Shown here: positions 1-64,000 of the stretch, one piece after another
Layout: the number at the start of each line of letters is the position of its first letter
Numbering within the stretch: the first letter of the stretch is position 1
Origin: Leptolyngbya sp. SIO1E4
GTDB taxonomy: Bacteria > Cyanobacteriota > Cyanobacteriia > Phormidesmidales > Phormidesmidaceae
Assembly: GCA_010672825.2 (NCBI GenBank)
Contig: JAAHFU020000002.1
Location: forward strand, 1,066,001-1,130,000
Direction of reading: 5' to 3'
DNA: 64,000 nucleotides
Translations under genes and position numbers: made by a program
Notes under the pieces: generated by a model
What the model was told of the DNA's origin: nothing
Databases searched by the model: none
Seen by the model: only the letters and a program-made list of their open reading frames with translations

Positions 1-171
1 AAAGTTCAGTTTTGGGATATCTTGTCTCGACGATGTATCTGGGAGATTGCTGCAACATCTCCTGAGTGGTCTGTCGCTGGTATTAACTGGCAGGGGGCAA
101 CGGGCCTGCCTGATGTTGAGCAAAAGCTTTGGCGTTTACAAGGTGACCCCCTGCCATCACCGGCTGGATAA
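1..171 (+). CDS. 3' end of an unidentified gene (partial)
   Basis: Frame 1 is open from the first base to a TAA at 169-171, giving 56 codons that end in LPSPAG. The reading is Trp-rich and protein-like (for example FWDILSRRCIWEIAATSPEW), with no low-complexity or repeat content. The start codon lies outside the window. I do not recognise the family. The two overlapping ORFs in other frames look less protein-like. Moderate confidence that this is a genuine C-terminus; no function assigned. Confidence 0.5.
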   Translation, partial: KVQFWDILSRRCIWEIAATSPEWSVAGINWQGATGLPDVEQKLWRLQGDPLPSPAG

Positions 172-420
172 TCACCGACTGGATCTAAGGATACCCGTAT
201 TTTCACTAACTATTTTTGTTGGGATAGAGATCAGTTTTTGATCCCTATGCTATACAAGAAGTAGTATTTTCCCTGAAGGGTGACCAGCGTTAGGATCGGT
301 TAACCCAGTATTCTCTGGCGGCTATGGCTTCAATCATGGCCACATTATGCATTCCCGTGATTTGTGGAAACCTCTTTTTTCGGAAAGAGGCGAATGTTCT
401 AGGAATTGAGGGAGCGGGGC
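172..420. other. Intergenic region with one hairpin
   Basis: There is no convincing gene here. A 7-bp hairpin (CCTCTTT at 371-377, AAAGAGG at 384-390) lies just ahead of the next gene. It has no T-tract on the plus strand, so it may be a leader structure rather than a terminator. Nothing else was recognised. Confidence 0.4.
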
Positions 421-1677
421 GTGTTTATCGACGATTCAGAAGCCATTGAGTTTGGAAGGCGTATTGCAGAATTGCCTGAGGAACGCATTCTGTACGATTA
501 CGTTCAGGGCATCGCCCGTCGCATGCCCCACAAGAGTGCTATCGATGACTTCTACCGGCTGTTACTGGATGGCAACAGCTATCCCAAGCAGGATGCAAGT
601 CGGGCGCTAGCGCAAATTTTAGACTCACCGCAATTTTCGCGGACGGGCAAATTTGTGCTAAATCGCCTGTTCTACATCATGGGGAACACGTCTGTTCACG
701 ACCCTAATAAGCAGGAAGCGCTCTATGAAGTCATTACCCGCATTGCTCAGAAGCCACCACCGCTGAATGCTCAAAATCGATTTGTCCGCAAATTACGCCA
801 ATTAGCCCATGACTATGTGGCCAGTGATTTGTATTTGGCGCTGCAATGGCAGATGAAGCTCTTGAAAGTTGAGCGTGCAGAACCAGCGGCGGCTACTTCA
901 GAAGCCAGCAGCCCCTTGGGAACCCGGTTTAAGGGGTTGTTTTTCTTACAAGAGGCGTTAGCCACCACTCGGGATATTCCGGCGTCAAAACGAGTCGGAA
1001 TTCGAAAATTACAGGCGAAGCAGGCCCGGATTTTGGAAAGGAGGCTGCTGGCACTGACGGATAACCCCGATCGCGGTGATCAAGCCTTTATAAACTCAAC
1101 AAGCTTGAGCCATCAAGAAATTAGGGAATCCGTGGAAATTTATCGGCCTAAACAGGATGGGCCTAGCATTGATAAAGAGGCTCATAAATTTTATGACGAG
1201 GTGCGCAAGCAAAATCTGGGTTATTTAAGACAAAAGCTGTTTCGGTTCCTTCTAGAACCGCTGGCTGCAGCTGATAAAAGATTTAATCCAGATAGTCATG
1301 GCCATTTCCAAGCAGCTTTAAAGAATTGCTTGAAAAAGGGGCTTGCCGATAAGATGAGCTTCAATCATGTGGCAGTTACAAAGATAGGCAAAAATTTGCT
1401 GCAGTTCCTGATTGTCAAAAGTCTAAAGCAGCCTAGTTCGCCCTATTTTCAACAGCTGCTAAAAAAGGTGGGTCATACCGCTGTGACTAAGATGTTGCTG
1501 CGGTTAACGCTGTTTTTCCCAAAGCTGCGCTTCTGGCTCAGTGAGCGGTTTGCGATTTTGTTTCATGTACACCAAAAACACCGCAAAAATGACCAAAAAG
1601 TTAACTGGCTAGTGCGGGCTTTAGATCACCTCAATATAGGACTGGCCTTGAATCGAGTGCAGTTAGGCTACATCTAG
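421..1677 (+). CDS. Conserved-looking hypothetical protein, 418 aa
   Basis: This is a long, clean, soluble-looking reading frame. A GTG at 421 is preferred over the TTG at 406 because AGGGAG at 409-414 sits 6 bp upstream of it. The N-terminal half is helical and charged (DYVQGIARRMPHKSAIDDFY). The C-terminal half is rich in Lys, Arg and Leu (KNLLQFLIVKSLKQ, LTLFFPKLRFWLSERF), with no signal peptide and no obvious catalytic motif. The C-terminal segment could be membrane- or nucleic-acid-associated because of its basic, amphipathic character, but that is inference. I do not recognise the family. The stop codon lies inside the left arm of a perfect hairpin at 1671-1688. Confidence 0.75.
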   Translation: MFIDDSEAIEFGRRIAELPEERILYDYVQGIARRMPHKSAIDDFYRLLLDGNSYPKQDASRALAQILDSPQFSRTGKFVLNRLFYIMGNTSVHDPNKQEALYEVITRIAQKPPPLNAQNRFVRKLRQLAHDYVASDLYLALQWQMKLLKVERAEPAAATSEASSPLGTRFKGLFFLQEALATTRDIPASKRVGIRKLQAKQARILERRLLALTDNPDRGDQAFINSTSLSHQEIRESVEIYRPKQDGPSIDKEAHKFYDEVRKQNLGYLRQKLFRFLLEPLAAADKRFNPDSHGHFQAALKNCLKKGLADKMSFNHVAVTKIGKNLLQFLIVKSLKQPSSPYFQQLLKKVGHTAVTKMLLRLTLFFPKLRFWLSERFAILFHVHQKHRKNDQKVNWLVRALDHLNIGLALNRVQLGYI

Positions 1678-1688
1678 CCCTCTAGATG
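1671..1688 (+). terminator. Perfect hairpin containing the stop codon
   Basis: CATCTAG (1671-1677) and CTAGATG (1682-1688) are perfect inverted repeats with a 4-nt loop. The TAG in the left arm is the stop of the preceding gene. There is no T-tract, so a terminator role is uncertain; it may instead protect the transcript 3' end. Confidence 0.4.
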
Positions 1689-1752
1689 GAAATCTCAGAT
1701 TGACAGAACCCTGGAGTATAATACGCTTGTATTGTTCTCCGCTGTGGAACCT

Positions 1753-2133
1753 ATGGCGATCGCACGTTTGATTCCTAATATTTGCTCTCAAAGATTGGTG
1801 GAAAGTCGTGACTTCTATGTGAACCTGCTGGGGTTTGAGGTGGCCTTTGATAGCGATTGGTATGTACAGGTTGCCTCGCCAACCAACCCCAGGCTGGAAT
1901 TAGGGATCATTCAGCAAGACAATGAGCTGGTGCCGCCCTCTTTCCAAGCCGCGCCCCGAGGGCAATATCTCACCCTCGTTGTAGAGGATGTCGATGCAGT
2001 GTATGCCAAAGCCCAGGCCATGAACCTGGCGGTGTTACAGCCGCCTAAAGATGAGTTCTATGGTCAGCGGCGTATGCTCGTGACGGATCCTAATGGCCTA
2101 CTATTAGATATTTCAACCCCTATTGCATCCTAG
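1753..2133 (+). CDS. VOC-family (glyoxalase/bleomycin-resistance-like) protein
   Basis: A protein of about 126 aa with the vicinal oxygen chelate fold signature: an N-terminal strand-helix unit (RLVESRDFYVNLLGFEV), a central strand of PRLELGI type, and a C-terminal DPNGLLLDI unit near a DVDAVYAKAQ helix. This matches the family of glyoxalases, dioxygenases and resistance proteins, but the metal ligands of true glyoxalase I are not fully present: the expected early His is replaced (PNICSQRL). The substrate cannot be inferred. The ATG at 1753 is chosen over an upstream TTG at 1732 because homologous proteins begin close to the first beta-strand. It is not a duplicate of the true glyoxalase I at 12.7 kb. 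Confidence 0.8.
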   Translation: MAIARLIPNICSQRLVESRDFYVNLLGFEVAFDSDWYVQVASPTNPRLELGIIQQDNELVPPSFQAAPRGQYLTLVVEDVDAVYAKAQAMNLAVLQPPKDEFYGQRRMLVTDPNGLLLDISTPIAS

Positions 2134-2521
2134 AACGTCGGTTCGGCATTACAAGACCCCTGGTTTCTGGTGAGAATCAGCACCGGAATTGGGCAATTGT
2201 GCAAAGAAACGAGGGGGCTATAGCAGTATGCAGGCTAATCAAGCACACCCTAGATCCCAAACCCTAGACCCTGTCTTAATCCAGATGTACTGGACTCAAC
2301 TGAACAAGGCCATAGATGGGTGCTCTAGCCATACCGAACGACTGTCTGCCCAAAATCTTGCTCAAAAAGAAGAAACCCTAAATCCCTCAAAGCGGCGGCT
2401 AAGAAAATCGCTATCTTGATAAGAAGGGGGATAGGCTTCGTTTTCTGTTCCGGCACATTCGCTGATAGGGCACTATCAGACCCGCTTCGAGTTATGTCTG
2501 GACGTTAACTGTACCGCTGAA
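2134..2521. other. Intergenic region with an interspersed repeat and a hairpin
   Basis: It holds a copy of the ~90-bp repeat family at 2218-2310 and a perfect 7-bp hairpin (CTGATAG 2462-2468, CTATCAG 2473-2479) upstream of the DUF4870 gene. The 76-aa ORF at 2189-2419 is produced by the repeat and is not accepted as a gene. Confidence 0.5.
2218..2310 (+). repeat. Interspersed ~90-bp repeat, copy 1
   Basis: It begins CTATAGCAGTATGCAGGC, contains ACCCTAGACC, and ends ACTCAACTGAACAAGGC. It closely matches the copies at 47645-47740 and 50482-50577 and is more diverged from three others. The homologous copies differ by indels that shift the reading frame, so the unit is non-coding. Confidence 0.8.
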
Positions 2522-3019
2522 ATGAATTCAGACCCGGATGAATCGGCTCGACAACTCTCCGCTAGGTATCACGTTTATTCGCTGGTTTGTATACTTTTAG
2601 TCGGCTTGTTGCTATCTACTATCTTTCCTTTCAGAGAAGGGATAGAAAATTTCTTTGAATGGGGTTCGGTGTTGGCTTTTACAACTTTCTTGAGCCCCTA
2701 TTTAGAAGCATTTGTCGCTTTGTTGTGTTGGCGCAAATCGCGAGATTCTCATCCTTTCGTAAAAGAGAACTCTAGGAAACTGCTTAACTTCCAGATTTCA
2801 TCGGCACTTTACTCAACAGTTCTTATCAATTTTCTATATTTGTTGGCAAGAGCTGCCAGTCAACCTTCCTACTTGGGCGGGTGGATGGTGTTAGCTTTTT
2901 TTATTCTTCTCGCGCCTTTGATTCTCATTTTTAGAGTGACAACGCTAGTTGCCGGTGGGCTTGCAGCCAGGCATGGACAGATTTTGAAACATCCATTTTC
3001 CATCCCTTTCTTCCATTAG
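2522..3019 (+). CDS. DUF4870-like integral membrane protein
   Basis: A 165-aa protein with about four hydrophobic segments: roughly residues 17-35, 47-68, 94-113 and 120-145. A polar loop carries HPFVKENSRKLLNFQIS, which resembles the conserved loop of DUF4870 (Tic20-like) proteins, where a charged segment precedes an invariant Asn-Phe-Gln. The C-terminus has a short basic stretch after AARHGQ, also typical of that family. The biochemical function of the family is unknown to me. The gene stands alone, with 279 bp of non-coding DNA before the next start. Confidence 0.65.
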   Translation: MNSDPDESARQLSARYHVYSLVCILLVGLLLSTIFPFREGIENFFEWGSVLAFTTFLSPYLEAFVALLCWRKSRDSHPFVKENSRKLLNFQISSALYSTVLINFLYLLARAASQPSYLGGWMVLAFFILLAPLILIFRVTTLVAGGLAARHGQILKHPFSIPFFH

Positions 3020-3298
3020 CGTCAATTAAATTCTAGAAATATTTCATGTCCTACTCGTCTAAAAGGGAATGCTCAGACATAGTAGTAAACGAGATGCAGA
3101 ATACTTCACAAATATAATCTGCTGTGGCCAGTGCTTAGGAGCTTGTTAGAAGCCTGATTTGTGTGGGTTTGGCTTCTATGGTGAAATGTCCCGAGCACAT
3201 TAGCATTGACAAGCGGTATCCTAACTAATTGGGATGCTGGTGTAGACCAAGCCTAAAAACCTGGTTCATCTGCAGGACAGCACGAGGAGGTGCCCTTG

Positions 3299-4585
3299 GT
3301 GGCTGATGAGGTAGACTATCTAGACTTAATTGGGCAAGGGGTTGAGCATTGGAATCGCTGGCGAGAAGACCATCCTGACCATCTGCCAGATCTCAGCCGG
3401 GCTTATCTCTTCGAAGCTGAACTCAAAGGTGTGAATCTGAGCGGCGTCGACCTTAGTCGAGCGTGTTTAATTGGGGCCAATCTTCAAGGGGCCAATCTCA
3501 GTAAGGCTAACTTACAGCATGTTTATGCCAGCAAAGCCAACTTAGAGGGGGCCGATCTGTCCGGGGTGGCCTTCAAGCAGGCCAACTTCAGTGAGGCCCG
3601 GCTAATGAATACTAATCTTAGCCATGTTAAAGCTGAAGGCGCGAATTTGTCGACGGCTGATCTCACCGGGGCCTGCGTTGAGAATTGGCAAATTAACGCC
3701 GCGACCGATCTTTCGGGCACGAAATGTGACTATCTGTATCAAACCCAGCCCCAGCAAGATCGCTATCCCCAAAGCGGCAATTTCGATCCAGAGACATTTA
3801 CTCAGTTTATTAAACGGTACCGTGTTTCTGAAGCGCCGGCACGGGCCAACGTACTCGCACCACCATCGAGCCCCGCACCGCCATCGAGCCAGCCCGCACC
3901 GCCCGCCAGCCTGATAACGGTTCTTTCACTGCTGCCAGACCCGTGGTCAACAAAATTACTGCGGGCGTCTCGTCAGGTTAACCTTTCAACTCGACAATGG
4001 GTCTTCATTGCTGGGGTGAGTGTCCTGGGAGTGGCGATTATCTTGGCGGCTTTGGTTAACCTCTTTGCCCGGATGTTTACCCCTAGGCAGTTAGCTGACT
4101 CGCCACTATTAATCGGGCCTAACGTTAATTTAGCCTCGCTACCTTGTAACGAGCTGCCCCCGCCTGATTTGCAAAATGAAGAGCCTAGTCATGTTTACAA
4201 CAATGAGACTGAGTTTTATGGCCAATTTGAAAATGGGCTGCCCTTAGATGGTCGCGGTATTATGCTTTTCGCCAATGGCGATCGCTATGACGGCGAATTC
4301 AGAATTGGTCAGCGTAATGGCTGCGGCACGTTTACGTTTAGTAACGGTAGGCAGTATATGGGCGAATTTAGGAATGACCAGTTTCATGGCGTAGGCATTT
4401 GGCAACTTGAGTCTGGTGAGCGCTACGTCGGCCAATTTGAGGACAACAAATGCGAGGGTTGGGGAACCTTCCTCTTCACAGATGGGTCGTCGAAGTCGGG
4501 TACTTGGAAAGACGGCACCCTGGTAGGTGATACGCTTTCCTGTAATCGCGGTATTGTTAGCGAACCCGAAACAACCGCCCAATAA
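3299..4585 (+). CDS. Pentapeptide-repeat / transmembrane / MORN-repeat fusion protein
   Basis: A 428-aa protein of three parts. Residues about 35-137 are A(D/N)LXX pentapeptide repeats (GANLQGANLSKANL), predicted to fold as a right-handed quadrilateral beta-helix. Residues about 185-205 are a Pro/Ala/Ser linker. One transmembrane helix follows (WVFIAGVSVLGVAIILAALV, about 234-258). Residues about 297-407 hold four to five MORN-type repeats (GQFENGLPLDGRG, GEFRIGQRNGCGTFTF, GQFEDNKCEGWGTF). The GTG at 3299 is preferred because GAGGAGG at 3284-3290 lies 8 bp upstream. Both repeat types are interaction or membrane-association modules, so a scaffold role on the two faces of a membrane is plausible but inferred. 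The gene is followed after 14 bp by the secreted Asp-rich protein, with a perfect ribosome-binding site overlapping this stop, so the two are probably co-transcribed. Confidence 0.85.
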   Translation: MADEVDYLDLIGQGVEHWNRWREDHPDHLPDLSRAYLFEAELKGVNLSGVDLSRACLIGANLQGANLSKANLQHVYASKANLEGADLSGVAFKQANFSEARLMNTNLSHVKAEGANLSTADLTGACVENWQINAATDLSGTKCDYLYQTQPQQDRYPQSGNFDPETFTQFIKRYRVSEAPARANVLAPPSSPAPPSSQPAPPASLITVLSLLPDPWSTKLLRASRQVNLSTRQWVFIAGVSVLGVAIILAALVNLFARMFTPRQLADSPLLIGPNVNLASLPCNELPPPDLQNEEPSHVYNNETEFYGQFENGLPLDGRGIMLFANGDRYDGEFRIGQRNGCGTFTFSNGRQYMGEFRNDQFHGVGIWQLESGERYVGQFEDNKCEGWGTFLFTDGSSKSGTWKDGTLVGDTLSCNRGIVSEPETTAQ

Positions 4586-4590
4586 GGAGG
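4583..4590 (+). promoter_or_regulatory. Strong ribosome-binding site overlapping a stop codon
   Basis: TAAGGAGG overlaps the TAA of the MORN gene and lies 9 bp upstream of the ATG at 4600. It implies tight coupling of the two genes. Confidence 0.7.
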
Positions 4591-4599
4591 ACCATTCGG

Positions 4600-5187
4600 A
4601 TGCGTCATTTTGCTCCCGTGACGATTAAACGCTTTATCTCTTTCTCTGTAGTAACTGTTTCTGTTTTGACAGCTAGCTTTGTCTTGCTTTTGCGGCCTGT
4701 GCAAGCGCAGGACACCCCTCAGCCTACTCCTGCTCCAGAAATCCCTGACACTGAATCAGAGCCTGATGATCTTGACGAGGATCCAGAGTCTCCTTCGGTC
4801 GATGATTTGACAGACCCTGATGCGGATGGGCCAACCGATGATGAGCCAACCGACGCGGATGGACCAACCGATGATGAGCTGACAGATGCTGATTCTGACG
4901 GATTAACAGAGGTAGATGAACTAGACCCAATGGATCCAGACGGTGAGCTAGATCCAACGGATCCAGACGGTGAGCTAGATCCAATGGATCCAGACGGTGA
5001 GCTAGATCCAACGGATCCAGACGGTGAGCTAGATCCAATGGATCCGGACGGTGAACTAGATCCAATGGATCCAGATGATGAACTAGACCCAACGGATGAC
5101 GACACCGAATCAGACCTAGAGGAAGACACAACGACTGACTCGGAGTCTGATGGCGCGGCGTCGCCTAACCCTCGGGCTCTTTGGTAA
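4600..5187 (+). CDS. Secreted Asp-rich tandem-repeat protein
   Basis: A 195-aa protein. Residues 1-36 form a signal peptide (hydrophobic SVVTVSVLTASFVLLL, cleavage after VQA). The mature part is almost entirely acidic and Pro-rich. It begins with D-x-D-G and PTDDE motifs, then has six tandem copies of a nine-residue unit of the form LDPMDPDGE. Such D-x-D-x-D-G strings resemble calcium-binding thrombospondin type 3 or EF-hand-like loops, so Ca2+ binding in the periplasm or cell envelope is a reasonable inference, though not proven. No catalytic domain and no recognised anchor is present; the end is PNPRALW. It probably forms a two-gene unit with the upstream pentapeptide/MORN membrane protein. 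Confidence 0.75.
   Translation: MRHFAPVTIKRFISFSVVTVSVLTASFVLLLRPVQAQDTPQPTPAPEIPDTESEPDDLDEDPESPSVDDLTDPDADGPTDDEPTDADGPTDDELTDADSDGLTEVDELDPMDPDGELDPTDPDGELDPMDPDGELDPTDPDGELDPMDPDGELDPMDPDDELDPTDDDTESDLEEDTTTDSESDGAASPNPRALW
4921..5097 (+). repeat. In-frame 27-bp tandem repeat, about 6.5 copies
   Basis: Units start at 4921, 4948, 4975, 5002, 5029 and 5056, with a partial unit from 5083. Each reads CTAGAYCCAAYGGATCCAGA plus CGGTGAG with few changes. The units alternate ATG and ACG at one codon, giving Met or Thr, which suggests expansion by a two-unit (54-bp) step. Confidence 0.95.
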
Positions 5188-5201
5188 ATCTTGGGATTAC
5201 T

Positions 5202-5243
5202 CGAACTCCGTAGAGATGCAAGACTTTGTGTCTCTACGGTTCG
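5202..5243. terminator. Hairpin between convergent genes, includes a stop codon
   Basis: CCGTAGAGA (5208-5216) pairs with TCTCTACGG (5231-5239). The arms extend as CGAA/TTCG with a 2-nt bulge. The CTA at 5234-5236 is the complement of the TAG stop of the minus-strand L,D-transpeptidase. It may terminate both genes. The GTAGAGA...TCTCTAC form resembles palindromic repeats common in cyanobacterial genomes. Confidence 0.55.
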
Positions 5244-5887
5244 ATGGTGACAGTCGTTCCAACATCAACGAGTTGATAAAGGGCGCGGACGTGCTCGTTA
5301 TATAGGCGAATACATCCATGGGAAGCGGCCTGCCCGATAGACTCGCGCTCTGGCGTGCCGTGGAACCCAATTTGATTGGTGCCATCCGTCCAAAAAGCGA
5401 TCCACCGGTCACCGAGTGGGTTCTCTGGGCCAGGCGGCATGACTTCGTTGGTAAAAGGATTTGTCCAGCCTGGGTTTTCCAGCATCGAAAATACCTGAAA
5501 CTCACCGGTGGGCGTTTCCCAACCGGTGCGGCCAACGGCAATCGGGAAGCTGACTTCAACGTCATCTCCCCGATACACATAGACGCGACGATCGCTGAGT
5601 CGAATGACCAAGCGCACAGGCAGCCTAGCTTCCGGCAAAATGGGCTCAACTGTGGGCCAATTCAGCGGTCGCGGGTTAGCGCTCACACTGACATCAACGG
5701 GTTGAGGTGACAAGAGTGCTCGCTCAAGTGAGGCGGCACTTTCTAAGCCGTCTATAGTTGAGGGTGAACTTTCCAGAGTCTCTGCGATCGCCTGCGACTG
5801 CCCGGCAAGCATCATAAGAGCAGCACTTAAACCGCCAGCAGCTAGAGATATTGGCCGAGCTGGGCTTATCTGTTTCCCCTTGGTCAC
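5234..5887 (-). CDS. L,D-transpeptidase (YkuD domain), exported
   Basis: A 217-aa protein with an N-terminal signal (SLAAGGLSAALMMLAGQSQAIA, cleavage near residue 35) and a YkuD domain at about residues 92-216. The catalytic signature is clear: His176 in FHGTPE and then SHGCIRLYN with His190 and Cys192. Family members cross-link peptidoglycan stem peptides (3-3 bonds) or attach proteins to the wall in the periplasm, using an active-site Cys. Upstream features of the fold (RLVIRLSDRRVYVYRGD, TPTGEF) are also present. The next gene upstream is a second envelope enzyme, an M15-type peptidase. The stop codon lies in a hairpin shared with the convergent gene. Confidence 0.92.
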   Translation of the reverse strand: MTKGKQISPARPISLAAGGLSAALMMLAGQSQAIAETLESSPSTIDGLESAASLERALLSPQPVDVSVSANPRPLNWPTVEPILPEARLPVRLVIRLSDRRVYVYRGDDVEVSFPIAVGRTGWETPTGEFQVFSMLENPGWTNPFTNEVMPPGPENPLGDRWIAFWTDGTNQIGFHGTPERESIGQAASHGCIRLYNEHVRALYQLVDVGTTVTIEP

Positions 5888-6138
5888 TATAAAATCCCTA
5901 ATTACGCTTAAATCGCTAGGTCTGATTGTCAGGTCTCAGTTTCTATTGTCGCCGAAGTAAATTCTGAGGTTCCTGAAATTATACCGCTGGCTATTTTGAT
6001 TAAGACACCGAGTGTCGCTCCGATGCTTAGCACAGAATCAACATGGCTCACAGTCTTGCCCTAATCGGACTAGCGACTGCCATCGGTTCCTGCAATAGCG
6101 ATAATTGAACCCTTCTAGATTAATCCGCTTTCCCAAGA
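5888..6138. other. Intergenic region between two cell-wall genes
   Basis: AT-richer than its flanks. It presumably carries the promoter of the L,D-transpeptidase gene. A TATAGT-like box lies at about 5885-5890 (minus), without a good -35 match. No gene seen. Confidence 0.3.
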
Positions 6139-7329
6139 TTAATACCCATAGTCCCAACGGGCACGATACCCTCTGGCGTCTATGTGGGTGAATACTGTGG
6201 AACTGGCTAGCCCACCCCTTGAGCCCCACCAAGAATCCAGCCGAGCAAACACATCGTAGGGATGATAGCCCGGAATCACGAAATCAACGGCGTCTCCACT
6301 GAGGTGTCGCGACATACTGGCACCCCCTATGGCAGCGTTGGTGGTGGGGTCGCGATACCAGGAATTAATTTGTATTGGGCGGCTGCCAAACATCGTCCGA
6401 ATTTCTTCCATCACCTCAGCGATGCGAATCATGCCGTACACGATGTCAGCACTGACGGGAATGCGAGAGCCCCCATGGGTGGCTTCGCCCCAGGTGAAAT
6501 TGCCGCCTGCAATAATGGGGTTATTGGTGTAATAAACTCCCCGAAATCCTGGAAACTTCAACGCTTGACCGCGATCGCCCTGCTTCGCCGGACTTCCAGG
6601 GTTAGAATCATTCGGCCTGTTATTAGGCTCGGTGCCCTCAATTTCAATGTCTGGGGCAAAGGCATACCAGGTGGTGCGATTCTCTGGGCCCAAAAATGCC
6701 CCTGATAGAGCCACCTTGATATGGTTGCCTTCTGCATCAGCATAGGAATGGAGTTCAAAGGTGGTGCGATTCGGCACAAACACCTTTTCATGGCTGGCTA
6801 GCTGGCTAGACATCACAGGTTTAGCCTTAAAGAGCGTATCGCTAATGACCTTGAGATTGATTTTCTGGCCCGAGATTTTAATATCTGGGCTGTAGGCGTA
6901 CCAGGTATTCCGGTTGCCAGGGCCTAAAAATGCATTAGCGATGGCAAGTTTGGTGTGGTTTCCCGCTGCTGGGGTGTAGGACTGCAGCTCAAACTCGGTG
7001 CCGTTCTTTACAAAGACTTTTTCACCGTCAGACAATTCGCTTGACAGGACAGGCTGCGATTTAAATAAGGTATCGCTGATGACTTTTGCCGTCACCCCCG
7101 AGCCCACAATCTCTACATCAGGTTTATAGGCATACCAGGTAAAAGTTTTCTGGTTGCCCAGGGTGACATTTGCTAACTCTAGGCGCAGGTGATTGTTGGC
7201 AACCTCGCTAGAGAACTCAATTTCATATTCGGTGCCGTTTTTCACAAACACCTTTTCAGAGTCCGCTAGCTCGCTCGACAGTTTGGGTTGGAGCTTAAAT
7301 AGCGTGTCACTCTTGACTTTGACCTTCAT
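6139..7329 (-). CDS. M15-family peptidase (D-Ala-D-Ala carboxypeptidase-like) with three N-terminal repeats
   Basis: A 396-aa protein. The first ~225 residues are three copies of a ~70-residue unit with the pattern SDTLFK..P..SS.L...EKVFV.NGT ... NH ... TWYAY.PDIEI, followed by a short Pro/Gly/Asn linker. The C-terminal ~150 residues match Peptidase_M15_3: FTWGEATHGGSR, INSWYRDPTTN, then SRHLSGDAVDF with the zinc ligands His and Asp, and a final THIDARG that supplies the last His. Such enzymes cleave or bind peptidoglycan peptides; the repeats may bind the wall (inference). The ATG at 7329 is preferred over a TTG at 7395 because GGGGGA lies about 10 bp upstream. No signal peptide is visible with this start, which is odd for a wall enzyme. 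Confidence 0.85.
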   Translation of the reverse strand: MKVKVKSDTLFKLQPKLSSELADSEKVFVKNGTEYEIEFSSEVANNHLRLELANVTLGNQKTFTWYAYKPDVEIVGSGVTAKVISDTLFKSQPVLSSELSDGEKVFVKNGTEFELQSYTPAAGNHTKLAIANAFLGPGNRNTWYAYSPDIKISGQKINLKVISDTLFKAKPVMSSQLASHEKVFVPNRTTFELHSYADAEGNHIKVALSGAFLGPENRTTWYAFAPDIEIEGTEPNNRPNDSNPGSPAKQGDRGQALKFPGFRGVYYTNNPIIAGGNFTWGEATHGGSRIPVSADIVYGMIRIAEVMEEIRTMFGSRPIQINSWYRDPTTNAAIGGASMSRHLSGDAVDFVIPGYHPYDVFARLDSWWGSRGGLASSTVFTHIDARGYRARWDYGY

Positions 7330-7642
7330 ATCAACGTATTCCCCCTGGAGGAACTGAGACTGAATGGTTCCATGGTCAAACAGGGTCGTCAGCAATGACC
7401 GGAATCTGGGAAACGACGCGTGCGATCGCTCGAAGTTGAAGGTTACCTGCTTTTGCCCAAGGCTGCAAACATAAAACGCATCTTAGCGAACCGTAACGTC
7501 ACGTATGGCTGATTATGCCCCATCCCTTTCGGAATGAACGAGAAATTCTGGCCGAGTCAGACATTTACAGCAGTTTTTTACATTCCTTGACAAATCAAGC
7601 CACCCTTGGGGTGCCCGCAGCTTCCTGATCCTGGGCGTATGC
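7330..7642. other. Intergenic region with a possible promoter for the M15 gene
   Basis: On the minus strand TTGTCA (7588-7593) is followed after 18 bp by TGTAAA (7564-7569), a weak sigma-70-like pair. A HIP1 octamer occurs near 7424. No gene found. Confidence 0.3.
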
Positions 7643-8206
7643 CTACTGCATTTCAGCCTTGCGGACGTAAGCCTCTTGACGCCCCAGCGTTAGTTTGAGG
7701 GGGCGCTCTGCATCCCCTGCTCTAACCGCTTCACGATAAACGGGGTATTCCGTCTGCAAGGTGACCATTTCCCCCGCTTCCTCAAACGTCAGGGTGTATT
7801 TAACAGATTTTTGGATTTGGGGGGCTGAAAAGACTTCCCGTCGCTTTTGCCGGGCCTCCAGATCATCTACCGTAGGCTCTGGCGGCAGCGCTGGCCACCA
7901 GAGTCCCTTTTCATCGGCATTGCCAAAGTCCTGGGCAGCGGGCTGTCCGTTGATATTGACCCGATAGGATGACTCAAAGGTTTCGATGCGGTTTTCGCGG
8001 GGGCGATCGGGGGTAACGCCTTGGGGGCTGTATTCGGCCTGCCAGGTGTAAACGGTGACAGCAGTCGCCTCGTAGTCATTGGTGACCACGGTGTCTTCAA
8101 AGCTGTCTGTTGTCAGTTCTCCGCAGCCTGTAAGGACCAGGCTCATCCCCAGGCTGGCGGCCAAGTAGGTGCCTTGTACGCGACGATTCATAAGGACTCG
8201 ATGCAT
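7643..8206 (-). CDS. Hypothetical lipoprotein
   Basis: A 187-aa protein with a type II signal peptide. A basic start (MNRRVQG) precedes a hydrophobic core and LVLTGC, giving a lipidated Cys28. The mature part is soluble and rich in Glu, Thr and aromatic residues (AVTVYTWQAEYSPQG, KYTLTFEEAGEMVTLQTEYPVY), suggesting a small beta-rich domain. I do not recognise a family. The ATG at 8206 is chosen because GGAG lies 9 bp upstream; an ATG at 8191 would still leave a good lipoprotein signal. It begins just 22 bp after the end of the MFS gene, so both are probably one operon and the lipoprotein may assist transport. Confidence 0.7.
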   Translation of the reverse strand: MHRVLMNRRVQGTYLAASLGMSLVLTGCGELTTDSFEDTVVTNDYEATAVTVYTWQAEYSPQGVTPDRPRENRIETFESSYRVNINGQPAAQDFGNADEKGLWWPALPPEPTVDDLEARQKRREVFSAPQIQKSVKYTLTFEEAGEMVTLQTEYPVYREAVRAGDAERPLKLTLGRQEAYVRKAEMQ

Positions 8207-8228
8207 AGACTGCAGCTCCAACGGGTAG

Positions 8229-9476
8229 TTAACGATGTTTTATTTGTAGCTGCCAGTCGAGATAGTACAAAATTCCCAATACCACAGCAACACTCATGGC
8301 GGCTACTAACCAGAAACTATCAGAGATGATGCGGACTTGATCCAACGCCCAGCCCCCCAACGGTGGCCCTACAAAATATCCGATCGCCCAACACATAGAG
8401 TTAACAGACAGATAGACCCCCCGTAAGGTTTCAGGGGCCAGCGTCACCATAAAGGAAGAGGCCACCGGGTTATAGGCGGTGATTGCGATCGCCAGAATGC
8501 CTAAAGCCATCGCTGCCCCTAGACTTGAATGGTCAAATACCCCAACCCCTGTTGCCCAAATTAACGTGAAGCCGACCCCCCACAAACAGGCGCAAATCAT
8601 TAAAGCTCGCGGCTGGCGAAAGGGCTTGAGTCTGCGGGCAACGGGTAACTGACACAACGCCATTAAGGCCACATGGGTGGTGAAGAGAACACTCAGGGTG
8701 GCTTCTGGGAGCCCGTACCCGGCACCGTTTGGCACAAACCTATTGAGATAGACCGGTAACGTGCTCTGTACCTGGGAAATGTAGCTTGTGAACACGACAT
8801 TCACGGTTACGTAAATGAGTAGCAGTCGATCCCTTAAGGCGATGCCCCATCCCTGCCAGAACGTGCGGGTGTCGGTGTGGGCGGGGCGAGTTTCCGCGAT
8901 CGCCATGTAAACAATGGCAAAAAACAGCAGAAACGTCAGGCCATCAATGACAAACAGCAAACGATACTGCTGGGTATTGCCGATCAGAACCCCGCCTAAG
9001 ATGACGCCTAATCCTAGTCCCAGATTGTCAGCCAGACGCACGACGGCAAAGGCTTCATCACATCCCTGTCTGGGGGAGATGTCGGCCACCACGGCCTCCG
9101 TAGATGGCCAGTACAGGCCCACCCCTAATCCCATCAGCAAATTACCGCAGACAAAGATGGGGAAGTCATTTGCAATTACGAACACGCAGTCGGCCATCGC
9201 TGAGATCAACACCGATAGCAACAGGGTTTTTCGACGTCCCCACTGGGGGGAGTCGGTCATAGAGCCACTTAAAAACCGCCCGACCATGCCAGAAAGAGCT
9301 TCACTCCCCACTCCCCAGCCGACCTGGGTAGCTGACAAGCCCACCTGGTTAACGAAAAAAATCGGCGCATAAAATAAGACAAATCCGATGCCTAGCTGGG
9401 AGAGCAAGCGCCCACTGGCTAAAATCCAGATGCGGTGGTCTAGCTGTGGCAGCCATTTTTGAATTGCATTGGGCAA
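8229..9476 (-). CDS. Major facilitator superfamily transporter
   Basis: A 415-aa polytopic membrane protein with 11-12 hydrophobic segments. It has the MFS loop 2-3 motif region (SGSMTDSPQWGRRKTLLLS, a G-x-x-x-D-x-x-GRRK pattern) and a second-half equivalent in the cytoplasmic loops (ARRLKPFRQPRAL). Helix 4 has GNLLMGLGVGLYWP, and helix 11 has SMCWAIGYFVGPPLGG, both typical of drug-efflux-like MFS proteins. The substrate cannot be told. It is followed closely by a lipoprotein gene on the same strand and diverges from the DUF2157 gene across a 121-bp gap. Confidence 0.88.
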   Translation of the reverse strand: MPNAIQKWLPQLDHRIWILASGRLLSQLGIGFVLFYAPIFFVNQVGLSATQVGWGVGSEALSGMVGRFLSGSMTDSPQWGRRKTLLLSVLISAMADCVFVIANDFPIFVCGNLLMGLGVGLYWPSTEAVVADISPRQGCDEAFAVVRLADNLGLGLGVILGGVLIGNTQQYRLLFVIDGLTFLLFFAIVYMAIAETRPAHTDTRTFWQGWGIALRDRLLLIYVTVNVVFTSYISQVQSTLPVYLNRFVPNGAGYGLPEATLSVLFTTHVALMALCQLPVARRLKPFRQPRALMICACLWGVGFTLIWATGVGVFDHSSLGAAMALGILAIAITAYNPVASSFMVTLAPETLRGVYLSVNSMCWAIGYFVGPPLGGWALDQVRIISDSFWLVAAMSVAVVLGILYYLDWQLQIKHR

Positions 9477-9597
9477 GGTCTATTCCCCAGTCGCGTATAG
9501 CACTCTTGCCAGTGTATCGAGGTTGTCAGGTCAGGGCTTGCAGTTCTAAGAACCCCCTGGCTAAGCTGATAGCCATTAGCGTGGTGAAAAATTGGCA

Positions 9598-11082
9598 GTG
9601 GCCTCAGATAAGTTTTGTCGTGAGCTGCGGGGGGAAGCCCAGCGTTGGCGTGAAGACGGGCTGATTTCAGATGATCAGTTCCGACAGCTGGCTCAGCAAT
9701 ACCAATTTGAGGAACTCAATACGGCAGCCCGCGATCGCTTCGTGATGATTTTGTTGGGGCTAGGCAGCCTGCTGGTTGGGATTGGGGCCATCACCTTTGT
9801 TGCCGCTAACTGGCAAGCCCTCTCTCAAACCATTAAAGCGGGGATTCTGTTTACTGCCATGGTGATGGCAGACCTCAGCGGATTTGCGTTAGTCAATCGC
9901 ATCGCACCCAATAATCGCTGGCAGCGGCTAGGGCAGGCGTTGCTGCTGTTAGGCGCGCTCTTGCTAGGGGCCAACCTTGCTTTGATGGGGCAGATTGTGC
10001 ACACCAGCGGCACCCGGTATGAACTGTGCGCGGCCTGGGCTTTAGGGGTGTTAGCCATGGCCTACGGTGTGCGCCTGCCGTTTTTAGCCATGCTGGCGCT
10101 GTTGCTCTTGGGCATTGGGTATTGGAGTGCCTTTTGGGACATGATGTGGTTGCAAGCCGCTTGGCTAGGGGTTTGGACCCTACAAATGATGCCCCTCATT
10201 GTCACGGCCCTCTTTTTACCCCTGGCCTACCGTTGTCGATCTCAATGGCTGTTTGCCCTGACAGCTATTGCCATGACATCTTCTCTATTTGTGCTGATTT
10301 TGGATGTGGGCCGCTCGTTGCCTCCCTTGCTGGAAGCGTTGAGTTTGATCTTGCCCTATGCCTTGCTGTGGGCCTATGACGACACGCTGTGGGGGGTCGG
10401 TAGACGGTGGGTGCAGGGGCGATTCTCCCTGGGTGAAGCAGTGTTTTTAGGGCCAGCTGTCTCCTCCTCAACCCGTCCACGGCCATTTCCCCCGCAGGCG
10501 GCAGACCGTCCTTTTCAACCGATTGCCCGGGGGCTGATGCTGTTTAGCCTCAGCGTGTTCTATTGGGTGGTGTCTTTTCAAGATGCCTGGCTGGTGGGGG
10601 TGGGTCGTGAATTGCCAGCCGCCCCCTTACAATGGCAGGACACTTGGCTAATGGTTTTGCTGCTGCTGCTCTTTAGCGCCTGGACAGCCCTGTCTTGGGG
10701 GTATTTGGGGTGGCGGCCAGGGCGACCGGGGCGACTCGACTCTCTGAGTGCTGTTCTGCTTGTATTCTTGTTGATAACAGCGGGCGTATTCTTTTGGGCC
10801 TTGGTAGCGGGGCCAATTCCCATTGTTGCTACGACAGTTTTTAACATCCTGTTGGCGCTGATGGCGCTGGGGATGATGCGGGAGGGATTGGGCGCTGGAT
10901 CACGGCTGCCGTTCTGGTGGGGGCTGGTGATGCTAACGTTACAGATTCTGAGTCGGGTGCTGGAGTATGAGACAGGATTGCTGATCAAATCCCTGGTATT
11001 TGTTGTTTGTGGCATTGCGGTAATTTTGGTAGGGCTTTGGTTTGAGCGCTATGTTCGCACCTTGCGAGTTGATTCTGCATGA
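9598..11082 (+). CDS. DUF2157 membrane protein
   Basis: About 494 aa. The N-terminal ~60 residues are soluble and match DUF2157 (EAQRWREDGLISDDQFRQLAQQY, then FVMILLGLGSLLVGIGAITF). The rest has about a dozen hydrophobic segments. The family's function is unknown. It is typically followed by a GDYXXLXY-domain protein, as here, where the two genes overlap by ATGA (11079-11082), so translation is likely coupled. The start is uncertain: TTG at 9592 or GTG at 9598, with no good ribosome-binding site for either. Confidence 0.82.
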   Translation: MASDKFCRELRGEAQRWREDGLISDDQFRQLAQQYQFEELNTAARDRFVMILLGLGSLLVGIGAITFVAANWQALSQTIKAGILFTAMVMADLSGFALVNRIAPNNRWQRLGQALLLLGALLLGANLALMGQIVHTSGTRYELCAAWALGVLAMAYGVRLPFLAMLALLLLGIGYWSAFWDMMWLQAAWLGVWTLQMMPLIVTALFLPLAYRCRSQWLFALTAIAMTSSLFVLILDVGRSLPPLLEALSLILPYALLWAYDDTLWGVGRRWVQGRFSLGEAVFLGPAVSSSTRPRPFPPQAADRPFQPIARGLMLFSLSVFYWVVSFQDAWLVGVGRELPAAPLQWQDTWLMVLLLLLFSAWTALSWGYLGWRPGRPGRLDSLSAVLLVFLLITAGVFFWALVAGPIPIVATTVFNILLALMALGMMREGLGAGSRLPFWWGLVMLTLQILSRVLEYETGLLIKSLVFVVCGIAVILVGLWFERYVRTLRVDSA

Positions 11083-11711
11083 CTAAAACAGGCGCAAGAT
11101 TTGGCCAGAGAGGGCTATGGGCGATCGCCCTACCCTTGCTCATCCAAACGGGGCTGATTGTTTCGGTGCCCCTGCGGGCGGCGATCGCCCGGGTGGTGGG
11201 TAAAACGGTGGTGTTGCAAACGGTGCCGGTGGATCCCTACGATCCCTTTCGGGGCTATTACACAACCCTGCGCTACGACATCTCTCAACGGGGGTTTCTC
11301 AGCACGCTCGACGGCTGGGATACGGTCAAACCCATGCTAGAGTCGGCATCCACATCAGAGTTACTGGAGCCGGGAAGGCCGTTTTTTGTGATGCTAGAAG
11401 TTCCTGAAACTGGCAATGCGCCGACCGTTCCCCCGGCTGTCTGGCAACCCGTTGCTGTTTCTCGACAGCGCCCGCAGAATTTATCCAACAATCAAATTGC
11501 CCTGAAGGGCATCTATCGGAGCGATCACATTATCTACGGCCTGGAACGATACTACCTGCCCGAAGCTGAGCGGATTGATTTGGATCAGCGGATCCGGGCC
11601 GCCCAAACCGTTGAAGAATCTCCCCGGCTGCAAGTGGAGGTACGCATCGGCCCCTTTGGCAATGCCGTGCCGATTGCCCTCTGGCTGCAAGATGAACGGA
11701 TTATGTTTTAG
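11079..11711 (+). CDS. GDYXXLXY-domain protein
   Basis: A 210-aa protein with one N-terminal hydrophobic segment (LWAIALPLLIQTGLIVSVPL), then an extracytoplasmic domain containing VDPYDPFRGYYTTLRYDIS. That corresponds to the GDYXXLXY signature, although the canonical Gly-Asp-Tyr is replaced by Gly-Tyr-Tyr. The signature is usually found next to DUF2157 proteins, supporting a shared but unknown membrane complex. The start ATG overlaps the upstream stop by 4 bp. A short hairpin (AGCCT/AGGCT, about 11710-11722) lies at the 3' end. Confidence 0.82.
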   Translation: MTKTGARFGQRGLWAIALPLLIQTGLIVSVPLRAAIARVVGKTVVLQTVPVDPYDPFRGYYTTLRYDISQRGFLSTLDGWDTVKPMLESASTSELLEPGRPFFVMLEVPETGNAPTVPPAVWQPVAVSRQRPQNLSNNQIALKGIYRSDHIIYGLERYYLPEAERIDLDQRIRAAQTVEESPRLQVEVRIGPFGNAVPIALWLQDERIMF

Positions 11712-11924
11712 CCTAAAAGGCTTGTTAACACAGGGTCAGCATCTATAGCGGTTTGCCTGTGGATAAAATACACCCTAAACCCCATACCCTAGACCGGGTC
11801 TTGACCCAGATGTCCTGAACTCAACTGAACAAAGCTAGATAAGGTCAGCAAATATCTGCGGGACAACTGCCCGGTTGAGGGTGAATCGATCATACGATGT
11901 GAGTGTTCTGGAAAGGCCAACATC
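11712..11924. other. Intergenic region mostly occupied by repeat copy 2
   Basis: Copy 2 of the interspersed repeat fills 11743-11834. The remaining 90 bp precede the DUF3153 gene and show no clear promoter. Confidence 0.5.
11743..11834 (+). repeat. Interspersed ~90-bp repeat, copy 2 (diverged)
   Basis: It starts CTATAGCGGTTTGC, contains ATACACCCTAAACCCCATA and ends ACTCAACTGAACAAAGCT. It has the same order of blocks as the other copies, with internal substitutions. Confidence 0.75.
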
Positions 11925-12635
11925 GTGCGCTGGATTAAGGGATGCCTTCAGATAGTTTTGGTGCTGGGTGTGGTTTTGTTGACAGGTTGTCTCCAGTACG
12001 ACCTTGATATCCAGTTTGATAGTCAGACCCACGGTCAGTGGGTGCAGCAGCTGCGCTGGCGGGGCAGTGGGATCTCTGCATCTTCTACGCTAGAGCCCTG
12101 GCTACACGTTTTAACGCAGCGAACCCAAGCGGTGCAGGGCAAAATTCGGGTGGTGGCCGACAATACGCTGGAAATTACCGTGCCGTTCAATAACGGCAAA
12201 GAGTTCGAGACTCGCTTCAATCAATTCTTTAGCCCGTTAGAAGACGCGCCTCCCATGACGTTACCCGGTGGCGAACCAATTCAGGCCGAATTATCGATAC
12301 GGCAGGGAAACTGGCTGCTGGCCATTGATAACCACATCAGCCTCCGCATTGACTTAACAGCGGTGCCCGACCTGACAGATACTGCGCTACCCCTGTTGCA
12401 GGCGGCGCAATTGCTAGAAGGTCGCGTCACAGTGACCACTCCCTGGGGGGTGCGATCGCCCACTCAAAGGGGGGCCTCTCCTGAAAAATGGCCCCTCGTG
12501 GCTGGCGAAGTGAATCAGATTGAAGCAGACTTTTGGGTGCCTAGCCCTATTGGTATTGGGGCTTTGGTGATTGTTGTGCTGGTCGCGTTGGGATACAGCC
12601 TCAAATACCGATTTTCTGGAAAACCGATTCCCTAA
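11925..12635 (+). CDS. DUF3153-family lipoprotein
   Basis: A 236-aa protein with a lipoprotein signal ending VVLLTGC (lipidated Cys22), then LQYDLDIQFDSQTHGQWVQQ, which matches the start of cyanobacterial DUF3153 proteins. The body is an extracytoplasmic beta-rich domain (NTLEITVPFNNGKEFETRFN), and a second hydrophobic helix sits near the C-terminus (IGIGALVIVVLVALGYSL), so the protein is anchored at both ends. The function of the family is not known to me. The start is a GTG. The next gene, glyoxalase I, starts 79 bp downstream on the same strand. Confidence 0.82.
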   Translation: MRWIKGCLQIVLVLGVVLLTGCLQYDLDIQFDSQTHGQWVQQLRWRGSGISASSTLEPWLHVLTQRTQAVQGKIRVVADNTLEITVPFNNGKEFETRFNQFFSPLEDAPPMTLPGGEPIQAELSIRQGNWLLAIDNHISLRIDLTAVPDLTDTALPLLQAAQLLEGRVTVTTPWGVRSPTQRGASPEKWPLVAGEVNQIEADFWVPSPIGIGALVIVVLVALGYSLKYRFSGKPIP

Positions 12636-12714
12636 CCGACGAGGCTTCCCGCTAATCTAACCAGGTCTCTATACTTTTATCAGAGCAGTTACACAAGCAC
12701 TGAGAGGACTGGCT

Positions 12715-13149
12715 ATGCGACTCCTGCACACCATGTTGCGCGTGGGCAATTTAGAAGAATCTCTGAAGTTCTACTGCGACATTTTAGGGATGAAGCACTT
12801 GCGCCAAAAAGATTATCCTGGCGGCGAGTTTACCCTTGCCTTTGTGGGCTATGGCGATGAGTCTGACCATACGGTTCTAGAACTGACCTATAACTGGGGG
12901 ACGGATCACTACGATCTGGGAGATGGCTATGGTCATATTGCCCTCGGGGTCGATGACATCTACGGCACCTGCGAGGCTATCAAGGCGCAGGGCGGTCAGG
13001 TTGTTCGTGAACCCGGCCCGATGAAACATGGCTCCACCGTGATTGCCTTTGTGGAAGATCCCGATGGTTATAAGGTTGAGCTGATTCAGTTAGGCACTCA
13101 AGGTTCAGCTCAAAAGCCAGCAGAACCTGCCGCTCAGGCCGTTGGGTAA
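12715..13149 (+). CDS. gloA: Lactoylglutathione lyase (glyoxalase I)
   Basis: A 144-aa protein that converts the hemithioacetal of methylglyoxal and glutathione to S-lactoylglutathione. The four metal ligands expected for the E. coli-type enzyme are at identical positions: His5 (RLLHTMLRV), Glu56 (VLELTYN), His74 (GYGHIALGV) and Glu122 (GYKVELIQL). The short loop lengths fit the bacterial Ni2+-activated class, which is an inference from family knowledge. It has about ten extra Ala/Gln/Pro residues at the C-terminus. A GC-rich hairpin follows the stop. Confidence 0.96.
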
Positions 13150-13159
13150 GGGCGTGACG

Positions 13160-13181
13160 GGGCGGGCACTCTGGCCCGCCT
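13160..13181. terminator. GC-rich hairpin between convergent gloA and azlD
   Basis: GGCGGGC (13161-13167) and GCCCGCC (13174-13180) form a perfect stem with a 6-nt loop in the 35-bp gap between converging genes. It lacks a T-tract on either strand but is well placed as a bidirectional terminator. Confidence 0.55.
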
Positions 13182-13184
13182 CAC

Positions 13185-13508
13185 TCACTGGGTGAAGAGT
13201 CCCTGCCACAGCAAAAAAGCTCCCATCCCCACCACGATGGTCAACAGCAAGTTTTTGCGCCAAAGTCCTATTCCGAGGGCTGTCATAGCTCCGATTAAGC
13301 GCGGATTGCCTGGCCCTAGCCAGAGGCTATCCCCTTCCACTAAAACAATAGGCACGACGATCGCCGTGAGCACCGCTGGGGGCACGTAGTTTAACGCCTG
13401 CAGCAGGCGGGGGGGCAAGGTAAACCGACCACTCATGGCCAGCAGCGGATAGCGAGTCAAAACTGTGACCAGGGTCATCCCCCCGATGAGCATCAGTTCG
13501 TGGGTCAT
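13185..13508 (-). CDS. azlD: AzlD-family branched-chain amino acid exporter small subunit
   Basis: A 107-aa hydrophobic protein with three to four membrane segments. It has the AzlD hallmark early region [14 protein letters not shown], then [22 protein letters not shown] and a terminal [12 protein letters not shown] helix. AzlC/AzlD (BrnF/BrnE) form a two-component exporter of branched-chain amino acids or analogues. Its ATG overlaps the azlC stop by 4 bp, so the two are translationally coupled. Confidence 0.9.
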
Positions 13509-14242
13509 TGGCAGGGTTCTCCAGACTTCAATCGAGTTTCAATCACAACGCCAGCGGTAATGCCCGCGATTGCAGCGACCATGAGCCCTAGCTGATGAGG
13601 CAGCGATCGCGCCACCAAGGCCATCCCCCCTGCCACGATCACCGTGGCCACCATAGGGCGAGTCGTAAGGTAGGGAATTGTCATGCCGATAAAAGTGGCC
13701 ACCATCGCAAAATCCAACCCCCAGGCCGCTGCATTTGGTAGGCTTTGCCCTAGGGTGAGCCCTAACAAAGTAGAGAGCTGCCAGTTGCCATACATGGCGA
13801 TGGCAGAGCCCAAATGGAACCAGTGTTTATAGGGTGAGCGATCGCGGTGGCGATAGCGCTGAATGGCGACCATAAACGTTTCATCCGTGAGCCAAAATCC
13901 GAGTGCCAGCTTCCACCCGTGACTCAGGGACTTGAGATGAGGCACCAAGCCAACTGAATAGAGAAGATGCCGCAGGTTAACGACCCAGGTCGTCAGCACA
14001 ATCATCCCTAGAGGAGACCCTGCTGCCAGTAGCCCCAGGGCAATGAACTGCGACGAGCCTGCAAAGACACAGGCCGACATCGCCAATGCCCCAGCAAACG
14101 ATAGGCCACTTGTTTGGGCCAGGGTGCCAAAAATAATGCCGAACGGAATAGCGCCGACAATCAGTGGAATGGTCTGTCGTGCCCCGGCCCAAAACTCTTG
14201 CCAGGGAGAGGTGCGCTGAGCTGAATCAGACGCGATCGCCAT
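13505..14242 (-). CDS. azlC: AzlC-family branched-chain amino acid exporter large subunit
   Basis: A 245-aa membrane protein with the AzlC pattern: [20 protein letters not shown] near the N-terminus, [20 protein letters not shown], then [17 protein letters not shown] and [11 protein letters not shown]. These conserved stretches define the BrnF/AzlC exporters, which work with AzlD in the inner membrane. The AraC-type regulator upstream on the same strand is a plausible controller. Confidence 0.93.
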
Positions 14243-14577
14243 GGTGTTTTACCTGTAATCCAATCGTGGGTAAAGCCGGATATCGCGATCGTCCATGGGC
14301 TTAGAACAATGGCAACCCAGTGTTCCTGTAGAAACCAGAATCCAGGCAACCCAGGAAATGTTTCGACCAAAGAGGTAATACCAATTCTCCAAATCAGCGC
14401 TACGCATCGCCACCCCACCGCCTGCGGCACCTCCCCTTGCCAAGGGGAGGCTAGGAGGGGTCTGATCTGTAGCTTGAGAAACGAGAACTGGTATAACGCG
14501 ACAGCGTGCCTCTACCCGGATTTGATAATAATTTGGTTGGTTTGGGCCTGTCTTGAACGTTTTTGCACGGGTCTCGT
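14243..14577. other. Intergenic region carrying a MITE-like element
   Basis: It separates the AraC-type regulator from azlC and is largely taken up by the 117-bp inverted-repeat element at 14378-14494. A HIP1-like GCGATCG lies near 14284. Confidence 0.6.
14378..14494. mobile_element. MITE-like element with terminal inverted repeats
   Basis: The ends are ATACCAATTCTC (14378-14389) and GAGAACTGGTAT (14483-14494), matching as inverted repeats at 11 of 12 positions. Inside is a perfect palindrome, CCTCCCCTTG-C-CAAGGGGAGG (14430-14450). There is no coding capacity. The form fits a non-autonomous miniature element. A target-site duplication is not obvious. Confidence 0.65.
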
Positions 14578-15396
14578 TCAACAGCCCGCCCGATACTGAC
14601 CGGGGGTGACCCCGACCAATCGCTTGAAATGTCGAGTCAAGTGGCTTTGATCGGCAAACCCGGTCTCTGCTGCCACGACCGCCAGGGGGGCTCTCGCCGC
14701 AATGCGTTGCTTTGCCTGTTGCACCCGCACCTGAATCAGATATCGGTGGGGTGGCAAACCCCACTCGCGACGACAGAGCCGTAAGAGTTTCAGCGGTGGT
14801 ACGTTAACCGTTTGGGCTAGGTGATTCAGGGTAATGGTTTCAGAATAATGCTCTTGTAAGTAGGCTTGCACCTGTTGCGCGATCGTCCGATCTCGAGAGA
14901 TCTGGGGCAGAGGCGATCGCATTTCTCCGTGCTGATGAATCAGCGTTGCCGCTAGCCACAGTAATCTCGATTCGCGTTCTAGGGGCAACGCTACTTGTTC
15001 TAAAGCCTGGTGAAAAGCCAGAAACTGTTGTGCCAAACCGCGATCGCGAATGACCGCTTCTGGAAAAAACGGAACTTGCCAGGTGGGTAACCCTAACTCC
15101 GCTACCGCCCGCTGGATCAGGGGGACTGACGGATAAATCATGCGATATTGCCAACCCCCTTCCCTACCGGCATAGCCGGTATGAACTTCCCCTGGATGAA
15201 TGACAACCAGGGTGCCTGGCGACGCTCGATAGGTGCTGCCCCGATAAGCAAAGGCCTCTACCCCAGATTCGATAATACCTATGGCGTAGCCCTCGTGGCT
15301 ATGACGGCTGAAGCTATGGGTTACGTAGGTCGCCTTAAGGACCTCCATATCCGCCAGCGTTGAATCTCGCCAAAACGTTACAGATTCTTGCGTCAT
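14578..15396 (-). CDS. AraC-family transcriptional regulator
   Basis: A 272-aa protein. The N-terminal half is a cupin-like ligand domain (HSFSRHSHEGYAIGIIE, then SPGTLVVIHPGEVHTGY). The C-terminal ~100 residues are the double helix-turn-helix of the AraC/XylS type (TITLNHLAQTVNVPPLKLLR, then AVVAAETGFADQSHLTRHFK and GVTPGQYR). It probably senses a small molecule and controls the adjacent azlCD exporter, which lies 335 bp downstream on the same strand. That pairing is inferred from position. Confidence 0.93.
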   Translation of the reverse strand: MTQESVTFWRDSTLADMEVLKATYVTHSFSRHSHEGYAIGIIESGVEAFAYRGSTYRASPGTLVVIHPGEVHTGYAGREGGWQYRMIYPSVPLIQRAVAELGLPTWQVPFFPEAVIRDRGLAQQFLAFHQALEQVALPLERESRLLWLAATLIHQHGEMRSPLPQISRDRTIAQQVQAYLQEHYSETITLNHLAQTVNVPPLKLLRLCRREWGLPPHRYLIQVRVQQAKQRIAARAPLAVVAAETGFADQSHLTRHFKRLVGVTPGQYRAGC

Positions 15397-15409
15397 GGGC
15401 TGATGACAC

Positions 15410-15500
15410 TGTTCAGATGAGTCCAGTACATCTCAGTCAAAATAGGGTGAAGGGTTTGGGGTCTAGGGGTGTACTTTATCCGAATGCAAACCGCCATAGA
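15410..15500 (-). repeat. Interspersed ~90-bp repeat, copy 3 (diverged)
   Basis: On the minus strand it runs from CCTCTATGGCGGTTTGCA through TACACCCCTAGACCCCAAA to ACTCATCTGAACA. It lies in the gap between the rpoC2 terminator and the AraC gene. Confidence 0.75.
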
Positions 15501-15591
15501 GGGGTGTCAAAAAAATATAGCAGTAGCTGCAAAGCTTGCGGTTATTGCAGAATCAGGAAGCCGACATGGGTCGCTATTGACCAGGAGTTCA

Positions 15592-15625
15592 TAAAAAAAC
15601 AGCCCCCATTTCCGGGAGCTGTTTT
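15592..15625 (-). terminator. Rho-independent terminator of the rpoB-rpoC1-rpoC2 operon
   Basis: On the minus strand AAAACAGCTCCC pairs with GGGGGCTGTTTT over 12 bp (one G-T pair) around a 6-nt loop, followed by a T-run. It begins about 30 bp after the rpoC2 stop. This is the clearest intrinsic terminator in the window. Confidence 0.9.
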
Positions 15626-15655
15626 CCTTAAGAGGGCAACAGTGAATCAGTCAGC

Positions 15656-18600
15656 TTAGAGAGCTTCACTGTTATCGTCAATCAGAACGTCATCCGCCAG
15701 GATGGCATTATTGGGTAAAGCAGGTTTCCCCCCGTTTTCACCTGAAGTTTGCTCGGGAGGCATGCCTACAATATCGTCATCCTGCAAGATGCCTAAGCCA
15801 CTCTCTAATTCGTAGGTACGAGCAGTTTGATCATCCAGCACAACATCTCGTGCTAAGGCATCATCAATGAGCGCGCCTTCGTAGGGAACCGTCGAATCAA
15901 CGTCCACAGGTGCCGGTTCCTCATAGGCATTGAAGCCGGTTCCAGCCGGAATCAGGCGACCGATGATCACGTTTTCTTTGAGGCCTCTTAACCAGTCAGA
16001 CTTCCCTTCGATCGCAGCTTCTGTTAGCACCCGAGTGGTCTCTTGGAAACTTGCTGCAGAAATAAAGCTATCGGTATTGAGAGAGGCCTTCGTAATCCCT
16101 AAGAGGACAGGGGTATAGTTGGCCGGGGCTCCTCCCGTGATCGCCATGGCTTCATTGACCTGCTCAATCTGATAGATTTCCATCAACTCACCAGGCAGCA
16201 TTGTGGTATCCCCACCGTCTTCTACCCGTGCCTTAGAGGTCATTTGGCGAACAATAACTTCAATATGCTTGTCCGAAATATCAACCCCTTGGGACTGATA
16301 AACGGATTGCACCTCGTTCACCAAGAAGGTTTGCACTTTCTGCAAGCTCTTCATGGCCGCATCGTGGGTGCCATTGCCTTCTGAGATGTAGTACTTAAAG
16401 AACACCTCCAGAATCTGGTGAGGGTTCGCAGGGCCGTCAGTCAACGGTTCTGCTGCTTCAACTTGCTGGCCATCGTTGATCAGCAGGTTCTGCCCCGGAT
16501 TGAGCGGATAATCCGTGACCACACCATCAGATTCAACGACCTTGATATCTGGCGCTTCATCATCCGTAAAGTTGACTTGGGCGCTCCCTGGCCGTTCTGC
16601 TAAGACGCAGGCTTCTTTGGGTTTACGGGCTTCCAGCAGTTCCTCAATTCTCGGCAGACCCTGAATGATGTCACCAGTCTTAGCGCGTTCAAAGACTAGC
16701 AATACCAGGTTGTCACCACGTTGAACCAAGTCTCCATCTTCGATGTGTAAGACCGCACCTGTCGAGACACGATAAGGACGGGCAATTCTCAGCACGACAT
16801 GGGTATCGGTGATTTGATTGACCTGACCTGATTCATCAATCCGGATACCTGGGGCAATTTCACTGCCTGCAACGACCAGATCTCCTCGTTCGACGGTGGT
16901 TTGCTGGCCTGCTAAGTCTATCTGGATTCTGTCTGCGTCGCGCACCACCAGCACCCGACGAATAGCCTCCATCCCTTCACGAATGCCTCGGACTTCTCCA
17001 GCCTCCTTACACTGAATTTCAGTGCGAGCAACCACAGCCCCGGGGTCAATCTGTTGACCATCTTCCACCAGCAGGCGCGTTAGGGTACTGCCTTGGGTCT
17101 GGTCTGCAACAATGTCTCGACGAATAATGATGGATTCTAGGATGACCAACTGCAGGCGCATCATTTCCGGGTCATTTTCATCGGGAACCTGCTCGATGTC
17201 AGCTTCCAGATGAGACGATTCTTCTCCAATTTCTAGCACTAGTTGGGTGCGCAGCAGCTCTTGTCCTTCAACGGACTTGACGCGATCGCCATCCTTGAAA
17301 GAAATTCGCTGTACGGCGCGTAAGCGAATATTGCTCCCGGCATCGCTGACAGAATCTTGGCTAGGTACCGTTGGTTCGTCAGGGACGGTATATTCTTCAA
17401 CCGGCCGCAGCAAAATAGCAGGCCCTTCTGGAGACTCGACATATTCTAGGTAGCAGAGTGAGGAAGGCGTGAGCCCTGGCATCACTTCTTCACCAGCAGG
17501 CACAATGGTGCGATCGCGATCCATGATGGCTTCAGGATTATCGACCATGTGCAAGTCACCCGGTTTAACGACAATTTCCCGCAGGATGTCATTCTTCTGA
17601 GTGACTTCGACGACCCCATTGCTCTGACAGAAGATATCCTTCACCACTTCGGTGCCGGCTTCAACAAACTGGCCATCTTCCACCAACAGTAGCGAAAGGT
17701 CTTTATTCACTTCATGGGTTTCTTCAGGAATCCACAGGAGGGTTCCGCCCTTAGTGACCTCGTATCCTTGCTTACCCTTCCCTTTTTTTGTCGTTTCTAC
17801 ACCAGAATACTTAACGACGCCACCTGTTGCTGTGTGGTATTGCGTATCCTCTAGTTCAGCCACCACGCCACCATTGGCGACCTTGGTGCCGGGGGTGGCA
17901 ATCAAGGAGAAACGCTGACCACTGGCGGTCTCGATGACGTAGTGCTCACCCCCTTGGCCACTTTCCATCTTGACTTCAGCCTGGTCAAGCAGTACAGAAG
18001 AGGTAATCACCTCGACTTCGCGAGCTTCTTTACCTTCAGTACTGGTTGGAAGGCGAACCAACCCCCCTCGCTCACTCGTCAGGCGCGTTTCAGCCAGAAT
18101 TCCGTCTTTCTCAATGGCATCCCCGTTTCTTACCACGGGCTCAGCATTCGGCGGGAGGTTATAAACTTCACCGGATAACACCCACAGCAATCCGCCTCGT
18201 TGGGCTAATCGAGTTGTGTTGCCCTGGCGATCAGTTTTTTCTTCTTGAACTAACCCGGCAAACTTGACCTCCCCAGAGAGGTCGGTGGTTACGTCTTTGG
18301 TGGCTTTCTCAGTTACTTTCCTGACGCGGCTAGAGGTTGGCATTTCGACCAACAGCTGCTCTTTGACCACGCGATCGCCTGAATTGACGAATAAGATAGC
18401 GCCTTGAGGCAGCGTTTCAGTTTGTTTGCCAGAACTGCCCTGCACGACTAACTTGGTGACGCTTTCCAGAATCGTCGCGTCTTCCCCGTGCCGAGTTCGA
18501 AAAGCCCGCCCCTTAAATTTCGCGGGGAGTTCAACGACGCCCTCACGTTTGGCTCGAACCTGGGGAGTCATTTCTCCTGTAAAAGTACCCCCCGTGTGGA

Positions 18601-19633
18601 AAGTCCGCATGGTGAGTTGGGTTCCCGGTTCCCCAATTGACTGGGCTGCAATGATACCCACCGCTTCACCCAAATCCACCATTTCAGAATGGGCCAGGCT
18701 CCAGCCATAACAATAGCGACAGACGGAACGTGTGGCTTCGCAGGTAAGCGCAGAACGGACGAACACATCTTCTACGCCCGCATTGCAGAGAAAATCTGCT
18801 TTCGCTTGTGATAAAGCCTCATTGCGCGTCGCAATCACCTCTCCCGTTTCGGGATGAAGCACATCTCGAGCCAAGACGCGCCCAAGCAAGCGATCAGAGA
18901 GGGGAATCAAGACCCGCTCCCCTGCCACCATACTGCTCAGGGGTATGCCCCGCTCTGTCCCACAATCTTTTTCTCGAATGATGACGTCCTGAGAGACATC
19001 CACCAAACGCCGAGTCAAGTAGCCAGAGTCCGCTGTCCGCAAGGCCGTATCAACCAGTCCCTTACGCGCACCATAGGACGAAATCACATATTCAGTAACC
19101 GACAACCCTTCCCGAAAATTAGTGCGGATGGGCTGGTCAATGATTTCTCCCTGCGGGTTCGCCATCAATCCCCGCATACCAACGAGTTGGCGTACCTGGG
19201 AAATATTTCCTCGGGCTCCCGAAAACGCCATCATATAGACAGAGTTCAAAGGGTTATTTTCCCGGAAATTCTTAACCACCTGGTTCTTGAGTTCTTCACT
19301 GGTCCCATTCCAGGTGTCAATGACCTTCTGAAAACGCTCAACTTCAGTAATTTCTCCGCGAGTATACCGTTCTTCTGTCGAGCGAATTTCTTCGTCTGCA
19401 GCTTCCAGCAATTCTCGCTTGACTGCTGGCACCTGCAAGTCTTCAACACTAATGGATACGCCAGCTCTAGTAGCATATCGAAAGCCCAAGTTTTTGATCT
19501 CGTCAGCCATCTGGGCTGTTCGAGCCGTACCAAAATTCTCAAAAGACCAGGCCACCAGCTTTTTCAGCTGTTTCTTATCAATGACCCGGTTTCTGAAGAT
19601 CATTGGAGGTTGGTTAGACCCTTGCTCTGCCAT
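15656..19633 (-). CDS. rpoC2: RNA polymerase beta-prime subunit, C-terminal part (RpoC2)
   Basis: About 1325 aa. It is the C-terminal half of the beta-prime subunit, split from RpoC1 as in all cyanobacteria. Zinc-binding cysteines are visible in EKDCGTERG and [14 protein letters not shown]. The trigger-loop region reads [20 protein letters not shown] then MRTFHTGG near residue 340. The long insertion that follows (about residues 355-970), full of repeated barrel-sandwich hybrid segments, is the cyanobacterial SI3 domain. The conserved [20 protein letters not shown] resumes afterwards. The ATG at 19633 is favoured over 19672 because GGAG lies about 7-9 bp upstream and homologues begin near MAEQ. 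The C-terminal tail is acidic. It is the last gene of the operon. Confidence 0.97.
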
Positions 19634-19725
19634 TGCGCACTCTCCGCCCTTGTCAGGTTTACTTCTCTGCAATACCGGGAGAAAGCAGTCCTTCTACCTT
19701 CTCTCCTTGAAACACACCGGTACCC

Positions 19726-21597
19726 TTAGCTAGCTAGGGCATCGTGAACTGCTTTGTTGTAGATAATTCGGCCCGTTGTCGTTTTAACGTATTGAGAAAT
19801 TAAACTCCCATCAGCTTCTTCGCGCGTTCGCCGATGGCTGTAAAGACGCCGGATGCTTCCATCCGCGTCCTGGGTTTCCTCAATGAGTTCTTCTTTGCCA
19901 TCGGCTTCAACTGGCCCATCAAAGCGCAGCCAAACCTCAGCATGAAGATCAATCAACCCTTGCTCAAAGGCCAATACAGCATCTTCCATGCTGCTGAAGA
20001 TCCGGCCTGCGCCTTTTTGCTGATAAGGATTTTCAGCGGTTAAGTAATAACATCCCAGTACCATGTCTTGGCTAGGGGTCACAATGGGTCTGCCCGTTGC
20101 CGGAGAAAGAATATTGTTAGAAGCCAGCATCAGTAAGCGTGCTTCTGCTTGGGCTTCTAGAGACAGCGGCACATGTACAGCCATCTGGTCGCCATCAAAG
20201 TCAGCGTTAAAAGCAGGACAAACCAGTGGATGGAGCTGAATAGCGCGTCCTTCCACCAAAATGGGTTCAAAGGATTGAATCCCTAATCGGTGCAGAGTAG
20301 GGGCCCGGTTCAGCAAGACTGGATGGCTTTCAATCACCTCTTCAAGCACATCCCAGACGCTGGGGTCATTACGCTGAATTAGTTTCTTCGCAGCCTTAAT
20401 ATTGTTGACCAGACCCTGCCGAATCAGACGGTGAATCACGAATGGCTGGAATAACTCGATCGCCATCTCTCTAGGTAAGCCACACTGATGAATCTTCAGT
20501 TTCGGCCCCACCACAATGACAGAACGACCAGAGTAGTCAACCCGCTTACCGAGCAGATTCTGACGGAAACGCCCTTGCTTACCCTCGATAATGTCGGAAA
20601 GGGACTTCAAAGGCCGATTATTTGCCCCAACAACCGTTCGCCCTCGACGCCCATTATCAATCAAGGCATCGACTGCTTCCTGAAGCATTCGTTTCTCATT
20701 GCGCACAATGATCTCGGGAGCCAGGATTTCCTGAAGCCGGGCTAGACGGTTGTTGCGGTTAATGACTCGTCGATAGAGGTCATTGAGGTCAGAGGTCGCA
20801 AAGCGCCCACCATCTAACTGCACCATAGGGCGCAAATCGGGGGGAATCACCGGAATGACGCTGATCACCATCCATTCTGGCTTCGAACCTGTGGCAATAA
20901 AGTTATCAATGACCCTCAAGCGCTTGATTAACTTAGCCCGCTTCTGCCCTTTGGAAACAGCGATATTTTCCCTCAGCTTTTCGGCCTCTTCCTCTAAGTT
21001 GAGGTCTTGTAGTAAGCGCTGCAGCGCCTCTGCACCAATCCCGACCTCAACCCCCACGAGCTGAGAATCTTCGTCATAAAGCTGATCTTCAATCTCAAGC
21101 CACTGATCTTCTGTGAGCAGTTGCTTGTAGGACAAATTGTCTGCATTACCCGGATCCAACACCACATAGGCATTGAAATAAACAATCTGCTCGACATCCC
21201 GCAGAGGCATATCCAGAAGGATGGCGATGTAACTTGGAATTCCCTTGAGGTACCACACGTGGGCAACTGGGGCGGCTAACTTGATATAGCCCATTCGGTG
21301 GCGGCGTACGCGTGATTCGGTAACTTCTACCCCACAGCGCTCACACACAATCCCCCGGTGCCGAACCCGCTTGTACTTACCGCAGTGGCACTCCCAATCT
21401 TTTTGGGGCCCAAAGATGCGCTCACAAAAGAGCCCATCCATTTCAGGTTTCAAGGTACGGTAGTTGATTGTCTCAGGTTTTGTCACCTCGCCAACAACCA
21501 TGCCGTTTGGCAAAGTGCGCTCGCCCCATTGGCGAACCCGTTCAGGAGAGGCCAATCCAATTTTGACGTAATCAAACCGCTGTTCCAACTTAGGCAT
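19726..21597 (-). CDS. rpoC1: RNA polymerase gamma subunit (RpoC1)
   Basis: A 623-aa protein equivalent to the N-terminal half of bacterial beta-prime. The N-terminal zinc site is Cys70, Cys72, Cys85 and Cys88 (CHCGKYKR...CERCG). The catalytic loop NADFDGDQ is at residues 464-471 and supplies the three Asp that hold the active-site Mg2+. [15 protein letters not shown] and [14 protein letters not shown] are the usual conserved blocks. It lies between rpoB (83-bp gap) and rpoC2 (92-bp gap) on the same strand, so it is transcribed with them. Confidence 0.98.
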
Positions 21598-21680
21598 GCT
21601 CAGCTTTTCCTTCTGCAGATGGGCGTTTCAATGTCTGTCAGGCTTGAAGTTGCGAGGCAGGCTCCCAACTTCAAGTGTGG

Positions 21681-24600
21681 TTATTCTTCAACCTCTTCCA
21701 TCTCCGGTGAGGTGATCGATTCGTAGGTGGGCCGAGATGGGGTGCGCCGACTACTGAGATCCGCCATGAGATCGACTTCAACATCTCGGCTTGTGCCGTC
21801 TTCACGGGTTTCAACCTTATGAACGGCAATGTCAAGTCCAAGAGACTGCAGCTCACGCATAAGAACCTTGAACGATTCTGGTGTTCCAGGTCGAGGAATG
21901 GCCTTGCCCTTCACGATCGCATTCAAGGCTTCATTACGACCCTGCATGTCGTCAGACTTCACGGTCAACAGCTCTTGCAGAGTGTAAGCAGCTCCATAAG
22001 CTTCCAGTGCCCACACTTCCATTTCGCCAAAGCGCTGACCTCCCTGTTGAGCTTTGCCACCTAGGGGCTGTTGCGTAACTAAGGAGTAAGGACCTGTCGA
22101 ACGGGCATGGATCTTGTCATCTACGAGATGAACCAGCTTCAGCATGTAGGCTTTACCCACTGTCACAGGGCGATCGAAGGGGTCACCAGTGCGGCCATCA
22201 TAGAGCTGAATCTTCCCAGGATCATCAGGATTAAAGACCCAATCACTCCCGGTTCTATCCCGAGCTTCCTGAAGCTTCCCGTGGGTCGTGTTGCGAGACG
22301 CTTCCTTGTCATACATCTCGTCAAACGGGGTGATTTTAAAGCGCACGTCCAGATTTTCTGCGGCCCACCCCAGCAAGCATTCAAACACTTGCCCGACATT
22401 CATCCGAGAAGGTACCCCAAGAGGATTAAGCACAATATCAATGGGAGTGCCATCGGGTAAGTAAGGCATGTCTTCAATCGGCAGAATGCGGGAAATAATG
22501 CCCTTATTCCCGTGGCGACCGGCCATCTTGTCGCCTACCTGAATCTTCCGTTTTTGGGCGACATAAACCCGTACTACCATGTTGGCTCCAGGGGGTAATT
22601 CATCCCCCTGCTCACGGGTAAAGACACGAACGTCTACGACCCGCCCTTTCTCCCCGTTGGGCACTCGCAGAGAGTTATCTCGAACATCCCGAGCTTTCTC
22701 TCCAAAAATTGCTCGTAAGAGCTTTTCCTCTGGCGGCTGGTCTGATTCCCCTTTAGGAGTGACTTTACCGACCAAAATGTCGCCAGACTCGACCCAGGCA
22801 CCCGTTCGGATAATCCCCGTTTCATCTAGTTGTCTCAGGGCATCTTCCCCGACATTTGGAATTTCACGGGTAATTTCCTCGGGTCCTAGCTTGGTTTGAC
22901 GCGCCTCAATTTCAAACTTTTCAATGTGGATAGAGGTGTAGATATCGTCATACACCAACCGCTCACTAATGAGGATTGCGTCTTCGTAGTTGTAGCCTTC
23001 CCAAGGCATGTAAGAGACTAAAACGTTTTGTCCAAGCGCGATCTCACCGCCTTCCGCAGCAGAGCCATCCGCCAGCACCTGCCCTGCCAGCACCCGATCT
23101 CCCTGGAATACCAGAGGTCGCTGGTTCAAACACGTGTCTTGGTTAGAGCGCTGATACTTTTGGAGGAAATAGTCATGCACCTGCCCTTCCAGGTCTCGTA
23201 CCCGCACCCGATTGGCATCAACATAGACCACTTCGCCTGCTGTCCGACTCACGACAACCATGCCGGAATCTCGGGCTGCCTGGGCTTCTAGCCCGGTTCC
23301 CACGAGAGGACGCTCAGGACGTAGCAGTGGCACCGCCTGGCGCTGCATGTTGGAACCCATCAGCGCTCGGTTGGCGTCATCATGCTCCAGAAACGGAATC
23401 AGGGATGTTGCCACCGAGATAATCTGGACAGGAGAAACCGCGACGTAGTCTACTTCGTCCGGAGGGGTAGCTGCAAAGTCCTGCCGGTAGCGTACAGGCA
23501 CCATATCCCCCAGAATGTATCCCTCAGCGTCGGTAGGCATATCTCCTGCCGCCACTCGCAGGTCATCTTCTTCAGCGGCGGTCATATATGTTGGGGGTAA
23601 ATCTCGCCGCACCCGACCATTTTCTACTCGGTAAAAAGGCGTTTCAATAAAGCCAAATTCATTGACACGTCCATGGGTCGCCAGGGAGCCAATTAAGCCA
23701 GCATTGGGGCCTTCAGGCGTTTCAATTGGGCAGATACGGCCATAATGAGAAGGGTGAATATCTCGTACTGCAAACCCAGCTCGCTCACGAGTGAGGCCTC
23801 CCGGCCCTAAAGCGCTGAGACGGCGCTTATGGGTGAGTTCAGCTAAGGGATTCGTCTGATCCATAAATTGAGAGAGCTGGCTAGAGCCGAAGAATTCTTT
23901 AATCGCAGCGACTAAAGGCTTCGGGTTGACCAGAGAGGCTGGTGTCAAAGAATCAGCGTCAGACACGGTCATCCGCTCACGAATGATACGCTCCAAACGA
24001 TTCAAGCCGACGCGCACCTGGTTTTGTAGCAGCTCACCGACCGATCTCACCCGCCGATTCCCTAGGTGATCAATGTCATCAACGGCACCAATATCAAATT
24101 CCAAGTTGATGAGATAGTCGATCGCCGACAGAATATCTTGAGGGGTTAATACCCGCATCGTATCGGGTACGCTGAGCCGCAGCTTACGATTCAGCTTGTA
24201 ACGTCCGACCCGACCTAAGTCATATCGTTTTGGATCAAAAAAGCGAGACTCCAGTAACTGTTGTCCGCCTGACACCGTGGGGGGTTCCCCTGGTCGCAGC
24301 TTGCGGTAAAGCTCGAGTAGGGCCTCTTCCTCGCTGAACTGACCTTCTTTCTCGATAGTTTTCTGGAAATACTCTGGATGACGCAAGGAATCAAAGATTT
24401 CCCCATCCGTTAGGCTGAGTGCCTTCAGCAAGACCTGGGCAGAGAGCTTACGAGTTTTATCAATGCGAACCCAGACTAAGTCATTTTTATCCGTTTCAAA
24501 CTTGAGCCAGGCACCCCGGTTGGGAATCAGGTTAGCATTGTAAGTACGTCGCCCGTTTTTATCGGTTTCTGCTTTGTAGTAAACTCCTGGACTCCGAACG

Positions 24601-24980
24601 ATCTGGTTGACGATAACCCGCTCTGCACCGTTAATAATGAAAGTGCCTCGGTCAGTCATCAGAGGCAAATCGCCGATAAAGACTTCCTGCTCCTTAATTT
24701 CACCTGTCTCTTTGTTGATCAGGCGCGTTGGCACATACATCTGTACTGCATAGGTGGCATCCCGTCGCTTAGCTTCGTCCACCATGTACTTCGGGCTTTT
24801 GAGCTTGTAGTCTTTCCCGAGAAAATGAAGCTCTAACTTACCGGTGTAGTCGGTAATGGGTGAAAAACTATCCAGCTCCTCAATTAACCCTTCCTCTAGA
24901 AACCATCGGAAACTAGAACGCTGGATTTCGACAAGATCGGGCAAAGCGAAGGTGGAAACCTTAGTGATTTGGTCGGTCAT
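21681..24980 (-). CDS. rpoB: RNA polymerase beta subunit (RpoB)
   Basis: A 1099-aa protein, a usual size for cyanobacterial beta. Conserved blocks include [15 protein letters not shown] at the start, the rifampicin-pocket region ([21 protein letters not shown] then [15 protein letters not shown]), [28 protein letters not shown], and the C-terminal [20 protein letters not shown]. The ribosome-binding site GAGGAG lies 5 bp upstream of the ATG. A terminator-like hairpin in the leader (25082-25112) may limit read-through from rpsT-tatD or act as an attenuator. Confidence 0.98.
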
Positions 24981-25372
24981 GCGTCTCCTCAGGCGGACAA
25001 ACCCTACAATCTCTACAGAAATCCATCAAGAATGACAAACCGGGACTGCAGAAAGGCAAAGACTTAAGTGCACTGCACTACAAAAAGCTCAGCGCACAAA
25101 CTGCGCTTGAGCCCTATAGCCGCTGTTATTGCCATTGCATTCACTGAACTTGAACCCAGTTTCAGGCCACGATGATGAATCAGACAGAAACAAAATTAAT
25201 AATCGTTTGCGTTAATGACAGCTAAGACTGACTTCCCAGCCCTTGACGTGGATGCTTCCTTGTGTAAAACCACTACACTACCCCAAAAACCAGTTTATAC
25301 CTCATATCGCTGACAAGCCTAACAAAATGAGCTTAATTTAAGCTATTTGTCAACACCCACGCTAGACGAGCT
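24981..25372. other. rpoB leader / tatD-rpoB intergenic region
   Basis: 392 bp without a gene. It holds the hairpin with T-run at 25082-25112, a short palindrome AGTGCA-G-TGCACT downstream of it, and a 15-nt palindrome AGCTTAA-T-TTAAGCT at about 25330-25344 next to a minus-strand TTGACA (25346-25351). No -10 box of good quality was found with that TTGACA. Confidence 0.5.
25082..25112 (-). terminator. Terminator or attenuator hairpin in the rpoB leader
   Basis: On the minus strand GCTCAAGCGCA pairs with TGCGCTGAGC (10 bp, one bulged A) around GTTTG, directly followed by TTTTT. It is about 100 nt upstream of the rpoB ATG and 260 nt past the tatD stop. It is either the rpsT-tatD terminator or an attenuator controlling RNA polymerase synthesis. 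Confidence 0.75.
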
Positions 25373-26227
25373 TCAAACTGCAGATGCCAAATCAGGTGCT
25401 CCTTTAGGAGTGGTGGCAGGTTCAGTCTCGCCCCCAGCTAGGACGCCAACAGGCAACTTGAATAGTCGAACAGCGTTTGCAGTTGTTTGCTGAGCCAAAG
25501 TTTCTAAAGGCTCTTGCCGAAGCTCAGATAAACAGGTAGCTACATGAAGAACGTTGGCGGGTTGATTGCGGCGCTCTTTACGGCGAGGGACAGGGGTCAA
25601 AAACGGGCAGTCGGTTTCGATGAGCAATCGGTCAGACGGCACACATCGGGCAGACGCTTTGACTTGATGTGCATTCTTAAAGGTGACAATGCCGCTAAAA
25701 CTAATGTAGAAACCGAGATCTAAAAACCACTCCGTTTCCTCTGGAGCCCCAGCCCAACAGTGCATGACCCCAGATATTGAGCCATAGGCTTCCTGAAAGG
25801 ACTTCAGTAGCTGAACGGCTTCCTTTGCGGCGTCTCGACAATGGACGATGACTGGCAGATTCAACCTGTGAGCAATCTTAAGCTGCTCCCAAAAGGCTTC
25901 TTTCTGGATAGCCTGATCATCAGCCTTGTAAAAATCCAGCCCAGTTTCTCCAATTGCGACAACCCGCTTATCTGAACTGGCATAGGTCTCGATTTGAGCA
26001 GCCATTTGCCCATCCCATTTATCCATATCAAGGGGGTGCAGCCCCACAGAGATAGAAACTTCTGGGTACCGATCTGCAATTGCTTGCAAACCCCTAAACT
26101 CACTAGGCTCTACGCAAGAATGCACTAAATGCACAACGCCTGCCCGACGCCATGCAGAAGCAACCTCGTCTAGGTCAGGCTCAAAAGCTTCAAAATTGAT
26201 ATGAACGTGGCTATCAACCAACTGCAT
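25373..26227 (-). CDS. tatD: TatD-family metal-dependent DNase/hydrolase
   Basis: A 284-aa TIM-barrel amidohydrolase-like nuclease. Metal-binding motifs are all visible: DSHVHINF at the N-terminus, [21 protein letters not shown] and [13 protein letters not shown]. Family members are Mg2+-dependent 3'-5' exonucleases acting on DNA, and some have D-aminoacyl-tRNA or RNA activities. It ends in an extra ~25-residue tail ([14 protein letters not shown]). It follows rpsT by 24 bp on the same strand, an arrangement typical of cyanobacteria just upstream of rpoB. Confidence 0.95.
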
Positions 26228-26251
26228 TAGGCAGCCCCTAAATTGACTTGG

Positions 26252-26557
26252 CTATGATGCGGCTGAATGCTTGGCTTCGGCTTGCTTCCAAGCCCGACTC
26301 AGACTGGATTTGCGCCGAGCACCCGCGTTGCGATGATAGACCCCTCGTTTGACCGCCTTATCAATTTTGCTAAAGGCGGCAGCCATCTCCTTATGTGCTA
26401 AATTCATCGTCTCTGGGCTAGGATTAGCAGAGTAATCGTCTAACGCTGTAAAGTATCGTTTCGTCAGCGTCTTAATGGCTGATTTATAAGACTTATTGCG
26501 GAGGCGATTTCTCTCCGATACCTGGATTCTTTTAAGTGCAGACTTGATGTTTGCCAC
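26252..26557 (-). CDS. rpsT: 30S ribosomal protein S20
   Basis: A 101-aa, strongly basic helical protein that binds 16S rRNA in the body of the 30S subunit. It begins [20 protein letters not shown], the S20 signature, and has the mid-region [20 protein letters not shown]. It is first in a two-gene unit with tatD. A likely promoter lies at 26599-26627. Confidence 0.97.
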
Positions 26558-26598
26558 AGCTCGCCCTAACTTACATGGAACAACTGAACAGATAGAGT

Positions 26599-26627
26599 AT
26601 CATAACACTTATTCACTAAACTGTTCA
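26599..26627 (-). promoter_or_regulatory. Probable sigma-70-type promoter of rpsT
   Basis: On the minus strand TGAACA (26622-26627) and TATGAT (26599-26604) are separated by exactly 17 bp. CTGAACAG (26584-26591) and CTGTTCAG (26621-26628) form an 8-bp inverted repeat spanning the promoter, which may be an operator or fortuitous. Confidence 0.5.
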
Positions 26628-26768
26628 GGAACTTGCCGATAAGCAATTTAAACCGCGTTAAGCTATAAGACAGTTAGGGCTTTGATCCTACTTGCAGGCT
26701 TGGGTAGGGAGCTTAACGGCTCCTCGTCAATCAGGCTTTACCGCTTACTAAGTCAGGTTTCGTGTCAA

Positions 26769-28079
26769 ATGCTGCGCATTATCAACCAGTTAACGGATGC
26801 TCAGGTAGAGCTGCAGCGCATTTGTAACCGCACCCATAATGAGCAGGTTTTTCACAAAGAGGCGACAGTTCGGGAAATTTTGCAGGCAGTACAGCGCCAG
26901 GGCGATGCTGCTGTTCTGCAATACACTGCTGATTTTGACCATCAAACGCTGACGGTAGATGACCTGAGGGTTCGCGGTTCGGAGATTGATGCAGCCTATC
27001 AGCAGGTCTCCAAAGAGTTAATTGATGCCATTCGATTGGCCCATCAAAATATTGAGTTCTTTCACCGACAGCGAGTTCCTAGGAGCTGGGTCAATTTTCA
27101 AGGGGATGTGGCGTTGGGTAAACGATATTCTCCCGTTGACCGGGCTGGAATTTATGTTCCAGGCGGGCGAGCGGCTTATCCCAGCACAGTGCTGATGAAT
27201 GCAGTTCCGGCTAAGGTCGCAGGTGTCGAGCGGATTGTTATGGTGACCCCGCCTGGGGATGGTGGGATGCTTAATCCGGCTGTTTTGGTGGCTGCCCAAG
27301 AAGCGGGGGTGACCGAAATCTATCGCATCGGAGGGGCCCAAGCCATTGGGGCATTAGCCTATGGAACTGAGACCATTCCTGCGGTCAATATTATTACCGG
27401 CCCTGGCAACATCTACGTAACCCTGGCTAAGAAGCAGGTATTTGGTACGGTGGGCATTGATTCGCTAGCGGGGCCTTCAGAGGTCTTGATTATTGCAGAC
27501 AGCACCGCCAACCCCGTGTTTGTGGCAGCTGACTTACTCGCCCAAGCTGAACATGACCCCATGGCTGCTGCGATCTTGATCACGACAGACTCTACCTTGG
27601 CTGAGCGAGTGGTCGCAGAAGTTGCTCAGCAGCTAGAGGGGCATCCTCGTCAAACGTTGACTGAAAAAGCGATCGCAAACTATGGGGCCGCAATCGTCGT
27701 TGACACCCTTGAAAGCGCGGCGGCGCTATCCAATGAATTTGCCCCTGAGCACTTGGAACTAGAAGTAGAAGATCCCTGGGCTCTGCTGGAGAAGATTCGC
27801 CACGCTGGGGCAATTTTTCTAGGGCATTCGACCCCAGAGGCTGTCGGAGACTATTTGGCGGGGCCTAACCATACCCTACCAACCTCGGGAGCGGCGCGAT
27901 ATGCGTCGGCCTTGAGTACGGAGACCTTTATGAAGCATTCCAGCTTGATTCAGTATTCACCCAATGCTCTGAATCAGGTCGCAGGGGCAATTGCCCGTCT
28001 CACTGAAGCAGAGGGGTTGCCTTCCCATGGGGCTTCTGTCGAGTTTAGGACACAGTCCCAAAACCGCCCAGTTCAGTAG
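26769..28079 (+). CDS. hisD: Histidinol dehydrogenase
   Basis: A 436-aa enzyme that oxidises L-histidinol twice with NAD+ to give histidine, the last step of histidine synthesis. The conserved blocks are YVPGGRAAYPSTVLMNAVPA, GPGNIYVTLAKKQVFG and GIDSLAGPSEVLII. Zinc and catalytic residues occur in LAQAEHDPMA, NEFAPEHLEL and GPNHTLPTSGAARY. The ATG at 26769 is chosen because the upstream 29 codons are not protein-like and homologues begin at MLRI. It diverges from rpsT. The stop codon lies in the loop of a hairpin. Confidence 0.97.
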   Translation: MLRIINQLTDAQVELQRICNRTHNEQVFHKEATVREILQAVQRQGDAAVLQYTADFDHQTLTVDDLRVRGSEIDAAYQQVSKELIDAIRLAHQNIEFFHRQRVPRSWVNFQGDVALGKRYSPVDRAGIYVPGGRAAYPSTVLMNAVPAKVAGVERIVMVTPPGDGGMLNPAVLVAAQEAGVTEIYRIGGAQAIGALAYGTETIPAVNIITGPGNIYVTLAKKQVFGTVGIDSLAGPSEVLIIADSTANPVFVAADLLAQAEHDPMAAAILITTDSTLAERVVAEVAQQLEGHPRQTLTEKAIANYGAAIVVDTLESAAALSNEFAPEHLELEVEDPWALLEKIRHAGAIFLGHSTPEAVGDYLAGPNHTLPTSGAARYASALSTETFMKHSSLIQYSPNALNQVAGAIARLTEAEGLPSHGASVEFRTQSQNRPVQ

Positions 28080-28096
28080 AGGCTTGCTGGGCGGTT
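28062..28096 (+). terminator. Hairpin spanning the end of hisD
   Basis: AACCGCCCAG (28062-28071) and CTGGGCGGTT (28087-28096) are a perfect 10-bp stem with a 15-nt loop that contains the TAG stop. No long T-run follows, only TTAGG. Confidence 0.5.
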
Positions 28097-28171
28097 AGGA
28101 GGCTGAGAACCTTCTCAACGCGTTCTCTGATTTCGATCTGTTGGAAAACAAGGTTGGGTGGCTGCGTGCGT

Positions 28172-28576
28172 TTAACCCGAGGCTGTCTCCGGCTCACGCT
28201 GCTGCTGGAGGAAGCGCTGTAACCTCCACAAATTCAGGCTTTGAGCTAAGTTAAGCGGCAATCCTGAAATGCCTTCTAGACGGGATTGTACCCACCCGTC
28301 TCCCCAGCACCATTCGTGAAAGCCATCCACGCCTTCCCAGACGACGATTCGCATACTTTGGGGTGAGAGCGCGGTCACTTCATGGTGGATCTTGATTGGC
28401 CCCAGATAGCTAATAAAAGTGGTACCCACCTCTAAGATATCTGGGAGCCCTTCAGAGAATGTCTGGGGCCATAGCCACTGCTTAAACTGACGAGGCTGCA
28501 GCAAGCTATCACGAATGACCGCTGTTGTCGCCTCTATCTCAACTCGCAGGGTTGTTTGCTGAAAAGTGCCAAACAT
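28172..28576 (-). CDS. SRPBCC-like (START-fold) small protein
   Basis: A 134-aa soluble protein beginning MFGTFQQTTLRVEIEATTAV. It has the alternating strand pattern of the Bet v1/START fold: an N-terminal strand, two short helices (AVIRDSLLQPRQFKQWLWP), then antiparallel strands (VGTTFISYLG, IKIHHEVTAL, MRIVVWEGVDG). A long C-terminal helix follows (LAQSLNLWRLQRFLQQQ). This architecture is used for binding hydrophobic ligands. No ligand or pathway can be assigned. It is convergent with hisD and downstream of opcA. Confidence 0.65.
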   Translation of the reverse strand: MFGTFQQTTLRVEIEATTAVIRDSLLQPRQFKQWLWPQTFSEGLPDILEVGTTFISYLGPIKIHHEVTALSPQSMRIVVWEGVDGFHEWCWGDGWVQSRLEGISGLPLNLAQSLNLWRLQRFLQQQREPETASG

Positions 28577-28759
28577 GCAGCTCCAGAGTTAAATATGGCT
28601 TTATTGTGAAGCAAGTTTGGCGAACCGAAAACCCAGATAAGTCTTCAAGGGCCCCCCGATGCAGGGGATTTGCCTTTGCAGCTGACCCGAGAACGATTCA
28701 CTGTATTGCTTGTTCGGGCAAAACTCAAGGGTCAGGTCAGAGTTGCGTTGCCCCTAGGT

Positions 28760-30091
28760 TCATGGGCAGAGGCGGAGGATTTGGTCAGCCATGGCTAAGC
28801 TTTCTTGATAGAGGATATCTTCACCCCAGCGCTGAAGTTGCTGCCCCAAAATGAGGTCGGCTCTCTGGTCAGAAATCGCGCTAACCTCTTCTACACGGCA
28901 GGATTGGGCACCCCCTCCAGCCTCCATCCGCATACAGCCTGTTGTTTCAGAACAGAGAATTGTGCAGCAGTCTGCATCTTGATTGCTGGAAGCTAGGCGA
29001 ATACCCACCAGATCACCAATGACTTCTCCGACATCTGCAACCGGAATTGCGGCCAGTTCTGCTTCAATCTCTTTACCGCGATCGCCTTCAAAATAGATTT
29101 TGCGGATGTCATAATCCCCCCCTTCATCGGCATAGCGCTTAGGTGTCCAGCCCAGGCGGCTAGCAAACCAGCCCAGGAACAGCAGCGCCTGAGCGGCATT
29201 ACCGGGTTCATGATCGATACTGATGTGATCAATCTCAATCAGGGCGTCGCGTCGCTCAGGGGGGTCGAAGGCTTCTGCCGTTAGCTCTTGCCAGGGGAAG
29301 AGGCGGTGCCAGTTGAGGTCTGCGATATATTTGCCAGATTCAGTAATCTCCTGAATCTTATTCAGTTCCGATTCCACTTCACTGAAGTAGCTAGAATCCA
29401 CAATCAAGCAGTTGCTGGTTTCAGCTAACTGACGAAAGAGGCTCTGCTCAGGGTTCGGTGTTGCTTTCCACCAAACAAACTTAGGGAGATCGCCAATCAG
29501 CAAGGAGGAAACCATGCCTGCTACTCGTTCGAGGGCAGTCTTGGTTCCCCGCAGGGCGATATATTCACAGCAAATGAGGTTGCTGGCGTTCCGCTTTTGA
29601 ACTGGGCAGTAGGCTGATACTTGTGCAGTGACCCCCTCATCCTCATCCAGGGTAGGACAGAGGGTGATGACCCGGCAGGGATTGTAGGCAGAGATCGCTT
29701 CACTCAAGGTAAATCCGCGTAAATCTGGATTAGAGATGACTTTTTGTTGCTCAGGAAGCTTGGCATATTCTGCCCGTAGGCGAGCCAGGGTGTGTTCTCC
29801 CACCCGACCGGTAACCCGCAACCCATAAGCCATTTGGGCTTGCCTCACTGCTTCCCGGGTCTGAGCCCCATGGATGCCATCGATCGCGCCTTTATAGAAA
29901 GCCAGGGCAGCGAGTAACTGTTGAAACTCTTCGGGTTCATAAACCACGATACTAAAAGTGGTTGCCCGAGTCGCAACTGGAGCAGTGGTGCCAGAATCTT
30001 GACTACGCCAAATATTCCGGAGTTCACTTTCGATCTCCTCAACGGAAATATCTTTGGGTTTTTGCAGCGCAACAACAGGGGTGGTGATCAT
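28760..30091 (-). CDS. opcA: Glucose-6-phosphate dehydrogenase assembly/activator protein OpcA
   Basis: A 443-aa protein required for activation of the cyanobacterial Zwf enzyme. The N-terminus has a peptidoglycan-binding-like segment (AALAFYKGAIDGIHGAQTRE, GLRVTGRVGEHTLARL, about residues 60-105). The rest matches OpcA: DLRGFTLSEAISAYNPCRVI near 150, FVWWKATPNPEQSLFRQLAE, and NLVGIRLASSN-type sequence near 355. It lies 107 bp downstream of zwf on the same strand, the standard cyanobacterial order. Redox control via OpcA cysteines is known for the family; Cys residues are seen at YNPCRVITLCPTL, but which are functional is not determined here. Confidence 0.95.
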   Translation of the reverse strand: MITTPVVALQKPKDISVEEIESELRNIWRSQDSGTTAPVATRATTFSIVVYEPEEFQQLLAALAFYKGAIDGIHGAQTREAVRQAQMAYGLRVTGRVGEHTLARLRAEYAKLPEQQKVISNPDLRGFTLSEAISAYNPCRVITLCPTLDEDEGVTAQVSAYCPVQKRNASNLICCEYIALRGTKTALERVAGMVSSLLIGDLPKFVWWKATPNPEQSLFRQLAETSNCLIVDSSYFSEVESELNKIQEITESGKYIADLNWHRLFPWQELTAEAFDPPERRDALIEIDHISIDHEPGNAAQALLFLGWFASRLGWTPKRYADEGGDYDIRKIYFEGDRGKEIEAELAAIPVADVGEVIGDLVGIRLASSNQDADCCTILCSETTGCMRMEAGGGAQSCRVEEVSAISDQRADLILGQQLQRWGEDILYQESLAMADQILRLCP

Positions 30092-30198
30092 GATGGCTGT
30101 GGATGATGAGGGATGATGAGGACAGGATCGGGCAAATTTTTTGAGTCGCCTACATGCTATCTAAAATTCACTCAGGCTCTGGGGAGCTAAAGATGAGG

Positions 30199-31728
30199 TT
30201 AAAGTCTGCGCCAGCGTCGGCGATCGCAGTTCAGTAAAAGTTCTGCTTCTACAGGCCCCCAGGTACCTGCCTCATACATTGGAATAGCATTGGGATCGGT
30301 GGGGACATCCCAGACTTCTAACAACGGCGTCAGTAGTCGCCAGGATGCCTCAACTTCGTCTCCCCGAGTAAATAAGGTTTGGTCGCCCAGCATGCAATCG
30401 ACCAGTAGACGGCCATAGGCTTCGGTACTCGGTTTGCCAAAAGCGGCATCGTAGCGAAAGTCCATATTGACGGATCGGGTGCGCAAAGAATTTCCGGGCG
30501 TTTTCACCTCAAAACGCATGGCGATACCCTCATCCGGCTGAATTCGTAGGGCCAAGACGTTATGGTTAAGCTGCTTAGCCGCCGACTGAAACATGATGTA
30601 CGGCACTTCCTTGAAATGGATGGAAATTTCCGACACCTTTTTAGGCATTCGCTTCCCGGTGCGCATGTAAAAGGGCACACCTTTCCAGCGCCAGTTATCA
30701 ATGGTGAGTTTGAGTGCCGCATAGGTATGGGTGGTTGAAGTTTCACTAGCCCCATTCTCATCGCGATACCCTGGGACTGCTTGCCCCTTCATCCACCCTG
30801 GTGCATACTGGCCCCGCACCGCACATTGGGAGAGATCCTGTAAATCCGCCAGGTGTGTGGCTTGTAACACCTTGACTTTTTCGCTGCGAATGCTGTCGGC
30901 ATCCAGAGAGTTGGGCGGTTCCATTGCGGTCAGGCAAAAAAGCTGCATCAGGTGGTTTTGCACCATATCCCGCAGAGCACCTGAGGTTTCGTAGTAGCCT
31001 GCACGCCCTTCTAACCCGACCGTTTCAGCAACGGTAATTTGTACATGATCCACAAACTGGCGGTTCCAGAGGGGTTCAAAGATGGCATTGGCGAATCGAA
31101 ACACCATCAGGTTTTGCACCGTCTCCTTGCCGAGGTAATGGTCAATGCGGTAAATCTGCTCTTCGTGGCAAACATCTTGCACGACCCGATTGAGGACTCG
31201 GGCAGAACCAATGTCTTTGCCAAACGGTTTTTCAATGATGAGGCGCTGCTTACTGGGGTCATCCAACATGCCTGCTGCCCCCAACTGTTGGGTGGCCTCC
31301 CCGAAAAATCGAGGTGCGACTGAGAGATAAAAAACTCGGTTGCCCCGGGTTCCTCGCTGTTCATCGAGTTCCGATAAGAAGGCTTTGAGTTTGTGATAGC
31401 TTTCTGGCTGATCAATGTTGCCTGGGCAGTAATAGAGCCCCTGGGCAAAGTTTTGCCAGACCGCTTCATGGCCGATGCCCCCTCCGAATTCCTCAACGCC
31501 TTCTCGTAAATGTTCGCGGAAGAAATCATGGCTCCAGTCTCGTCGAGATACCCCGACAATCGTCAGTTCTGGGGGAAGTCGCCGTTCTCGCTTCATCTGA
31601 TACAGCGCGGGCACTAATTTACGCTGGGTCAGATCACCGGAGGCTCCAAAAATTATCAAGATCTGCGGTTCAGGAATACGATCTTGTTGCAGGCCAACGC
31701 GGAGGGGGTTTTCGAGCAAACTAACCAT
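30199..31728 (-). CDS. zwf: Glucose-6-phosphate 1-dehydrogenase
   Basis: A 509-aa enzyme that oxidises glucose-6-phosphate to 6-phosphogluconolactone, making NADPH in the dark. NADP-binding GASGDL is at residues 28-33 and the active-site block RIDHYLGKE at 194-202. EKPFGKD is also present. Cys187 precedes the active site and another Cys occurs in [11 protein letters not shown] near 443; cyanobacterial Zwf is thioredoxin-regulated, so these are candidate redox residues (inference). The ATG at 31728 ([15 protein letters not shown]) matches homologue starts; the longer ORF from 31854 is not needed. It sits between tal and opcA. Confidence 0.97.
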
Positions 31729-31867
31729 AGTAGGTGTCAGGGTAGTGGGTCGCAGATGTCGGGGTAAAGCGGATAGAGAAGCAAGAGACTTAGGAGATGA
31801 GGGGGCAGAAAATAGAATGAACCGTTTGAGGCTCTCTGTAACCGCCCGACTCATCTCCTAAACGGGG

Positions 31868-33013
31868 CTAGGCAGGCGTAAGCTGCTTTACTTTGGTGAC
31901 CAGGGATGCCATGAGGGCGTCAAAGGGCTGTACAAACTTCTCAATGCCCTCTTCTAACAGTTCGTCCATGACGTGATCTAATTGGATGCCCAGTTCTGGG
32001 AGGGTGGTGATCAATTGTTGAGCGTCTGCCACGTCAGTCTCAATCCGGCTGGCGACATCACAATGATCGGCGCAGGCTTCAATCGTATTGGGGGGGAGTG
32101 TGTTCACCGTGTCGGGCCCAATCAGCTCATCGACATACATGACGTCGCTGTAATCAGGGTTCTTGGTGCTAGTGCTGGCCCATAGGAGTCGCTGCACTCG
32201 TGCACCCTTCTCAGCCAGTGCCTGCCAGCGATCGCTTTGAATAATCTGCTTGTATGCCTGATAAGCAACCTTGGCATTGGCGATCGCCACTTTACCCTTC
32301 GCTGCCTGGAGCTTGGCTTGGTGGGTGGCGTCGTCACTCTCAGCGATGAGGGTATCGAGGTGCCCGTCTATTTTGGTATCAATGCGGCTCAGGAAGAAGC
32401 TGGCGACTGACGCGATGTTGCGAACATCTTGTCCTGCGTTAGCCCGCGCCTCAAGGCCACGGATGTAGGCCCAAGCCGTGTCGATGTAGCTTTGCACCGA
32501 AAATAGCAGGGTGACATTGACGTTGATGCCTTCCCGAATGGCTGCTTCTACAGCGGGCAGCCCCTCTGGGGTGCCGGGGATTTTGATCATCAGGTTAGGC
32601 CGCTGCAGGGTTTGGAAATATCGCCGCGCCTCGCGTAGGGTACTTTCTGTATCCCGTGCCAGGCTAGGGGGTACCTCTAAGCTGACATAGCCATCTACTC
32701 CGCTGCTGGCTCTATAAATGGGCATTAAGATGTCGCAGGCATTGCGAATATCTTCAAAAACCAAAGATTCGTAGATTTCATCGACCGATTTTCCGGCCCG
32801 GGTTCCGGCTTCAATGTCTGCGTCATAGATAGCGTTGCCTGCGATCGCCTTCTCGAAAATGGCAGGGTTAGAGGTAATACCGTGGACATCACGGCTTTCA
32901 ATGAGCTGTTCTAGCGCGCCCGATTGCAGGATGTCACGACCAAGGTTGTCCATCCAAACACTTTGACCGTACTCTTTCAAATGCAGAATTGGATTGTCAG
33001 CAGTCGTCGTCAT
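31868..33013 (-). CDS. tal: Transaldolase
   Basis: A 381-aa TalB/Tal-type enzyme of the non-oxidative pentose phosphate pathway. It transfers a dihydroxyacetone unit between sugar phosphates through a Schiff-base lysine, here Lys144 in PNLMIKIPGTPEG. The conserved N-terminal VWMDNLGRDIL, GITSNPAIFEKAI and the later NVTLLFSVQSY are present. The ATG at 33013 has GGAGA 6 bp upstream; an ATG four codons earlier (33025) is less likely. It lies between fbp and zwf on the same strand. Confidence 0.96.
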   Translation of the reverse strand: MTTTADNPILHLKEYGQSVWMDNLGRDILQSGALEQLIESRDVHGITSNPAIFEKAIAGNAIYDADIEAGTRAGKSVDEIYESLVFEDIRNACDILMPIYRASSGVDGYVSLEVPPSLARDTESTLREARRYFQTLQRPNLMIKIPGTPEGLPAVEAAIREGINVNVTLLFSVQSYIDTAWAYIRGLEARANAGQDVRNIASVASFFLSRIDTKIDGHLDTLIAESDDATHQAKLQAAKGKVAIANAKVAYQAYKQIIQSDRWQALAEKGARVQRLLWASTSTKNPDYSDVMYVDELIGPDTVNTLPPNTIEACADHCDVASRIETDVADAQQLITTLPELGIQLDHVMDELLEEGIEKFVQPFDALMASLVTKVKQLTPA

Positions 33014-33133
33014 AGATTTCTCCACGTAAAGTCATCAATGATGTGGGGGCGAGGTTTTGGGGGCGAGTAGTTATGAGGGCTCAATGATTCGAATTGGGTC
33101 AATAAATACCTGACACCCTGAAACATCTCCAAT

Positions 33134-34195
33134 TCAGGGACGGGGAGCTGCCAAAGACGCTTGTTCTCGAATGCGTTCTTGAATAAATGACTCCACCAGA
33201 GCCACATCTTCAGGGCTGCCAATGACCAGCGGCGTCCGTTCATGGAGTTCTGAGGGGACTACATCCAGCAAGGGTTGCAACCCTGTACTGGCACGCCCTC
33301 CGGCCTGCTCAATCAAAAAGCCCAGCGGTGCCGTTTCGTATAGCAACCGCAATTTACCCTTGGGCTTTTTGACAGTCCCTGGATACAGAAAGACCCCTCC
33401 CTGCATCAAAATACGGTGGAAATCGCCCACCAAAGCTCCGCTATAGCGCAGGGAATAGCCCTCATGGCGATGGACATATCGGATAAAATCGCGAATGGAA
33501 TCATCCCATTGCCAGAAATTGCCCTCATTCACGCTGTAGTTGGGGCCATGCTCTGGTATGCGAATGTTTTCAGCGGCAAGAATAAATTCTCCTAGGCTGG
33601 GATCCAACGTAAAGGCATGAACCCCGCGCCCAATCGAGTAAACCAGCACAGTGGTTGGGCCATAGACGATATACCCTGCGGCCAACTGTTCCCGCCCAGA
33701 CTGCAACAAATCGGAGGCGGCGTGATCCATGTCTTCTGCTGTCTGTCGGCGAATCGCGAAGATAGAGCCAACATTCAGGTTGATATCGACGTTAGAAGAG
33801 CCATCAATGGGGTCATACAAGAGCGTGTAGCGACCAATGGGGCAATTTTCAGGAATGTAGTAGGGTTTCTCCATTTCCTCAGACGCCAGACGGCAGACTA
33901 AGCCACTCTGCTTAAAGACAGAAATGAAGACGTCGTTGGCAAAAACGTCCATTTTTTTGACTTCTTCGCCCTGTACGTTGGTGCGGCCCGTAAAGCCTAA
34001 GGCGTCTTCCACCAGCCCAGCCCGGGACAGGCGACGGGCAATCAGCTTGCCAGCAAGGGCAATACGGCTCATTAACGCACTCAAGTCCTGGGCTTCGGGG
34101 CCAAAACTCTGAAGTTGTTGCAGGACGTGACGAGATAGGGTCGTACAATCACGATCTAGGGTATGTTCTGAAGATGGTTGATACTTTTCAGCCAT
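33134..34195 (-). CDS. fbp: Fructose-1,6-bisphosphatase class I
   Basis: A 353-aa enzyme that dephosphorylates fructose-1,6-bisphosphate. The metal-binding signature DPIDGSSN is at residues 128-135, with an upstream [11 protein letters not shown] block and the substrate region [20 protein letters not shown], then [15 protein letters not shown] lies 6 bp before the ATG. Cyanobacteria usually also carry a separate class II FBPase/SBPase for the Calvin cycle; this class I gene heads the cluster fbp-tal-zwf-opcA, so it probably serves the oxidative pentose phosphate recycle in the dark, which is a known association. Confidence 0.97.
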
Positions 34196-34496
34196 TTAAG
34201 TCTCCTGGCTGGGCGGTCATTAGCATGAGTCCGCGCAACTCAAAGGTTCAATGTGTACTCACACCTGCAACCTATGGTAGAAAGCCCACCCAGAAAGCGA
34301 AGAAGTCTTTAGATCAGCTAAAGATTAACTCAATGAAAGGTATTGAAAGATACCCTAACTAAGCGATGAAGCTTATGTTTAGGCGTTTTCAGCGCTGTCA
34401 AAGCAGCCCGATAATTAATGAGGGCCAATAATAACAAGGGCTGCCCCAGCGTTGATGCTAATGAATATGGCTGAGAAGAGGCTGACGCTATTAACG
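34196..34496. other. Intergenic region upstream of fbp
   Basis: 301 bp between the histidine kinase stop and the fbp start, same strand. A small inverted repeat GGTAT...ATACC occurs near 34340-34355. It probably contains the fbp operon promoter, but no clear box pair was seen. Confidence 0.4.
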
Positions 34497-36944
34497 CTAT
34501 TGATGTAAAGGAATAATGACCTGAAACTCGGTGCCATGGCAGGGGTCCGACGTGTAGATTAGGTGCCCCCCGTGTTTTTCAGTCACAATGCGATGGCTAA
34601 TCGAAAGCCCTAAGCCAGTACCCTGGCCGATGGGTTTTGTGGTGAAAAAGGGATCAAATAACCGGGCTCGATTTTCTTCAGGAATCCCTGGGCCGTTATC
34701 ACGAATTCGAACCATGACCTGGTCATTTACGATTTCTGTGAAAATTGCAATGCTGGGGGCTTCTGCCTCATTTGCTCGTTCTCCTGCGGCAATCTGTTGG
34801 TTTAGCGCATCTACAGCATTGCTAATTAAATTCATAAACACTTGATTGAGCTGGCTGGGATAGCATTCCACCAGGGGTAAGTGCCCATATTGTTTGACGA
34901 TCTGAATTTCTGAGCGATGGGGCTTGGCTTTCAAACGATGATGCAAAATCAGGAGCGTACTGTCGATACCCGCATGAATATCAACTGCTTTTTTCTCTGC
35001 TTCATCTAATCGTGAAAAGGTGCGTAGCGATCGCACGATCTGCTGAATACGGTTGCTTCCAACCTGAAGTGACTGCAAGATTTTTTCTGAATCCTGTAAC
35101 AAATATCCCAATTCGATAGTTTCAATCTGCTCGGCGATCTCCGGCACTGGACTCGGATAATGTTGCTGATAAAGCTTTAGCAGCCGCATCAGATCGCTAA
35201 AATACTCCTTCAGGTAATCGATGTTGCCGTGAATAAAGTTGACCGGGTTATTAATCTCATGGGCAATCCCCGCCACCATTTGCCCCAAACTTGACATTTT
35301 CTCAGTTTGTATGAGTTGTGCCTGAGTTTGCTGAAGATTCAGGATGACGGCTTCTAGCTGATCGGCTTTTTCCTGAGCAGCCGTCGCACTTGCTTTTGCC
35401 TGGGCATACAGCTCGGCCTGCTTGATGGCGACTCCGACCTGTCCGGCCAAAGCTTGCAGCAGCTCGATCTCATCCTCTTTCCATTCCCGGGGGCCAGAAC
35501 ATTGATGGGCGATTAATAGCCCCCAGAGCTTATTTTGCACCAGAATCGGGACGATCAGATTAGCCTTTACCTGAAGACTTTTGAGGTAGTCTCGGTGGCA
35601 CTCATCAATTTCTGCCACCTCAATATCGGTGACGGCTCGTATCCGACCTTGACAGTACAGTTCGGCGTACTTCTGTGGAAAGCAGCTGTCCATGCCCATT
35701 TCCCCAAGGATGGGTGACCAGGGTGGATTCGTAGATTCCACAACGATGTGCCCCTGCCAAGCTTCCTCAAAGCGGTATATCAATACCCGATCCGCCTTAA
35801 AGAGTTGGCGCACTTCGTGAACTGTGGTTTCTTGGATAACCTTGAGTTTCAGGGACTGGCGAATTTGGGTAGAGATTTGGTTGAGCAGTTCTTCCTGCTT
35901 TGCCAATTTCCGAAAGGTTTGCTCAGACTGTTTCAGCAAATCTTCAGCAATTTTGCGTTCGGTAATGTCCTCAATGGTGCCCAGTAGACCAATTACGTTG
36001 CCTTCTGCATCATGCAGAGGAAACTTGCTCGTCTCTCGCCAACTTAATTGCCCATCGGCCTGGAGTTGGGATTGCTTGATGCGCAGCATGGGGGTATCGG
36101 TGGCCATCACCCGGCGATCGCATTCTACGTACCAGTCCTTTTGCTCCTGTGTCCAGGGAAGGACATCATCCGTGAGGCCGATAACATTGCTAGGATTACC
36201 AATTCCAGCCATTTCAGCCCAGCGGCGATTGCAGCCTAGGTAGACAGAGTTGAGATCTTTCCAAAAGATGTACTGGGGAATGTTATCCAAGACGAGCTGC
36301 ATAAACTCTGCCGTCTGGCGCAGCGGATCCCCCTGGCGCTGGGCAATATCCTGGGAACCTTCGGGGATGTCTGAACTGGGCTGGGTCGCTGGATCTTGAA
36401 GGGACACCGGCAAATTGGCCAGAGACGCGATTTCTAAACCAGGCATCTCAACCCCAACCAGGGAGTCGGGTTGGGCTGCCAGTTGGCTGGCGGCGGCTAG
36501 CCCTGCCTCTTTTAGGAGACGATCTTGTGTCTGAACAGAGGCTTCTCGACTGATGCTCAGGATCTGATCAACCTGTCCTTGCTGATCGATTAAGGGAGTA
36601 TAAGTCGTTTCATACAGCTGCACCCCCGTGGCTGTTGGAAAGCTGTGGATCCGTCGCTGGGCACAACCTTGATGCAAGACGGTTGCGATCGCGTCCTCTA
36701 CCTGTCGCCAATATTTCCGCAATGTCTTGGGTTGCTGGGCCTGCTCGGCCAAGTCTGCCAAGTCAGCATTTGTCTGATTCAGCAAGGCAGCTGCAGGGCA
36801 TTGGAGCGCTTCCGTTAGGGCTGGACTCACAGCCTGATAACGGCGATCGAACCCATAGCAGGCCATTATTTCTAAAGATTGCTCAACCAGTTGCTGTAAT
36901 CCGCCAGAGGCGATAGAGGCAGGAGAGGAGTTGGCGACATTCAT
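34497..36944 (-). CDS. PAS-GAF sensor histidine kinase, candidate DXCF cyanobacteriochrome
   Basis: An 815-aa soluble kinase. Residues ~20-140 look like a degenerate PAS domain. Residues ~207-335 are a PAS domain with a C-terminal TIEDITERKIAEDLL motif. Residues ~355-515 form a GAF domain of the cyanobacterial phytochrome-like type. In it, Asp419-Ser-Cys421-Phe422 and Cys449-His450 are separated by 28 residues, the arrangement of DXCF cyanobacteriochromes, and LWGLLIAHQCSGPREW is the usual C-terminal block. A coiled-coil linker leads to the HisKA domain (MVAGIAHEINNPVNF, phospho-acceptor His562) and an HATPase domain with N-box (NLISNAVDAL), DNGPGIP and GQGTGLGL. Binding of a bilin is inference; redox or ligand sensing is an alternative. 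No response regulator is adjacent. Confidence 0.93.
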   Translation of the reverse strand: MNVANSSPASIASGGLQQLVEQSLEIMACYGFDRRYQAVSPALTEALQCPAAALLNQTNADLADLAEQAQQPKTLRKYWRQVEDAIATVLHQGCAQRRIHSFPTATGVQLYETTYTPLIDQQGQVDQILSISREASVQTQDRLLKEAGLAAASQLAAQPDSLVGVEMPGLEIASLANLPVSLQDPATQPSSDIPEGSQDIAQRQGDPLRQTAEFMQLVLDNIPQYIFWKDLNSVYLGCNRRWAEMAGIGNPSNVIGLTDDVLPWTQEQKDWYVECDRRVMATDTPMLRIKQSQLQADGQLSWRETSKFPLHDAEGNVIGLLGTIEDITERKIAEDLLKQSEQTFRKLAKQEELLNQISTQIRQSLKLKVIQETTVHEVRQLFKADRVLIYRFEEAWQGHIVVESTNPPWSPILGEMGMDSCFPQKYAELYCQGRIRAVTDIEVAEIDECHRDYLKSLQVKANLIVPILVQNKLWGLLIAHQCSGPREWKEDEIELLQALAGQVGVAIKQAELYAQAKASATAAQEKADQLEAVILNLQQTQAQLIQTEKMSSLGQMVAGIAHEINNPVNFIHGNIDYLKEYFSDLMRLLKLYQQHYPSPVPEIAEQIETIELGYLLQDSEKILQSLQVGSNRIQQIVRSLRTFSRLDEAEKKAVDIHAGIDSTLLILHHRLKAKPHRSEIQIVKQYGHLPLVECYPSQLNQVFMNLISNAVDALNQQIAAGERANEAEAPSIAIFTEIVNDQVMVRIRDNGPGIPEENRARLFDPFFTTKPIGQGTGLGLSISHRIVTEKHGGHLIYTSDPCHGTEFQVIIPLHQ

Positions 36945-37671
36945 CTAGGTTTCTGGAGGCTTATCAAGGTCATTGAGTCTTGGCGAAGCCTGCCGACGGC
37001 AAGGCTGCGATGGCTAACGATGTCAGGATAAGGCGCGTAAATCCAGAACTCAGAGGGCTGCGGCTGATACACATCATCAAATGGATGAACCTCAATGCTG
37101 CGTAACCTCCCTTAATCCCACCTTTCTAGGGCGAGGAATCCAGTTTTCTCCCTTTGCAAAGGGGAGTGAGAGGGGGGTACGACCTGCTTTGGGGGAAGGG
37201 ATGGACTTATGTATAAGCCGCTGCTCAGAATTATGAAGGTAACTCATGCCTGGTAGATTCATACGCCAATGTTCCTAAGGGAACATAAAACTGAATCCGT
37301 GAGTTACTCCCTTTAAGGGTTAGTCGTACTCGCTGCCGATTTTTCTTTCAACCAAGCTGCCCAAACTCAGCAGGTTTGGGCCACATCTTATTTGTACGCT
37401 ACATCCCTAGTTTGACGAACGTAGATTTCACTGAGATCTGTGGTTACTGGCGGGAAACTTTGTCCAGGATAGTTCGACAGCTACCATAAATGCTGGCTTA
37501 CAGCGCTTAGTATGGGCGGGGAAACCCCAACCTCAGGCAAATTACGCAATTTGACGTGGGGCTCTGCCCGTCTGTTGTCTGTCAGGGGGTAGGATTGGGG
37601 ATGTTCCTGACAGCTTAAATCGGGGTTTCTCCTCGATTTTCTTGACGTTTTGGTAACCAGGACTTTGCCCT
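36945..37671. other. Long intergenic region upstream of the ABC transporter
   Basis: 727 bp without a credible gene. It contains an imperfect hairpin CTCCCTTTG.CAAAGGGGAG (about 37148-37166) in a degenerate repeat, the nested inverted repeat 37239-37307, a palindrome CCCTT-T-AAGGG just after it, a GGGG-AAA-CCCC hairpin near 37518, and CAAATT-ACGC-AATTTG near 37537-37552. The transporter promoter probably lies here. No clear GTA-N8-TAC NtcA site was found. Confidence 0.5.
37239..37307. repeat. Nested inverted repeat (three stacked stems)
   Basis: GTAACTCA (37239-37246) pairs with TGAGTTAC (37300-37307). GATTCA (37256-37261) pairs with TGAATC (37292-37297). ATGTTCC (37269-37275) pairs with GGAACAT (37280-37286) around a TAAG loop. 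The nesting gives a 69-bp stem-loop with internal loops. Confidence 0.7.
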
Positions 37672-38937
37672 ATGGTGTTTGACCCTAGACAATGGCGGCT
37701 CGTCCGCCGCCGGGACTTTCTGCGGGGGACAGCAGGCTTTGGTGCTGCGATCGCCCTTGCGAAGCTCACAAGCTGCGCCAGCGCTGACCTGCCAGAAACT
37801 GCAGATGAATCTGCGGCCTCGGATACGGCGGCCAGTAGCGGTGAACCGATCAAGCTGGGGTTGGTCGCAGCGATCACTGGGCCTTCGGCGCTATCTGGAG
37901 AAGCCATTACCCGGGGGTTAGAGGTCGCGATCGCTGAGATTAACGACAACGGGGGAGTGATGGGGGGCCGCCCCATTGAACTGGTGATTCGAGATGATGA
38001 ATCCACACCGGCTAAAGGGGTTGCGGCTGCGCGTGAACTGATTGAGCAGGCGCAAGTTGCGGCCATTTTTGGGGGGCTAGATTCTCCCGTTTCCCTGGCG
38101 ATGCTGCCGGTGATTCATGAATTAGAGACACCCTATATGGGGGTTTGGGCTGCTGCCACAGGCATCACGCGCAATGACTTTGACCCCAACTATGCCTTTC
38201 GGGTATCTGCTAATGACAATATCGTAGACAGCTTCCTAATGCGCTATGCCCAGCAAGAAAAAGGGGCCTCCAAGGTGGGCTTAGTGCTGATTAACAACCC
38301 TTGGGGAGAATCGAATCAGGTTGGATTTGAGCAGTGGGCCCCAGAATATGGGATCGAAATTGTTGGCATTGAGAAATTCAATGACGGCGATACCGATATT
38401 TCTGCTCAGCTCAGCCGTCTCCAGGAGGGGGGCGCAGAAACCCTGCTGCTGGTAGCCAATGCTGCCCCCGGGGCTCAAATGATGAAATCCTTAGTGCGCC
38501 TAAACTGGGAGGTGCCTGTGATTTCGCACTGGGGGATTTCTGGGGGGCGCTTTCCAGAGCTGGCGGGGGCAGATGCGGCTAGCAAAGTTACGTTTGTTCA
38601 AACCTACAGCTTTTACGGCGAACAAAGCCCTGTCGGTAAACGAGTCCTTGCGGCCCTGCAGGAAAAATATGGCTTGGCTGGCCCAGAAGATATTCTGGCC
38701 CCCGTAGGCATTGCCAATGCCTACGATGCCATGCACTTGATGGCGCTGGCTTTAGAGACGGCTGCAGCGACGGATGGCCCCACACTCCGGGAGGCACTCT
38801 ACAATTTGCCGACCTATGAGGGTCTGATTAAAACCTACGAGCAGCCCTTCACGCCAGACAACCACGATGCCCTAAATGAGGATGACTATATTCTGGTGCA
38901 GTGGGACGACACCCAGATTGTGCCGATAGCGTCTTAG
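37672..38937 (+). CDS. ABC transporter substrate-binding protein (branched-chain amino acid type)
   Basis: A 421-aa type I periplasmic binding protein. The N-terminus has a twin-arginine motif (RRRDFLRG) and a lipobox ending LTSC with lipidated Cys35, so it is probably a Tat-exported lipoprotein. The mature domain begins PIKLGLVAAITGPSALSGEA and has GLEVAIAEINDNGGVMGGRP and AIFGGLDSPVSLAMLPV, typical of LivK/HAAT-family proteins that bind branched-chain or related amino acids, amides or urea. The exact ligand is not resolvable. It starts an operon with the two transporter genes downstream (15-bp gap). Confidence 0.9.
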   Translation: MVFDPRQWRLVRRRDFLRGTAGFGAAIALAKLTSCASADLPETADESAASDTAASSGEPIKLGLVAAITGPSALSGEAITRGLEVAIAEINDNGGVMGGRPIELVIRDDESTPAKGVAAARELIEQAQVAAIFGGLDSPVSLAMLPVIHELETPYMGVWAAATGITRNDFDPNYAFRVSANDNIVDSFLMRYAQQEKGASKVGLVLINNPWGESNQVGFEQWAPEYGIEIVGIEKFNDGDTDISAQLSRLQEGGAETLLLVANAAPGAQMMKSLVRLNWEVPVISHWGISGGRFPELAGADAASKVTFVQTYSFYGEQSPVGKRVLAALQEKYGLAGPEDILAPVGIANAYDAMHLMALALETAAATDGPTLREALYNLPTYEGLIKTYEQPFTPDNHDALNEDDYILVQWDDTQIVPIAS

Positions 38938-38952
38938 GGTCATAGAACGGTT

Positions 38953-39822
38953 ATGTGGCCACAGCTAATTCTTTCTGGCATGGCGATCGGGAGCATGTAT
39001 GGTCTGGTCGCCCTGGGGTTTCAAATTACCTATGCTGTCTCGAACACCATGAACTTCTCCCAAGGGGCGTTTGTCATGGTGGGGGCCGTGTTGTGTTACA
39101 GCTTCAACATTACTTGGGGGCTGCCTGCGATCGCCGCTGTTCCCCTCACTCTGGCGATTTGCCTGGGGCTGGGGACTGTGGTAGAGCGCTGGATCGTGCG
39201 CCCCTTTGCCCAAAATGGCTCCCATGCCTGGCTGCTAAGCACCATTGCCTTAGGCATCATTGCCGAAAACCTGGCCATGGTGACCTTTGGCAAAGAAGTG
39301 CGGGGCTATCCCTCACCGTTAGCGGAGGTGCCGGTGTCGATTCTGGGGTTTGGAGTGTTCCCACTGGAGCTGTTGATTCCAGTGGTGGGGCTAGCGACCG
39401 CGATCGCCCTCCGCATACTGTTCACCCAAACCCTCCTTGGCAAAGCTTTTCAAGCAGCGAGTGAAAATCCTGATACGGCTCAGCTGATGGGGGTCCCGGT
39501 GGCGCGGCTGATTGCCCTGTCCTTTGGCCTGTCTACCGGGCTGGCAGGGCTGGCGGGCATGCTAATTGCCCCCATTGCGAACGTGTCTGCCACCATGGGC
39601 ACCTTGTTGGGCCTCAAAGCCTTTGCAACCGCAATTATTGGAGGGTTAGGGAATCCCTGGGGTGTGGTTGTGGCTGGGGTCGTATACGGAGTTGTGGAAT
39701 CGGTGGCAGCAGGGACCTTGGGGGGCAGCTACCGGGAGATCATCGGATTTGCAGTCGTGATTTTAGTGTTGGCACTCCGGCCCAACGGCTTATTTGGGCG
39801 GGCTCAGGTGAAGAAGGTTTAG
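38953..39822 (+). CDS. livH: Branched-chain amino acid type ABC permease LivH
   Basis: A 289-aa membrane protein with about eight hydrophobic segments. LivH hallmarks include GMAIGSMYGLVALGFQITYA with NTMNFSQGAFVMVGA after it, the cytoplasmic GKAFQAASENPDTAQLMGVP loop that contacts the ATPase, and the GLKAFATAIIGGLGNPWG helix. It lies between the binding protein and the fused permease-ATPase gene, with a 2-bp gap to the latter. Confidence 0.94.
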   Translation: MWPQLILSGMAIGSMYGLVALGFQITYAVSNTMNFSQGAFVMVGAVLCYSFNITWGLPAIAAVPLTLAICLGLGTVVERWIVRPFAQNGSHAWLLSTIALGIIAENLAMVTFGKEVRGYPSPLAEVPVSILGFGVFPLELLIPVVGLATAIALRILFTQTLLGKAFQAASENPDTAQLMGVPVARLIALSFGLSTGLAGLAGMLIAPIANVSATMGTLLGLKAFATAIIGGLGNPWGVVVAGVVYGVVESVAAGTLGGSYREIIGFAVVILVLALRPNGLFGRAQVKKV

Positions 39823-39824
39823 GG

Positions 39825-42305
39825 ATGAAGACGCGTATCGCCATTGGCATCGGAATTTTTATCGTCGTGATTGCTGCCACTCTGGCAGCCCCTAATACCT
39901 ACTACCTCTTCATCCTGGGGATGATTGGTGTCACCACCCTGGTATCGGTGGGGTTAAATATCCTGGCTGGGCTATCCGGGCAGATTTCCATCGGTCACGC
40001 AGGCTTTTTTGCGATTGGAGCCTATACAGGGAGTCTCCTGATGCTGAGAGGCCAGTGGCATTTTGGGCTGGCACTAGCCATGGCAGTGGTGACTGCCGCC
40101 GGGACTGGCGCTGCAGTGGCGGCTCCGGCCCTGCGGGTAAGTGGCCCTTATCTCGCCATGGTCACCATTGCCTTTGGCATCATTGTTGAGCGCATTTTGA
40201 TTGAATGGGTGGGGCTCACGGGGGGGTTTGGGGGGCTCACAGCCATCCCCAAGCCAACGCTGTTGGGGCTGCAACCGGCCCTGCGAGACAGCGTGCTGCT
40301 GGTGTTAATCGTTGCCCTTCTCGCGGTGTTGGCCTTTGCGTTACTCAAGCAGCACCCTTGGGGACGGGCATTTCAGGCGGTGCGAGACGACGCGATCGCA
40401 GCTGCTGCGGTGGGACTAAACCCCCTCTATGTGCGGGTGATGGCCTTTGCCGTGTCGGCAGCATTGACAGGGGTGGCCGGGATCTTTTTTGCGGCGATCG
40501 TGGGCTTTGTCAGCCCTGACAGTTTCACCTTCCACCGCTCTATCTTGTTTTTGTTGGCGGTCATTTTGGGCGGGCTGGGAATCGCAGAAGGGGCTTTTAT
40601 CGGGGCGATCGTCTTAGTCATTCTGCCGGAATTTCTCCATGACCTGGCTGAATATCAACTGTTGGTGTTTGGGGCGCTGCTACTCCTGACTTTGCGGCTA
40701 GCGCCCAATGGTGTGATGAGCCTGTTTAAGCGCTGGCTGGGGCATCGGACACCGGTTTATCCGTTACCGACTGCTCCAGATCTGCCGCCGTTAGTGGCTC
40801 AACGCCAAACCCATACGCCTCTAGAAGTAGACACTGTCACCATCTACTTTGGGGGGATTCGCGCGGTTGAGCAGGTCAGTTTGACGGCTAAACCAGGAAC
40901 TATCACTGCTGTCATTGGCCCTAACGGGGCCGGTAAGACGACGTTATTGAACTTGATTAGCGGCTTCTACCGGCCCCAATCGGGTGCAATTCGCTTAGGG
41001 CAGACCGATTTGACTGACCTGGCCAGTCGCCAAATTGCCACCCTCGGCGTCAGTCGAACCTTTCAAGCGACGCGCCTGTTTAATTCTTTGTCAGTGTTGG
41101 ACAATTTACGGGTAGCGGCTGTGGGGGCTCGGTTGGGGGCCATATTCACCGCCTTGCTGGGGGTCGGGTGCAATCGCCAACCCGAAAAATCAATTTTAGA
41201 GGTGCTCTCCTTTGTCGGCTATCGGGGAGATGTCCATCAGGTTGCAGCCGCTTTGGCCTTTGGCGATCGCCGCCTGGTAGAAATGGCCCGGGCCTTGATG
41301 ACTCAACCCCAGGTATTACTGTTAGACGAACCAGCTGCGGGGCTCAGCAAGGACGACAAAATGGCGTTGGCCCACTTGATTCGCCGCATTGCCAGCAGCG
41401 GCCTCAAGGTGATTCTGATCGAGCACGATATGGAATTGGTGATGGGCATTTCAGACACAGTGCTGGTGATGGATAGTGGCCTGGCAATTGCTTCTGGCCC
41501 TCCCGGTCAGGTGCAGCAAGACCCCAAAGTTCTAGAAGCCTACTTAGGGACTGAAACATCTTCGTCTGATCTGCTCCCAACTCGCCCTCCCATTACCTCC
41601 CCCCTGTTGGTGGTGCAGGATTTAGTGGCGGGATATGGTACTTTGCAGGTGCTGAAAGGGCTCTCCCTGGAAGTGAATCAAGGGGAATTGGTGGCAGTGG
41701 TCGGGGCCAATGGGGCTGGAAAAAGCACGCTGTTGAAGAGTCTGGTAAACCTGCTCCCTCCCTGGTCGGGGCAAGCCCAGTTCCTGGGGCGATCGCTTTC
41801 TGCCATCCCGGCTCACCAAATGGCCCATACGGGCATTGTGCTAGTGCCTGAGGGCCGCCAAGTCTTTCGGGAACTCGACGTGGTTGATAATCTTCGACTG
41901 GGCGCGTTTCATCGTCGGGATGCTGGGGTTGATGAAGACATCGAACGCATGTTGCACCGGTTTCCTCGGTTGCGGGAACGCCAAGGGCAGAAAGCGGGGT
42001 TATTGTCTGGTGGCGAACAGCAGATGTTAGCCATTGCCCGAGGGCTGATGGCCCGCCCCCAATTGCTGCTGCTGGATGAGCCGTCTCTAGGGCTAGCGCC
42101 TCAGTTGGTCACGGGCCTCTACGCGACCCTGGCTGATCTGCGAGATGAAGGCATGACGATTTTGCTGGTGGATCAAATGGCCGGATTAGCATTAGCGATC
42201 GCCGATCGCGCCTATTTGCTAGAAACAGGCCAGATTGTCCGTTCCGGTACTGCCGCAGACCTACGAGACGATCCCGCGATCGCCGAAGTCTATCTCGGCG
42301 GCTAA
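39825..42305 (+). CDS. Fused LivM permease - LivG ATPase - LivF ATPase
   Basis: An 826-aa protein fusing three normally separate subunits. Residues ~1-305 are a LivM-like permease (VGLNILAGLSGQISIGHAGF, VRDDAIAAAAVGLNP, ILGGLGIAEGAFIGA). Residues ~330-570 are a LivG-type ATPase with Walker A GPNGAGKTT (~365), an atypical LivG signature LAFGDRRLVEMARA and Walker B VLLLDEPAAGLS. Residues ~594-826 are a LivF-type ATPase with Walker A GANGAGKST (~627), signature LSGGEQQML (~727) and Walker B LLLLDEPSLGLAP. Pro/Thr-rich linkers (VYPLPTAPDLPP, SSDLLPTRPP) join the parts. The reading frame is uninterrupted, so the fusion is not due to a lost stop alone. Two consecutive hairpins follow the stop. Confidence 0.94.
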   Translation: MKTRIAIGIGIFIVVIAATLAAPNTYYLFILGMIGVTTLVSVGLNILAGLSGQISIGHAGFFAIGAYTGSLLMLRGQWHFGLALAMAVVTAAGTGAAVAAPALRVSGPYLAMVTIAFGIIVERILIEWVGLTGGFGGLTAIPKPTLLGLQPALRDSVLLVLIVALLAVLAFALLKQHPWGRAFQAVRDDAIAAAAVGLNPLYVRVMAFAVSAALTGVAGIFFAAIVGFVSPDSFTFHRSILFLLAVILGGLGIAEGAFIGAIVLVILPEFLHDLAEYQLLVFGALLLLTLRLAPNGVMSLFKRWLGHRTPVYPLPTAPDLPPLVAQRQTHTPLEVDTVTIYFGGIRAVEQVSLTAKPGTITAVIGPNGAGKTTLLNLISGFYRPQSGAIRLGQTDLTDLASRQIATLGVSRTFQATRLFNSLSVLDNLRVAAVGARLGAIFTALLGVGCNRQPEKSILEVLSFVGYRGDVHQVAAALAFGDRRLVEMARALMTQPQVLLLDEPAAGLSKDDKMALAHLIRRIASSGLKVILIEHDMELVMGISDTVLVMDSGLAIASGPPGQVQQDPKVLEAYLGTETSSSDLLPTRPPITSPLLVVQDLVAGYGTLQVLKGLSLEVNQGELVAVVGANGAGKSTLLKSLVNLLPPWSGQAQFLGRSLSAIPAHQMAHTGIVLVPEGRQVFRELDVVDNLRLGAFHRRDAGVDEDIERMLHRFPRLRERQGQKAGLLSGGEQQMLAIARGLMARPQLLLLDEPSLGLAPQLVTGLYATLADLRDEGMTILLVDQMAGLALAIADRAYLLETGQIVRSGTAADLRDDPAIAEVYLGG

Positions 42306-42314
42306 TGCGCCTCA

Positions 42315-42368
42315 GTCAGGCTGCGCTGATGCCTGACCCCGTGTACTCCATGTATATAGGGAGTACAC
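42315..42368. terminator. Two consecutive hairpins between convergent genes
   Basis: GTCAGGC (42315-42321) pairs with GCCTGAC (42331-42337). GTGTACTCC (42341-42349) pairs with GGAGTACAC (42360-42368). They lie right after the fused transporter gene. There is no T-run, so termination is probable by position only. Confidence 0.5.
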
Positions 42369-42472
42369 CGTGAGGTTTCTGGCGATTATCCCTTAAATTT
42401 GCCTGAAGTCTTTTCAGACAACAGCGAGAGAACGCGACGCCCGTGTTTTGAGCGAGCCCTATTCGACAAGCC

Positions 42473-43291
42473 CTATTCAACAGGATAAGTTACCAGCACT
42501 TCCCGATAGACTTCTACTTCGGCAGGTGCTTCTGGATTGTAATAGCTGGATTCAGCACTCCAAAATAGCGCCCCGATAACGTCTGTTTCTTCATTACAGG
42601 GTGAGAGAAATCGACCCAAGAAAGGGAGTTCAGCCACAGAAGGCGGTTCGACTAAGGAAACATCCATGGAATTGGCGATCGCGTCTGCCCGCAACTTGGC
42701 ATCTTCCATTGCCGCAGCATAGGCACTCTGCTCGACGGTGGCGCAGCTAGTAATGGCGTACTGTACAAATACGCGGCTAATAAATGCTATCTGCTGAGGA
42801 CTCTGAGTCTCTAAAGCCTCATTAACAGTTTGCACAATCTCATTGACGCGGTCTTGGGTCGGCTGCTGGATATTCAGGGTGATGGAATTTTCTGCGCTGT
42901 AGTAGGAATAGGCTGACGCATCAATGAGGGCTAAATTAACATCAATATCGGACTCGGCCACCCCGGCCTCTACTAGGGCATCAATCACCCCTCGGAGGCT
43001 GTCGAAGGTGAGCGGCGGGAATTCTGGCACCGGAGCGGCTGCCTCTGGTTCTGGCGGAAACTCAAAGGGTGCTGCAGCGTTAGGGTCACGATTGGTTAAC
43101 CAGATATCAATTTGGGCCTGATCGGCCGGGACACTCGCTCGTCCCTGACCGGTGACAGAAACAGCCTGTTGATCCCTGACGGGGGGATACAGCAGTTGGG
43201 CGATCGCGGGTTGAATATTAAGCCCTGAGCCTGAAACGCAGACACCTAAACATAGAGAAAACCCAATAATTTTTTGAGGCCGAATGTCCAC
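42473..43291 (-). CDS. SIMPL-domain (DUF541) exported protein
   Basis: A 272-aa protein with an N-terminal signal (GFSLCLGVCVSGSGLNIQPA, then IAQ). It has the SIMPL domain start VSVTGQGRASVPADQAQIDI and later blocks NLALIDASAYSYYSAENSIT and the typical AYAAAMEDAKLRADAIANSM helix. SIMPL proteins are periplasmic or outer-membrane associated; their biochemical role is unclear, with links to oxidative stress in E. coli YggE. An acidic Pro/Ala/Glu stretch (AAPFEFPPEPEAAAPVPEF) interrupts the domain near residue 75. It diverges from pfkA. Confidence 0.9.
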   Translation of the reverse strand: MDIRPQKIIGFSLCLGVCVSGSGLNIQPAIAQLLYPPVRDQQAVSVTGQGRASVPADQAQIDIWLTNRDPNAAAPFEFPPEPEAAAPVPEFPPLTFDSLRGVIDALVEAGVAESDIDVNLALIDASAYSYYSAENSITLNIQQPTQDRVNEIVQTVNEALETQSPQQIAFISRVFVQYAITSCATVEQSAYAAAMEDAKLRADAIANSMDVSLVEPPSVAELPFLGRFLSPCNEETDVIGALFWSAESSYYNPEAPAEVEVYREVLVTYPVE

Positions 43292-43578
43292 GGAGTTTCT
43301 CCCGATAATGATGCAATAAACAGTTATTTTGAGTTTGTCTGTTTAAGAAACAAGCAGCCGTAGCTTATCGTAGAAATCCTTAAATCTTTTAGCACCTTTG
43401 GTAAAACTTAGGGTTTATAGGGCAGGCTCTATCAGCTTCTTAAAGTTACGTTGCATTTTAGGAAATAAACGCAAAGTTATCGCTGTTTCCTATCCTTTAT
43501 TTGTGAAAAAAAGGTTGCGTAAGAGAGGCCTTTTCTATATCAAGACGATATTCAAGGTGTGGGTTGGAATAAAGAGCT
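43292..43578. other. AT-rich intergenic region between the SIMPL gene and pfkA
   Basis: 287 bp holding the divergent promoters of the SIMPL gene and pfkA. No box pair stands out. The pfkA start lacks a strong ribosome-binding site (AAAGAG, 43572-43577). Confidence 0.35.
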
Positions 43579-44685
43579 ATGGCAGACATTAAACGCATTG
43601 GAATTTTGACGAGTGGTGGAGATTGTGCGGGCCTGAATGCTGCCATTCGAGCAGTCGTTCACCGAGCAATTGGCACCTATGGCTGGGAGGTGTTTGGCAT
43701 TATTCGGTCGACCCGAGGGCTCTTGCAGCGTCCGCCCCAGTTCAAGCGGTTGGAACTCGACGATACCTACCCGCTGTTAACGACCGGAGGCACTATCCTG
43801 GGAACCACAAATAAGGGCAATCCGTTTGCCTTTCCAATGCCCGATGGTTCGATTGGCGATCGCTCCCAGGAAATTATTGAGGGGTATCATCAACTCCAAT
43901 TAGATGCCCTGATTGGGGTTGGGGGGGATGGCAGCCTGGCTATTTTGCGGCGACTGGCAGCTCAAGGAGAGATTCGGCTGGTGGCTATTCCCAAAACCAT
44001 TGATAACGACTTGGGCAGCACTGAACGGGCGATTGGGTTTGATACTGCCGTCAACATTGCGACAGAAGCCTTGGATCGGCTGCACTTTACTGCCGCTAGC
44101 CATTCTCGGGTCATGATTTTAGAGGTGATGGGGCGCGATGCTGGCCACATTGCAATTAGTGCTGGTATCGCTGGCGGTGCTGACATCATCTTGATTCCAG
44201 AAATTCAGTATTCGCTAGATGCCATTTGCAATCACATTGCATGGCTTCAGAAACAGGGGCGCAGCTACGCCACGATGGTGGTTGCAGAAGCCGTTTGTAA
44301 CGAAAATGGAGAAAAAATTACCCGCGACTATGCCTTCAGTCAGTGTCGTTTGGGGGGCGTAGGACAATACCTGGCCGACAGCATTTCTGCTAGAACAGAA
44401 GCAGAAACACGCGTGACTGTTCTCGGTCACGTGCAACGGGGTGGCACCCCCTCCCCGCTGGATAGATTAACGGCAACGGTCTTTGGGGTAGCGGCCACTG
44501 ACCTCATTGCAGAAGGCCGGTTTGATCGCATGGTAAGTTGGCAAAATCGTCGGGTTGTGGATGTTCCCATTGAAAGCGCGATCGCCCATTATCAAGCCGT
44601 TGATCCCCAAGGCACCCTTGTGAGAACCGCAAGGGCAATGGGGATCTATTTGGGGGATCCCGCCAAAGTTCCTGTAAGCGTTTAG
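43579..44685 (+). CDS. pfkA: 6-phosphofructokinase
   Basis: A 368-aa enzyme that phosphorylates fructose-6-phosphate, committing carbon to glycolysis. Blocks present: GILTSGGDCAGLNAAIRA, GGDGS (115-119), PKTIDNDL (138-145), and MGRDAGHIA (184 on). The residue pair that separates ATP from pyrophosphate enzymes is mixed here: Gly118 corresponds to the ATP-type Gly104 of E. coli, while Lys139 corresponds to Gly124 and is usual in pyrophosphate or group III enzymes. This makes phosphoryl-donor choice uncertain, though ATP is more likely. It is followed by a CDF transporter gene after 34 bp. Confidence 0.94.
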   Translation: MADIKRIGILTSGGDCAGLNAAIRAVVHRAIGTYGWEVFGIIRSTRGLLQRPPQFKRLELDDTYPLLTTGGTILGTTNKGNPFAFPMPDGSIGDRSQEIIEGYHQLQLDALIGVGGDGSLAILRRLAAQGEIRLVAIPKTIDNDLGSTERAIGFDTAVNIATEALDRLHFTAASHSRVMILEVMGRDAGHIAISAGIAGGADIILIPEIQYSLDAICNHIAWLQKQGRSYATMVVAEAVCNENGEKITRDYAFSQCRLGGVGQYLADSISARTEAETRVTVLGHVQRGGTPSPLDRLTATVFGVAATDLIAEGRFDRMVSWQNRRVVDVPIESAIAHYQAVDPQGTLVRTARAMGIYLGDPAKVPVSV

Positions 44686-44719
44686 AAAATGAGAAAAATT
44701 CAACCCGAGATCTCGTAGC

Positions 44720-45655
44720 GTGGCGCTCAATTTCCATATTTCACCCGGTAATCAGCCCCCTGATCCGTCTGGCGCTGATTACCGGGGTACCGTCCGACAG
44801 GTCTTGATCATCACGCTGCTGCTCAACCTATTTGTCGTGGTGCTGAAGTCTCTGGTGGGTTTCTGGACAGGGTCTCTCAGCTTATTGGCCGATGCCCTTC
44901 ACAGTGTGACCGACAGCGCGAACAACGTTCTAGGATTAGTCACTAATCAGTTATCTTCCCCGCGCCCAGATCGCGATCATCCCTATGGGCATCAAAAATA
45001 TGAGGCTGTTGGTGCGTTAGGCATTGCCGCATTTCTGGGCATTGCCTGCTTCGAGATTATTAAACATGCCGTTGAGCGTTTCCTCGTTGGGGGAGATCCA
45101 ATCACCCTGTCTGCCCCAGTTTTGTGGATTATGTTGGGCGTCTTAGGCGTCAATATTTGTGTCGCCTTTTATGAGCGCCGGGTGGGGCTGCGCTTAGGCA
45201 GCCAAATTCTTATTGCCGATGCTCATCACACCATGAGCGATGTCTGGATTACGATTGCGGTGCTCGCGGGCTTGATAGGTGTCTGGTTGGGGCTGCATTG
45301 GCTGGATATCGTCATGGCGTTGCCGGTGTCAATCTTGGTGTTCAAAAGTGGTTGGCATGTCCTCCAAGAGAACTTACCGTGGCTGGTTGATGAAATGGCG
45401 ATCGCTCCAGAGGCGATTCATGCAACCGTAATGCAAGTTCCCGGTGTCATTAACTGTCATAAGATTGCTTCACGGGGGATTTTGGGCCGTCAGATCTTTA
45501 TTGATATGCACCTCATCGTAGAACCCTGTAGTGTGGAGGCAGCCCACGAAATTACCGAGCACGTCGAAGTGGTTCTAGAAGCAAAATATGGGCCTGCCCG
45601 CATCACAATTCATATTGAGCCGTTAGGATACCAGTCGCCCAATATTAGTTACTAG
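44720..45655 (+). CDS. Cation diffusion facilitator (CDF) transporter
   Basis: A 311-aa membrane protein with six transmembrane helices and a C-terminal cytoplasmic domain. The zinc-site motifs are present: LLADALHSVTDSANN in helix 2 (His and Asp) and IADAHHTMSDVW in helix 5. DHPYGHQKYEAVG is the typical loop after helix 2. The C-terminal MHLIVEPCSVEAAHEITEHV region is the CDF dimer domain. It probably exports a divalent metal (Zn2+, Fe2+, Mn2+ or Co2+) from the cytoplasm. The GTG start is 34 bp after pfkA and the stop is 2 bp before pgsA. Confidence 0.92.
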   Translation: MALNFHISPGNQPPDPSGADYRGTVRQVLIITLLLNLFVVVLKSLVGFWTGSLSLLADALHSVTDSANNVLGLVTNQLSSPRPDRDHPYGHQKYEAVGALGIAAFLGIACFEIIKHAVERFLVGGDPITLSAPVLWIMLGVLGVNICVAFYERRVGLRLGSQILIADAHHTMSDVWITIAVLAGLIGVWLGLHWLDIVMALPVSILVFKSGWHVLQENLPWLVDEMAIAPEAIHATVMQVPGVINCHKIASRGILGRQIFIDMHLIVEPCSVEAAHEITEHVEVVLEAKYGPARITIHIEPLGYQSPNISY

Positions 45656-45657
45656 CA

Positions 45658-46185
45658 ATGAACCTCCCTACCTGGATTACGGTTTCTCGATTATTGGGGG
45701 TGCCGATTGTCCTGATATTGCTGCTAGATCCAACCCCTGCTCGTACCTGGGCTGCGTTAGGAATTTTTTTGATCGCAGCTGGAACAGATTGGGTCGATGG
45801 CTACTTAGCGCGACGGTTAAACCAAGTGACTGAATTGGGCAAGTTCTTGGATCCTTTAGTAGACAAATTACTGATTTTGGCTCCCTTACTTGCGCTCATA
45901 GAACTGAACAAAGTTCCAGCCTGGGGGGTGTGTTTAATCTTGGCACGAGAATTAACAATTGCAGGCTGGCGCATTAATCCCACTTTTCAGACGCAGGCTG
46001 TTCCGGGTGCCAATATTTGGGGCAAAGCCAAAACAGTGATTCAAATTGCTGCAGTAGCCTGTTTATTAGCCCCTCTGGAAGGGGCATGGCAACCCTTGAC
46101 GCAAGTGCTCTTTTGGATGGCTGTGGTTATTACCTGGGTGTCTGGAATGCTGTATCTGCTGCCGCGAGCCGGCGCCGAAAACTAG
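45658..46185 (+). CDS. pgsA: CDP-diacylglycerol-glycerol-3-phosphate 3-phosphatidyltransferase
   Basis: A 175-aa integral membrane CDP-alcohol phosphotransferase making phosphatidylglycerol phosphate, the precursor of PG needed for photosystems. The signature D-x2-D-G-x2-A-R-x8-G-x3-D-x3-D is present as DWVDGYLARRLNQVTELG followed by KFLDPLVDKLL. The N-terminus NLPTWITVSRLLGVP is characteristic. It starts 2 bp after the CDF gene, indicating a pfkA-CDF-pgsA transcription unit. Confidence 0.94.
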   Translation: MNLPTWITVSRLLGVPIVLILLLDPTPARTWAALGIFLIAAGTDWVDGYLARRLNQVTELGKFLDPLVDKLLILAPLLALIELNKVPAWGVCLILARELTIAGWRINPTFQTQAVPGANIWGKAKTVIQIAAVACLLAPLEGAWQPLTQVLFWMAVVITWVSGMLYLLPRAGAEN

Positions 46186-46363
46186 GAACCAGTCATCATA
46201 AATCGCCGCCGTTTTGATCACTGTAAAAGAACCAATCAAATAATTTCCTATTTGGGGCGCAAATCGGCGACGATTTTGACGGATCTTAAACTGTCTGTAT
46301 AGAAGCAAAAGACTCTTCAGGATGCAGCGTTCTTCTAAATAATTTTGCATCAAAGAAAGTCAA

Positions 46364-46714
46364 TTAAACATCAAGTTTAAGTTCCGCTTGAAGCACTTGA
46401 GATCTCAAGCTCAGACGGGCCTCTTCCGACGGAGAGAAAAAGATTGATGTGGCTAAACTTAGGAGAGATAGGACAATGGCACCAACCATGAAGCCAATGA
46501 TTTTGTCCTGCCCGAGTTGTGTGGCTTTATGAAGTTCTAAGATTTCTACCTTGTCTTTAAGTGCTTGAATTTCCTGATGTTGTTGCTCCAAACGATACTG
46601 CTGCAATCGGGCTTCTGAATGTAAATTTTGGCAAAAGGCAGTCACTGCATCGAGATCATTCCCAATGCCAGAACTAACAGAGTTCAGATTGGATTGAGTA
46701 TTCAATGTTGTCAT
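46364..46714 (-). CDS. Hypothetical coiled-coil and transmembrane protein
   Basis: A 116-aa protein. It has a polar N-terminus, a predicted coiled coil (about residues 35-65: RLQQYRLEQQHQEIQALKDK, VEILELHKA), then a hydrophobic helix (KIIGFMVGAIVLSLLSLATS) and a short charged end. This is a common single-span scaffold design. The ATG at 46714 (MTTLNTQSN) is chosen over 46741; GGGA lies about 10 bp upstream. No family recognised. A compact structured segment lies about 100 bp upstream of its start. Confidence 0.65.
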   Translation of the reverse strand: MTTLNTQSNLNSVSSGIGNDLDAVTAFCQNLHSEARLQQYRLEQQHQEIQALKDKVEILELHKATQLGQDKIIGFMVGAIVLSLLSLATSIFFSPSEEARLSLRSQVLQAELKLDV

Positions 46715-46820
46715 TTTTCTTATTTCCCTGATGCTTAACACTTACATCCTAAAAAAGAAGCATCAACATTCAATCGGGAAAGACAACCAAGTTTTTTTCT
46801 ATACTAAGCCACCATCCTTA

Positions 46821-46864
46821 TCAGTAGGGGTAACACCCCTCTGTCGCAAAGCTACTGAACAGAG
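46821..46864. other. Candidate structured RNA element
   Basis: TCAGTAG (46821-46827) pairs with CTACTGA (46852-46858). Inside is AGGGGT-AAC-ACCCCT (46826-46840). CTCTGT (46839-46844) can also pair with ACAGAG (46859-46864), which would form an H-type pseudoknot. Not matched to any named RNA family by eye. Confidence 0.35.
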
Positions 46865-46971
46865 CCCTCCGTCCTTGAGTAAAATTATTCGGGAATTTGC
46901 TTATTTTTTAACCTGAAACAGGTGTAGAAGATGACTGATGCTTAAAGTGGGTGATTAAATTGTAGTGGGGA

Positions 46972-47050
46972 AGGCAAAGAAAAGGAGGGTGACATTGCCT
47001 ACAACTCAGCAATGTCAATGCCTTTAAGCCGTAAGGCCTGCCCGAAAATC
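46972..47050. other. Hairpin-rich segment, possible non-coding RNA
   Basis: TGACATTGC (46990-46998) pairs perfectly with GCAATGTCA (47009-47017). It is enclosed by AAGGCA (46972-46977) and TGCCTT (47020-47025), then followed by GCC-GTAA-GGC with a GNRA-like loop. The strand is undetermined. Confidence 0.35.
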
Positions 47051-47485
47051 AGCTGCTCTATGGGCTGAGTAATTTAACCGATGGCTTCGAGGTGAGTTCT
47101 CGTTGATTTTACGGAGGCTTTTGTCAGGTATATTACCTAAGGGGTAGTACTGAATCAGTCGGCAGAAACTATGGCAACTTTGCGTTTTTGCATTCTTCTG
47201 ATGTGACTTCAGTAAGATGTGTTGTTATAGCTACTAAAGTCACTGAAACCATCTAAGGATTGTATAGATAAAGTTAAATTAACTCTGCCAGAAGGTAATT
47301 GTTTAGGGGGTTATTGCTGTATCTGCTTGCCAAGCTGATCCTTTGTCTTATTCAATGGCGCGATGTACTTTTCCGCAAAATTTTGAAGGTTGCGATCGCC
47401 TGCCGAGTGAGATCTGCAGCCGTTATGTCAGAAAAGATATGACTGATCCCCATTACCTTTTCTGAGTGGATAGAGAATCCGTGAA

Positions 47486-47566
47486 CTATAGCGGTTTGTA
47501 TTTGACCCTGGCTCCTAAACCTTGACCTGGTCTTAATCAAGATGTCGCGGACTCAATAGAACCAGG
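47486..47566 (+). repeat. Interspersed ~90-bp repeat, copy 4 (short, diverged)
   Basis: It starts CTATAGCGGTTTGTA and ends GACTCAATAGAACCAGG. Parts of the middle are missing compared with copies 1, 5 and 6. It lies only about 80 bp from copy 5. Confidence 0.7.
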
Positions 47567-47644
47567 TGATCAACTGTGCACTACAGCATTTCCTTTCTCG
47601 GTGAGGTACAGCTTATTTCCTGAAATCAAGGGTTCTAGGTAGAT

Positions 47645-47740
47645 CTATAGCGGTATGCAGGCTAATCAAGCACACCCTAGCCCCCAAACCCTAGACCCTA
47701 GTCTTGACCCAGATGTACTGGACTCAACTGAACAAGGCTA
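47645..47740 (+). repeat. Interspersed ~90-bp repeat, copy 5
   Basis: CTATAGCGGTATGCAGGCTA through ACCCTAGCCCCCAAACCCTA to GAACAAGGCTATA. The ends TATAGC and GCTATA form a 6-bp terminal inverted repeat, the most complete in the family. Confidence 0.85.
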
Positions 47741-47918
47741 TATTTATGGCAACCTACTTGTAAGCCCTCCGCATCCCACGATTCGTCTCAGCTAGTTGCT
47801 ATCAGACAGAATCTATGAAGATGCGAAGGGCATGTTCGAAAATCGAGTGGTTCCAGCCCTGACCTTCAGGAAACTTCCTGAAGTGGTCATAATGCTGAAG
47901 AAGATGTGAGCCGGGTGT

Positions 47919-48221
47919 CTATTGTTCTTGCATCAGTCGCAGGTAGTTTTGCCGAAGCTGCAGGTGATTCTCCGTGATGCGCTCAGAGAGATGCTTTTCT
48001 ACCTGGCATAGCTCTTGCCAAAATGCCACGGAACGCTGAGAAGCGACATATTCACGCCAGAGCATCTGCACCATGGTTGCCACTTGAGGATTGTCGTATC
48101 GCAGATCCTCATACAGTTCGTTGAATGCTGCATGAGCCTGATCCTGAGTTGTGGCATCCTGAGCCAGCTTCATTGCAGCTTGCAGGGCTTCAGTTGGGGA
48201 TTGAGTAACCGTTTTATTCAT
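47919..48221 (-). CDS. Hypothetical small helical protein, 100 aa
   Basis: A soluble all-helical protein (TEALQAAMKLAQDATTQDQA, QVATMVQMLWREYVASQRSV, HLSERITENHLQLRQNYLRL). No metal or nucleotide motifs are seen. The regular amphipathic helices suggest a dimeric or scaffold-binding protein. I do not recognise the family. It diverges from trpS with a 109-bp gap. Confidence 0.65.
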   Translation of the reverse strand: MNKTVTQSPTEALQAAMKLAQDATTQDQAHAAFNELYEDLRYDNPQVATMVQMLWREYVASQRSVAFWQELCQVEKHLSERITENHLQLRQNYLRLMQEQ

Positions 48222-48330
48222 GGGGGCTGTTAAATCTCAACGACAGTAAAACAGACAGGCAATTCTAAAATTAGTCGAGTGCTCTTATACAATCTTTAAC
48301 AGAGTATACAGATTGATAAAGTTCTTATCC

Positions 48331-49341
48331 ATGGGCAAACACCGTATTCTTTCAGGAATTCAACCCACCGGCAATCTGCACTTAGGAAACTACTTGGGCG
48401 CCATTCGAAACTGGGTGGCATTACAGGAAGAATACGACAGCTTCTTGTTTATGGCAGATTTACATGCCATTACAGTGCCCCATGACCCTGCCAAACTTGC
48501 AGAAGATACCTACAATGTCGCAGCGACTTACATCGCTTGCGGTATTGATCCTGACAAATCCACCATTTTTGTTCAGTCTCATATTTCAGCCCATAGTGAG
48601 CTGGCATGGCTCTTTAACTGCCTCACGCCTCTGAATTGGCTAGAACGCATGATTCAGTTTAAGGAAAAAGCAGTGAAGCAGGGCGAAAATGTCACGGTAG
48701 GGCTGCTTGCTTATCCTGTTTTGCAGGCGGCTGATATTCTTCTGTACGAGCCAGATCTCGTTCCTGTGGGTGAAGACCAAAAGCAGCATATCGAACTGAC
48801 TCGAGATATTGCAAACCGTCTTAACTTTCAATACGGCAGCGAAGATCACCCCGTGCTCAAAGTCCCAGAGCCACTGATCCAAACTGCTGGAGCCCGGGTG
48901 ATGAGCTTGACGGACGGCACTAAGAAAATGTCGAAATCGGATCCCTCTGAGATGAGCCGCATTGACTTGGTCGATTCTCCAGAGGTGATCAAGCGCAAGA
49001 TCAAGCGATGTAAGACGGACCCTGTTCGCGGATTGGCGTTTGATGATCCCGAGCGCCCTGAATGTAACAACTTGCTCACCCTCTACATGCTGCTGTCTGG
49101 TCAGACCAAAGAAGCGGTTGCAGAGCACTGTGCCGAGATGGGCTGGGGGCAGTTTAAGCCCTTGCTGACAGAGACGCTAGTAGAAGCATTGCGGCCCATT
49201 CAGGCTAAATTCCAGGCTCTAATGGACGATCGCACTTATTTAGAATCTGTTTTGCAGCAAGGTCGAGAAAAAGCAGAGGCGATCGCCCTAGAAACCCTGG
49301 GTAAGACAAAAGCTGCTCTGGGATATTCTCGACCCCGCTAA
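48331..49341 (+). CDS. trpS: Tryptophanyl-tRNA synthetase
   Basis: A 336-aa class I synthetase that charges tRNA-Trp. It starts MGKHRILSGIQPTGNLHLGN, where HLGN is the HIGH equivalent (residues 17-20). KKMSKSDPSE is the KMSKS loop. The N-terminal LFMADLHAIT and HSELAWLFNCLTPL regions are typical of bacterial TrpRS. The ATG at 48331 is preferred to a TTG at 48313. metF follows after 85 bp. Confidence 0.97.
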   Translation: MGKHRILSGIQPTGNLHLGNYLGAIRNWVALQEEYDSFLFMADLHAITVPHDPAKLAEDTYNVAATYIACGIDPDKSTIFVQSHISAHSELAWLFNCLTPLNWLERMIQFKEKAVKQGENVTVGLLAYPVLQAADILLYEPDLVPVGEDQKQHIELTRDIANRLNFQYGSEDHPVLKVPEPLIQTAGARVMSLTDGTKKMSKSDPSEMSRIDLVDSPEVIKRKIKRCKTDPVRGLAFDDPERPECNNLLTLYMLLSGQTKEAVAEHCAEMGWGQFKPLLTETLVEALRPIQAKFQALMDDRTYLESVLQQGREKAEAIALETLGKTKAALGYSRPR

Positions 49342-49426
49342 GGTTTTATCTGCAGCCTATCCCCTGGCAACAGCGGGCTATACTGACGAAACTAGCTGTT
49401 ATAGACGTATCATCGTCATTCGTCGA

Positions 49427-50407
49427 ATGGTCGCCAACCTCCCCCTTCAGAAATCGCCGTCCGGATCCCAGTTTCAGGCGGCCATTCGTGCTGGTGAGTT
49501 TCTCATCACGGCAGAAGTCATGCCCCCTAAAGGGGGCGATCCTAGTCATATGGTGGCAATGGCGCAAAATCTGCGAGGGCGCGTCCATGGGATCAACATT
49601 ACCGATGGCAGCCGGGCCGTGATGCGCATGTCTTCTTTAGCATCAGCGGTGATTTTGCATCAGAAGGGAATTGAACCGATCTGCCAGATGGCTTGTCGGG
49701 ATCGCAACCGCATTGCTCTACAAGCTGATCTTTTAGGGGCCCATGCCCTTGGAATTCGCAACATCTTAGCCCTGACAGGTGATCCTGTAAAAGCTGGGGA
49801 TCATCCTGATGCCCGAAGTGTATTTGATCTGGAGTCTGTTCGTCTGCTAAGGCTGATTCAGCAGCTCAACCATGGATTTGACCTGAACGATCGCCCCCTA
49901 ACCAGCCCCCCCACTCAACTATTTGCAGGAGCTGCTGTTGATCCCCAAAGTCCTAGCTGGTCAGGGCTGCAGCGGCGCTTTGCCAAAAAAATAGAAGCCG
50001 GAGCCCAGTTTTTTCAGAGTCAGCTTATTGATGACTTCGAGCGGCTTGAAAAATTTATGGATCAGATTGTTGCTGGTTGCGATCGTCCAATTCTAGCCGG
50101 TATCTTTTTGCTCAAATCAGCAAAGAATGCTCGATTTATCAATCGCAATGTGCCGGGGGTTCAAATTCCTGAGCATATGATTGAGCGGTTAGCTAAAGCC
50201 TCCGATCCCTTGCAAGAAGGTATCCGTATCGCGGCAGAGCAAGTTAGGGCCGCCCAAGACTTGTGCCAGGGGGTTCATATGATGGCCGTGCGTCGGGAAG
50301 ACTTGATTCCTCAGATTCTTGATTTAGCGGGGGTTAAACCCCTGGTGTCTGGTCATCACATGCCCCCAGAGCAGAGGGTAGAAGTGGCGAATTCTGCTAA
50401 TTCTTAA
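49427..50407 (+). CDS. metF: Methylenetetrahydrofolate reductase-like protein
   Basis: A 326-aa TIM-barrel flavoprotein fold. Conserved MetF-type blocks are AEVMPPKGGD near residue 29, then DGSRAVMRMSS, QMACRDRNRIALQADLLGAH and NILALTGDP. AGAQFFQSQLIDDFERLEKF (residues ~190-210) and ILAGIFLLKSAKNARFI follow. This fits reduction of 5,10-methylene-THF to 5-methyl-THF for methionine synthesis. Cyanobacterial members differ from E. coli MetF in the N-terminus, so electron donor choice (ferredoxin or NADH) is unknown. Confidence 0.9.
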   Translation: MVANLPLQKSPSGSQFQAAIRAGEFLITAEVMPPKGGDPSHMVAMAQNLRGRVHGINITDGSRAVMRMSSLASAVILHQKGIEPICQMACRDRNRIALQADLLGAHALGIRNILALTGDPVKAGDHPDARSVFDLESVRLLRLIQQLNHGFDLNDRPLTSPPTQLFAGAAVDPQSPSWSGLQRRFAKKIEAGAQFFQSQLIDDFERLEKFMDQIVAGCDRPILAGIFLLKSAKNARFINRNVPGVQIPEHMIERLAKASDPLQEGIRIAAEQVRAAQDLCQGVHMMAVRREDLIPQILDLAGVKPLVSGHHMPPEQRVEVANSANS

Positions 50408-50714
50408 ATTTTGCCCCTAAGGAAAGGCTATAGCTGTTGGGGTGTCTTTTGCGCTTTCCTGGAGTCGCCAGCCTGCTTATCGCCTTGTTCAGTTGAGTCC
50501 AGTACATCCGGGCCAAGACAGGGCCTAGGGTTTGGGGTCTAGGGTGTGCTTGATTAGCCTGCATACCACCGCAATAGGACAAGAGTGCAAGCCATTTTGA
50601 TTCTGTGCTTGGTATCAGAGCATGCTCGGTACCTTAATCACAATGGCCAGTGTATTTCGGTGTCAAAATTTCAGGGTTACATGTGGCTTCGTAGGAGCAA
50701 CAAATTGGCTGCCC
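50408..50714. other. Intergenic region with repeat copy 6 and a long hairpin
   Basis: It contains the repeat at 50482-50577 (minus) and the hairpin at 50683-50726, which begins here and ends within the next gene's stop. No gene accepted: the 61-aa ORF at 50397-50582 is the repeat read in antisense. Confidence 0.5.
50482..50577 (-). repeat. Interspersed ~90-bp repeat, copy 6
   Basis: On the minus strand: CCTATTGCGGTGGTATGCAG through ACACCCTAGACCCCAAACCC to ACTCAACTGAACAAGGC. Close to copies 1 and 5. Confidence 0.85.
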
Positions 50715-50726
50715 CTACGAAGCCAC
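50683..50726. terminator. 12-bp-stem hairpin containing a stop codon
   Basis: GTGGCTTCGTAG (50683-50694) pairs perfectly with CTACGAAGCCAC (50715-50726). The TAG complement at 50715-50717 is the stop of the minus-strand gene. The loop sequence GGAGCAACAAATTGGCTGCC also pairs partly. The form resembles palindromic cyanobacterial repeats of the GTAGGGGC type. Confidence 0.65.
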
Positions 50727-51254
50727 CCGATGAAATTGTTGTACCTCGCACCGTGTTAGTACAAAAGGCGCTTTAGAGTCAATGCGAACAACGTTGGCTG
50801 TACCAGTCTTGATCGTCATACCTTGCTCTGCGTAGCGCTTGTGTACCGCAGTTGCTTCGTGGGGTTCGATCTCAGTTTTAGCCATTGCCACACAATGCCC
50901 TTGTCGATTCAGGGCTGAAATAGTAATGGCCTGGCTGCCAACGACCCAAAAGCGCATTTGTCGGATCGGGTGCGCTAGGTTGACCTTAAAACTTCTGCAC
51001 TGGCCGGTAGGCATGACAACCGTGCAGCGCTCATCGGTCAGAAAGCGAGGATTGGACGGGCGAGCTGCGATTGCATCCTCAAAGTGCACGCCAAATCGCA
51101 TAAACTGAGCCGCAACTCGTTCGAAGACTTTCAAGCGGGCAATCGGTAGCGATCGCCACTCTAGTCGTGATTTGTAAAACGTGTGCAAAACTGGCGTTTG
51201 CACAAATGTAAATGCAAATTTATCCCAGGTATCTCGAGTAAGCAAAAGTCGCAT
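50715..51254 (-). CDS. Hypothetical protein, 179 aa
   Basis: A soluble protein with a beta-rich look (RCTVVMPTGQCRSFKVNLAH, AITISALNRQGHCVAMAKTE, TIKTGTANVVRIDSKAPFVL). No transmembrane segment or signal. The family is not recognised. The ATG at 51254 is preceded by AGGGA, which lies in the loop of a 7-bp stem-loop (51258-51288), so translation could be controlled by folding. The last codons VAS-stop are encoded in the arm of the 12-bp hairpin. Confidence 0.65.
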   Translation of the reverse strand: MRLLLTRDTWDKFAFTFVQTPVLHTFYKSRLEWRSLPIARLKVFERVAAQFMRFGVHFEDAIAARPSNPRFLTDERCTVVMPTGQCRSFKVNLAHPIRQMRFWVVGSQAITISALNRQGHCVAMAKTEIEPHEATAVHKRYAEQGMTIKTGTANVVRIDSKAPFVLTRCEVQQFHRVAS

Positions 51255-51257
51255 ATG

Positions 51258-51288
51258 GTAGACATCCCTGTAACTCGTCGTTGTCTAC
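51258..51288 (-). promoter_or_regulatory. Stem-loop over the ribosome-binding site of a hypothetical gene
   Basis: GTAGACA (51258-51264 in plus orientation) pairs with TGTCTAC (51282-51288). AGGGA of the minus-strand ribosome-binding site lies in the loop. Confidence 0.4.
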
Positions 51289-51848
51289 ATGAAAAGCCCA
51301 AGAGATTTCGTAGAAAAGAATGCACCCTATGGCAGTTTGGCAACTGTCTTCAGTATGGATTTGTGACAAATATCACAAGAAGATATTGTGGTTTTCCGAG
51401 GGTTTGTTGGTTAAATTACTTCATGAAATGTTGATTCTCTGCATAACCTGCTTCAATTCTTCTTTACGAAGAGATTGGGTCATTTCCGGAGAATTTCGGA
51501 AGACTTTTGGCCATTAGCAATTTACACTAGGCGCGCGTTTTGGCAAGGTTAGGCTGAGCCTGACAGAAAGCCTGAGCCCCCTCCAAAAACAGTCTCTCGA
51601 AGAATATGTCGTTCAGTATAGCGGGTGAGTGTGACAATGCTGTGAGTGTCCAGTACCCTGTCCTGCTGTGCCACCGCTCTAGAGTCAGTATTGTGTAGTC
51701 TAGCGCCATCGCTAACAGGTTTCTCTAAGCTGATGCAGCGCTGTTCCTGGGTTTCAGTGCGCGGTGTCGTCAGGTCACAAGGCTTTGACTCGGTAACTCA
51801 CACCTTGCTCAATCGAGAAATGAAGCAGCTTCCGTGCTTTTTGCATGT
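51289..51848. other. Intergenic region of 560 bp
   Basis: No credible gene, repeat copy or strong hairpin. The short ORFs lack protein character. It is AT-rich near 51400-51480. Confidence 0.4.
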
Positions 51849-52697
51849 TCATGAGGTTGCAGCCGGAATAGTGGCATAGCTACCAAAAATTTTAAGCGTT
51901 TCTGTGCAGCCCCTTAATGCCTGCAGTACCTTTTGTGTGTGGCTAGAGGCCAGGCTGGCTTCTAAATCCAAAAAGAACAAATATTCCCCTAGGGAACGCT
52001 TGGTGGGCCGAGATTCAATGCGACTAAGGTTGATATTCTCCTCTGCAAAAATCTCTAGTGGGCGCAGAAGGGCGCCAGGGGCGTTGATTGGTAAGCTAAA
52101 AGCCAGGGAGGTGTGACTCCCCTCCTGATGCTGTTCTTGACCTAGAATCAGAAACTTAGTGCAATTATCTGGCTGGTCGTTAATGCCTTGTACCAAGATA
52201 GGGACGTTGTACAACTGAGCAGCCCACTCAGAGGCGATCGCGGCAGCCGTATGGGAGTCTTCAAGGTGCTGCAGGGCCTCTGTTGTAGAACGCGTTGGGA
52301 TTAAGGTCACGGTTGGACAATGCTGGGAAATCCATTGTTGGCATTGCCCCAGGGCTTGTGGATGGGAATAGAGCGTTTGAATCTTGTCAATCTCTTGGGC
52401 ATAGGTCAGCAACGTATGCTTGATCGGCAACACCAATGCCTTTTGAATCCGCAGATTATCAAGCTGCCACAGCGTGTCTAGGGTGACGGCAACGGTCCCT
52501 TCGATGGAATTTTCTACCGGCACAATCGCGATCGAGACCTGATTTTGGGCCGCTGCTTGAATTGCTTGCAAAATGCTGGGAAAGCTCTGCAGACGGCTTT
52601 CTAGCTGGTCATGGGTTTTGAGCCAGGCCTGATACGCTAAGCTTGCCTGTTCTGAATAGGTTCCGCGTGGGCCTAGGTGAGCAATCGATATGACCAT
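51849..52697 (-). CDS. pheA: Prephenate dehydratase
   Basis: A 282-aa enzyme turning prephenate into phenylpyruvate for phenylalanine synthesis. The catalytic domain begins VISIAHLGPRGTYSEQASLA and has AIVPVENSIEGTVAVTLDTL and LIPTRSTTEALQHL. The C-terminal ACT regulatory domain is marked by TSLAFSLPINAPGALLRPLE and INLSRIESRPTKRSLGEYLF, which binds Phe for feedback control. There is no fused chorismate mutase. The start at 52697 (MVISIAHLG) fits homologues; a longer ORF from 52766 is less likely. Confidence 0.96.
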   Translation of the reverse strand: MVISIAHLGPRGTYSEQASLAYQAWLKTHDQLESRLQSFPSILQAIQAAAQNQVSIAIVPVENSIEGTVAVTLDTLWQLDNLRIQKALVLPIKHTLLTYAQEIDKIQTLYSHPQALGQCQQWISQHCPTVTLIPTRSTTEALQHLEDSHTAAAIASEWAAQLYNVPILVQGINDQPDNCTKFLILGQEQHQEGSHTSLAFSLPINAPGALLRPLEIFAEENINLSRIESRPTKRSLGEYLFFLDLEASLASSHTQKVLQALRGCTETLKIFGSYATIPAATS

Positions 52698-52928
52698 AGA
52701 AAGTGTCGAGTACTGACAGCGCTTATTTATCGTAAGTGTTGAGGGCTGATCTGGCGTCAGCGCCAAAATCGCAAAGGTTGCCTCTACACTTCTATGGGAC
52801 TTCTACGGGAAATTGATTACGAGGTGTTAACCTGATTGAAGGATGCTAGTCAGATACACTGCGGCAACGTTGTCCGCAAGCATCAAGTTTTGCCTCGGGG
52901 ATGCACTTTCCCTCAGTTCAGTACATTT

Positions 52929-53522
52929 ATGCTCCGACTCTCTGCCCGCCAATCCGTGACGATGCAAGTTTCCCAAAAGTCTGTGCCCTTGCATCACTAT
53001 TTGAAACAGCCGCAAAGACTTGTTCATGCCTTAATGAACCCGAGTCAAGTTGAGGATCTGGGATCGGGTCACTTTCGTTTGCGTTTGAGAGTGATTCGGT
53101 TTTTGATGTTGAACATTTGCCCGGTGGTTGATCTGCATATCGATGTAAGTCAAGCTCGCTTTCTCAAGGTTCGCTCCGTTGCCTGCCAAATTCAGGGCAA
53201 TGAATTTGTAGACCAACGATTTGACTTATCTCTATCAGGATTTCTCAAGCTTGAAGAGCAAGCCAAAACAACTCGGGTAAGTGGGCAGGTTAATTTGGCG
53301 ATCGCAGTCGATTTGCCGCCAATCATGCAGCTCACTCCCTACGCCATTCTAGAAACAACTGGGAACCAGATTCTCAAGGGTATTTTGGCCACGATGAAGC
53401 AACGGCTTATCCGTCAATTAGCGGCGGATTATGACCGTTGGAGTGCTCAGCAAACGCTTCAAAAAACACCCAAGCTGGCAATGGGAGGCGGAACGTCCCA
53501 GGCTTCTTGCCTAGACAGCTGA
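52929..53522 (+). CDS. DUF1997-family protein
   Basis: A 197-aa protein of the cyanobacterial/plant DUF1997 type. It begins MLRLSARQSVTMQVSQKSVP and has LHHYLKQPQRLVHALMNPSQ, VRFLMLNICPVVDLHIDV-like strands and a C-terminal ILKGILATMKQRLIRQLAAD helix ahead of YDRWS. The pattern suggests a lipid- or pigment-binding beta fold (SRPBCC-like), but the role is unknown to me. It diverges from pheA. The 31 residues upstream of the ATG at 52929 are not convincing. Confidence 0.82.
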   Translation: MLRLSARQSVTMQVSQKSVPLHHYLKQPQRLVHALMNPSQVEDLGSGHFRLRLRVIRFLMLNICPVVDLHIDVSQARFLKVRSVACQIQGNEFVDQRFDLSLSGFLKLEEQAKTTRVSGQVNLAIAVDLPPIMQLTPYAILETTGNQILKGILATMKQRLIRQLAADYDRWSAQQTLQKTPKLAMGGGTSQASCLDS

Positions 53523-53683
53523 TAGAGGCATTATTTTCCTTAAGCTTCCCTTAATTCATAAAGCCCTGACGTTTAACCCGCTGTCCTCCAGTTCTTAGCG
53601 TAGAAGGGGTGAGTCTAGCGCGTAATATTTGCTTAAATAAGCAGAGCAATTAACGTCTTCGTGGGGGAGTGCAGAGGGTTTGT

Positions 53684-55591
53684 ATGGATAAGCAATCAGA
53701 GAAACCTGATCTTCAGTCTAAGAAAACAAAACTGTGGCTGGGGCAGTTAGGATTTTTTTGTTTTGGCCTCGGTGCGGTGACCTCAACGCTGGTGGCGTTC
53801 AATATCCGGATTCCGTTTAGTTGGGATATGGCTGCCTCAGCAACTCCAGAAGTTGCCAGTGTTGGGCTCATTGCGCTTGAATCAAGTGTCCAAGGATTTG
53901 GTGCCTTTCCCCGAGAAGTTTCTTCGAGCCATTTGTGTTTACCCCCCAGCGGTGCCCAAAATACTGAATCCGCTGCGCTGCCTGTGGCCCAGGTAGTGAA
54001 TGAGGGGGATCTGGTGACGGCTACACTGCAAGGGTTCCAACAAGGGATAAACCCTGATTTTGTCGAGCAATTAGGAGCGGCTCCCTGGCCAGACCTCCAT
54101 GAAATGGCCCGTGAAGCGCGGGTGCCTATTTTGATGTATCACGATGTTTTAGAAGAAAAAGAAGTCTTCTTTGACGTCACCGTCGAAGAACTTAAGGAAC
54201 ACTTTTCTAGAATTAAAGCGGAAGGGTTGACCCCCATTACATTTGATCAGCTGATCCATCACCTCCGAACAGGGACAGCTTTACCCCCCAAGCCAGTTTT
54301 GCTCACCTTTGATGACGGCTACGAGGGGCACTATACTCACGTCTATCCTCTATTGAAAGAATATGAGTATCCAGCGGTATTTTCTCTGTTTACAGGGAAA
54401 CTGGATGGGGAGGTTGCTGGACGCTCTACGGTGACGTGGGAACAGGCTCAAGAAATGGCTGCTGATCCACTGATTACAATTGCCTCCCATAGCGTTACAC
54501 ATCCTGCCGATCTACGCCAGGTAACCGATGAGGTCCTGCGCCACGAAGTGGTTACGTCTAAAGCACGGCTAGAGGAAAAATTAGGTATTCCTATTCGCTA
54601 CTTTACCTATCCAGCTGGGTACTACGATGATCGCGTGGCTGAGGCAGTTAAGGCTGCCGGATACGAGGCTGCCCTCACGATGAGTAATCAAGAAGACTGG
54701 TTTGCCGGTGAATCCGAAAGCCTACTGGAACTTGGGAGGTTTGGTCAGTCTCAGCTTGAGGCTGTTATTCCTGAGGCATGGGAAGGCTTAGCATTACCCG
54801 TGGCGACCCAAGACACTTTTGATTTTTCCTCCCCGATTCGGGTGATGAGGCAGCTAGAGACAGAGGAAGTTCCCTTGGCATTTATCACCGGGGGGCGTCC
54901 AGTGACCGTGCATGCGGAGAGTCGTTATCAGCTAGTGGATATTTTGGAGAGAACCAATGCGATCGCTGCTGTCGATGGAGGGTTCTTTTCACTGAAATAT
55001 TTAGATTCCAACGTTATGATTGGGCCTGTTTTGAGTCAGGCTACCCAAACCTTTGTGCCCGGTAATGTGACTGAAAATCCTTTACTCAACGGCAGACCCT
55101 TGGCGCTGATTAGCCCAGATGAAGTCAGATTTGTGCCCTTTGATGCTGTGACCCACAACACCCTGCAAGGTATCCAGGCAGAAATGGTGAACGTTACCGA
55201 TGCCTTTGTTGGGGCAGCCTGGCTGGTAAGGGACGGGGAACCTCAATCTGCTGAATCGTTTGGAACTCTATTTGATTTTGATGCTTACCGACACCGCGCT
55301 TTTTGGGGGATTAACAAGGCCGGGCAGCCGGTCATCGGTGTCACAAAAGGCCGGGTTGATTCCGTCACCCTAGGGGAACTGCTTCATCAGGTAGGGTTCC
55401 GAGATGCCATGATGGTGGATTCTGGAGCCAGCACTTCTTTGGCTTACCAAGAAGAGTCGCTTGTTGACTATACTCCTAGGCCTGTGCCTCACCTGGTTGC
55501 TTTGCTCTCTGGGGAAGAGTCCAATGGAACTTGCCCCCTGGTTTTTGAGGCGGCACCGAGTTATGAAGACGAGTGGAGTGCTTCTTGGTAG
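53684..55591 (+). CDS. Polysaccharide deacetylase - phosphodiester glycosidase (NAGPA) fusion
   Basis: A 635-aa protein. It has an N-terminal membrane anchor (LGFFCFGLGAVTSTLVAF). A carbohydrate esterase 4 domain (about 145-360) shows PILMYHD, TFDDGY (catalytic Asp pair), HSVTHP (metal His pair) and FTYPAGYYDD. A C-terminal NAGPA domain (about 400-620) is marked by AFITGGRPVTVHA, AVDGGFFS, GVTKGRVDSVTLGEL and VDSGASTSLAY. The CE4 part probably removes N-acetyl groups from a glycan. The NAGPA part cleaves or modifies GlcNAc-1-phosphodiester or other sugar bonds. The protein is likely extracytoplasmic and acts in cell-surface polysaccharide metabolism. The ATG at 53684 has AGAGGG 6 bp upstream. 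The end overlaps the convergent GDPD gene by 116 bp. Confidence 0.88.
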   Translation: MDKQSEKPDLQSKKTKLWLGQLGFFCFGLGAVTSTLVAFNIRIPFSWDMAASATPEVASVGLIALESSVQGFGAFPREVSSSHLCLPPSGAQNTESAALPVAQVVNEGDLVTATLQGFQQGINPDFVEQLGAAPWPDLHEMAREARVPILMYHDVLEEKEVFFDVTVEELKEHFSRIKAEGLTPITFDQLIHHLRTGTALPPKPVLLTFDDGYEGHYTHVYPLLKEYEYPAVFSLFTGKLDGEVAGRSTVTWEQAQEMAADPLITIASHSVTHPADLRQVTDEVLRHEVVTSKARLEEKLGIPIRYFTYPAGYYDDRVAEAVKAAGYEAALTMSNQEDWFAGESESLLELGRFGQSQLEAVIPEAWEGLALPVATQDTFDFSSPIRVMRQLETEEVPLAFITGGRPVTVHAESRYQLVDILERTNAIAAVDGGFFSLKYLDSNVMIGPVLSQATQTFVPGNVTENPLLNGRPLALISPDEVRFVPFDAVTHNTLQGIQAEMVNVTDAFVGAAWLVRDGEPQSAESFGTLFDFDAYRHRAFWGINKAGQPVIGVTKGRVDSVTLGELLHQVGFRDAMMVDSGASTSLAYQEESLVDYTPRPVPHLVALLSGEESNGTCPLVFEAAPSYEDEWSASW

Positions 55592-56591
55592 CCTTGAGGG
55601 ACTTTCTGTCTTTAAGGGCTGGGCCAATCAGGTCAATCCGATCAGTCCAAATACCACCCGCATAGTCTGAGGGGAGCCCTTTCAGTTGCTCAGGATCGTT
55701 GATACCTTGAGAAAACCCTTCGCCCCGATAGTGACCAATTAAGAAAACGCTCGTTCCTACCTGCTCCATCCGCTGGAGAAAGCGGTTGGGCCAACCCCAA
55801 AGCCAGGGGGCATAGTTGATTGGTAGCATCAGCATGCTTCGTTTGCAATTGGAAGGGACATAGCCAGTCCAGCCTAAGGCAGCGTACCGGATCAAACACT
55901 GCTTAAGTCGACGTGGCCAGAGCGTTCGAATCTGTGGCAGCTGTTCCCGGATGATGCTGACGGGATCAGGGGCACCGTAGACCATCATCTGGGCTTGACG
56001 CTTAGGTGGCAATGCTGCCAGTCGATGGGCAAGCAGCACTCCCTCGTTGGGGTCTTGGCTCTTCACGTTGATGATGAAATTTTGGTTCGGAAAAGTTGCC
56101 AGCACTGCTTTCAGTGAGGGCATCATGCCCTCACCACGCCCGCGAAATGGGTAGGTTTTCCCACCGTCAGACGTATAACCATAGCCAATATCGAGTGCCT
56201 GTAAGCCTGCCAGGGAGTGCTCGCGTGTCACCCCCGTGCCATTTGTACGGCAATCAACCGTCCAGTCGTGAAAGACAGCGAAGCGATCGTCAACAGTTGG
56301 GTGGACGTCAAATTCTACAATATCGGCCCCGTATGCGAATGCAGCTTCCATAGACGGGAGCGTGTTTTCGAGGTATTCGTGTGGTGTTGGCAGCATACGA
56401 GCGGCGGTACAGGTCTGGTTAGTGAGTCCTTGCCGATCAAAGTCTTGGCTTAAGCCCCGATGTGCCACCAAAATTGGGGCTGCCCCCAGGGGTTCAATTA
56501 GAAAAGATGAATTATTTAGATATACAAGTGCCGCTATTACAGCTATGGTGACAGCGATGAGTGGTCTAATCCTGAGGCGCCTCATTACCAT
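55476..56591 (-). CDS. Glycerophosphodiester phosphodiesterase-family protein
   Basis: A 371-aa protein with an N-terminal hydrophobic anchor (LIAVTIAVIAALVYLNNSSF) and a GDPD/PLC-like TIM barrel: VAHRGLSQDF (catalytic His), ENTLPSMEAAFAYGADIVEF, DVHPTVDDRFAVFHDWTVDC (metal-binding Glu/Asp and second His) and GGIWTDRIDLIGP near the end. It probably hydrolyses glycerophosphodiesters or related lipids in the periplasm. The last ~39 residues are basic and read antisense to the neighbouring fusion gene, so they may be a late extension rather than a conserved part. Confidence 0.88.
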   Translation of the reverse strand: MVMRRLRIRPLIAVTIAVIAALVYLNNSSFLIEPLGAAPILVAHRGLSQDFDRQGLTNQTCTAARMLPTPHEYLENTLPSMEAAFAYGADIVEFDVHPTVDDRFAVFHDWTVDCRTNGTGVTREHSLAGLQALDIGYGYTSDGGKTYPFRGRGEGMMPSLKAVLATFPNQNFIINVKSQDPNEGVLLAHRLAALPPKRQAQMMVYGAPDPVSIIREQLPQIRTLWPRRLKQCLIRYAALGWTGYVPSNCKRSMLMLPINYAPWLWGWPNRFLQRMEQVGTSVFLIGHYRGEGFSQGINDPEQLKGLPSDYAGGIWTDRIDLIGPALKDRKSLKATKKHSTRLHNSVPPQKPGGKFHWTLPQRAKQPGEAQA

Positions 56592-56716
56592 GCGTGGGAA
56601 CTGGTCTTCTCCTAAAGGTTGGATTAGTCGACATCCTGCCCCATCTACCCAGATCTATCCGTTAGAGCCATCAGATCTGTTAGATAACCTCAGTAATCTT
56701 AGTAATATTTAAACCC
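56592..56716. other. Short intergenic region
   Basis: 125 bp between the GDPD gene and the alpha/beta hydrolase gene on the same strand. It contains imperfect direct repeats AGTAATCTTAGTAAT at about 56693-56707. No terminator is clear. Confidence 0.3.
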
Positions 56717-57580
56717 TTAAAGCTGATCCGCTAAAAAGGTGTTTACGTGCTCAAGATAGATCTCTGGGGCTTCCAGCATTGGGAAATGCCCAGTCTTTGC
56801 AATTTCGATATATGCGATCGCCTGGGGGTTAATCGCTGCTGCCTGAGCCCCCAATTCAGCCGGAGTGATTTTATCGTATTGACCGGATATCAGTAGCGTT
56901 GGTACTGACAGTTGAGCAAACTCTTTAGGCATCACTTCCGTAGCTCGTTTGCTGACCGAGGTATAAATTGTTCCTAGGGCTACATCAAAATCAGCATCTA
57001 TAAAATCCTGCAGAAAGGCTTTCCGTTCAGAGGATGGAATTGGGCGGCTTAAGAATCTTGCCATGAAAAAACGAGACATCAGCGGAATCTGACTTAACCA
57101 CTGAGGACGAAACATCACAACATATCGTCCAAAGCGGTAAAAGGCTTCAAATGCCCGCTCATCGTATTCAAAAATACCGTTGCAGGTCAAGATGGCCTGT
57201 TTGACGCGATCGCGGTAACGATTCAAAAAAAACACAGCTACAGAGGCACCCATAGAGTGGGCATTCACCCAAATATTTTTTAACCCCAGGGTGTCAATAA
57301 GCCCTGACAGATCTTCTGCAAAGGTGTCTAACTCATACCCTCTGGATAGAGTCAAGGCTCGATTCTCAGCCGTTAACTGCGATCTCCCAAACCCTCGCAT
57401 GTCGTAAAGCAAGCAGTCAAACTTTGCGGCGATTGCTCGGGCTGTCGTACGCCAGTATCGAGAGGATCCTGCCCAACCGTGGATAAAAACCATCACTGGC
57501 TTCTCACCCCTGGAAGATGCCCCTGACTCAGTTATCCATTCATAGTAATGGTCAACGCCATTAACTTGAACATAGGACAT
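56717..57580 (-). CDS. Alpha/beta-fold hydrolase
   Basis: A 287-aa protein with the hydrolase fold: oxyanion-type HGWAGSSRYW near residue 34, DMRGFGRSQLT, the nucleophile elbow AHSMGAS (Ser109), a late SGQYDKITP Asp and KTGHFPMLEAP His. The elbow has Ala instead of the usual Gly before His. The substrate is unknown. Its ATG lies 2 bp after the clpX stop, so it is read with clpX and clpP, which hints at a housekeeping rather than scavenging role. Confidence 0.9.
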   Translation of the reverse strand: MSYVQVNGVDHYYEWITESGASSRGEKPVMVFIHGWAGSSRYWRTTARAIAAKFDCLLYDMRGFGRSQLTAENRALTLSRGYELDTFAEDLSGLIDTLGLKNIWVNAHSMGASVAVFFLNRYRDRVKQAILTCNGIFEYDERAFEAFYRFGRYVVMFRPQWLSQIPLMSRFFMARFLSRPIPSSERKAFLQDFIDADFDVALGTIYTSVSKRATEVMPKEFAQLSVPTLLISGQYDKITPAELGAQAAAINPQAIAYIEIAKTGHFPMLEAPEIYLEHVNTFLADQL

Positions 57581-57582
57581 CC

Positions 57583-58917
57583 TTAAGCAGACTCCGGCTT
57601 CGGCAACGAAGAGGGATGTAGGAGTAGCTCTGCAGTTGATCGCTTTTCAACCATTTCGCGAGTAATCATACAGCGCTTGACATCCTTGCGTGAAGGCAGC
57701 TCATACATCACGTCTAGCATCAGCTCTTCAACAATGCCTCGCAGAGCGCGGGCACCGGTTTTACGACGATACGCTTCTCGTGAGATTGCCCATACTGCAT
57801 CGGGCTTGAATTCAAGTTGCACATTGTCCATCCGCATCAGCTTCTGGAATTGCTTAAGCAGCGCATTCTTAGGCTCTGTCAAAATCGCCACCAGCATATC
57901 TTCATCTAGCGGATCTACAACCGAAATTGCTGGGATACGTCCAATAAACTCGGGGATCAAACCATACTTAACCAGATCCTGGGGTTCTAACTGCTTCAGG
58001 ACATCCGCCGTCCGCTGCTCACGGGAAACCTGGCTATCTCCTGGCTGAATAAACCCAATAGACTTCTTGCCGATGCGTTGCTCAACAGCCTTTTCTAAGC
58101 CTACAAACGCTCCCCCGCATATAAACAGAATATTGCTGGTGTCAATCTGGATACAATCTTGATAAGGATGCTTACGACCACCCTGAGGAGGTACGTTCGC
58201 AACAGTTCCTTCCAACATTTTCAGGAGTGCCTGCTGCACCCCTTCTCCAGAAACATCCCGAGTAATCGAGGGGTTTTCACTCTTGCGGGCAATTTTATCA
58301 ATCTCGTCGATGTAAATAATGCCTCGCTGGGCTTCCTCGACGTCTAGATCTGCAACCTGTAGTAGACGCAGCAGAATATTTTCAACGTCTTCACCGACGT
58401 AGCCTGCTTCAGTCAACGTGGTTGCATCCGCAACGGCAAAGGGAACATCCAAAATGTTGGCTAGTGTCTGGGCTAACAATGTTTTGCCAGATCCGGTTGG
58501 GCCAATTAGAAGAATATTGGACTTCTGAAGCTCAATGTTGTCATCGGCATTACTGCCTTTGCTTTGCAGATGACTAAGCCGCTTGTAGTGGTTGTAAACT
58601 GCTACAGAAAGCACCTTCTTGGCATCATCTTGACCAATCACATGCTCGTCGAGATACTTCTTGATCTCACGAGGTTTAGGAATTTGGTTCAAGGAAATTG
58701 GGGAGGGTGTTCGACGGCGCTCAGGTGGCTGTTCCCGGCGAGGAACTGACTGAGGAACCGTTGAACTTGAATCAAACAACTCCTCATCTAAAATTTCGTT
58801 ACATAAGTCAACACACTCATCGCAGATATATACCCCAGGGCCTGCAATTAGCTTTCGCACCTGTTCCTGGGACTTGCCGCAGAAGGAGCATTTAAGATGG
58901 GAGTCGTACTTTGACAT
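57583..58917 (-). CDS. clpX: ATP-dependent Clp protease ATPase subunit ClpX
   Basis: A 444-aa AAA+ unfoldase that delivers proteins to ClpP. The N-terminal zinc-binding domain has Cys10, Cys13, Cys32 and Cys35. Walker A is [15 protein letters not shown] and Walker B is [12 protein letters not shown]. The ClpP-binding loop region IGF ([10 protein letters not shown]) and the sensor II region [12 protein letters not shown] are present. The gene starts 9 bp after the clpP stop, and the alpha/beta hydrolase follows after 2 bp. Confidence 0.98.
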
Positions 58918-58926
58918 GGTTTCCCC

Positions 58927-59607
58927 TTATCGCAGTGCAGCAACTGACGCAGTATTGGGCAGCTCTTGTCTTTCAACCACTTGGTCAATCAGACCGTAAG
59001 CCCTAGCCTCTTCGGCAGACATATAAAAATCTCGCTCAGTGTCAGCCTCAATACGCTCCAGTGGTTGTGCCGTATGGTGAGCGATCAACTCGTTCAAGCG
59101 CTGCTTGTGATACAGGATCTCTCTGGCTTGGATCTCAATATCAACAGCTTGCCCCTGTGCTCCCCCAAGTGGTTGATGAATCATAATCCGAGAACTTGGG
59201 AGCGATAACCGCTTACCAGTTGCCCCCCCAGCAAGCAGGAAAGCACCCATACTGGCGGCCAAACCAAAACAGATTGTAACGACATCAGGGCGAATCTGCT
59301 GCATCGTGTCATAAATCGCCATGCCTGCTGTCACCGAACCGCCAGGAGAGTTGATGTAAAGCTGAACATCTTTCTCAGGATCTTCTGCATCCAGGAACAG
59401 GAGCTGCGCCACGATGGAATCGGCCACAGTATTATCCACGGGGGTTCCTAGGAAGACAATCCGCTCTCTCAACAGCCGCGAATAGATATCAAACGCCCTT
59501 TCTCCCCGACCAGATTGCTCTACCACCATGGGCAAAACATTCTGCGGAGTCTGGCTAAAAGAGCTGGTACTGGAGACGGAATAGTTAGTTAAAGATTGCA
59601 AGACCAT
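58927..59607 (-). CDS. clpP: ATP-dependent Clp protease proteolytic subunit ClpP
   Basis: A 226-aa serine peptidase forming the tetradecameric chamber. The catalytic triad is Ser119 ([10 protein letters not shown]), His144 (MIHQPLGG) and Asp193 (ERDFYMS). [18 protein letters not shown] is the usual handle region. It has an N-terminal extension of about 25 residues before the mature [14 protein letters not shown]. Cyanobacteria have several ClpP/R paralogues; this copy, next to clpX and tig, is the conserved one. Confidence 0.97.
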
Positions 59608-59952
59608 TCAATTGATTCTGACGCGAACTTTCAAAAGAATTTGAGCACTAAAGCTGAGTATTGCAACGGCAAATGCCGCCAACAAGTCTCCCAACCGTAG
59701 AAACGCAGTTGCCGATCAACCCAAGGCGAAATCTTCGCAGGTTGCCAGCAACTCTAACAACATTATGCCCCAAGGGTCAGGAAGACTGCTTGAACCGACT
59801 GGAACTGCATATATCGCATGGGCGACATACTCGTGCAAAGTTTAGAACAGATTCCCCATTATGGGGATAGGGCAGCTTCATTAAACTTTGAACTTTTCAA
59901 GCAATCCCGTCGGCATTGGGAAGAGGGCTCTGGCAGCCATAACGTTTGCAGA
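59608..59952. other. tig-clpP intergenic region
   Basis: 345 bp between tig and clpP on the minus strand. It contains TCCCCAT-T-ATGGGGA (59853-59867), a compact palindrome, and no credible gene. It may hold the clpP promoter and a weak tig terminator. Confidence 0.45.
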
Positions 59953-61407
59953 TTATTCTTCCTCAGCCGCGTTAACTTCAGTCGCGTCACTCTCCGTAGC
60001 ATCCTCCTCAATTGGCTCAGCTGCTGCTTCAACTATCTCAGCTGCTGCATCACTATCAGCCGCTGGGGCTGCGTCTGACTCAGCGGTCAATGTCCCCTCA
60101 GGAACCAGGTCAACGGTGTTTTTCTCCAACAGCCAGGTTAAGATCTTCTCTTGCAACAGTTCTTCATGGACGACTTCCTCAAGGCGCTCGTGATCGACTT
60201 CCTGGGGATTTTTGACCTCCTCCAGCATTTCGGCCATACGCGCTTTAACGTCCGTTTCTTCTACCTCAATAGACTCTTGTTTCGCGACTTCTCCCAGGGC
60301 CAAGGTGCGTCGCAACCGGCCTATCGCGTCTGGGCGAGAACGCTCCCGCATGTTTTCAACAATTTCAGGGGTTAGCAGCTTATTCACGTCGATGCCCTGG
60401 CGACTAAGCTGTACAGCTGCCTGAGATACCAAATGGTTGGCTTCACGCCGAATTAAGGTTTCTGGGATTTCGACCTCTAGTTGCTCCACCAGTACCTGCA
60501 GCAACGCTTCATGCTGATTGGCTTCTGTTTTCTCAGCCGCTTCTGTTTGATAGCGCTTCTCTAAAGATTCCTGTAGCTCTGCCAGAGTCTCAAATTCACT
60601 CACTTCTTGGGCAAAGTCATCATCCAGGTCAGGCAGCTCTTTTTCCTTAAGCTCTTTCAGTGTGACTGTGAAAAGGGCGGGCTTGCCTGCTAAGTCCTCT
60701 TGGGGATATTGCTCTGGGAAGGTTGCTGAAATGTCTTTGGTCTCATCCAGTGACATGCCGACAATGCCCTCAACAAACCCATCAATGAATCCACCGGGTT
60801 TGATTTCAAGCTGAAAATCCTCAGCGCTCCCCCCTTCGAATGCCTCATAGCTGCCATCGGCTTGTTGCGCTTTACCCGTAAAGTCAACAACAGCAACATC
60901 CTCCATTTGGGCCGGTCGGTCCTCTATCGGTACTAAGGTCGCCAGGTTCAGACGATACTGCTCTAGAACCTCATCAACTTGGCTCTGGTCATACTTAATT
61001 TCTTCCGCTTGAGTCGTGAGTTCCGTATAGCTGTTCAAGCTGACTTGAGGAGGGACGTCTACCGACGCTTGAAAAGTCAATGGTTCGCCTGGGGTGTATT
61101 GCTGGATTAATTCCTCAAACCCAGAGGTGAGCTGGTAGTTGCCAATCGCCTCAATTGATTCTTGTTTGATGGCTTGCTCGACGGCGTTCTGCACCAACTC
61201 TTCCAGAGCTGCAGCTTTAATTTGCATAGCGCCGAAGCGCTGCAAGAAGACTTGCCGAGGCACCTTACCCCGGCGAAATCCAGGGACGTTAGCCGTCTTG
61301 ATAAGTTTCTGTAGGACTTTCTCATATGTCTGCTTAGACATTTCAGAGGGGATTTCAATCTCGAGTCCTACCTGACTGTCGGGCAGCTGTTCCTGGGTAA
61401 CTTTCAT
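59953..61407 (-). CDS. tig: Trigger factor
   Basis: A 484-aa ribosome-associated chaperone with three domains. The N-terminal ribosome-binding domain has the signature GFRRGKVPRQVF (residues ~48-60). A FKBP-type PPIase domain lies around 150-250 (VDFTGKAQQADGSYEAFEGG, EIKPGGFIDGFVEGIVGM). The C-terminal helical chaperone arms occupy 250-430. The last 40 residues are an acidic Ala/Glu/Asp tail. The ATG at 61407 matches homologue starts (MKVTQEQLP); the longer ORF from 61542 is spurious. It precedes clpP-clpX and diverges from asd. Confidence 0.97.
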   Translation of the reverse strand: MKVTQEQLPDSQVGLEIEIPSEMSKQTYEKVLQKLIKTANVPGFRRGKVPRQVFLQRFGAMQIKAAALEELVQNAVEQAIKQESIEAIGNYQLTSGFEELIQQYTPGEPLTFQASVDVPPQVSLNSYTELTTQAEEIKYDQSQVDEVLEQYRLNLATLVPIEDRPAQMEDVAVVDFTGKAQQADGSYEAFEGGSAEDFQLEIKPGGFIDGFVEGIVGMSLDETKDISATFPEQYPQEDLAGKPALFTVTLKELKEKELPDLDDDFAQEVSEFETLAELQESLEKRYQTEAAEKTEANQHEALLQVLVEQLEVEIPETLIRREANHLVSQAAVQLSRQGIDVNKLLTPEIVENMRERSRPDAIGRLRRTLALGEVAKQESIEVEETDVKARMAEMLEEVKNPQEVDHERLEEVVHEELLQEKILTWLLEKNTVDLVPEGTLTAESDAAPAADSDAAAEIVEAAAEPIEEDATESDATEVNAAEEE

Positions 61408-61779
61408 GAAAAAATCCTGCTTGATTGATATCGTCGAACGGATAAATGTACTCCCCAGCCAGCGCTTTTGAAGATCGAGAAACTGAGGTATCCTTAAATT
61501 CACGCAGTTAGCTATCATACTGCATTTGAAAGATAAGTACACTCTTGAATAATCGTTTTCTGGGGTGAATGCTGCTGAGATGTCTGGGGGGCTAACGAGG
61601 TTTGTGAGTCTGAGCCGCCCTAGAGGTTGCTTGAGAGCCTTATTTGGGCTGTAAGTTCAGCCCATCAGCTCTGCTTGTGAATAGCATGGGTTTAACAAAC
61701 GTGTGGGTTGTTGCACAAGGCCAACTGACACTAAGGCCGACTGAAACGCTGGAATAAAGATTTCGTGGGGGAAAGGGCA
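61408..61779. other. Divergent tig-asd promoter region
   Basis: 372 bp. On the minus strand TATGAT (61512-61517) is a good -10 for tig, but no clear -35 lies at the right spacing. No gene. Confidence 0.4.
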
Positions 61780-62817
61780 TTGTCAGAGGGATATCGTGTT
61801 GCCATCGTTGGGGCCACTGGGGCCGTTGGAACTGAGCTGATTTCACTCTTAGAAGAGCGGCACTTCCCCGTCTCGGAGCTTAAACTGCTGGCGTCTCCTC
61901 GCTCTGCTGGCAAGGGGCTACTGTTCCGAAATCAAACGGTTGAGGTGCATCCCCTGGGCGATCGCGTTTTTGAAGATGTTGATATTGTTCTTGCTTCAGC
62001 CGGAGCTGGCATCTCCCGAGATTGGGCTCCCAAAGCTGCTGCTGCTGGAGCCGTGGTCATTGATAACTCCAGCGCCTTTCGGATGGATCCAGAAACCCCT
62101 TTGGTAGTACCTGAGGTTAACCCGCAAGCGGCTGCTCAGCACCAAGGCATTATTGCCAACCCCAACTGCACCACCATTTTGCTCGCGATAGCCATTTGGC
62201 CTCTGCATCAGGTGCATCCGATTCAGCGCATTGTTGTCTCGACGTATCAGTCGGCCAGCGGAGCTGGTGCCCAAGCTATGGAAGAAGTGAAGGCTCAGGC
62301 TGCAGCTATCCTCAATGGTACGGAACCTAAGACAGAGGCTTTTCCCTACCCTTTGGCATTTAATCTCTTTCCCCATAACTCTCCTTTAAATGACATCGGG
62401 TACTGTCAGGAAGAGATGAAAATGGTGAATGAAACCCGCAAGATTTTTGGGGTTTCTGATCTCCGCATTACGGCGACCTGTATTCGCGTCCCCGTTCTAC
62501 GGGCTCACTCAGAGTCCATTAACCTGGAGTTTGAGACGCCTTTTTCAGGTGAGCAAGCTCGATCAATCTTGTCAGAAGCACCGGGTGTTCGCTTAGTTGA
62601 AGATTGGCAGGCAAATTATTTTCCGATGCCAATAGATGCCAGTGGGCAGGATGCGGTGCTGGTAGGACGGATTCGTCAGGATTTGTCTCACCCTAATGCT
62701 CTAGAACTCTGGCTAAGCGGGGATCAGATTCGGAAAGGCGCAGCCCTGAATGCGGTTCAAATCGCTGAATTGTTAGTCGCTAAGCAGTGGTTGTCGTCGC
62801 CTGCGGTCTTGGCGTAA
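61780..62817 (+). CDS. asd: Aspartate-semialdehyde dehydrogenase
   Basis: A 345-aa enzyme reducing aspartyl phosphate to the semialdehyde, the shared precursor of lysine, threonine and methionine. NADP-binding VAIVGATGAVGTEL is at the start, the nucleophile is Cys130 in ANPNCTTI, and SAGAGISRDW and YQSASGAGAQAM are conserved. The TTG at 61780 is preferred, with GGGGGAAAGG upstream; GTG at 61765 is an alternative. It precedes dapA on the same strand, the next step towards lysine. Confidence 0.96.
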   Translation: MSEGYRVAIVGATGAVGTELISLLEERHFPVSELKLLASPRSAGKGLLFRNQTVEVHPLGDRVFEDVDIVLASAGAGISRDWAPKAAAAGAVVIDNSSAFRMDPETPLVVPEVNPQAAAQHQGIIANPNCTTILLAIAIWPLHQVHPIQRIVVSTYQSASGAGAQAMEEVKAQAAAILNGTEPKTEAFPYPLAFNLFPHNSPLNDIGYCQEEMKMVNETRKIFGVSDLRITATCIRVPVLRAHSESINLEFETPFSGEQARSILSEAPGVRLVEDWQANYFPMPIDASGQDAVLVGRIRQDLSHPNALELWLSGDQIRKGAALNAVQIAELLVAKQWLSSPAVLA

Positions 62818-62979
62818 CAGCGCTCGAATCAGTTCTGAGTTGGGCAAAATACTTCTGGTGTGCGAATATCGAGGTTGCTATCTTAAGTACAGTACGATTG
62901 GCTAGTTGCCTGGCATCTTTGTTCGGTTCACGGTTGACTTCTGTGCTTGCTACAATCGCTTAAAGAGGATTCAGAACGC

Positions 62980-63849
62980 GTGGGATATTTTGGACGAGTG
63001 TTGACGGCAATGGTGACTCCCTTTGGGGAGAACGGGGAGGTCAACTACTCGGTGGCTGAAAAGCTGGCAGCCCATCTCGCGGATAACGGTAGTGACGGCA
63101 TCGTTGTATGCGGCACGACTGGAGAGTCTCCGACCCTAACCTGGAAAGAAGAGTTCCAGCTGTATAAATGTGTCAAGCATGCCGTTGCTGGCAAAGCCAG
63201 GGTGATTGTCGGAACGGGTTCCAATTCTACTCAAGAGGCGATAGAAGCTACTTGCAAGGCGGCGACTCTCGATTTAGATGGTTCTTTGCAGGTTGTCCCT
63301 TACTACAACAAACCTCCACAAGAGGGGTTATTTTCTCACTTTCAGGCGATCGCTGAGGCGAGTCCTGATTTACCGCTTATGCTTTACAACATTCCTGGCC
63401 GCACAGGGTGTAGTTTATCTGTAGAGACGGTGGCCCGTTTAGCTGAGATTTCTAATATCGTGGCTATTAAAGAGGCCAGTGGTAGCCTTGACTATGTTAG
63501 CCAAGTGCGGGCAGCCACCCCCTTTTCCTTCTCTATCTATTCGGGAGATGACTCTTTAACGTTGCCATTACTGGCAGTGGGAGGATGTGGTGTTGTCAGC
63601 GTTGCGAGTCATTTAGTGGGTGATCGCCTGCAGGCTATGATTCGGGCTTTTGAATCTGGGCAAGTAAAAAAGGCAACCGAGGAGCATTTGAGCTTATTCC
63701 CCCTGTTTAAAGCCTTATTCCTCCAAACAAACCCCATTCCTGTAAAGGCGGCACTCTCCCTGAAAGGTTGGAATGTTGGTACTGTGCGTCCGCCGCTTGT
63801 GCCTGTCAGTGAATCGGTGAAGCAGGCACTCCAAAAGCTGTTGGCTTAG
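62980..63849 (+). CDS. dapA: 4-hydroxy-tetrahydrodipicolinate synthase
   Basis: A 289-aa aldolase condensing pyruvate with aspartate semialdehyde, first committed step to diaminopimelate and lysine. The Schiff-base Lys164 is in VAIKEASGS and Tyr136 in [18 protein letters not shown] supplies the Thr of the catalytic triad. The GTG at 62980 has AGAGGA 10 bp upstream and gives the usual start [14 protein letters not shown]; the longer ORF from 62947 (TTG) is less likely. It probably forms an operon with asd. Confidence 0.97.
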
Positions 63850-63902
63850 TTGCGTTTTTACCGAATCGAGCCATAGAGTCTTTTTGCAACATCTTGAAGC
63901 TT

Positions 63903-63908
63903 TTGACA
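63903..63908 (+). promoter_or_regulatory. Isolated -35-like TTGACA
   Basis: A perfect TTGACA lies upstream of the last gene, but the nearest -10-like hexamers (TGATAC, GATACT) are 19-20 bp away, which is long. Weak candidate promoter only. Confidence 0.2.
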
Positions 63909-63990
63909 ACTGAATAGCCCTTTTTGCTGATACTAAAACTGCTGCTAAATTTCACTGATGTGTTCTCGAACGTAATTAAGGTGGTTCTTT

Positions 63991-64000
63991 ATGACCTTTT
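63991..64000 (+). CDS. Start of a further gene (partial)
   Basis: ATG ACC TTT at the very edge, preceded by AAGGTGG at 63978-63984 with 6-bp spacing. Only three codons are visible. In many cyanobacteria a ribonuclease J gene follows dapA, so it could be rnj, but this is from gene order alone. Confidence 0.4.

Follow-up and report, generated by a model that had tools for sequence, protein, structure and literature searches.

Cyanobacteriochromes of the DXCF type are described, in the available parts of PMC6628166 and PMC11284453, as holding ring A of the bilin with a canonical cysteine, while a second cysteine is bonded to C10 in the dark and gives rise to blue absorption; this C10 bond is broken by light, and phycocyanobilin often becomes phycoviolobilin. 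Two described proteins come closest to the kinase considered here. TePixJ is a methyl-accepting chemotaxis protein with a solved GAF domain (3VV4, 4GLQ); the accessible text of PMC6955287 mentions Asp492 and Gln526 as lying next to its bilin. PPHK of Leptolyngbya sp. JSC-1 (6OAP, 6OAQ) is a histidine kinase whose structure was obtained in the Pg state, with 562 nm given as the measured value in the portion available of PMC11480761. A literature search, from which most subscription papers fell outside, found nothing on a cyanobacteriochrome together with zwf and opcA, or on Leptolyngbya together with DXCF.

The window, meaning the whole 64,000-nucleotide stretch of DNA that was analysed, covers positions 1066001-1130000 of contig 2 in an 8.2-Mb genome (label G000). 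Its minus strand carries an open reading frame for an 815-aa histidine kinase (34497..36944), in which Pfam places the domains in the order PAS-PAS-GAF-HisKA-HATPase. The original prediction of a PAS-GAF histidine kinase thus stands for GAF, HisKA and HATPase_c, but two PAS_4 stretches are present rather than one, the stronger of them (PF08448) spanning residues 219-331 (35952..36290, minus strand). The GAF domain occupies residues 369-507 approximately (35424..35840, minus strand; PF01590, E 8.3e-25) and is of the cyanobacteriochrome type by its sequence relatives and fold. It is followed by the phospho-accepting HisKA domain at residues 553-648 (35001..35288, minus strand; PF00512), with its AHEINNP box at 561, and by HATPase_c at residues 696-814 (34503..34859, minus strand; PF02518), where the N, G1, F and G2 boxes are all found (NLISNAVDAL at 705, DNGPGIP at 749, FFTTKP at 766 and GTGLGL at 775). 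Since GAF leads directly to HisKA and no PHY domain appears among the 13 Pfam families matched with E up to 1, a canonical phytochrome with a PAS-GAF-PHY photosensor is ruled out. The C-terminal kinase half (residues 514-813) resembles NCBIfam T2SS_HK (NF038348) and other HisKA kinases, but this match, at 240 bits, is limited to that half and lies under the curated cut-off of 450 bits. A promoter and terminator scan of 34100-37800 gave a count not above that of shuffled sequence.

Within the GAF domain, two motifs are found: MDSCF, containing Asp419-Ser-Cys421-Phe422, and ECHRDYL, containing Cys449-His450. The cysteines lie at 35682..35684 (Cys421, the second or DXCF cysteine) and 35598..35600 (Cys449, the canonical bilin cysteine) on the minus strand, and the spacing of 28 residues over 35598-35684 that had been predicted is exact in the reading frame. 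By phmmer, the domain matches PPHK (6oap) with E 2e-43 and TePixJ (3vv4) with E 1.7e-34, values that put its resemblance to cyanobacteriochromes beyond chance. Ranked by sequence, the closest solved relative is PPHK, followed by 8k9o (the RcaE GAF), TePixJ being the best among those with two cysteines. The alignment with TePixJ is ungapped, with 60 identical residues out of 150 (40%) and both cysteines in register, while 77 of 167 residues are identical in PPHK. The blocks VKANLIVPIL and LWGLLIAHQC, previously pointed out as matching cyanobacteriochromes, are indeed present and match solved cyanobacteriochromes.

The fold leads to the same correspondence. An AF2 model of the GAF domain built from eight sequences (pLDDT 87.4, pTM 0.85) superposes on TePixJ 4glq with Z 22.9 and an rmsd of 2.2, all 149 residues of the 149-residue chain being aligned. 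Model residues 20-168 pair with 436-584 of 4glq, and this offset of 416 sets Cys421 on 494, Cys449 on 522, Asp419 on 492, Arg434 on 507 and His450 on 523, so that the equivalence of the cysteine pair with Cys494/Cys522 named in the original prediction holds both in alignment and in superposition. The best fold match is PPHK (6oaq, Z 25.2), and the rows displayed by Foldseek and VIA for this model consist of cyanobacteriochromes, phytochromes and engineered derivatives of these. As phytochromes score Z 22-23, the fold alone cannot separate the two kinds; the missing PHY domain and the sequence do.

As to the pocket, the comparison with TePixJ in alignment and model finds the conserved residues still in place: Asp419 of the motif (35688..35690, minus strand), Arg434 (35643..35645, minus strand), His450 directly after the canonical cysteine (35595..35597, minus strand) and Trp409. 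The counterparts of Arg434 and His450, Arg507 and His523 of TePixJ, are residues that we take to belong to the bilin pocket. The two domains therefore share both cysteines, their spacing, Asp, Arg, His, Trp and the fold, but they differ by Tyr453 in place of Gln526 and, near the motif, by Gly417, Met418 and Ser420 where TePixJ has Ile, Glu and Pro; besides, the one belongs to a histidine kinase and the other to a chemotaxis protein. PPHK, a histidine kinase with the same type of GAF domain, differs in having Tyr where the window protein and TePixJ carry the second cysteine.

The chromophore itself can be expected in the organism, for which a phycocyanobilin supply is predicted from profile matches to heme oxygenase (PF01126, two) and Fe-bilin reductase (PF05996, one). 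The evidence from sequence, fold and pocket residues agrees with that from chromophore supply and kinase motifs, and on this basis we put the probability that the protein is a DXCF cyanobacteriochrome histidine kinase, predicted to attach a bilin and to respond to blue and green light, at roughly 0.8. Phycocyanobilin would be attached through Cys449 and probably converted to its isomer phycoviolobilin. The dark form, with Cys421 added to C10 of the bilin, would absorb in the blue; blue light would isomerise the bilin and break this second bond, yielding a green-absorbing state. The change would presumably be relayed by the helix at the end of the GAF domain to the HisKA/HATPase core, altering, in a direction that the model leaves free, the phosphorylation of a putative response regulator partner. 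No response regulator was seen beside the kinase among the annotated neighbours or in a scan of frames of at least 120 aa, and the frames at 28172-28576 and 46364-46741 are without Pfam match. The presence of the cysteine pair and the Asp in eight of 15 orthologs and in six chosen outgroup rows argues for the DXCF assignment. Against it, PPHK, the best match by both sequence and fold, has Tyr at the second-cysteine position, six of the 15 orthologs are without both cysteines, and the window GAF is not firmly grouped with TePixJ. In a tree of 51 GAF rows, which includes 15 of the 58 other GAF domains of the same genome and from which L031, L036 and L038 had been excluded beforehand, it belongs to a 25-row clade (87/85) composed chiefly of its own relatives, with TePixJ outside; the deep forks of this tree lack firm support.

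With respect to colour, Phe residues at beta2 and helix alpha4 are tied to teal photoproducts in the part available of PMC5240096. At these positions, placed by eye against NpR6012g4, the window GAF has Ile400 and Leu457 and TePixJ has Val and Leu, so that neither carries a Phe there. A teal-DXCF assignment is disfavoured on this ground, a green photoproduct being the better guess.

It is possible, if rather doubtful, that a bilin would sit on Cys449 but form a photochemical pair other than blue/green, for instance a blue/orange-like one if phycoviolobilin is not made, or another if Cys421 does not form the second bond. DXCF photoproducts range from teal to orange according to the accessible text of PMC6628166, and the separate clade as well as Gly417, Met418 and Ser420, unlike the Ile, Glu and Pro of TePixJ, would fit such a case. 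However, Cys421 lies exactly on position 494, and the Trp described as an obstacle to isomerisation in the red/green kind (PMC11284453, in its available part) is absent, the residue two before the motif Asp being Gly417.

The window kinase is one more, probably working, member of a well-studied class, and the useful part is the family around it. Fifteen orthologs were counted, the window protein included, and the named records that bear them are Leptolyngbya. L026 and L028 score under the ortholog threshold and were added for their common PAS parts; for L014 and L026, the alignment covers only the part after residue 207-208. A scan of the named genomes with the PAS-domain pattern gave 80 loci, 66 of them without a GAF match at E 1e-8, and only L039, L040 and L041 were taken from it as orthologs, these being the same as the rows of G032, G018 and G028. 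Both cysteines are present in eight of the 15 (L009, which is the window protein, L010-L014, L016 and L135). L017 retains the canonical cysteine only, the DXCF cysteine being lost and Asp419 replaced by Glu. The remaining six have neither cysteine (L015, L018, L019, L026, L028 and L136, from genomes G035, G031, G017, G012, G024 and G084), which indicates that the kinase can exist without a covalent bilin. Since the bilin cysteines number two, one or none among these orthologs, the effect of losing light sensing can be tested on one and the same kinase.

The six were compared with 14 dual-cysteine rows, namely the eight orthologs and L020-L025, the top-scoring other loci outside the genome of the window. 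Asp419, found in all 14, is Asn in 6/6; Val401 has become Ala in 6/6, and Ala427 (Val in TePixJ) is also changed in every one. Arg434 is present in 12 of the 14 rows and in one of the six, His450 in 14 and four respectively, and Trp409 is lost in four of the six. Conversely, Arg386, Tyr390, Phe422, Tyr430, Gly433, Pro466 and Trp488 are retained in 6/6. That Asp419, Cys421, Arg434, Cys449, Val401 and Trp409 went together in this group suggests that, where kept, the set is held by bilin binding. This bears on a second alternative, namely that the GAF domain is degenerate and light-blind, with a structural or dimerising role, and that the kinase responds via its PAS domains. The six orthologs are in its favour in that they retain the GAF core without both cysteines and Asp419, and keep the AHEINNP histidine box in the five rows readable there (the sixth, L019, is cut by a contig end). 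For the window protein it is nevertheless very improbable, as the residues of the set that the cysteine-less group lost are all still in place.

Judged by sequence, the cysteine-less orthologs appear to be forms of this kinase that were blinded in nature, although two of the six read as broken: those of G012 and G024 are in broken frames, and the frame of G084 meets a run of N and has an interrupted N-terminus, assembly error and decay being indistinguishable here. The ATP-site boxes are altered in L015, L018 and L136 (Pro replaced by Thr in G1, GTGLGL by GTGMGM), unchanged in L028 and unreadable in L026. A faster change of the whole GAF domain in the cysteine-less rows was considered and not seen, the mean identity to the window GAF being 0.568 against 0.579 in the dual-cysteine orthologs, with 0.80 in both groups for PAS. 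In the motif region, the values are 0.396 and 0.467. The kinase half stands at 0.577 for the four cysteine-less rows that are long enough versus 0.676 for seven dual-cysteine rows, which argues against the blind copies being otherwise unchanged.

The cysteines appear to have been lost at least once among the orthologs. In a tree calculated without residues 412-456, the cysteine-less rows fall in two groups, but the AU test does not reject a single loss (p 0.141), and the GAF-only tree, in which the motif columns are included, unites all six in one clade (100/99); two separate losses were therefore not retained. More loosely matching loci are mixed: L032-L035 and L037 have both cysteines, and so have L029 and L030, in which the full motif is missing, while L027 is without the canonical cysteine and L031, L036 and L038 are without one or both. 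The ancestral state is therefore judged from the nearer rows.

Separately, the cysteine-less genomes differ in their Fe-bilin reductase matches, at least two being found in 6/6 of them versus two of the nine ortholog genomes with at least one cysteine. These two are G028 and G032, one of the four matches of G032 being broken; the other seven have one each. G012 has one full match and one fragment with a stop, and some matches of G017 and G024 are fragments. The extra matches hint at phycoerythrin-making strains, and their distribution may reflect shared ancestry.

The second part worth following, along with the blinded orthologs, is the link to a transporter. Divergently from the kinase, on the plus strand, lie a substrate-binding protein with a Peripla_BP_6 domain match (37672..38937), a UrtB/LivH-like permease recognised by model matches under their cut-offs (38953..39822), and a permease, read from the sequence, fused to two ATPases resembling LivG/UrtD and UrtE/LivF by model (39825..42305). 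The binding protein and the permease score too low to pass the urea and branched-chain models, whereas the ATPase halves are above the cut-offs for LivG, UrtD, UrtE and also LptB; the operon would thus be a branched-chain-amino-acid/urea-type ABC transporter, by type only. A match to the binding protein (E 1e-60) occurs in 11 of 60 genomes, seven of which also carry the kinase. In four of these (G000, G028, G031 and G035) the two are adjacent, and in three (G009, G018 and G032) they are apart; on the far side of the kinase, no gene family common to the four was seen. The transporter shared by some orthologs offers an initial clue to a possible target of the kinase, and its operon is the leading candidate as functional partner. 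A fuller proposal, which we regard as unlikely, is that a kinase gated by blue and green light travels with and controls this uptake operon, and was blinded in a sister group in which two genomes kept the transporter. If this were true, the blind copies would be natural light-off controls of one signalling path.

Around the transporter of other genomes, two further genes are found. In G031 and G035, where it lies beside cysteine-less kinases, it is followed by an amidohydrolase of the cytosine-deaminase kind, under model cut-offs (L124:2293-3564 and L127:16631-17896), a hint that the transporter may carry a nitrogen compound. In G009, whose kinase is elsewhere, a 407-aa protein (L201:9121-10344) lies directly upstream of the binding protein, and its start resembles, by eye, a response-regulator receiver.

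On the other side of the kinase, the genes named in the original prediction as fbp-tal-zwf-opcA are so annotated, and its caution that their proximity might be chance is borne out. Among 59 genomes, 57 have an fbp match, and in ten regions chosen from these, fbp, zwf and opcA stand in a row in 10/10, with tal between in 5/10, and both kinase and transporter are absent from all ten. Nor was fbp found in 14 ortholog neighbourhoods; three of these, in G014, G017 and G059, are weak cases, the kinase there lying at the edge of its contig or close to it. In 12 ortholog genomes, fbp is matched on a different contig from the kinase or, in G032, at a distance of 1.28 Mb from it. G010 has pfk and fbp side by side in divergent orientation, separated by 460 bp. 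In the window, where pfk is at 43579, the interval 34196-43578 between the two genes is taken up by the kinase together with the transporter and a SIMPL gene, a block that looks inserted. A functional link giving light control over dark carbon metabolism is hence hardly credible, even though the kinase lies on the strand of fbp and 301 bp upstream of it, because this arrangement is not conserved and the readable orthologs lie elsewhere; the suggestive placing of a light sensor by these genes fails across relatives. The OpcA of the window (28760-30091) has an N-terminal domain of the peptidoglycan-binding type (PF01471) ahead of its G6PD-assembly domains.

Finally, the window GAF appears ordinary in its own genome, where it would be one of about six domains with the DXCF pattern. 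The genome has 59 GAF places, and in a rough alignment of the other 58 with the window GAF, in which distant domains are aligned unsurely, 17 have a cysteine at the canonical position and five (L140, L142, L144, L146 and L152) have the full D-x-C-F and C-H with a spacing of 28. The paralog at G000:C2:657171-658724 (L006) is 55% identical over the GAF-kinase part and retains DNCF and CH, but belongs to a bigger protein, with an open frame of 1147 aa. At G000:C7:56330-56749 (L008, L146), a GAF domain with DDCF and CH lies in a frame of just 194 aa and is a possible stand-alone DXCF domain.
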